Positions 1-25,956 of a DNA stretch of 25,956 nt are shown here, one piece after another. Position 1 is the stretch's first letter, and each line of letters starts with the position of its first letter. Source of the DNA: a virus; the IMG/VR virus record IMGVR_UViG_3300011252_000638, positions 1 to 25,956 of that record. One strand, written 5' to 3'. The notes below the pieces were generated by a model. That model made no database searches and was not told the origin of the DNA. It saw nothing but the letters and a program-made list of their open reading frames with translations. The position numbers and the translations under genes were made by a program.

Positions 1-43
1 GGCGGCGTGGAGGTGATAAGAGCGACACCTTAATAGACACGCA
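1..43 (+). repeat. Leader repeat, copy 1
   Basis: This 43-bp block recurs at 653-695 with 41 of 43 bases the same; the first 26 bases are identical. It contains GGAGGTGAT (9-17), a full-strength Shine-Dalgarno match with no start codon at a usable distance. GCGTG (5-9) can pair with CACGC (39-43), and AGGTG with CACCT inside it. In one frame both copies read GGVEVIRATP followed by TAA (stop at 31-33 here), so copy 1 may be the 3' end of a gene cut by the window edge. Copy 1 is separated from the shared ribosome-binding segment (123-140) by a 79-bp insertion that copy 2 lacks. Confidence 0.7.
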
Positions 44-140
44 GGACGTGACACGCGCGAAAACCGGCCCTATAGGCGTACAGTGCGCATAGCAGGCTCG
101 CAACCTGCCCGCTTTAAATGAGATTAGAGAAGGAAAGAGA

Positions 141-344
141 ATGCCAGATATAACCATGTGCAAAGAAAAATGCCCACTCTCTAAAAATTGTTATCGCCAT
201 GGGGATAGCGGAACTGAGCCCTCATACTACCGTCAACCATATTGGCTGGGTTTGGATAAAGTCGGTGAAGATTGCAATTATTACTGGCCATTAGATAAGG
301 AATGGTCGCTGAAAATACCGGATATAATAAAGGAAAGAAGATGA
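141..344 (+). CDS. Small cysteine-containing phage protein
   Basis: A 67-residue protein with cysteines at 7, 11, 17 and 45, arranged as MCxxxCPLxxxCYR near the start and CNYYWPL later, with several Tyr/Trp residues. This resembles small proteins of unknown function often found in temperate phages with a CPL...CYR...C-Y-F/W pattern, plausibly a small metal-binding fold. That is a motif-level resemblance only. The start follows AAGGAAAG at a good distance. Its stop TGA overlaps the ATG of the next gene (ATGA at 341-344), so the two are probably translated together. It is the first complete gene of the rightward integration operon. Confidence 0.75.
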   Translation: MPDITMCKEKCPLSKNCYRHGDSGTEPSYYRQPYWLGLDKVGEDCNYYWPLDKEWSLKIPDIIKERR

Positions 345-643
345 TTGGGGAGCGGATAAAAAAGAACAGACAGCAGCTAGGGTGGTCGCTTGATAAGCTA
401 GCAGACAGAGCTAAATGCTCTAAGTCCTTTCTTTGGGAAATAGAGAACGACAATAACGTTAGCCCAAGTATTAAAAAACTGAGCCATATTGCAGCAGCTT
501 TATGCGTGACAGTCGAGCATCTTTTAGGTGAAGAAGCCTTGGAGACCGCAACAGACAGAGCTTTTTACAGAGAGTACTTGAGGCTAAGCAATGGCAACCG
601 CATCAAATTAAACAAGATTATGAAAATTATTTCAGAAGACTAA
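341..643 (+). CDS. XRE-family helix-turn-helix regulator
   Basis: A 100-residue DNA-binding protein. Residues 2-60 form a Cro/C1-type HTH domain: an initial helix (GERIKKNRQQLGWSLDKLA), the recognition part around SKSFLWEIE, and a hydrophobic dimer-forming end near LCVTVEHLLGE. The C-terminal 30 residues are helical and basic (RIKLNKIMKII). I place the start at 341 rather than an upstream in-frame codon at 302, because AAGGAAAG lies just before 341 and the ATG overlaps the upstream stop. It lies in the same operon as the excisionase and integrase, so it may control lysogeny or recombination direction. Whether it is the main repressor cannot be told here; a divergent CI/Cro pair is not seen. 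Confidence 0.85.
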   Translation: MIGERIKKNRQQLGWSLDKLADRAKCSKSFLWEIENDNNVSPSIKKLSHIAAALCVTVEHLLGEEALETATDRAFYREYLRLSNGNRIKLNKIMKIISED

Positions 644-652
644 CCCCAATTA

Positions 653-695
653 GGCGGCGTGGAGGTGATAAGAGCGACTCCTTAAAAGACACGCA
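653..695 (+). repeat. Leader repeat, copy 2
   Basis: Second copy of the 1-43 block. It starts nine bases after the regulator stop (641-643) and runs almost directly into the shared segment that ends in the GAAGGAAAGAGA ribosome-binding site of the 715 gene. It differs from copy 1 at two positions. One is silent in the shared reading frame (ACA to ACT, both Thr) and the other lies after the shared TAA. The GCGTG/CACGC outer pairing is kept, while the inner AGGTG/CACCT pairing is weakened. Confidence 0.7.
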
Positions 696-714
696 TTAGA
701 GAGAAGGAAAGAGA

Positions 715-894
715 ATGACATCACGTCGAGATTCAATATTTACAACATTGCTAATGACAATTTTAGCTTCGATATTTTGCGCGCCTTTTCTTTCTTTTGA
801 AATCTTAGGTCAAACAGCTGGTCATTGGGTAGGAGTTGCAACAGCTAGTTTCTATTGCGCTTTAACAGCCTTTTGGCTCAGAGATAAAAATTAG
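715..894 (+). CDS. Tiny two-helix membrane protein
   Basis: A 59-residue protein starting MTSRRDSIF and ending FWLRDKN. It has two hydrophobic stretches, about residues 8-28 and 38-55, with a basic start and a charged end, so it is probably a small inner-membrane hairpin. The start is set by AAGGAAAGAGA immediately upstream, the same leader that precedes the gene at 141. Its stop is followed directly by AGGAGG for the next gene. I do not recognise the family. Small membrane proteins in lysogeny operons are sometimes exclusion or toxin-like factors, but nothing in the sequence decides this. Confidence 0.65.
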   Translation: MTSRRDSIFTTLLMTILASIFCAPFLSFEILGQTAGHWVGVATASFYCALTAFWLRDKN

Positions 895-909
895 AGGAGG
901 AATAAAGGA

Positions 910-1230
910 ATGGCACAGACAGAACTAGAGCCAGTGCTTCTTTTAAAAAAAGAGGCGATGAGTTATTTGGGTGTTTGCGAAAACACATTTAGAAAACTTA
1001 ATATCCCATATGTTCAAATCCTATCGTCTAGAAGATATTCAAAAGTTCAACTGGACAAATTCATAAAAGAGAAAACAAAATGCCATATTTCAGGGTCTAC
1101 AGGAAGGAGAGGAAGAACAAGCAAGGGGAAAAAATCCAAGACAAATTCTACACAGCCCACATTAAGTTCGGGACAAAATATCAGTTTCAAAGAAGCACTA
1201 AAAAAACAAACGAGCGCGACGCAGAGATAG
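910..1230 (+). CDS. xis: Excisionase-like HTH DNA-binding protein
   Basis: A 106-residue protein. Residues 9-53 look like a winged-helix/MerR-type excisionase domain: LLLKKEAMSYLGVCENTF (helix-turn-helix), a PYVQI strand, then RRYSKVQLDKFIKEK. This fold is typical of excisionases and small recombination directionality factors. It lies directly before the integrase gene. Translation is supported by AGGAGG about nine bases before the ATG. The last 50 residues are low-complexity, Lys/Ser/Thr-rich, and overlap the integrase gene by 151 nt in another frame, so this tail is likely a by-product of the overlap rather than a conserved domain. The xis symbol is a functional guess from domain and position. 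Confidence 0.7.
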   Translation: MAQTELEPVLLLKKEAMSYLGVCENTFRKLNIPYVQILSSRRYSKVQLDKFIKEKTKCHISGSTGRRGRTSKGKKSKTNSTQPTLSSGQNISFKEALKKQTSATQR

Positions 1231-2135
1231 AAGCCAAGAGGATAATGAAGCATCTGCAAGAGGTGGAAATCCCAAGGCGTGAAGAAAAGTCAATCAACAT
1301 AGATCATATGTTTGGGCGTTATTGGGATGAGCACGGTAAGAAATTGCGAACTGCACCAGATGCCGCCAGGAAAATTTCCAAGATCATTGATGTTATGGGT
1401 GAGTTTAAAGAGATCCGAGATATTGATGATAGTGATGTTAATGATTTTATTCAGTTCCGTTTAAAAGAAGGCGTTTCAAACGCATCAGTAAACAGCGAAT
1501 TGAAATATTTAAGGGCAGCGCTCAGACGCGCCTCAAGACGCTGGAAATACACAACACCAGATTTGTTATGGGAAGATCATTTCTTGAAAGAAGATAAAGA
1601 ACGAGTTGTGTTTCTCACCAAAGAAGAAGCAAAAGAGATTTTACAATATTTGCCAGACAATATTGCAGCAGCCTATATGTGGTCGCTCTATTCAGGGGCA
1701 AGAGCATCAGAAACTAAAATGCTTAAATGGACAGATATTGATTTTGACAATCATATTTGCAGAGTTCACACAAAAGGCGGTGGTCAAAGAACTATCCAGC
1801 TTTCACGCTACACGTACGATATTTTAAAATCATGTAAGAGACGCAAGGGCGTTCCTTACGTTTTCGATTTATCAGCTTTGAGATATAATTGGGATAAAGC
1901 AAGAGCCGCGATTGGTCGCCCTGAAGTGAGATGGCATGATTTGCGTCATACATACGCAACCTGGTTAAGACAGTTAGGTTCAGACAGTATCAAAACCCAA
2001 AAAGCTCTAGGTCATGCAAATTTGGAAATGACAAAAAGATATGCGCATGTTGGGGATGGTGAATTAAAAATGGCCCTTGATCAAATGCCGGACATTACAG
2101 CCGAAGTGCAAAAATTGACGCAAAAGAAAAAGTGA
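1080..2135 (+). CDS. int: Tyrosine-recombinase phage integrase
   Basis: A 351-residue site-specific recombinase that would integrate the phage at a tRNA gene. Residues 1-60 form a basic arm-binding domain, about 75-165 a core-binding SAM-like domain, and about 175-335 the catalytic domain. The full catalytic set is visible: R208 in SGARASE, K232 in TKGGG, H286 and R289 in WHDLRHTYATW, H312 in LGHANLEMTKRYAH, and nucleophile Y321. The length is normal for the family. The start at 1080 keeps the arm-binding domain, though its ribosome-binding site is weak, so translation may be coupled to the overlapping excisionase gene. The attachment site follows directly after the stop, as is usual. Confidence 0.95.
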   Translation: MPYFRVYRKERKNKQGEKIQDKFYTAHIKFGTKYQFQRSTKKTNERDAEIEAKRIMKHLQEVEIPRREEKSINIDHMFGRYWDEHGKKLRTAPDAARKISKIIDVMGEFKEIRDIDDSDVNDFIQFRLKEGVSNASVNSELKYLRAALRRASRRWKYTTPDLLWEDHFLKEDKERVVFLTKEEAKEILQYLPDNIAAAYMWSLYSGARASETKMLKWTDIDFDNHICRVHTKGGGQRTIQLSRYTYDILKSCKRRKGVPYVFDLSALRYNWDKARAAIGRPEVRWHDLRHTYATWLRQLGSDSIKTQKALGHANLEMTKRYAHVGDGELKMALDQMPDITAEVQKLTQKKK

Positions 2136-2158
2136 CGATGTAAATGTGAGTGCAAAGA

Positions 2159-2180
2159 ATGGTATACATTCATGGTATAC
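2159..2180 (+). repeat. Integrase arm-type site pair, left of attP core
   Basis: Two direct copies of ATGGTATAC start at 2159 and 2172, exactly 13 bp apart, 24 bp after the integrase stop. A weaker related box (TTCGTATAAC) follows at 2184. The same box occurs as a second pair on the other side of the tRNA-derived core. Paired direct repeats flanking a core are the expected arrangement for arm-type sites bound by the integrase N-terminal domain. Confidence 0.65.
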
Positions 2181-2249
2181 AAGTTCGTATAACGCAGTTT
2201 ATGAGGGTGGTTATTTTTAGTTATGCTTTTGATTTTATTGGAGAAAAGT

Positions 2250-2299
2250 TGGCGATCCCACGAGGATTCGAACCTCGGACCTACTGCTTAGAAGGCAGT
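2250..2299 (-). other. attP core: 3' half of a tRNA-Arg(TCT) gene
   Basis: Read on the minus strand, this 50-bp stretch is the 3' part of a tRNA. It has the anticodon stem ACTGC/GCAGT around loop CTTCTAA (anticodon TCT, Arg), the T stem CGAGG/CCTCG around TTCGAAT, the 3' acceptor strand TGGGATC, discriminator G and CCA (2250-2252). No D arm or 5' acceptor strand precedes it, so it is not a functional tRNA gene. Phages that integrate into tRNA genes carry exactly such a 3' fragment so that the host tRNA is restored after recombination. Its position next to the integrase supports this reading. Confidence 0.88.
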
Positions 2300-2390
2300 T
2301 GTAAGGGGTATTTCTTCCTATATAAATCAATAACTTAGCATTGCGTAAAACTCATAAAACCTCATGAACATACAGTGAACCGTCACAAAG

Positions 2391-2413
2391 ATTGGTATAC
2401 GAAATTGGTATAC
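2391..2413 (+). repeat. Integrase arm-type site pair, right of attP core
   Basis: Two direct copies of ATTGGTATACG start at 2391 and 2404, again 13 bp apart and on the same strand as the left pair. The left and right pairs enclose about 230 bp with the tRNA fragment inside. No gene is supported between 2136 and 2529; the stretch is explained as the attachment site plus an upstream region for the 2530 gene. Confidence 0.65.
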
Positions 2414-2485
2414 GCGTTTTATTTATGTTTTTAACTAAGAGAGGTGAATTAGAGAGAGAGGCAACTCTTTCCATATTGGAAACAT

Positions 2486-2515
2486 TTGAAGTGTGTGAAG
2501 ATTAACCCCTATATA
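2486..2515 (+). promoter_or_regulatory. Candidate promoter for the 2530 gene
   Basis: TTGAAG (2486-2491) and TATATA (2510-2515) are separated by 18 bp and lie just upstream of an isolated plus-strand gene. This resembles a sigma-70 promoter, but the -35 box is imperfect and the call rests on spacing and context only. Confidence 0.4.
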
Positions 2516-2529
2516 TAGAGACAGAGAAA

Positions 2530-2724
2530 ATGGAACCTGGCTGCAAAATTTACCATAGGAAATTCGGTTACGGGACTACCCTTCTTTATGATGGGCACTT
2601 ATGGCTGGTACAGTTTACTGATGGTCCAAGAAGAGTAGCGGAATTCACTCTTGTAAAAGCAAGTCTGATGGATAAAATTAAGCTTGCTGCTAATGCAGGC
2701 CTCAAACATGTTCAAAAAACTTAA
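2530..2724 (+). CDS. Small Tudor/DUF3553-like protein
   Basis: A 64-residue protein. Residues 1-45 have the pattern G-C-K-I-Y-H-x-x-F-G-Y-G-T, then a hydrophobic strand, W-L-V-Q-F and R-R-V. This resembles the small beta-barrel seen in DUF3553 proteins and at the C-terminus of UvrD/PcrA helicases (G..V.H..FG.G.V...V.F), where it contacts RNA polymerase. The last 18 residues form a basic helix. It stands alone on the plus strand between attP and the convergent lysis genes, so it probably has its own promoter. The ribosome-binding site is weak. The fold assignment is a motif-level inference; no phage function is known to me. Confidence 0.6.
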   Translation: MEPGCKIYHRKFGYGTTLLYDGHLWLVQFTDGPRRVAEFTLVKASLMDKIKLAANAGLKHVQKT

Positions 2725-2751
2725 ATATATCGACATATTATAAAACACCCG

Positions 2752-3348
2752 CTATTTAGCTTTAGAAAATATACGTATTAATGCAGCAGCTTCTAAATCA
2801 CAGTGATATAGAAGCTCGCCTGTTAGATTTTCATGGGGGAAATTGAAGCTAGCATAATACATCCGCTTATCTGTCTGTTTCACCAGATAAACAATACTCA
2901 TTTCTGTCCCAGCTTCTTTGTAAATATTTTTCAGAAGGCAATCATCCATGCGACTAGCAATGACGATCGTTCTTTTATTTGGGTTTGAAAGCATATGACC
3001 CAGCATTTGTACATATGAATGATCAACTCTAACCCGCTGGAAGACCTCTCTTATAGATGAACAGGCCGCATGAACTTCAAAAACGATAGAAACAAATAAC
3101 TGACTGCCAATTGTTGGCTTGCCACCACCATTTTCTGTGTACATGACCATTGCGCGGCTTGAACCGCATTTATACACCACACTGTTTAAGTGGTTATAAA
3201 CTTTATGCATATCACTTACAACGCGGGTGAATGTCTCGCTTTTACCGTTTTTTCGGTAATCCCAAAAGAGTTTACCCGCGAAAGTAAAAGCAAGAGTGGC
3301 TAAAGTCGAGCCCAGCCCTATGAGCGCGACTGCAATGTCAGGGTTCAT
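2752..3348 (-). CDS. Membrane-anchored protein of unknown function in lysis module
   Basis: A 198-residue protein with one N-terminal membrane helix (about residues 5-24, ALIGLGSTLATLAFTFAG) followed by a soluble domain of about 170 residues. I place the start at 3348, where GAGG lies at good distance, rather than at 3405; the longer version would overlap Rz1 by 47 nt. The soluble part has alternating strands and helices, including SRAMVMYTENGGGKP and a stretch near TIVIASRMDD, a layout loosely like a GAF-type sensor domain. That is a weak inference. It is the last gene of the leftward late operon, right after the spanins, so it could be a holin-like or lysis-timing factor, or an exclusion protein. 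I do not recognise it firmly. Confidence 0.7.
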   Translation of the reverse strand: MNPDIAVALIGLGSTLATLAFTFAGKLFWDYRKNGKSETFTRVVSDMHKVYNHLNSVVYKCGSSRAMVMYTENGGGKPTIGSQLFVSIVFEVHAACSSIREVFQRVRVDHSYVQMLGHMLSNPNKRTIVIASRMDDCLLKNIYKEAGTEMSIVYLVKQTDKRMYYASFNFPHENLTGELLYHCDLEAAALIRIFSKAK

Positions 3349-3358
3349 TGCTAAAGCC

Positions 3359-3622
3359 TCAATTTTTATGTTTCTCAGTGCGTTTGATATAACGGCCTCG
3401 AGCATTGCCCCTGGCTACAGTTCTTTTAAGCTGCGCTTCATATTTGGGTAAGCATTTAAGACCATCTTTCACAGTCTGTCGTTTGCAATATCGCCACTTC
3501 AAATTATTAGTTAAGCTGCTATCGGCCTTTGGAACTGATAGATAATCAGCGCCGCTACAGCCCGAGATCAGACAAATTGAGATTAAGACACTGGTGAGGA
3601 GTAAGTTTTTCAATTTTATCAA
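3359..3622 (-). CDS. Rz1: Outer-membrane spanin lipoprotein (Rz1-like)
   Basis: An 87-residue lipoprotein encoded in a different frame partly inside the Rz gene. From the TTG at 3622 it begins MIKLKNLLLTSVL and reaches a lipobox LISGC, with the lipidated Cys at residue 22. The TTG is preceded by GAGG (3632-3635) nine bases away. An ATG at 3661 would give a signal peptide with a long basic extension and has no good ribosome-binding site. The mature part is basic, with three Cys. Rz1 proteins sit in the outer membrane and bind the inner-membrane Rz partner to fuse the membranes at the last step of lysis. It extends 196 nt beyond the Rz stop. Confidence 0.8.
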   Translation of the reverse strand: MIKLKNLLLTSVLISICLISGCSGADYLSVPKADSSLTNNLKWRYCKRQTVKDGLKCLPKYEAQLKRTVARGNARGRYIKRTEKHKN

Positions 3623-3893
3623 TTTCTTTAGCCTCTGTTTTATTAACCTGGGATATTTCATTGTTGAGTTTTTCAAGATCTGCTTGGGTCTCCTCAACAA
3701 TCTTGCGATTTTCTTTTGCGTCTTTGAGGATGGCTTCAGCCTTTTGGGCTTTATAGCGTTCGTTTGCGCTTGATCGGCCCTCCCAATAGCTCCAGCCCAT
3801 CCCCACAACTGAGAATAATAAAAGGCCTGTGATTACTGGCCACCTTCGGAAGATGCCAAGGCCGCCCATCAGAACTTCAAGCAGAAGGCTCAT
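3555..3893 (-). CDS. Rz: Inner-membrane spanin (Rz-like)
   Basis: A 112-residue type II membrane protein. There is a short N-terminal part, a membrane helix at about residues 18-35 (WPVITGLLLFSVVGMGWSYW), and then a charged periplasmic coiled coil (AILKDAKENRKIVEETQADL and on). This is the layout of i-spanins, which span the periplasm and pair with an Rz1 lipoprotein. The start overlaps the end of the amidase gene by 17 nt, and Rz1 is embedded in its 3' part. The order amidase-Rz-Rz1 is typical of phage lysis cassettes. Confidence 0.82.
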   Translation of the reverse strand: MSLLLEVLMGGLGIFRRWPVITGLLLFSVVGMGWSYWEGRSSANERYKAQKAEAILKDAKENRKIVEETQADLEKLNNEISQVNKTEAKEIDKIEKLTPHQCLNLNLSDLGL

Positions 3894-4668
3894 TTTCTAA
3901 CCTCCCAATTTTCAACTCATCTTTAATACGCGACTTGATAATTGAGCGGTTATTCCAGTAAAGGATTGCTCCAACTGCAATCAATGCAATGGGCCAGTGG
4001 TTTAGCCCCCATGCTAATGCGTCAATTGCAGTGTCCAGAACAGTGCGCCATTCGCTAGTTTTGTTTGTGTAGTTCTTAGCTATCTCAAGAGCAGGTTTAG
4101 CTGAGCCAACTACACCAACACCGATTACAGCTCCGCCTGCATCTTTATTAGACTTAGCCGCTTTGATGGTTTTAGAGCCAGCTGAAACAAGCTTGTCTTC
4201 ACTGACAGCACCTTTTTTTAGATACCCGTTTTTATCTAGCCCGAGAATGGATTTGTAGTCGTATACAGGACAAGCTTTTGCGGAGACTTCCTTGTGTCCG
4301 TGAAAGGTAATTTTGCCCTTGTACGCCTTGTCTATGTCAGAGCAAAGAGCTCTTAAACTTTCAAACTGAGCTTCCGTAAAAGCGTGAGGCTTTGAGTTTT
4401 GCCCCCCATGAACGCAAATAGCAATTGAGCCTCTATTGTGTCTTGCTTGCGCAGCCGGTATTTTCGAGATGGAGCGGCCATGCTGAATGACACCATTGAA
4501 GCGAATAAAGAAGTGATAGCCAATGCCGCGCCAGCCCCTGTCCTTGTGCCATCTATCAATGGTTGCTGCATTATCAGTTTTAGCCCCATCATGAGCAGAG
4601 CAATGAAGGTAGACTTTTGTTACTCGTCTTTTCGGCTTTATAAACTTTGAGTATTCAGGAAATTTCAT
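3877..4668 (-). CDS. N-acetylmuramoyl-L-alanine amidase endolysin with C-terminal membrane segment
   Basis: A 263-residue Amidase_2/T7-lysozyme-type zinc enzyme that cuts the amide bond between peptidoglycan glycan and peptide. Residues 15-145 hold the domain: H22 (LHCSA), Y51 (GYHF), H77 (ARHNRGS), H125 (FHGHKE), K131 and C133 (AKACP). By comparison with T7 lysozyme, H22, H125 and C133 are the likely zinc ligands, and Y51 and K131 the catalytic helpers. About 115 extra residues follow, with a Gly/Val-rich hydrophobic patch (179-190) and a clear membrane helix near 224-238 (HWPIALIAVGAILYW). I set the start at ATG 4668; the in-frame TTG at 4680 is part of the TTGGAGAAA ribosome-binding site. 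Confidence 0.88.
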   Translation of the reverse strand: MKFPEYSKFIKPKRRVTKVYLHCSAHDGAKTDNAATIDRWHKDRGWRGIGYHFFIRFNGVIQHGRSISKIPAAQARHNRGSIAICVHGGQNSKPHAFTEAQFESLRALCSDIDKAYKGKITFHGHKEVSAKACPVYDYKSILGLDKNGYLKKGAVSEDKLVSAGSKTIKAAKSNKDAGGAVIGVGVVGSAKPALEIAKNYTNKTSEWRTVLDTAIDALAWGLNHWPIALIAVGAILYWNNRSIIKSRIKDELKIGRLENEPSA

Positions 4669-4676
4669 TGCTTTCT

Positions 4677-4703
4677 CCAATAAAAAACCCGTTTAAAGCG
4701 GGC
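4677..4703 (-). terminator. Hairpin element A (terminator-like, before amidase)
   Basis: On the minus strand a CCCG/CGGG stem (4688-4691 with 4699-4702) is followed by TTTTTT and then ATTGGAGAAA, which is the amidase ribosome-binding site. The 14-nt core GGGTTTTTTATTGG is identical in elements B, C and D. It lies between the 80-residue gene and the amidase gene, in the direction of late transcription. The stem is short, so termination may be weak or regulated. Confidence 0.6.
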
Positions 4704-4730
4704 TGTTTTTATATCTGTTTTATGTGGTGG

Positions 4731-4973
4731 TTATTCTTTTGCCAGAATGACATCAGGATCTAAACCAACAGCCTGAATAAGGCCTATTGCAACGCTATCA
4801 GTCGATCGTATTTCTAAAACTGAATTCCATTTTTCATAATTCAACTTGTTGGCTTCTAGGATTGCTAATGCATCGCTAAATTTTCCAGCTTCTTCAAGCC
4901 TTGTGATGATTGTAAGCTTTGAGACCGTATGATAACCCAAATCCGGCTTTTTCTTATGTCTAATTGCTGCCAT
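4731..4973 (-). CDS. Small protein downstream of tail fibre
   Basis: An 80-residue protein with a basic start (MAAIRHKKKPDLGYH) and helical body; its second half (FSDALAILEANKLNYEKW and AIGLIQAVGLDPDVILAKE) looks like a small helical domain. The start lies only four bases after the tail-fibre stop, so translation is probably coupled and the product may assist fibre folding or be a fibre-associated part, as small genes after fibre genes often do. I do not recognise a family. It is followed by hairpin element A. Confidence 0.65.
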   Translation of the reverse strand: MAAIRHKKKPDLGYHTVSKLTIITRLEEAGKFSDALAILEANKLNYEKWNSVLEIRSTDSVAIGLIQAVGLDPDVILAKE

Positions 4974-4977
4974 TTAT

Positions 4978-7842
4978 TTAACTCCATTGTAAGAGAGCGG
5001 CTGTGAATTCAATGCTCTTTAAATTTGCAGTTGTAAGCTTCCATCGCATGGAAGTCCCAGATGGTTGTCCAGATATATCTATGTTTTCTGCTTCATAAAC
5101 TTTCGTGCCATCTGAATACTCAATCACTTCTACTAATGTTGCATTTGTGTAGGTTGTACCGTTGTCTCGGCTTACAGCTCCAACAACATCAGTATTAATT
5201 GTTATGCTATCAACAGGCTTTACAAAGAACATGAGCCTAGCGCTTGATGGTGCGCTATCTGCTGTAAACGGATCTGAAATTACAGTCATATTTGTTGCTG
5301 AGGCAGCGCCTAGAAGTTCCATTTCACTAATGGCAACTTTGGTGCTTCCTGTTGCTGATACATTTAACCGGTAATATCTGTAATTAGCAGTTGAGCTTAG
5401 ATTAAACTGCTTCGTTTCTAATGCTGTCCAGCTTTGACTGGTTTGGGTATCTAGAACTACCCATGTTGAATTATCTGTTGATCCTTCAAATGTAAAAGCG
5501 GTTGGTGAATGTGCTAAGTGCTCTGTAGTTGCCTGAATTGTGTAGCCGCTTACGTCTTGCGCGGAGCCAAGATCAATTGATAGTTGTTGTGGAGCAGCGC
5601 CATTAGAAAGCCAGGCTTTATTGATAGTTGCATCGGCTTCTATTCCATCAAAGGCTCTCCAGCCTAAATATCCAGATGCCGATGCATGATAAGAAGTCTG
5701 TGTTACTGTGACTCCTGAAGTTGTGCCAGAAGTCATAGCTGGCATGATATTCGCTGCTGGTAAGTTATTTACATATTTATCGTTCATGAATGTTTGATTA
5801 GAAGAGCTGCCAGTATCTATATCACTCTCGTCATCAAAAGGATCTGCAATTCCGTCTGTTATACCCAGCGCATCCCCTTCTAAATCTGCTAGCCTAATAG
5901 CTAGAGCAAGAAGGTCGCTCGATATACCGTCACCACCACCCCCGCCTCCTAAATCTGCGATAGATTGGGCTGTAACCGTCTTTAAATTACTGCTATCACT
6001 TGCGTCTTGAACTAACACCTTATCAGTACTTGCGACTGTCACAGATGTTAGGCTTGCTCCGCTAATTTCCTCTTGCACATCCGTGCCAATCTCAAGACCT
6101 AGATTTGTTCGTGCTGTACTTGCGTTGTCAATATCATTTAAATTGTTTGTTGATATTAAATCACCGGCCCCTGCGCCGTCTGCCCCAGCAGGACCTTGAA
6201 TGCCCTGAATGCCTTGAGGTCCGGTTAGGTCTGTTGCAGTGATGCCCCAGACACCTGAGGCTTTAATATAGACAACACCTGTGCTTGACTTAACCCACAC
6301 ATCTCCATCATTACCAGCGGGCTCTGCTTCTTGTGAATAAAAGTTTGTGACACCGTCAGAGCCGTCAGCACCATCTGCGCCGGGGGTTCCATCCTGTCCG
6401 TCAGCACCTGCTGCACCTTGTTGTCCCGGCACTCCTTGAGGCCCTTGAAGGCTAGCAAGATCGGTTATAGTTAAATTACCATAAATCTCATCATCACCAT
6501 TAGACAGTGGTCTACCCAAAGAATATATCCCATTATTCTCTCTTCTATAATAAACAAATTCGAAGACCTCGCCTGCATCCGGTCGTAAGAAACCGCTTAA
6601 ACTTACTTGGTTAGAAATTGTCCCGGGCGATATCAGGACGGTGTTATTGTCAACATTAATCGACTCTAATATTTTACTTGTTGTTGTGGATTTTAGCCCT
6701 ATGCGAACAACGGATGAGTAGGTGTGAAACTGTGAGCCTTCTATTTTATACTCCTTTTCACCATCTGCAAAAGTTATATAACCTGTAGTTTCATCAAAGC
6801 TGATTTCATCGATATTGTTATCCGGATGTTCGTAATTTAGGTTTGCACTTGCCCATGCGTCCTCCGTAGCTGAACCGCCAGCTACATTATGCGGGCGTCG
6901 AAACTGAAAATTTGCTGTTTTTAAGTTTGAGGCCTGGGGTGCAATTGTATTAGAATTATCAACCCAATCCGTACCATTCCAAACAGTTTCGTAACCTTCT
7001 TCGACTAAATAAGCGCTGTCACCTATAATTTTACTTACAATTTGATATCCAGCCGTTCCTAAATAAACAATTAGATCCCCTGTGCTAAAACTTGACCAAA
7101 GCCCTGTCAAAGTAGCATCAGGCATGATGTACATAGAACCAGCATCAGGACTTGCTGGAGGGCTTACAAGGGTTCTTTCTGTTACAACGTGGCGCATGGC
7201 TGTGTTGGGTAAAGCTTCAATCTTAACTTTCCAGTTGGCGCCGTTTGAGCGAAGAGTAACTGATCCGCCTGGCCGGGTTAGACTATAACCTTCAATCCCG
7301 TCAATATTTTCTCCGCCAACTGTTGCAATTAAAACAGCGTTGGAAGCTCCTATATGCTTGATCGTTTGTTCTGTTCCGTCTCCTGCGACAGACGCCCTTT
7401 CAAGTGTGATTGTCACTGTCGCGCTATTAGGGTTTACATCAATTGATTTACCTCTATCAGCTTCAACAAAGGTGTAATCTGAAGCTGTAGTAATAGCGGG
7501 TGTTTCTGATTTAGCTGTATTGGTTTGAAAAGTTGTTAGATCAACAGGACCTTGCGTTGTCACCTTGGCTCTAATAGTTGTCTCTCGGGTATAATCATTT
7601 CCCACGTCTGATCCATCAGTCATAAGAACATCATAATTTCCAACAGGTGGGTAAATAGGGTCAAAGAACCCGTTAGCGTCAGCAACCTTAAAAGTCGCGC
7701 CGCCTGTAGTTAGCCCATAATCACTATATACAGTTCTAGGGTCAGTTGTTCCCTCATCAAAGAAATACAGCTTTGCACCTGATATAGGATCGCCGCTATT
7801 ATCTAAAGCTTGAGGTCTTAATAGTGTAAAATGTGCTGTCAT
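4978..7842 (-). CDS. Tail fibre/receptor-binding protein with collagen-like and discoidin regions
   Basis: A 954-residue host-recognition protein. Residues 1-95 resemble the virion-binding N-terminus of phage tailspikes (RPQALDNSGDPISGAKLYFF, then YSDYGL and an FFDPIYPPVGNY end). Collagen-type Gly-X-Y repeats lie at about 466-500 and 540-560 (for example GPQGIQGIQGPAGADG), which would form a triple-helical shaft. A T4-fibre-like phrase NLNDIDNASTARTNLGL follows, then a Gly6 linker. About 715-855 is an F5/8 type C (discoidin-like) carbohydrate-binding region with GWRAFDG, LSIDLGS and YRYYRLNV. The C-terminal 100 residues are beta-rich. No enzymatic tailspike domain is seen, so binding rather than cutting of sugar is likely. 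The gene follows hairpin element B. Confidence 0.85.
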   Translation of the reverse strand: MTAHFTLLRPQALDNSGDPISGAKLYFFDEGTTDPRTVYSDYGLTTGGATFKVADANGFFDPIYPPVGNYDVLMTDGSDVGNDYTRETTIRAKVTTQGPVDLTTFQTNTAKSETPAITTASDYTFVEADRGKSIDVNPNSATVTITLERASVAGDGTEQTIKHIGASNAVLIATVGGENIDGIEGYSLTRPGGSVTLRSNGANWKVKIEALPNTAMRHVVTERTLVSPPASPDAGSMYIMPDATLTGLWSSFSTGDLIVYLGTAGYQIVSKIIGDSAYLVEEGYETVWNGTDWVDNSNTIAPQASNLKTANFQFRRPHNVAGGSATEDAWASANLNYEHPDNNIDEISFDETTGYITFADGEKEYKIEGSQFHTYSSVVRIGLKSTTTSKILESINVDNNTVLISPGTISNQVSLSGFLRPDAGEVFEFVYYRRENNGIYSLGRPLSNGDDEIYGNLTITDLASLQGPQGVPGQQGAAGADGQDGTPGADGADGSDGVTNFYSQEAEPAGNDGDVWVKSSTGVVYIKASGVWGITATDLTGPQGIQGIQGPAGADGAGAGDLISTNNLNDIDNASTARTNLGLEIGTDVQEEISGASLTSVTVASTDKVLVQDASDSSNLKTVTAQSIADLGGGGGGDGISSDLLALAIRLADLEGDALGITDGIADPFDDESDIDTGSSSNQTFMNDKYVNNLPAANIMPAMTSGTTSGVTVTQTSYHASASGYLGWRAFDGIEADATINKAWLSNGAAPQQLSIDLGSAQDVSGYTIQATTEHLAHSPTAFTFEGSTDNSTWVVLDTQTSQSWTALETKQFNLSSTANYRYYRLNVSATGSTKVAISEMELLGAASATNMTVISDPFTADSAPSSARLMFFVKPVDSITINTDVVGAVSRDNGTTYTNATLVEVIEYSDGTKVYEAENIDISGQPSGTSMRWKLTTANLKSIEFTAALLQWS

Positions 7843-7854
7843 TTTGGATTTTTC

Positions 7855-7883
7855 CCAATAAAAAACCCGCCTTAAAGACGGGT
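7855..7883 (-). terminator. Hairpin element B (terminator-like, before tail fibre)
   Basis: The minus-strand stem ACCCG/CGGGT (7879-7883 with 7865-7869) is followed by TTTTTT and ATTGGGAAAAATCC, just before the tail-fibre ATG at 7842. It shares the 14-nt core with elements A, C and D. It would end or attenuate transcripts coming from the epimerase gene. Confidence 0.65.
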
Positions 7884-7907
7884 GATTTGATAATTTGATT
7901 TGTTCTA

Positions 7908-8816
7908 TTAGATGAAGATCTTCTTTAGCCCTTCATCTGCGCTTAATGGCGGCTCCCAGGCTAATTTTTCTCTGGCAAAACTGCTATCAATTAGCAACGG
8001 GTTAACAAGCTTTTCAATTGATGACTTTTTCCCTGCCAACACTGCTAAAGTAACTAGTATTCTCTCGGAAACATTCAAAAGATAATTATTGTTTCCAGAA
8101 TACTCTGTAAGCTTCTTGATTAAGTCAGATGTTTTGACGTCCTGTTTATCACTAACCAAGAATATCTGGTTTGCGGCTTCAGGCTGGTTTATGCACTTCA
8201 TTATAAAATCAATAAGGTTGTCGATTGAACACAATGTTCTTTTTGCGTTTAAACCCTTAAACGGCAAGATTGTTTTATTATTGATTAATTTAAGCAGTTT
8301 GCCAAAGTTGCCAGGTGCGCCCTTACCATAGACGAGAGGCGGGCGTATAATTACATAATTCATGCATGAACGCTTGCAAATCTCTATTATAGATTGCTCA
8401 GCATTAAGCTTTGATAGAGCGTAATCATTTAATGGGTTTGGTTTAGAGCTTTCTGTAAATGGCTCTTTAGCCTTATCCCCAAGCACTCCGATTGAGCTAA
8501 TGTATATGAAATTTTTAACACCAGCTTTTACTGCATCTTCAGCTAGTTTCTTTGTAACTAGATGATTAATTTCATCAAAACGATCTGATTTGCCTGTGTG
8601 CGCAAGTCCTGCTAAATGGATGACTGTATTCGAATTTACTAAAGAGTTATAAAAATCAGTACTCGCATTAAACCGCCCTACTGGGTACTGATGAAATTTA
8701 TCAATTAATTCATTCTTATCTTTATCAACAATTAAAGATACGTCTTCATTACAACAGGATAGCTCTTTTATGAGATTAGTCCCAATAAATCCATTGCTTC
8801 CTGTAACGCTAATCAT
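7908..8816 (-). CDS. NAD-dependent sugar epimerase/dehydratase (WbpV-like)
   Basis: A 302-residue extended short-chain dehydrogenase acting on nucleotide sugars. The NAD site TGSNGFIG is at residues 5-12, the HLAGLAH segment near 67-73, a Ser pair at 107-108, and the catalytic Y132xxxK136 in DYALSK. Phrases such as IRPPLVYGKGAPGNF, a FLVSD strand and LAWEPPLSADEGL near the end match the WbpV group, which makes UDP-N-acetylquinovosamine-type sugars for O antigen. The exact product is an inference. It lies between fibre and ejection genes, so it is an accessory gene, probably changing host surface sugar in lysogens or during infection. Its ribosome-binding site is AAGG, and the A+T-rich spacer upstream holds a possible promoter. 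Confidence 0.85.
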   Translation of the reverse strand: MISVTGSNGFIGTNLIKELSCCNEDVSLIVDKDKNELIDKFHQYPVGRFNASTDFYNSLVNSNTVIHLAGLAHTGKSDRFDEINHLVTKKLAEDAVKAGVKNFIYISSIGVLGDKAKEPFTESSKPNPLNDYALSKLNAEQSIIEICKRSCMNYVIIRPPLVYGKGAPGNFGKLLKLINNKTILPFKGLNAKRTLCSIDNLIDFIMKCINQPEAANQIFLVSDKQDVKTSDLIKKLTEYSGNNNYLLNVSERILVTLAVLAGKKSSIEKLVNPLLIDSSFAREKLAWEPPLSADEGLKKIFI

Positions 8817-8841
8817 GTAATTATACCTTGCTCTTTGTATA

Positions 8842-8871
8842 ATATTACACGATATATTGAGTTATTGTCAT
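8842..8871 (-). promoter_or_regulatory. Candidate promoter for the epimerase gene
   Basis: On the minus strand ATGACA (8871-8866) and TAATAT (8847-8842) are 18 bp apart, about 26 bp before the epimerase ATG. The 104-bp spacer between the divergent genes at 8816 and 8921 is very A+T rich, and TTGTCA on the plus strand overlaps the same spot. Divergent promoters here would allow these accessory genes to be expressed independently of the late operon. Confidence 0.4.
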
Positions 8872-8920
8872 TTTAAATTACAGTAAAATGCTCTATTATC
8901 CTGAGAAACTTTGAATTAAC

Positions 8921-9262
8921 ATGCAAGAACAAGATCCGGAAAAGCCAGAGATAGATCTCCTAAGTTTCGCCAAAGCTTTGGGGTACTTACTTACTTTTAT
9001 TTTCTGGTTGCTTTGTATTGGCATAGGCTATTTCATTGCTAATGATGAAAAAGGTAAATCAATAATACTATTGCTCACTCTAGGTGCATTTTTACCTATT
9101 GCAGCAAGAGCGGCGATAGGGCTTATACAAGAGAAATATTCAGGCCAAGAGATGGACGCAAAAGATATGCATGTCCCTATCTTTTGCACTTTTGTTTTCC
9201 TCATGGCATTTTACTATATAATCTATTTAGGGCCTGAAATAATTAGTGCTATTATGAGTTAG
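8921..9262 (+). CDS. Three-helix membrane protein, possible superinfection-exclusion factor
   Basis: A 113-residue protein with an acidic start (MQEQDPEKPEIDLL) and three predicted membrane helices at about 18-40, 47-69 and 87-108. It is the only plus-strand gene inside the late operon, so it needs its own promoter and could be expressed in a lysogen. It lies between the last ejection protein and the tail fibre, where P22 carries sieA and the immI region; SieA is also an inner-membrane protein. There is no sequence match I can claim, so the exclusion role is inference from place and topology. No strong ribosome-binding site is seen. Its stop lies two bases from the convergent ejection-protein stop. 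Confidence 0.65.
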   Translation: MQEQDPEKPEIDLLSFAKALGYLLTFIFWLLCIGIGYFIANDEKGKSIILLLTLGAFLPIAARAAIGLIQEKYSGQEMDAKDMHVPIFCTFVFLMAFYYIIYLGPEIISAIMS

Positions 9263-9264
9263 TT

Positions 9265-11871
9265 TTATTCCTCTATATTAGAACCTGTATTCATTCCGAC
9301 AGCCCCAACGCCGCCACTATTGTTAACAAGGTTCTTAGATCTTTTTGTTATCTGCTGGCCCGTTTGCCTTCGTGCCAAAGCTCGACCTGGGTTAAATATC
9401 GGGGCATCTATATGCTTAGCTAACATTGAGTAGATGCGAGACATCAAAACATTATGCTTAGAAAACAGCTCGCGTTTTGATTGAGTTTGCAGCCCTTGCT
9501 TTGCCACACTCTTTAAGAGGTGGCCAACACCTGCAGCCGTTCCTGATGGGTTAGGATCAGGCACATTTAAATCATTCATAGCAATCTTAAAGCGCTTAAT
9601 TAACCCCTGCTCTTTTTTATTAAACATAATATCAATAGCGGATTTTTGTTGTGTGAAAGCTGTATCTAGGTTTGTTCTGATTTTTGCAGCAGAAAGCACT
9701 TTTCCGTTTTTGTCTTGAACTAATCTAGTCCAGTAAGCCATTTTGACACTATCAAAGGTCTTTTTCTCGCCAAACGTTAAGAGAGTGTTCTTTAGATGCT
9801 TTAAGGTTTGCACTGAACCATCTGGCAACTGACTTTTGGCTGAACCGTTGCCAAAGATAGAAGATATCACACCCTCTGGACTGTCCGAAGTCTCCATTAT
9901 TTTTCTTAATTTTCTAGCAGCAGGTGTAAGTTTTTTGCTGCTATCTGTTGGGGCAAATATCTGGTGTATTTTTCTTGTAAAAGATCGCGCGTCTTTTAAA
10001 GCTGCGTATGAAGCAATATCATCAGACTGGATCAATGCTTTTTCTGCTGCATCATCTATCCACTCGTTAAAACCCTCGTAAAGGTTGTTTGCAAGTCGGG
10101 CATCGGGTGAGCCTGGATCTGCTGCGTTTTTCTTAGATAACAAGAGCCTTCTGGCTTCATCTATGCTTAGTTGTCGCGAGCCGTCCAATCCTGTGCCAGC
10201 TAGAGAGTTTAATGATGATGGTGTATCAAGGTCCAAACGAACCCTCATTGCTTGTTTATAGCCTGGTAATCCTGCATCCCTGAAGGCTTGCTCCGCCTTT
10301 GTCAATTCCAGTTCATCAAATCCATGCTTTAATCTATAGTCGTTGTAGTCTGCAATAACGTCCCATCGAGGAATGCCATTCTCTTTACGCTCATACCCAT
10401 CAAGGAAATGGCCAACAGTACCCTTTTTATGCGCAAGGTTGTCATTAGCACGTTTTGTTAGAACACCCATGCTTTCAGATTTTAAATCACCAGTCATAAA
10501 TCTTTGCATGATTTTTGTCATGTCATTGCTTGCGTCTGTTAAGCCTGCTACAGGGCTTATGCCTGCTTTTTGAACTCTGGCATTTACAATGTCAGGGAGA
10601 CTCTTGAATGCTCCCTCTTTGGGATACATCGGGCCTATTTTAGACCACATCTTAGCTTCGTCACCTTTAAGTTCTTTATGAACTCGGTTCAGACCGCCCT
10701 TGATGTCATCACCCAGTGTTACTTTTTCCAGCCCCGCTGCATCTGGTGCGATTTCATCAGGGATGACTTTAAAAGCAGCCCCCTCAATAGCGTCACCTTG
10801 CTGATCTTTAAAGTTACGCATTGCCTTTTCAGCATCGCGGCCCCTTAGCCCATCAAACATCTGTTTTTCTGTGTATGCGTCTGTTCGGCTCCTGGTTCTT
10901 TGGGCCTTGCTTGTTGGAATACTGAATTCCCCAGTTCTTACCTGAACTGAGAGCTCTTCAGGGTCAGTAGCCTTACCAATATTCTGCCTTAAATATTCTG
11001 TTGTTTGATCACTTAGGCTGTCAGGATCTACTCTATTTGCTTTAGCCCAAGCCCTGCCTTTTTCCGTAAGCTTGCCAGTTGTTTTGTCAACTAAACCGCG
11101 CCCATTAAACAACTTAGTAAGGATTGTTCCAGCTACTTCACCACCAGCGCCACCCAGACCAGCTAAAGCAGTCCTGCCAACGCTGTAATCTTCGCCGCTG
11201 CCATCTTTTTGCGCTTGGTTCTGTAGCACACCGTCAATTCCAGCAGCCGTGCCGCCCTGGACAATTGCTCGACCAGCTAAACCAAGACCTTTAGCCATCG
11301 AACCAGCCAGACCACCACCAAACACAAAAGGAACAGCCGATTCAGCAACCCTATCAATATCTTGGTAATCAAGTCCTGGTTTATTGATGTATTTTTGGAC
11401 TATCTCGCCATCATCATTCTTATATGATATGATTTCTTGTCCGTGTTTATCTTTTGTTGTGTTTACAAGCCTGTCGCCCAAAGCATTTTTAATTACTCCG
11501 GCAAATCCTTTATCTGTGATAGTGGAAACTTTACCGCGTGCAATTTGGGATTGTATGCCCATATCATTAATGCCGCTGCCCGAAAAACCTTCTAAATTTT
11601 GATATTGTGGGTCTTGCTTACCAACATAAGCATCTTTAGCAAACTTGCCCACCGCATTAAGGCCTGAATATTCCCCTACTGTATGGGCTACATCCCCAAC
11701 AGTGTCTAAAGCGCCCTCAAGCATACCTTTTTCTTGTTGAGTTTGGTTTTTGTGCGCTCTCAATTGCTCGGCAGTTACACCTTTATAAGACAGATATTGA
11801 TCAACTTCTTGCTCAGTTGCGCCTTTAGAGAGCATCTTTTTAACATTGGATTTGACTTGATCTATTTCCAT
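9265..11871 (-). CDS. Large DNA-ejection (internal virion) protein, P22 gp16 position
   Basis: An 868-residue protein, the third and largest of three adjacent ejection-protein candidates. It is largely helical and charged, with a small N-terminal helical motif (ATEQEVDQYLSYKGV) and two Gly/Ala-rich hydrophobic stretches at about residues 178-215 (FVFGGGLAGSMAKGL) and 236-255 (ALAGLGGAGGEVAG) that could enter a membrane. Ejection proteins leave the capsid with the DNA and form a conduit across the envelope. Assignment rests on gene order, size and composition. No lytic transglycosylase motif is evident. Its ATG overlaps the previous stop (TAATG). Confidence 0.65.
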   Translation of the reverse strand: MEIDQVKSNVKKMLSKGATEQEVDQYLSYKGVTAEQLRAHKNQTQQEKGMLEGALDTVGDVAHTVGEYSGLNAVGKFAKDAYVGKQDPQYQNLEGFSGSGINDMGIQSQIARGKVSTITDKGFAGVIKNALGDRLVNTTKDKHGQEIISYKNDDGEIVQKYINKPGLDYQDIDRVAESAVPFVFGGGLAGSMAKGLGLAGRAIVQGGTAAGIDGVLQNQAQKDGSGEDYSVGRTALAGLGGAGGEVAGTILTKLFNGRGLVDKTTGKLTEKGRAWAKANRVDPDSLSDQTTEYLRQNIGKATDPEELSVQVRTGEFSIPTSKAQRTRSRTDAYTEKQMFDGLRGRDAEKAMRNFKDQQGDAIEGAAFKVIPDEIAPDAAGLEKVTLGDDIKGGLNRVHKELKGDEAKMWSKIGPMYPKEGAFKSLPDIVNARVQKAGISPVAGLTDASNDMTKIMQRFMTGDLKSESMGVLTKRANDNLAHKKGTVGHFLDGYERKENGIPRWDVIADYNDYRLKHGFDELELTKAEQAFRDAGLPGYKQAMRVRLDLDTPSSLNSLAGTGLDGSRQLSIDEARRLLLSKKNAADPGSPDARLANNLYEGFNEWIDDAAEKALIQSDDIASYAALKDARSFTRKIHQIFAPTDSSKKLTPAARKLRKIMETSDSPEGVISSIFGNGSAKSQLPDGSVQTLKHLKNTLLTFGEKKTFDSVKMAYWTRLVQDKNGKVLSAAKIRTNLDTAFTQQKSAIDIMFNKKEQGLIKRFKIAMNDLNVPDPNPSGTAAGVGHLLKSVAKQGLQTQSKRELFSKHNVLMSRIYSMLAKHIDAPIFNPGRALARRQTGQQITKRSKNLVNNSGGVGAVGMNTGSNIEE

Positions 11872-12878
11872 TATTCAATTCCGTATTTGTTAAGAAGTTT
11901 GCCCATGCCTGCACCTGGCTTGTTTTGCTTCGTTTTATTTGCAGACTCGCGAGCCTCGTTAACGTCATCAGGGGTCAATATCGGGTTGTCTCTAATATAT
12001 TTATTGAGTTTTATTTGCACATTAACATCAGGATAGCCGCCATTTTCTTTAACTAAATTAAGGTAGTGCTGCCTTGTCTGTGCTAAGCCATTTGCAAGCT
12101 TGTTTGTGATTTTTGCTGATAGAGCAATCCCTTTTGCTGAGTTTGTAAGTCCTGGCAAAACAAGCATGTAAGCTTTTCTATCAGCGTCCGACATAACTTT
12201 GTCGCCCACTAACTTTCTTTGAAGGCCAAGCATTTCGCCTTGTATTTTCTTTATATGCTCACCTTCTGCAACCCCCTTAACATCCATACCGAGAACTGTA
12301 TGAGCAAACTTTTTAAGACCATGCTCAAACTCTCCTAAAGAGCCAGTTCTTATATCAGGGCTATCAGCTAATTGAGCTAATTGAGAATATTTATTGGCCA
12401 TATCTAAAGCGCTATCCGCTCTTTCAATCAATCCAGCGCCTTGCTCTGCGAATTTTTCATTTAGCTTATTGGCCCCCTTCTGCGCACCAGGCAAAACATT
12501 GTTTACAACAGTACCATGTCTTTTTGTTCCCCCTAATATAGCGTTCTTAAATTCTGGAGTACCTGGCTTTAAACCTGCTGCTAAAAGATTTTGTACTAGT
12601 GCAGTTTGTTTAACTCTTTGGGGTTGTTGTGCGGCTATTTTAGCTTGATGCTGCTTAAGCATTAAACCGGCCAAACCTCTATCACCTGTTTTAAAAGCTT
12701 CTACTGCTGCACCTTTAGGATCCTGAAAGCCTTGCTGCAATATCTGGCTTGAAACCTGGTCTTGCTCTTCAGCAAGTTGTTTGTCTCTTTTAGCTTTAAT
12801 TAAAGCCGCAAAGCCTGAAACATCTATATTCCGCTGGGGTAATATTCTGGCTTGGTTTTGAGCGATAAATGGTGGCAT
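11871..12878 (-). CDS. DNA-ejection protein, P22 gp20 position
   Basis: A 335-residue protein, Gln- and Lys-rich and mostly helical, starting MPPFIAQNQARILPQRNIDV, with a central coiled region (FAEQGAGLIERADSALDM, QGEMLGLQRKLVGDKVMSD). It stands second of the three ejection-protein candidates, as gene 20 does in P22. The start has GGAGG eight bases upstream, and the stop is fused to the next start as TAATG, so translation is coupled. The family match is by position and composition rather than a decisive motif. Confidence 0.65.
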   Translation of the reverse strand: MPPFIAQNQARILPQRNIDVSGFAALIKAKRDKQLAEEQDQVSSQILQQGFQDPKGAAVEAFKTGDRGLAGLMLKQHQAKIAAQQPQRVKQTALVQNLLAAGLKPGTPEFKNAILGGTKRHGTVVNNVLPGAQKGANKLNEKFAEQGAGLIERADSALDMANKYSQLAQLADSPDIRTGSLGEFEHGLKKFAHTVLGMDVKGVAEGEHIKKIQGEMLGLQRKLVGDKVMSDADRKAYMLVLPGLTNSAKGIALSAKITNKLANGLAQTRQHYLNLVKENGGYPDVNVQIKLNKYIRDNPILTPDDVNEARESANKTKQNKPGAGMGKLLNKYGIE

Positions 12879-12890
12879 GTTTAACCCCTC

Positions 12891-13517
12891 CTAAATAAAT
12901 GCTTTAGCGACTTGTCCGCCTGTTTTAAGAAACTGAGAAAAACCTGAGCCTCTAGAATTCGCAATCTGGTTTTGAACGCCTCTAATGCCATTAGCTTTTT
13001 GCTGGTTAACGCCAAACTTTGCATCTGCAATATTCTGATTAGTGCCAAAGGTTAAATTGCCAAGTTGTGAGCTGGCTTGCTGGCCAGAACCTTGAAGGCC
13101 TCTTAAATGGTTCAATCTGTTTTGATAGGCTCCTAATTGTGCAGCCTGGCCTTTATCAAATAATGATTTTTGAGTACGACCTGAAAACAGCCCGCCTCTT
13201 GCTGAAGCTGAGCGTTCAACAGAGTTTAAAGCTTGATCTAAGCTAGCTTGAAAGCCAGGGTCATTCTGAAACCCGTCATAGAAACCTTGCTGAGATTCCA
13301 GACCATTCAACCCAAGTGCATCACCATATAATTGAGACGCATCTAAGCCTTGACTAATATATGGATCATAATAGGCGGCTGTATCTTGCAAGCCAGATTG
13401 CATTTGAGTTGTGTACAGACCTAAACCTTGATCCAGAAACTTGTTTGCTTGCTCATTGCCAATTCGCAAATCATCATTGCCACCAGCAGAGCCAAAGACT
13501 TTATCTAAAAATCCCAT
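12891..13517 (-). CDS. DNA-ejection protein, P22 gp7-like
   Basis: A 208-residue protein with the character of the gp7-type ejection family common in phages: MGFLDKVFGSAGG start, a Gln/Gly-rich body, and the phrase PGFQASLDQALNSVERSASA followed by RGGLFSGRTQKSL and a YQNRLNHLRGLQGSGQQA segment. Members are packed in the capsid and ejected with the DNA. Length is near the family norm. The ATG overlaps the stop of the 63-residue gene (TAATG at 13515-13519). It is followed after a 12-base gap by the gp20-position gene. Confidence 0.75.
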   Translation of the reverse strand: MGFLDKVFGSAGGNDDLRIGNEQANKFLDQGLGLYTTQMQSGLQDTAAYYDPYISQGLDASQLYGDALGLNGLESQQGFYDGFQNDPGFQASLDQALNSVERSASARGGLFSGRTQKSLFDKGQAAQLGAYQNRLNHLRGLQGSGQQASSQLGNLTFGTNQNIADAKFGVNQQKANGIRGVQNQIANSRGSGFSQFLKTGGQVAKAFI

Positions 13518-13708
13518 TATTTCATCACCTTTGCATTTTTAGCAGCGTCTATAAGGTTGTTGTAAGCCGTAATGACTTCTGCAAGAGTTGCTGTGTCTTC
13601 TAGTTTTGGAAGTGAGGCTACTTGCTTCAACAAGAAGCCTCGCCAAACAGGGGTTAAACGCCCGTCTTTGTCAGTGAGGGGCGTTGTAATATCTGGTTGA
13701 GTTGTCAT
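13517..13708 (-). CDS. Small virion-region protein
   Basis: A 63-residue protein with an N-terminal phrase PLTDKDGRLTPVWRGFLLKQ and a helical end. Short proteins with a D-x-x-G-R-x-T-x-x-W pattern are common next to P22-type tail genes in many phages; the function is unknown to me. It begins inside the stop of the DNA stabilisation gene (ATGA) and ends inside the start of the gp7-like gene (TAATG), so it is clearly part of the same translated chain. Confidence 0.7.
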   Translation of the reverse strand: MTTQPDITTPLTDKDGRLTPVWRGFLLKQVASLPKLEDTATLAEVITAYNNLIDAAKNAKVMK

Positions 13709-15102
13709 GCTGGCACCCTCTGAATATCTGCAGAAACGCCGCTAATACCGCATGAAGTCGCGGCGGAAGATTCAAACGAAAGCGAAAACCCATCTTCAGC
13801 AGTTGTCCCGAAGCGATTTAAAACAACTTGCTTGTTCTTCTGACCTTTTTGCCCAACGCTTTTGATGCGAGCTGCACCCCAACTAAAGCCACCATCAAAA
13901 GAAGGTCTTACAGTTATTTGAGGGTTTGAGTTGTGAGGGTCGGTTGAGCCGTCGCCAAGGCCTGGGAACGTATCTACAAACACCTGATTAAGCTCAAGCT
14001 GATCAGGGAATGCATGAGTTAAAGGTAAATCAGCTCGCCATATCAGATGATCTGAGCCTTCTTGATTATAGCTCTCATCTGCATAATAAAGCTTGTTAGT
14101 TGATCGATCGCCTATAATGGTCTTGTTGCCAAAACTTGCAGAGTAAAGGCCCTTCCAAACGCTCAAACCATAGCTTTTTAATTCTGACCAAAGCCCTGTT
14201 TCTAAATTCAAGCGCCATGTAAAGCTGGTTCCGCTTATAACGTAATAGCCAATTGAGCGGTTTGTGTATGTGAAACCCTCAATTGATTGCTTGTTGATTT
14301 CGTCCTGAATGTCGCGCTCTAACCGCTTGTTTGAAACCCGCCTGGATGCATAGGTATTCTTACCCATAGCAACAACAGCGCCATATTTATTTAACCAAAA
14401 GATTTGATCATCATGCTTGGCTACTGATTTTCCAGAAAGACAGCCTTGATTATCTACATGTATTTGCGATTGTGGGAATTCTGAACCGCCATCAGGAGAC
14501 CAAATTTCTACCGTTTCAGGCCCAAAATATAGCGCATCGCGACCTTTAATAATCCCGCTGGATAAGCCGTCCCTATTTGCTTCAGCGGTTGCGAAGTCTA
14601 AAGCGTCAATTTCAGTAGTTTCTAATCCTGATGCGAAAATCCGCCCGTCAGCAATAGGAAAGATGAAATTGCCATTTAAAAAATGAACAGAGACAGGAGG
14701 AGGCAAATCAGGATCATTGAATTCACTAAAGTTGCCGCTTTGGTATTGATAAACCAAACCATTAGAAACAAGCATCATTTGCGCATCTGTTCGGCGGTTT
14801 ACTTCCATGTAAACACGATCGTTGCCTGGGATGCCCCCTATTTCTTCAATAGAGCCCGCTGTGTCGACGGAAAAGAACTTTTGGCCTGATACGACGTATA
14901 GTTTGTTTTGAAGCACCAAAAGGCCTCTAATGCCCCCGCCATTTGTTAATGTCGCAAATTCTCTAAGACCGTGATTTGACTTAATCTGAAAACGTGATTT
15001 AGCATCACTTCCAGCATCATAAGCCTCACAGTTAATCAAACGAGGTACGGGTGAAAACTCATCCGGATCAGATTTAATTGCAATCTTAAGAGCTGTAGCC
15101 AT
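13705..15102 (-). CDS. Packaged-DNA stabilisation protein, P22 gp10-like
   Basis: A 465-residue beta-rich protein that would form the hexameric plug below the portal and tail accessory ring and keep DNA inside the capsid. Repeated strand-turn units are visible (GGIRGLLVLQNKLYVVSG, AMGKN, SFTWRLNLETGLWSELKSYG), as in the P22 gp10/packaged DNA stabilisation family, which is close to this size. I place the start at 15102, where ATG overlaps the preceding stop as TAATG, instead of an in-frame codon five residues upstream. The stop overlaps the next start as ATGA. Confidence 0.82.
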   Translation of the reverse strand: MATALKIAIKSDPDEFSPVPRLINCEAYDAGSDAKSRFQIKSNHGLREFATLTNGGGIRGLLVLQNKLYVVSGQKFFSVDTAGSIEEIGGIPGNDRVYMEVNRRTDAQMMLVSNGLVYQYQSGNFSEFNDPDLPPPVSVHFLNGNFIFPIADGRIFASGLETTEIDALDFATAEANRDGLSSGIIKGRDALYFGPETVEIWSPDGGSEFPQSQIHVDNQGCLSGKSVAKHDDQIFWLNKYGAVVAMGKNTYASRRVSNKRLERDIQDEINKQSIEGFTYTNRSIGYYVISGTSFTWRLNLETGLWSELKSYGLSVWKGLYSASFGNKTIIGDRSTNKLYYADESYNQEGSDHLIWRADLPLTHAFPDQLELNQVFVDTFPGLGDGSTDPHNSNPQITVRPSFDGGFSWGAARIKSVGQKGQKNKQVVLNRFGTTAEDGFSLSFESSAATSCGISGVSADIQRVPA

Positions 15103-15497
15103 TAGCTTGAGCCCCAATGTTTGCGATTAGATGGAAGCCTCACCAAGCCGCTGTCAAAGACCGCATCAGGAACAGTGAAGTAAGTTGCAAAAATAGCCTC
15201 TTCCCCTTCGTCAGCTGCATAATATTGGTCACGTGACAGAGTTTTGCCGAATTGACCGGCAATATGTTTTGCAAGCCACATCACAGATGAATTAACAAGG
15301 CTATCAGCAAGCGGGTATGTTGTTGTAAGAGTTAAATCTGTATGCTCATAAGTTGTCCCATCATTAGCTAGGCCATGAAGGATTGAATTGAGCTTGTCGA
15401 GCGCGTCTTTTGCGTCAATCGCGTCTATCCCATCATATGAGCTAGCAACACGAATTTCCTTTAAGGCTCTATGTACTATCTCAGATGTAGCGACCAT
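15102..15497 (-). CDS. Tail accessory factor/head completion protein, P22 gp4-like
   Basis: A 131-residue protein with a helical core, typical of the P22 gp4/gp6-like connector family: an N-terminal helix SEIVHRALKEIRVASSYD, then DAKDALDKLNSILHGLANDG, a TTYPLADSLV link and WLAKHIAGQFGKTLSRD. In P22 gp4 binds the portal first and completes the head before the plug protein joins. Place and size agree. Both ends are fused to neighbours by TAATG overlaps. Confidence 0.8.
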   Translation of the reverse strand: MVATSEIVHRALKEIRVASSYDGIDAIDAKDALDKLNSILHGLANDGTTYEHTDLTLTTTYPLADSLVNSSVMWLAKHIAGQFGKTLSRDQYYAADEGEEAIFATYFTVPDAVFDSGLVRLPSNRKHWGSS

Positions 15498-15664
15498 TAT
15501 TCATCGTCTCCAGTTTCAGCAACAGGCTCTTTTTTCGCTGGTTTTTTAGTCGGGATGTTTGCAGGGCTATCATAATAGCCTTTTGGTAATTCCTGGCCTT
15601 CTTCAAGCTCAAAGATTTTTGAGTCATTTTTTGAATAACCCCAAACTTTTCTAATATCTGACAT
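15497..15664 (-). CDS. Small acidic/basic protein before the tail accessory factor
   Basis: A 55-residue protein starting MSDIRKVWGYSKNDSKIFEL and ending with a Lys/Pro stretch and an acidic tail (VAETGDDE). The start has AAGGGAAA upstream. The stop TAA overlaps the ATG of the tail accessory gene (TAATG), which strongly supports translation. Small proteins with a WGYSKxD-type start and Lys/Pro tail are frequent between coat and connector genes in phages. I know no function; it could be a minor head component. Confidence 0.72.
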   Translation of the reverse strand: MSDIRKVWGYSKNDSKIFELEEGQELPKGYYDSPANIPTKKPAKKEPVAETGDDE

Positions 15665-15681
15665 GATTTTCCCTTTGTTAT

Positions 15682-15713
15682 AAAAAAAGGGGCAAAGCCT
15701 AAGCTCTGCCCCC
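15682..15713 (-). terminator. Strong intrinsic terminator after the coat gene
   Basis: On the minus strand, GGGGCA pairs with TGCCCC (15712-15707 with 15694-15689), with an inner GCT/AGC continuation, followed by a run of seven T (15688-15682). It lies 16 bp after the coat stop and just before the 55-residue gene. Without antitermination it should greatly reduce tail-gene transcription, or it sets a high coat-to-tail ratio by attenuation. Confidence 0.82.
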
Positions 15714-15728
15714 AGTTGGTGGCATAAT

Positions 15729-16958
15729 TTAACCGACTAGGCGCGCAGCCAAATCAGGGTAAATTGATTTCCAGCCATATAAAATATCAAGACGGATAAC
15801 ATCCTGGTCAGTGTCAATGTCGTAATCTTTGACAACACGAACTGACAAGCCATCAGAGCTTTCTTGGCCTTTCCATGCAACACCGTCAGGCATTTCAAGA
15901 GGGCAAGTTACCAATGCAAAGGCATTTTTATGGAATGCCATATTCATTGGGTAAGCTGTTGAGGCAGTACCCATAACAGTGATTGCAGCGTTATCAGCAG
16001 GAGCTGCACTTACAGTCTGATAAGGGCCTGAAACAATAATTGCAGGTGCAATAGTTAATGTTGCATTGCCAGAACCGTCTGAAGTTGCGTCCGCTGTTAC
16101 TGTAAACTGCTGCAGGTAGTTCATTGCTGTTTTGCCTGTTGAGCCTTCGCCTGGCACAGGATTAACCGCATAAACACCGGCAATAGTGAACACGTCACCA
16201 GCTTTAAGAACGGCTGTTGAGTTTGTCCAACCGTCTGTCACAAGTGATTGCGTGTTGGTTGTTTTACTTAGTGCATATGTTGTTTCTTGAGAGCCGCCGG
16301 CCACAAGAGGAGTGCCCCCATGAGCGCCAACAGTATGTGTTTTAATGTTGTTTGACGAATATGTGTTGAGGCCAGCAATGCGACCGATTTTAGCGGCCTC
16401 ATAAGCTGTTTTAACCATAGCTTGGTTTTGCAAGCCCACTTGATCTCCTGCAATGCCATAATGTGCTTCTGGATTAAGAACCAGATTGCGATCATTACTC
16501 ATAACAGCCATTTCATCCAAACGACGTGCAGAAGGTGAAACTTTTGCAAAAGTGTCTGGAGTTGTGCCTGGTGTTCCGACCTGGTTCCAAACGTCTTTAT
16601 ATAGACCAAAACCGCCTTGATCTAATGTTTGTGCAAGAGTAATCATTGCAGGCTCAATATAGCGCTTTGAATATTCTTCAATGCTCAAAGTCAGGTCTTG
16701 AGTTGAGAAGTTCCAAGACACGTGTTTGCGGCTGTTGATAGTAACTGATGTGTTACCTTCTTCAACATCTTGGTTGACACGTGTCGCGCCGTCAGAGGTC
16801 ACGAATTTAACAGGTTTACGGATTGAAACCGTGTCACCTACTTTTTTAAATTCTTTCTTATATTCACGGTGGACAAGATTGCCCATTACCGTGTTGTTCT
16901 TTAATTGCATCAGAGATTCTTTTGCAATCACAGAGGGGTTTAATACTGAATTAGCCAT
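15729..16958 (-). CDS. Major capsid (coat) protein, P22 coat family
   Basis: A 409-residue coat protein of the P22 gene 5 type (HK97 fold). The N-terminal arm begins MANSVLNPSVIAKESLMQL, followed by GDTVSIRKPVKF, and a beta-rich middle with an inserted Gly/Thr-rich domain at about 210-330. The end has a DIDTDQDVIRLDILYGWK phrase typical of this family. Size is close to P22 coat (430). It follows the scaffold gene by 12 bases and is followed by the strongest terminator of the window. Confidence 0.9.
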   Translation of the reverse strand: MANSVLNPSVIAKESLMQLKNNTVMGNLVHREYKKEFKKVGDTVSIRKPVKFVTSDGATRVNQDVEEGNTSVTINSRKHVSWNFSTQDLTLSIEEYSKRYIEPAMITLAQTLDQGGFGLYKDVWNQVGTPGTTPDTFAKVSPSARRLDEMAVMSNDRNLVLNPEAHYGIAGDQVGLQNQAMVKTAYEAAKIGRIAGLNTYSSNNIKTHTVGAHGGTPLVAGGSQETTYALSKTTNTQSLVTDGWTNSTAVLKAGDVFTIAGVYAVNPVPGEGSTGKTAMNYLQQFTVTADATSDGSGNATLTIAPAIIVSGPYQTVSAAPADNAAITVMGTASTAYPMNMAFHKNAFALVTCPLEMPDGVAWKGQESSDGLSVRVVKDYDIDTDQDVIRLDILYGWKSIYPDLAARLVG

Positions 16959-16970
16959 TTAGCTATTCTC

Positions 16971-17825
16971 CTAAGAATTGCCCATCCGCCATTTTTCATA
17001 TTCCTTCATGCTCATTTTTGAGGGGTCTTTAGATTGAGAACCGCTCTTACCTGAAATTTTAGGAACTGGCTTTGGAGCTGCTGTTGTTGTTTTGGGGGTT
17101 GGAGGCGTAATCTTTGCCTCAACTCTCCCGATGAAACGCGCCGCCTCAAGAGGCGGCATCTGTGCAACTGCGAGGGCTTCATTAGGATTTTTGCCTAGGT
17201 AATAAGTAACTTCAGCGCTTTTTTCAGAGTCCAAAATCATTTGGGCAACAGCGTCATTTTCGGCAAGAAAACCGACTTGACTAACTGTTTCGTTATAATC
17301 TGGGACCTTTGCTGAGAACTCGGCTTCAGCTTCGTAGAAAGCTTGAACTTTTGCGTTCTGCTCTTGCTGTTTAAAATTTTCAGCATCTTGCTTAGCAATA
17401 GTCACGCTTTGTTGCTGTGTGAGCTCTGCGGCTTCAAGAGCTGCCTCTTTTGCGGCTCTTCTAGCAATAGATTGAGGGTCATACTCATCATACTCATCAT
17501 ACTCTTTCTTATTGCTGCTACTGATCTCTTGAAACTGCTTAAGTTGCTGTTCTGCTCTTTCAGCTCTTAAAAGAGCCTCTTTCTTTTGAGCGTTTAGCTT
17601 TTGTATCCTATCTGAAACTCTTGATTTTTTACGAGGCTGTTGCTCTTCCTCGGGTGTTTCTTGTTCAGTCGCATCTGAGTTATCTTCCTCATTTTGCGGG
17701 GCCTCTTCCAAAGCTTCCTCATTTTCAGAACTGGCCTGCTCTTCATTTTCGGTTACTTCTTCGTTGCCGATTTCAGTTTCTAGATTTACGTCATCTTGTG
17801 ACGGGTGGTTTTCATCCACGTTCAT
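16971..17825 (-). CDS. Scaffolding protein, P22 gp8-like
   Basis: A 284-residue assembly scaffold. The first 75 residues are highly acidic (ENEEQASSENEEALEEAPQN), the middle is a long coiled coil (LNAQKKEALLRAERAEQQLK), and the C-terminus is basic and ends in MKEYEKWRM, like the coat-binding helix-turn-helix end of P22 scaffold. A 9-nt unit is repeated (YDEYDEYDEYD at about 116-126). I use ATG 17825; the in-frame TTG at 17840 belongs to the TTGGAGAAA ribosome-binding site that closes hairpin element C. Position between portal and coat fits. Confidence 0.85.
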   Translation of the reverse strand: MNVDENHPSQDDVNLETEIGNEEVTENEEQASSENEEALEEAPQNEEDNSDATEQETPEEEQQPRKKSRVSDRIQKLNAQKKEALLRAERAEQQLKQFQEISSSNKKEYDEYDEYDPQSIARRAAKEAALEAAELTQQQSVTIAKQDAENFKQQEQNAKVQAFYEAEAEFSAKVPDYNETVSQVGFLAENDAVAQMILDSEKSAEVTYYLGKNPNEALAVAQMPPLEAARFIGRVEAKITPPTPKTTTAAPKPVPKISGKSGSQSKDPSKMSMKEYEKWRMGNS

Positions 17826-17836
17826 TTTGTATTTCT

Positions 17837-17868
17837 CCAATAAAAAACCCCGCCAAAATGACAGGGTT
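17837..17868 (-). terminator. Hairpin element C (terminator-like, before scaffold)
   Basis: The minus-strand stem AACCC/GGGTT (17868-17864 with 17850-17846) is followed by TTTTTT and ATTGGAGAAA, which is also the scaffold ribosome-binding site. The 14-nt core GGGTTTTTTATTGG is identical to elements A, B and D. It separates the terminase/portal genes from the scaffold/coat genes. Confidence 0.65.
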
Positions 17869-17901
17869 GCGATTCAATTTTTCAATTGTCGGGAAGGGGT
17901 A

Positions 17902-19782
17902 TTACTCGAACATACCAAACTCTAACTGTACTTGCTTAACGGCATTATCAATCTGATCACCTTCAATCTCAGTTTTCTTTTTCGTTAAGTCCAGCCCCAT
18001 ACTCTCGAGCTGAAATTCTTGCATTTGTTGTTGCATTGGGTCTGGTTGCGGCGGTGGCTGTTGGTCGTCGCCGTCTTCACCCTCTAGCAATTCAGGTGGC
18101 ACCATCTTTTTAAGTCTGTGTGCTATAGCGTCAGCTCCTGGCCAGTCCATATTGCCTGCGATAAGATCACCAGCTACTTGGCCAGCTTGCGGGAATGCCT
18201 GAACAAAACTCATCATGCTTTCAGCAGCTTCAATGCGTTTGGTTGTATAGCTTGGGCCTGTTGTTACCTTAATATCAAAGCGGCCTGCTGACAGATCATT
18301 TAAAAGCATTGGCTCGCCGTCATAGCCAGGGATTGATTTATTGATTTCTATAAATTCTTCGCTGTCATCTTCACCTAGAATTCTTATAACGCGCTGTGTG
18401 TCATAAATCTTAGGTATGAGGTCAATTAAAATCCGTCCAGCGTGCTCTAGAGAGCGGGTAAGGTTGTCAGTGAAATGATAGTTAGCAACATCGCCCTCAC
18501 GCTGTCTTGCTAAGATAGCTTTCCCGCTTGTTTCGTTTGATCTAGCGCCAAGTGAAGCATCATAAATACCTGTTACAGCTTTCATATCATCACTTGATAA
18601 TGCGCCCTCTTGCCAAAGTGCATTTGGTGGCGGTGGTGGTGCTATTCTTTGTGGTGCTGGTGCTTCCTGATCATGATCATAAACAATATAAGGCTTTGGA
18701 CCTTTGTTTACATTATCCCATTGCGCTTTGTGCTTGCCTAATTGCTTTTTAGTTAGTAACCAAGGTGCCTTTGGTGCCTGGCCAATTGTCTCAGCAGCCT
18801 GACTTCGCCAATAATTATATAACATTTGGGGATCACGGGCCGCTCTAATCATGCCTGAACGAATGACTTGAGTTCCGTTTGGCACCTCATCACCTAAAAC
18901 TGAAATAATAGGAATATGCTTTCCAGCCCAATCATAAGGGCCTTCCAAAACTTCATTGCCGTTAATGATAGACATTTGCACTTTGTGAGTGTCAACTTCT
19001 CTCACGTCTACTGGAGGCGGAATTAGAGATAATTGAAACTCATCTAAATCAGTTATATCCAGAGTTGCGCCATCTTCAAAAAGAGCGAGCGTTCTTTTAA
19101 CTGGGATCTTTTCCCAAAACTCTGCAACAAGTATTTCATCTTGTGTCTGAAATGTTAAATAAGCGTTTCCATCATTGTTGTAAGAAACATCAACACTATC
19201 AGTGCTAGCTTTAGGGTATTTCTTTTTAAACGCTTTAAGAGGCATGTTCTCGATAACAAAGCAATGCATAGCATCTGATCTATCTGTTTTGATGCTTGCA
19301 GGGTCCCACAACACGCTTAAAGGGTTTGGGATAGCTTCAATCAATATCTCCTGATCAAAGGCTGTATCGTCCATATAATCCGTTGTGATGCGGAAATTAC
19401 CAATTCCGCATGAAATAGAATGATCAGCAGCCATTGAATAAATAAATCTAGCGCTTGATTGCTCTTCAATTTGCCTAATTATACCTGAGTAAACTTTAGC
19501 TAATTCAGGGTCGGACTTGTCGTCAACAGGTCTAGCTTTAATGGATGGCGCGTTTTGGCGTAAATCATTAACAACCTGGTTAATCATCGCACCTAATTTA
19601 TTAACAGTAATACAAGGCCGTCCAGCCGCTTCACGTTCATTTCTTACGGTGTCAGGCCATTGATCCCCAGCGCGAAAGCGTAGGTCTTTTTCCGCCTCGT
19701 CTCTGTTGTCGCGCTCATAATCCCATGCGTCTTGCAGCATTTCACGGATAGAGCTGATTTTCTTGTCTACATTCCGAGCCAT
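17902..19782 (-). CDS. Portal protein, P22 portal family
   Basis: A 626-residue portal that forms the dodecameric DNA channel. Start MARNVDKKISSIREMLQDAW, then RAGDQWP, GRPCITVNKLGAMINQVVND and RPVDDKSDPELAKVYSGIIR, all typical of P22-like portals. The later SNETSGKAILARQREGDVAN and the LIPKIYDTQRVIRILGEDD phrase are also characteristic. The C-terminal part is Gln/Pro-rich (DDQQPPPQPDPMQQQMQEF) with a final helix; in P22 the portal end forms a barrel. It overlaps the large terminase stop by 16 nt and has GAGG before the ATG. Confidence 0.92.
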   Translation of the reverse strand: MARNVDKKISSIREMLQDAWDYERDNRDEAEKDLRFRAGDQWPDTVRNEREAAGRPCITVNKLGAMINQVVNDLRQNAPSIKARPVDDKSDPELAKVYSGIIRQIEEQSSARFIYSMAADHSISCGIGNFRITTDYMDDTAFDQEILIEAIPNPLSVLWDPASIKTDRSDAMHCFVIENMPLKAFKKKYPKASTDSVDVSYNNDGNAYLTFQTQDEILVAEFWEKIPVKRTLALFEDGATLDITDLDEFQLSLIPPPVDVREVDTHKVQMSIINGNEVLEGPYDWAGKHIPIISVLGDEVPNGTQVIRSGMIRAARDPQMLYNYWRSQAAETIGQAPKAPWLLTKKQLGKHKAQWDNVNKGPKPYIVYDHDQEAPAPQRIAPPPPPNALWQEGALSSDDMKAVTGIYDASLGARSNETSGKAILARQREGDVANYHFTDNLTRSLEHAGRILIDLIPKIYDTQRVIRILGEDDSEEFIEINKSIPGYDGEPMLLNDLSAGRFDIKVTTGPSYTTKRIEAAESMMSFVQAFPQAGQVAGDLIAGNMDWPGADAIAHRLKKMVPPELLEGEDGDDQQPPPQPDPMQQQMQEFQLESMGLDLTKKKTEIEGDQIDNAVKQVQLEFGMFE

Positions 19783-21287
19783 GAGCCCTCACTGTGATTG
19801 GAGTATGTTTCTTCTTCGTCCCAATCATCTAGATCAGGCCATTCTGTTGGGAAATCTGGGTCAACAATTCGCGCCATTGCGTCAAACATGTCATCATGAT
19901 GAGGGATAGGAAAAGGCTTGTACTCCTCTTCAATAAAGACCTGGACAAGATCCTCTACTTTACCCTCATAATTTGTTCTGTGATGTGTTTCAGGCAGTAG
20001 CATCTTGCCATTTTCAAAAACTGGAACAAGTCGTTTAATTCTATCTATCTTTGCAGTCTTGCCACCCAGCGCGATAATATCAAACTCGTAATTAATTCGC
20101 TGCATCTCTGATTTAAAATGCTGTATGTCACTATCTTTGCCGTACTTCTCATAACCAACCGCCAAGGGTCTGTATTTCTTGTGCAGTTTTAAAAGGATTT
20201 TCCAGCGCTCTGTTAGGTTTAATCGATCTCTGACAATATCCAGAACTCTGTATTTCTCATCAGGTCCTAAACCGATTACCCAAATAGCGGTATAATCTGA
20301 TGTTTTCTTTTTCTCGTTCGCTGGATCAACAATGATGTACTTGTTAAGCTCATCAGGATCACAGCTTTTATAATGACGTAACCAGCTTTCTTGAAAGCCC
20401 TGCTTGCTGTCTCCTTTAGGATTGAGAAGCATCTGAGTTCCAAAGGTATAAACGCCCTGATCACGTCGTTTTTTATTAATCAACTCACGTGACATCAAAA
20501 CAGGCTCGCCCGTCTCGGTTCCGTCAACTGTACAAGGGTAAATGCGAGGCTTTACAGAGCCTCTTTTAATCATTGTGTGATATGAGTCAGAAAAGTGGTA
20601 TCTCGTGCCCACATAGCGCTCAAAACCGCCATCAGAGCCAAGCGAAAGTGAAAGTTCCCAGCTTCCTGTTGTCTTTTCCATCATTGGCGGCGTTGTAACT
20701 GATGCTTGTGTTACAACATCATCATAGACAAGCCCGTGAAAGTGTTTTGAAACTGGCTGACCATCAACAAGCCCCCAGGCTTCAATAGTGCTTTCCTTTG
20801 GGTTGCCTTTGCGTTTAACAATAATCCCGTCATCTTCAGACCATTTAGGGCTTTCTTTTTGTGGGTTCTGATAAAGGATATCGTCAAACAAGCTTTTAAG
20901 CATTTCATTGGCTTCAAATTCACGCTTGATCTGCTTTAAGAAGGCTTTTGCAATTGGCCTTGTGTGGCTAAATATACCGATAGTGATTTCAGGATTGTTT
21001 AGAATATCCTGAATAGTGAGAGCGAAAGTTATAATCGTTGATTTGTAATGCTCTCGAGCCCATAAATCTAAATAACCGTTAGGGTTGGCTTGCACTTCTC
21101 TGCATCGATTAAAGCACCAATCACTTTCAACATCAGGCCGGCTTAATCCGTATCTAAGCAGGAAATATAAATCAGTTAGGCAAAGATTCCTTAGTCTGTC
21201 CCGTCTCAGCTCTTCCGAGCATTCCTCCAACCCAGCCAAGAGTTTCTGATACTGGCTCCTGTTTGTGATTATGGTTGATATTTCCAT
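19767..21287 (-). CDS. terL: Terminase large subunit
   Basis: A 506-residue packaging motor: N-terminal ATPase and C-terminal RNase H-like nuclease. The Walker A-like stretch is the variant form WAREHYKSTI (K82, S83), as in many terminases without a classical GxxGxGKS loop. Walker B is HGLVYDD (D189, D190). Nuclease acidic residues are visible in YIIVDPA, VGYEKYGKD and HHDDMFDAMARI. Size is near P22 gp2 (499). The ATG at 21287 lies 116 nt inside the small-subunit gene and has only a weak ribosome-binding site, so coupling to terS translation is likely. The C-terminus is very acidic (EWPDLDDWDEEE). Confidence 0.93.
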   Translation of the reverse strand: MEISTIITNRSQYQKLLAGLEECSEELRRDRLRNLCLTDLYFLLRYGLSRPDVESDWCFNRCREVQANPNGYLDLWAREHYKSTIITFALTIQDILNNPEITIGIFSHTRPIAKAFLKQIKREFEANEMLKSLFDDILYQNPQKESPKWSEDDGIIVKRKGNPKESTIEAWGLVDGQPVSKHFHGLVYDDVVTQASVTTPPMMEKTTGSWELSLSLGSDGGFERYVGTRYHFSDSYHTMIKRGSVKPRIYPCTVDGTETGEPVLMSRELINKKRRDQGVYTFGTQMLLNPKGDSKQGFQESWLRHYKSCDPDELNKYIIVDPANEKKKTSDYTAIWVIGLGPDEKYRVLDIVRDRLNLTERWKILLKLHKKYRPLAVGYEKYGKDSDIQHFKSEMQRINYEFDIIALGGKTAKIDRIKRLVPVFENGKMLLPETHHRTNYEGKVEDLVQVFIEEEYKPFPIPHHDDMFDAMARIVDPDFPTEWPDLDDWDEEETYSNHSEGSWLGM

Positions 21288-21633
21288 CTATTCTTTTCTT
21301 GTCAACGATCAGGCCATGAAGTTTGCCCAAGCTATCAAGAACCCCTTTTGCCTCGCCTGCTTTTCCCTGTTCACAAGCCATTTGAAACGTTTCAAGATAT
21401 TTTTTTGTCATCCATTCAACTGTGATTTCGTGCTTTTTAGCATGCTTAGCTTGTAGCTCTTCCAGCCTTGCAACTACCTTGCTGTTGCTAGTCATGCGTG
21501 ATGCTGCTTCATTTATTGTCTTATCTGACATTCTTTTTGTATTGTAAGAGCCTCTATATGCCTCTGAAGCATTGCCGCCATTTTCGATATAAAGCTGGCA
21601 AAACTTCTCCTGCTTAATTGTTAATCCTGCCAT
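21172..21633 (-). CDS. terS: Terminase small subunit
   Basis: A 153-residue protein with an N-terminal DNA-binding helical region typical of Terminase_2 small subunits: LTIKQEKFCQLYIENGGNAS, SEAYRGSYN, and a KTINEAASRMTSNSKVVARL helix. A coiled middle and a region near TFQMACEQGKAGEAKGVLDS follow. It recognises the packaging site and feeds DNA to TerL. The start has AAGGA at good distance. Its last 116 nt overlap the terL start. Hairpin element D lies just upstream. Confidence 0.88.
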   Translation of the reverse strand: MAGLTIKQEKFCQLYIENGGNASEAYRGSYNTKRMSDKTINEAASRMTSNSKVVARLEELQAKHAKKHEITVEWMTKKYLETFQMACEQGKAGEAKGVLDSLGKLHGLIVDKKRIDGNINHNHKQEPVSETLGWVGGMLGRAETGQTKESLPN

Positions 21634-21657
21634 CTTGTTTATTCCTTTGTAGTTGCC

Positions 21658-21688
21658 CCAATAAAAAACCCGCCTGTTAAAGCGGGTT
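21658..21688 (-). terminator. Hairpin element D (terminator-like, before terS)
   Basis: A perfect 7-bp stem AACCCGC/GCGGGTT (21688-21682 with 21673-21667) is followed on the minus strand by TTTTTT and ATTGGGG. It contains the same 14-nt core as elements A, B and C, and lies three bases after the stop of the 47-residue gene and 25 bases before terS. This is the clearest intrinsic terminator of the four. Confidence 0.78.
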
Positions 21689-21690
21689 GG

Positions 21691-21834
21691 TTAGTGTTTT
21701 GTTTGTTTATAGCTCTCTAATTGAGCCTCACGTTTATCTAATAGGCTTTCAATAATATCTAGAGCTTTCCATCTTCTTTCAAAGTTGCTGCTCTTTCGAA
21801 CTATGGCTTGTAGCCGTTCTATTTTATCTTCCAT
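21691..21834 (-). CDS. Small helical protein, first gene of the late operon
   Basis: A 47-residue charged, probably coiled-coil protein: MEDKIERLQAIVRKSSNFER start, ending SYKQTKH. GGAG lies seven bases before the ATG, which supports translation. It is separated from terS only by hairpin element D, so it would be made even when that terminator works. A leader protein or a terminase accessory role can be imagined, but no family is recognised. Confidence 0.6.
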   Translation of the reverse strand: MEDKIERLQAIVRKSSNFERRWKALDIIESLLDKREAQLESYKQTKH

Positions 21835-21858
21835 TAATATCTCCAGCCCACAACACAC

Positions 21859-21870
21859 CATAGCGCTATG
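21859..21870. promoter_or_regulatory. 12-bp perfect palindrome in late leader
   Basis: CATAGCGCTATG is a perfect inverted repeat, 25 bp upstream of the 47-residue gene. Such symmetry suits a dimeric protein site (operator or packaging-related) or a short RNA hairpin. No protein can be named. Confidence 0.4.
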
Positions 21871-21929
21871 TTTTACGATTGCTTCTGTATAGGTTCGCTT
21901 GGTTCTGTTGTGAGCTAAACTCTTGGTTA

Positions 21930-22003
21930 TCAGAATGGGCGGAGGCTACTGAAGGGAGGATGCAGTGAGCCTTCATGCGCTTTTACTAAACGCCGCATTC
22001 TGA
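21930..22003 (-). ncRNA. Structured leader RNA domain 1
   Basis: On the minus strand TCAGAATG (22003-21996) pairs with CATTCTGA (21937-21930). After one bulged C, GGCG pairs with CGCC. Inside, AGGCT pairs with AGCCT and, after another bulged C, ACTG pairs with CAGT (helix arms 21972-21963 and 21951-21943). The apical loop has 11 bases and contains CCTCC, an anti-Shine-Dalgarno-like word. That is 21 base pairs in 74 nt, with an 18-base bulge on one side. No gene covers it. It lies in the leader of the late operon. The same pairing holds on the plus strand, so strand is chosen by context. Confidence 0.6.
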
Positions 22004-22023
22004 ACTTGTATTTTGTATTAGGT

Positions 22024-22104
22024 GTTCAGGGGGTGGAGCTACACACCAAATTGGCGGGGCGGCGCAATGGTGTATTGCTCAAGAGGTAATACACCCACCT
22101 GAAC
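22024..22104 (-). ncRNA. Structured leader RNA domain 2 (four-way junction)
   Basis: GTTCAGG (22024-22030) pairs with CCTGAAC (22098-22104), closing an 81-nt region with three inner hairpins: GGTGTATT/AATACACC (22069-22076 with 22088-22095), ATTG/CAAT around a GC-rich loop (22050-22067), and GGTG/CACC (22032-22035 with 22044-22047). The shape recalls a cloverleaf with a 7-bp closing stem, but there is no T-loop sequence and the first arm is 8 bp, so it is not a tRNA. It sits just upstream of domain 1 in the late direction. Confidence 0.5.
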
Positions 22105-22170
22105 CTGTGAAACTTTTAAATTGTTAAGTGAACTGTACGGCTATTTCGTACGATTGATGGTTCATATAAG

Positions 22171-22203
22171 AAACCCCACCGCCTAAAAAAGGGAGTGGGG
22201 TTT
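22171..22203. other. 9-bp stem-loop
   Basis: AAACCCCAC (22171-22179) and GTGGGGTTT (22195-22203) form a perfect 9-bp stem with a 15-base loop that could pair further (CCT/AGG). Neither side is followed by a long T run, so an intrinsic terminator is not clear; it may be an RNA structure or a processing site. Confidence 0.55.
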
Positions 22204-22376
22204 GCTAAACAATGATTTTATCCCCGCCTTATAAACACCCCGATGCTTTTGGTTAGCATTGTGTGGATTTTTAAAAACGAATCATTTCTAATAACCGGCA
22301 GCTGGATCTGCTTATCTCAATTGACACGCTTCACGTTTTCAAGGCGACGTAAAAGCGTCGAGAAAGAGAGACAATC

Positions 22377-22511
22377 ATGTCTTATAGATTAAACAGACTA
22401 GATAATCCGGTTAAGCGTTTTGTTTTTGTACGTTCGTATGAACGAACGGGTAAGAATGGTTTGAGGCAACACGTACGGTCGCACTTCAGATCATTCCCAA
22501 TAAAAAATTAA
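22377..22511 (+). CDS. Possible small basic protein with VRS repeats
   Basis: A possible 44-residue, strongly basic protein starting MSYRLNRLDNPVKRFVF. It has two similar units, FVRSYER and HVRSHFR, in its second half; short VRSYxR/VRSHxR repeats occur in small phage and bacterial proteins of unknown role. GAGAG lies six bases upstream, and a CGACG/CGTCG hairpin precedes it (22345-22360). It is the only plus-strand candidate in the 866-bp regulatory region and would be antisense to the late leader. Its length is short enough to arise by chance. Confidence 0.4.
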   Translation: MSYRLNRLDNPVKRFVFVRSYERTGKNGLRQHVRSHFRSFPIKN

Positions 22512-22568
22512 ACATTACGTCGGATGGCCTTAGTAGCAGCTAGGGTCATCCTCTTTCATCTCTATAGT

Positions 22569-22605
22569 ACGATTCTTACCTTATGGTTAACGATTCTTAA
22601 CCATA
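22569..22605. promoter_or_regulatory. Operator-like repeat and hairpin with CtrA-like half sites
   Basis: ACGATTCTTA occurs at 22569 and 22590, 21 bp apart (two helical turns). The second copy lies in a 9-bp inverted repeat TATGGTTAA/TTAACCATA (22582-22590 with 22597-22605), loop CGATTC. Each arm holds TTAACCAT, the half site reported for the alphaproteobacterial regulator CtrA, and both direct repeats hold a GATTC (GANTC) methylation-type site. It lies about 70-110 bp downstream of the candidate late promoter. A binding site is likely; the protein is not shown. Confidence 0.5.
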
Positions 22606-22628
22606 GAAATTAACCTAATTGAGATGCA

Positions 22629-22637
22629 TGTGGATAA
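22629..22637 (-). promoter_or_regulatory. Consensus DnaA box
   Basis: TTATCCACA on the minus strand is an exact DnaA-box consensus. A weaker relative (AAATCCACA) lies at about 22262-22270, and the neighbouring 22640-22700 is A+T rich. A replication origin is possible, next to the end of the replication genes. A 9-bp match alone is weak evidence. Confidence 0.4.
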
Positions 22638-22675
22638 ATGATTGAATTTTAGGCGCAACAATAGCCCCCATAATC

Positions 22676-22704
22676 TATGTATATTTTAAAAACTGATTTG
22701 TCAA
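22676..22704 (-). promoter_or_regulatory. Candidate late promoter
   Basis: On the minus strand a perfect -35 box TTGACA (22704-22699) is followed after 17 bp by TACATA (22681-22676); a TATACA two bases nearer gives a 15-bp spacer. The -35 box overlaps the stop codon of the 22701 gene. Transcription would run through the structured leader into the terminase and virion genes, with a leader of about 830 nt before the first gene. Confidence 0.55.
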
Positions 22705-23429
22705 CCAAAAAAATATTTCTTTTTATTTGAAGTGTTTAGAAGCCCATGAACCTGATCACAGCTAATTAAACAAATACCTACAGCTCTGTAAAATCCTATA
22801 GCGGAACCGCTTTGCACCCGCTTGTCTTTTGAAGACACAACAGCAATCCCAACCTTTTTTAAAAACTCTTTATCACCCTTGCCGCACCAATTCAGCCATA
22901 AACGATCCAAGCAGCCCACAAACAACGGTGGCAGCTTGTATTGCCCGTCCCTTACAAACCGGACCCAATCTAGCGCCTCCTGTTGCTCAGCAAAATTAAA
23001 AGGTAGGCCCGAGCTACTGCTGAATTCGGCCCCGTTGAATTCTTTGAACTGAGTGACGGAATAACGCCCTTCAGCTAAATCTCTCCCAACGCAATATTTA
23101 GCAAACGCCATCATTTCCTCTGCTGTAACAGATCTTTGAAACAATGATTGCCTGGTTGCAACGCTGTGATTGAAGGGGACAACTTCAGACTTTACAACAA
23201 CAGGCCCCGACCTTTGGCCATTCATTGCCTGCTGAATTCCAGCGGGTGTTTTTTCTAATCTCTGCTTTGTTGGCTCTGAGTGATGCCTGGCATCTCTGTT
23301 GCTCTGCTTTATTCGCCCTAGTTGCTCATGCTTGATAGTTTTTTGTCGCGCCTGCGCTGCCTGGATAGCCTCGAGACTAGCTGTCATTGTTTGAGTGTAA
23401 GCTTCACTTACCTTCTGATGGTCCAGCAT
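22701..23429 (-). CDS. Candidate late-gene regulator (position of lambda Q)
   Basis: A 242-residue protein of unrecognised family. The first 80 residues are polar and Gln/Arg/Lys-rich (IQAAQARQKTIKHEQLGRIK), likely helical or disordered. About 95-235 is a folded domain with FAKYCVGRDLAEGRYSV, a conserved-looking DWVRFVRDGQYKLPPLFVG, DRLWLNWCGKGDKEFLKKVG and a hydrophobic GICLISC near the end. I set the start at ATG 23429, with GAGGGG upstream, instead of a TTG at 23444. It overlaps the previous gene by 26 nt. It is the last early gene, immediately before the candidate late promoter, so a Q-type regulator is inferred from position only; a replication-associated role is also possible. Confidence 0.65.
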   Translation of the reverse strand: MLDHQKVSEAYTQTMTASLEAIQAAQARQKTIKHEQLGRIKQSNRDARHHSEPTKQRLEKTPAGIQQAMNGQRSGPVVVKSEVVPFNHSVATRQSLFQRSVTAEEMMAFAKYCVGRDLAEGRYSVTQFKEFNGAEFSSSSGLPFNFAEQQEALDWVRFVRDGQYKLPPLFVGCLDRLWLNWCGKGDKEFLKKVGIAVVSSKDKRVQSGSAIGFYRAVGICLISCDQVHGLLNTSNKKKYFFG

Positions 23430-23643
23430 CCAATTTCCCCTCAATCTCTAAACGTCGAGCGTTAATCAATCTTTTTACAAAATTAGGAGCCAATAACTTC
23501 CTCATGCTCTCGTAACCATTGGCGATATCAGAAACGTCCCTGTGCTCCTTGAGCATTTCAGATACGTTTTTGTGAGCCTTCTCTAGCTCCTTCATAGCCT
23601 TCAGGTCTTTTTCGTCTAATTCGCTTTTAGCCTTCTTGCTCAT
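23404..23643 (-). CDS. Small charged helical protein
   Basis: A 79-residue protein, Lys/Glu-rich and probably mostly helical (ELDEKDLKAMKELEKAHKNV, then ESMRKLLAPNFVKRLINARR). The start abuts the preceding stop with no spacer, and the end overlaps the next gene, so it belongs to the early operon. No family is recognised; it could be a DNA- or protein-binding accessory factor of replication. Confidence 0.65.
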   Translation of the reverse strand: MSKKAKSELDEKDLKAMKELEKAHKNVSEMLKEHRDVSDIANGYESMRKLLAPNFVKRLINARRLEIEGKLDAGPSEGK

Positions 23644-23925
23644 TTAGCCCCCCATGCTTTTTCTTTGCTTGGTAGTTAGATATTCTCTTGCCTCGTCTAA
23701 CTCATCATCGCTAAAACGCTCATACTTCGCGCTGTAGGGGTGTGGATTGAAATCTGGATCTGCTGTTACCTTTTTAGGGCTTTCGCTTGCTGGTGACTCA
23801 ATTTGGGAATCCTGGAGGCTATCCAGTTCTTCCCGTTGCTCGCTCGCCCTCTTCCATAAATAAGCAGCAAGAAAACCAACCCCGATAGCCGCTAATATCA
23901 AACTAATTATTATTCCTGTTATCAT
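23644..23925 (-). CDS. Small single-pass membrane protein
   Basis: A 93-residue protein with an N-terminal membrane helix (residues 3-24, IIISLILAAIGVGFLAAYLW) followed by a positively charged stop and an acidic, Ser/Pro-rich cytoplasmic-type tail with ERFSDDELDEAREYLTTKQR at the end. It lies between the helicase gene and the small helical gene in the early operon. The function is unknown; early phage membrane proteins can be host-takeover or exclusion factors. Confidence 0.65.
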   Translation of the reverse strand: MITGIIISLILAAIGVGFLAAYLWKRASEQREELDSLQDSQIESPASESPKKVTADPDFNPHPYSAKYERFSDDELDEAREYLTTKQRKSMGG

Positions 23926-23945
23926 TCGCTCTCTCCATGTGCTGC

Positions 23946-25361
23946 TTAATCTTCTTCAGGCGCATCTATCTCAAGATACTTACCTTCATTTTCACGCCAG
24001 TTTAGCCACGCATCACCAGGTTTACCCGTTCCCTTAAATCTTGCTTTTTTGATTCCTATTTTAACGCGGCTATCATTGATGCCACGATCAACAACAACGC
24101 CAAAATCTGTTGCGTTGTACCAATGAGCCGAGCCGTCAATGTCATAAAGGTTGGGCTCTCTAATTTCGCCGCTTGCTTGCTTCACATCTTTTGTAGGATG
24201 TGCCACAATGATAACGCCAACATTCGCATTTTTGGCAAAGCGCTTAATGGCTTTAATTGCCCTCTTTTGGTATTCTGGCGTGCTCTCACCCTGCTTTTTG
24301 TTATCGTCTAACTGGTTCCAAGGATCTATAAGCAGCCATTTAACGCCATACCTGATAACTGCATCACGTGCCATATCAAGCACCCACTCAACATTAGCCT
24401 CCTGATCCTCATCTTCAGGAGCCTGATCAATGAAGACTAGCTTTTCTTCAATCCATGCGTCCGCATCTTCAGAAGCTTTAAGCTTTTCGGCCCGATTAAA
24501 GTGCTTGCCTTCTAATTGATGTCTAAATTCATCCCTCAAATAAGGAACAACAGGCATTTCAAAACTGGCCAGAGCCGCGGTGTGACCATAACGGATAAGA
24601 ATGTTTTTTAAGAGCGCAGCAGTCCATTTGGACTTACCAGCACTAGGAACGCCCGTCACAATCGTTAGAGTTCCAAGGCAAGGTTTAAATATTTCATCTA
24701 AGCTATTCCAGCCTGTCGAAAAGGTTTTAGGCGGCCCAGTATCAGGATAATCAGATAATTTATACAAGCCTTTTACTGGATACGGCTTCGCCTCATTAAT
24801 GAGCTTTTGAACGCCCTCTTCACCATGCCGAAAAAGAACCTCATTTAAATCCTTACAGTTATCAGGCCATTCAATGAACGAACATCTTGAAGCCCTTAGA
24901 ACGCTCACAAGCTCTTTTGCTAAATCCTGCCCGGCCTCATCATTGTCCGTTGCAATGATGATTTCAGGAATATTCCAGACCTCCTCATGGTCTAGCAAAT
25001 AATCTAGGTTAGCTTGCGCACCGTTTGGAACTGAGACGCTATGAGGAAATCCCGATTGAACCGCGCAAATCGCGTCCATTTCACCTTCAGTTATGATTAA
25101 TCGTTTAATTACAGGATCTTCAAGGCACTCGGCATTCCATAAACAACGTTTTGCATCCTTGTCACCCCAGAATTTCTTTTCATCAATTGAGCGGTATTTG
25201 CGATTAACAACCTTGCCATTGAGCCTAAACGGCAGAACTAGAGCTTCGCCCCCATTTATGCCAGTTCTGTCGCTGTATGCGCCCAAACGCATCGCTGTTT
25301 CCACGTCCAGCTTTCTGCTTTCCAGATATTTTATTGCTTTGTCTGATAGGTGCTTGCTCAA
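23946..25361 (-). CDS. Primase-helicase (TOPRIM plus RecA-like helicase, T7 gp4/Twinkle-like)
   Basis: A 471-residue replication enzyme. The N-terminal part (about 5-60) has the primase-core entry phrase LSDKAIKYLESRKLD and FRLNGKVVNRKYRS. The TOPRIM domain has E92 in IITEGEMDA and D139/D141 in ATDNDEAG. The helicase domain has Walker A GVPSAGKSK (237-245), Walker B WLLIDPW (342-348) and a VAHP sensor (387-390). It would unwind DNA and may make primers together with the separate zinc-ribbon protein encoded just upstream. The start is TTG at 25361, preceded by GGCGGAG; no ATG exists before residue 24. The first 137 nt overlap the zinc-ribbon gene in another frame. Confidence 0.92.
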   Translation of the reverse strand: MSKHLSDKAIKYLESRKLDVETAMRLGAYSDRTGINGGEALVLPFRLNGKVVNRKYRSIDEKKFWGDKDAKRCLWNAECLEDPVIKRLIITEGEMDAICAVQSGFPHSVSVPNGAQANLDYLLDHEEVWNIPEIIIATDNDEAGQDLAKELVSVLRASRCSFIEWPDNCKDLNEVLFRHGEEGVQKLINEAKPYPVKGLYKLSDYPDTGPPKTFSTGWNSLDEIFKPCLGTLTIVTGVPSAGKSKWTAALLKNILIRYGHTAALASFEMPVVPYLRDEFRHQLEGKHFNRAEKLKASEDADAWIEEKLVFIDQAPEDEDQEANVEWVLDMARDAVIRYGVKWLLIDPWNQLDDNKKQGESTPEYQKRAIKAIKRFAKNANVGVIIVAHPTKDVKQASGEIREPNLYDIDGSAHWYNATDFGVVVDRGINDSRVKIGIKKARFKGTGKPGDAWLNWRENEGKYLEIDAPEED

Positions 25362-25566
25362 AATATTCTCCGCCGCTAAATTCGCATTTGTTTATGAAGC
25401 AGTGCCACTGCACGCCATCTTGTGTGATTTTTACGCTCAAGCATTTCTCTTTCTGCTTGCGTCGACTGTGAACGCATTTGGGGCAAATAGCCCGATGATT
25501 GCCCAGCGCTGTGAATTTCAATTCTATGCCTTGCTCAAGCAAAATCTCATTGACTGATTTCCTCAT
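25225..25566 (-). CDS. Stand-alone primase zinc-ribbon protein
   Basis: A 113-residue protein. Residues 25-64 form a zinc-ribbon like the T7 gp4 primase template-reading domain: CPKC (C28, C31) and, after about 24 residues including DGVQWHC, C56 and C61 (HCFINKC). Past residue 68 the sequence is basic, Ser/Gln-rich and overlaps the helicase gene in another frame, so this tail is probably unconserved. In T7 this ribbon and the primase-helicase are one chain; here they are two genes or would need a frameshift to join. Its ATG overlaps the previous stop as ATGA. Confidence 0.78.
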   Translation of the reverse strand: MRKSVNEILLEQGIELKFTALGNHRAICPKCVHSRRKQKEKCLSVKITQDGVQWHCFINKCEFSGGEYFEQAPIRQSNKISGKQKAGRGNSDAFGRIQRQNWHKWGRSSSSAV

Positions 25567-25910
25567 CCACGTACCACCTTTCTCGTCGTTCTCCCTTCCA
25601 TGCGAAGCTTATTTTCATGCGCCTCTTGCTTGCGGATTTTATTTGTCACTGATCCTGAAATTGCCCGTGTGATGTTGTTTGGAATTACCTTGAACGGCTC
25701 TTCCCCAGCTTCGATTGCAGCAGCCCACTGGAGCGCAAATGACATGCAATGTTTTCGCGCATTTTCTTCATGGCAACCTGGGGTCAGTTGGAATTGCATA
25801 TCAACCGCAGGAATTGAAATTGTGAACGCTGGATGTTGAATGGTTTCGCAGTTAATTATTGCGCCGTGACCAAGAGGCTCGAACCCTTCAGGCAACGCCT
25901 CCGCACACAC
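25563..25910 (-). CDS. Early-region protein of unknown function (start uncertain, may be partial)
   Basis: At least 115 residues from a GTG at 25910. The frame stays open to the window edge with no stop, so the true start may lie outside. The body has a short beta-rich part (AFTISIPAVDMQFQL) and then a helical one (ENARKHCMSFALQWAAAIEA), with a basic tail (NKIRKQEAHENKLRMEGRTT). The stop is joined to the zinc-ribbon start by an ATGA overlap, placing it in the replication operon. I do not recognise the family. Confidence 0.65.
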   Translation of the reverse strand: MCAEALPEGFEPLGHGAIINCETIQHPAFTISIPAVDMQFQLTPGCHEENARKHCMSFALQWAAAIEAGEEPFKVIPNNITRAISGSVTNKIRKQEAHENKLRMEGRTTRKVVRG

Positions 25911-25956
25911 ACCGTCTCGATTTGGGTTTTGGTCCGATGGTAAGGGGGGGCTATGG

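Follow-up and report, generated by a model that had tools for sequence, protein, structure and literature searches.

The window analysed here, the whole of a 25,956-base IMG/VR record, has ends classed as linear and is therefore probably a fragment of a virus genome. Protein family matches identified it as a temperate podovirus whose coat protein is P22-like, with an integrase encoded on the plus strand and a minus-strand gene order that runs from a primase-helicase through several small genes to the terminase small subunit (terS; 21172..21633; phrog_51, E 5.7e-20), the terminase large subunit (terL; 19767..21287; phrog_38, E 1.9e-53) and on to portal, coat and lysis genes. A long non-coding stretch separates the end of p247 (22701..23429, minus strand; 242 amino acids counted from the ATG at 23429) at 22701 from the start of p47 at 21834. 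The latter, a 47-residue open reading frame (21691..21834, minus strand) with a GGAG Shine-Dalgarno (SD) sequence, is the first gene past the leader; a family search with p47 gave no confident match, and structure prediction for p247 was too poor for use (pLDDT 45). The non-coding stretch holds element C (21930..22003, minus strand), which places the element in a long leader upstream of the late genes, as the initial annotation had it, and the 74 nt of the element are indeed without coding on the minus strand.

The late operon had been described as terminator-studded, and five strong intrinsic terminators were predicted on the minus strand, all at late-operon gene boundaries. The first lies directly past p47, between p47 and terS (21667..21688; AACCCGCTTTAACAGGCGGGTT TTTTATTGGG; 9 pairs and a T run), and the others are located at 17868-17846, 15713-15688, 7883-7865 and 4704-4686. 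A cassette of the form CCCG...CGGG TTTTTTATTGG is repeated at four of these sites (21688-21667, 17868-17846, 7883-7865 and 4704-4686); TATTGG closes its T run and, at some genes, also provides the next ribosome-binding site. A candidate sigma70 promoter (TTGACA-17-TACATA, or -15-TATACA; 22665..22704, minus strand; predicted transcription start at approximately 22670) sits between p247 and the leader, where it is plausible yet unremarkable, its score being ordinary within the window. The structured elements of the leader, A to D, lie between this candidate promoter and the first of the five terminators, and with five terminators downstream the leader is where one would expect a signal that lets polymerase pass them. 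Operator-like repeats are present at 22569-22605, consisting of a TATGGTTAA/TTAACCATA inverted repeat and two copies of ACGATTCTTA(A)CC, with an inverted partial copy at 22449-22460.

Element C forms two nested helices of 12 and 9 bp on the minus strand, in agreement with the earlier description, and all 21 pairs, checked one by one, are Watson-Crick. The 5′ strand of the outer helix (8+4 bp) consists of TCAGAATG (22003-21996), a bulged C at 21995 and GGCG (21994-21991), and its 3′ strand of CGCC (21941-21938) and CATTCTGA (21937-21930). The inner helix (5+4 bp) has AGGCT (21972-21968), a bulged C at 21967 and ACTG (21966-21963) on its 5′ strand, and CAGT (21951-21948) and AGCCT (21947-21943), followed by an unpaired C at 21942, on its 3′ strand; the single bulged C per helix, both on the same strand, had likewise been noted correctly. 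The 11-nt apical loop (21962-21952) reads CATCCTCCCTT, given also as CAUCCUCCCUU. The description of the fold as compact was an overstatement, since the two helices are divided by an 18x1 internal loop whose 18-nt side spans 21990-21973. Folded as the minus strand, the element has an energy of -24.6 kcal/mol (z -3.4); the plus strand reaches -27.7 kcal/mol (z -2.2), with an alternative inner hairpin of the TGAAGG/CCTTCA type preferred. On the minus strand this type of hairpin competes with the inner 9-bp helix and is weaker by 0.2 kcal/mol. In addition, the plus strand of the element carries GGGAGG, a 5-nt spacing and a 12-codon open reading frame (GTG...TGA; 21954-22003) that ends exactly at the end of the stem, which is probably coincidence.

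The claim that this fold is unlikely by chance depends on how strictly it is defined. When the whole 26-kb window was shuffled 60 times with dinucleotide content preserved, no shuffle held the 12+9 arrangement, and it was likewise absent from 946 kb of phage DNA in related loci. A total of 21 pairs that included at least 7 in the inner helix was found in 5% of the 60 whole-window shuffles, and a total of at least 21 occurred in 4 cases in the related loci. With G-U pairs admitted and the loop limits relaxed, 28 instances of this architecture with 21 or more pairs were counted in 1.94 Mb, one for roughly every 70 kb of strand. The fold of element C is improbable by chance under the strict description, yet it is neither compact nor unique, and the original claim holds for the strict form only.

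Element C is the third of four structures (A-D, 22204-21845), a tandem set that was absent from the initial annotation and in which stronger structures stand on either side of it. Element A (22171..22204, minus strand) is a GC-rich hairpin, AAACCCCACU...GGUGGGGUUU, followed by CUUAUAU, and is weakly terminator-like. Element B (22025..22104, minus strand; MFE -38.6) is a long irregular stem-loop with the layout 7 bp, 1-nt 5′ bulge, 5 bp, 11-nt 5′-side loop, 4 bp, A.A mismatch and 8 bp, the apparent bulge in its inner helix being in reality the A.A mismatch. Element D (21839..21919, minus strand; inverted-repeat arms 21896-21916 and 21845-21865) has a 14-bp helix and 8 inner pairs, and part of the GGAG of p47 lies within its outermost weak pairs. 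In 84-nt windows on the minus strand, B gave the best z score of the leader (-6.6), followed by D (-5.3), the A region (-5.0) and C (-3.3), which is thermodynamically the least exceptional of the four; 0.9% of control windows had z below -3. The structured leader taken as one 381-nt stretch (21835..22215, minus strand) has an MFE of -120.6 kcal/mol and a z score of -6.2, compared with -3.1 on the plus strand, and ranked first among 136 sampled 381-nt stretches from both strands in a reduced-depth control that used one common assumed standard deviation. In a strand-resolved scan each of A, B, C and D scored a better z on the minus than on the plus strand, partly because B and D contain wobble pairs available to the minus-strand RNA alone. 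This bias points to a role at the RNA level on the minus strand, with selection on RNA transcribed toward the late genes and not on the DNA.

Elements B and C have a stem base in common (ACA.GUUCAG ... CUGA..ACC), and both have an asymmetric loop on the 5′ side. Alignment of B with C gave p 0.015 globally and p 0.06 locally, and a model of C run on the window ranked B third (E 0.78), similarities of borderline significance that are suggestive of B and C being duplicated units, or paralogues.

Relatives were sought with the terL, portal, p247 and p44 proteins, and the DNA of the leader and of its elements was searched against viral, phage, plasmid and related-locus collections, none of which held a related leader. 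No terminase large subunit in the searched collections exceeded 64% identity, and neither the leader nor p44, p47 or p247 was found at significant similarity in the terL-related loci. Neither the 95 TerL relatives nor the 8 prophages bearing a portal had a homologous leader; prophages with portals approximately 50% identical have other terminases and lack the leader. In the prophages L175-L178 (of the order around L007), these portals stand beside terminases that are unrelated at this sensitivity, a mismatch that, judged by protein similarity, is that of a mosaic head module. Exact-arm patterns of C were absent from the viral collection. Sixty-four loci matched a B/C pattern, a number close to the chance expectation, and the model of C found nothing in them; look-alikes of 74 nt upstream of terL in two loci (L049 and L013) are AT-rich hairpins with no likeness to C in sequence or bulges, and the best match of the C model among relatives (L044/L045, E 0.03) has the whole outer helix broken. 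The 44-residue open reading frame p44 (MSYRLNRLDNPVKRF...; 22377-22511, plus strand; phrog_21154, E 4e-7), which is antisense to the leader and has a terminator-like hairpin downstream (22522-22551, plus strand), was missing from 50 related records.

In Rfam, the leader region (21600-22750) had no match at the gathering threshold or at E<=5. The initial annotation had likened element C to the put sites of HK022, RNAs that suppress termination via the beta′ zinc-binding domain with no phage protein needed. These sites comprise two adjacent stem-loops with multiple bulges within approximately 70 nt of a phage leader before terminators (PMC9378689). The putL and putR sequences, identified in HK022 through their similarity to each other, folded as two adjacent stem-loops, as published (PMC9378689), and a model built from the pair gave no above-chance match to the minus strand of B, C or D. 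Element C shares with put its length of approximately 70 nt, a position in a phage leader before terminators and a multi-bulge stem-loop; it differs in forming a single nested stem interrupted by an 18x1 loop, whereas put has two adjacent stem-loops and a conserved sequence, and in preceding late genes, whereas put sits in early operons. By the two features tested, adjacent stem-loops and a match in sequence and structure, element C is not a put site proper. By analogy, the leader could work like put in a broad sense.

In the late leader of lambda (PR′ to tR′, 6S RNA), which is controlled by Q, a terminator precedes the late genes. The present locus likewise has a leader and an intrinsic terminator (21688-21667, minus strand) before its late genes, but differs in that a small gene and multiple long structured domains precede that terminator. 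The tested unassigned neighbour proteins gave no match to the Q family, the record being a fragment, and no antiterminator (N, Q or a NusG paralogue) and no Q site were recognised in this fragment. The C4 antisense RNA of P1/P7-type phages is a structured RNA, codirectional with its target, that pairs with the ribosome-binding site of the target. Element C resembles it as a structured RNA codirectional with a possible target, p247, with whose start its pairing is predicted only; it differs in that it lies downstream of p247 and that the Rfam C4 model was unmatched in 21600-22750 (gathering threshold, E<=5). The leader also resembles GOLLD and ROOL, which are long structured non-coding RNAs of phage genomes (PMC12286853), but it is a simpler chain of hairpins of approximately 380 nt with no Rfam match at the gathering threshold.

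Pairing of the CCTCC in the apical loop with the GGAG of p47, as had been proposed, is ordinary at -8.2 kcal/mol. A stronger duplex was predicted with the start of p247, where 13 nt (GCAUCCUCCCUUC) all pair with GAGGGGA-AAUU-GGAUGC (23442-23426) at -19.4 kcal/mol, leaving a 4-nt bulge and covering both the SD sequence and the AUG. The p247 start was the best of 33 phage start regions for this loop, 0.75-1% of shuffled loops were as strong on p247, and the other loops of the leader gave nothing comparable. By the raw duplex energy of loop plus arm, the p247 start region ranked 1 of 1468 windows; when the costs of opening C and the target were included, the net energy of -5.7 was matched by 56 of the 1468 and is unexceptional. 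This test was devised after the loop had been seen. The predicted pairing points to a possible small-RNA function and is not a finding.

What the present evidence establishes is strong structure in the leader, and any function is inferred. The reading ranked first, tentatively and at somewhat less than even probability, is that element C belongs to a cis-acting late-leader RNA of approximately 380 nt in a P22-like temperate podovirus. Minus-strand transcription would start near 22670 or within the leader and run into p47, terS, terL and the capsid genes, and the nascent leader RNA would fold one domain after another and affect, in cis, the transcription complex or the transcript itself. It may enable polymerase to read through the terminator at 21688 and those further downstream, or it may set the amount of leader or p47 message that is made before termination; in either case it would act as a late-leader control element, like lambda PR′/tR′ or put in the broad sense, outside the described RNA families. 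This reading draws on the absence of the strict 12+9 fold from the shuffles and the related DNA, on the rank and minus-strand bias of the leader among the sampled stretches, on the z scores of B, D and the A region relative to the control windows, on the five terminators, the first of them directly past p47, on the candidate promoter between p247 and the leader, and on a gene layout confirmed by family matches. Against it stand the unmatched put model, the ordinary promoter score and the lack of a recognised antiterminator in what is a fragment, together with the failure to find a homologous leader, which is a point against this reading and not a refutation.

Four stable hairpins could equally serve the stability or processing of a message, and A-D may therefore be no switch or antitermination signal, acting instead at the 5′ end of the late or p47 message as barriers to RNase E/III or as RNase III sites. 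Such 5′ hairpins are known in phage and bacterial messages, and B and D are long, near-perfect stems directly upstream of the p47 SD sequence, with D ending at the GGAG; this account, which leaves unexplained the bulges and large 5′-side loops common to B and C and the presence of four different domains, is rather unlikely, though placed second. Ranked third, and a shade less likely, is a putative small RNA from the late leader that would accumulate and, like C4 or other phage antisense RNAs acting on SD sequences, use the loop of C to block the SD sequence and start of p247 late in infection, p247 being taken as a replication-module gene that is codirectional and just upstream. The strength of the loop duplex and the first rank of the p247 start by raw energy favour it, but the net binding energy is equalled by many other windows and the pairing was tested post hoc.

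The remaining two accounts are each improbable, to about the same degree. Element C alone could be a chance or decaying structure within an otherwise structured leader: its z score is the weakest of B, C and D, its looser architecture is common enough to be met about every 70 kb and an alternative fold lies within 0.2 kcal/mol, but the strict form was found in no shuffle and no related locus, and the weak similarity of B and C in sequence and stem base also speaks against this account. A site acting as DNA and not as RNA (a replication origin, or packaging or recombination hairpins) would suit the position between the primase-helicase module and the terminase genes, and inverted repeats form on DNA single strands too; the better folding of the minus strand, whose RNA alone has the wobble pairs of B and D, argues against it, as does a leader without reported tandem short repeats, and P22 packages from a site in terS.

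For the cis-acting late leader, put offers the classic precedent among the few known cis-acting RNAs that alter RNA polymerase over long distances, and, outside the lambdoid phages, none is to our knowledge described ahead of a late operon of the P22 type. Should the leader act in this way, or should the loop of C silence a replication-module gene, it would be a new RNA control point at the switch from early to late expression. The more specific proposal of an antitermination RNA unrelated to put, protein-independent or phage-specific and built of tandem long stem-loops with B and C as duplicated units, which would license the whole terminator-punctuated late operon, is decidedly unlikely.

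Elsewhere in the window, the only Rfam match was a weak one to tRNA (2253-2328, minus strand; 32.3 bits), for which ARAGORN makes no call. It adjoins the integrase gene and may represent the copy of a tRNA gene at the attachment site. Near the left end, two pairs of direct repeats, 1-43 with 653-695 (43 nt) and 126-146 with 700-720 (21 nt), are 95% identical and flank small plus-strand genes that include an HTH regulator; they look like a duplicated promoter or leader region.
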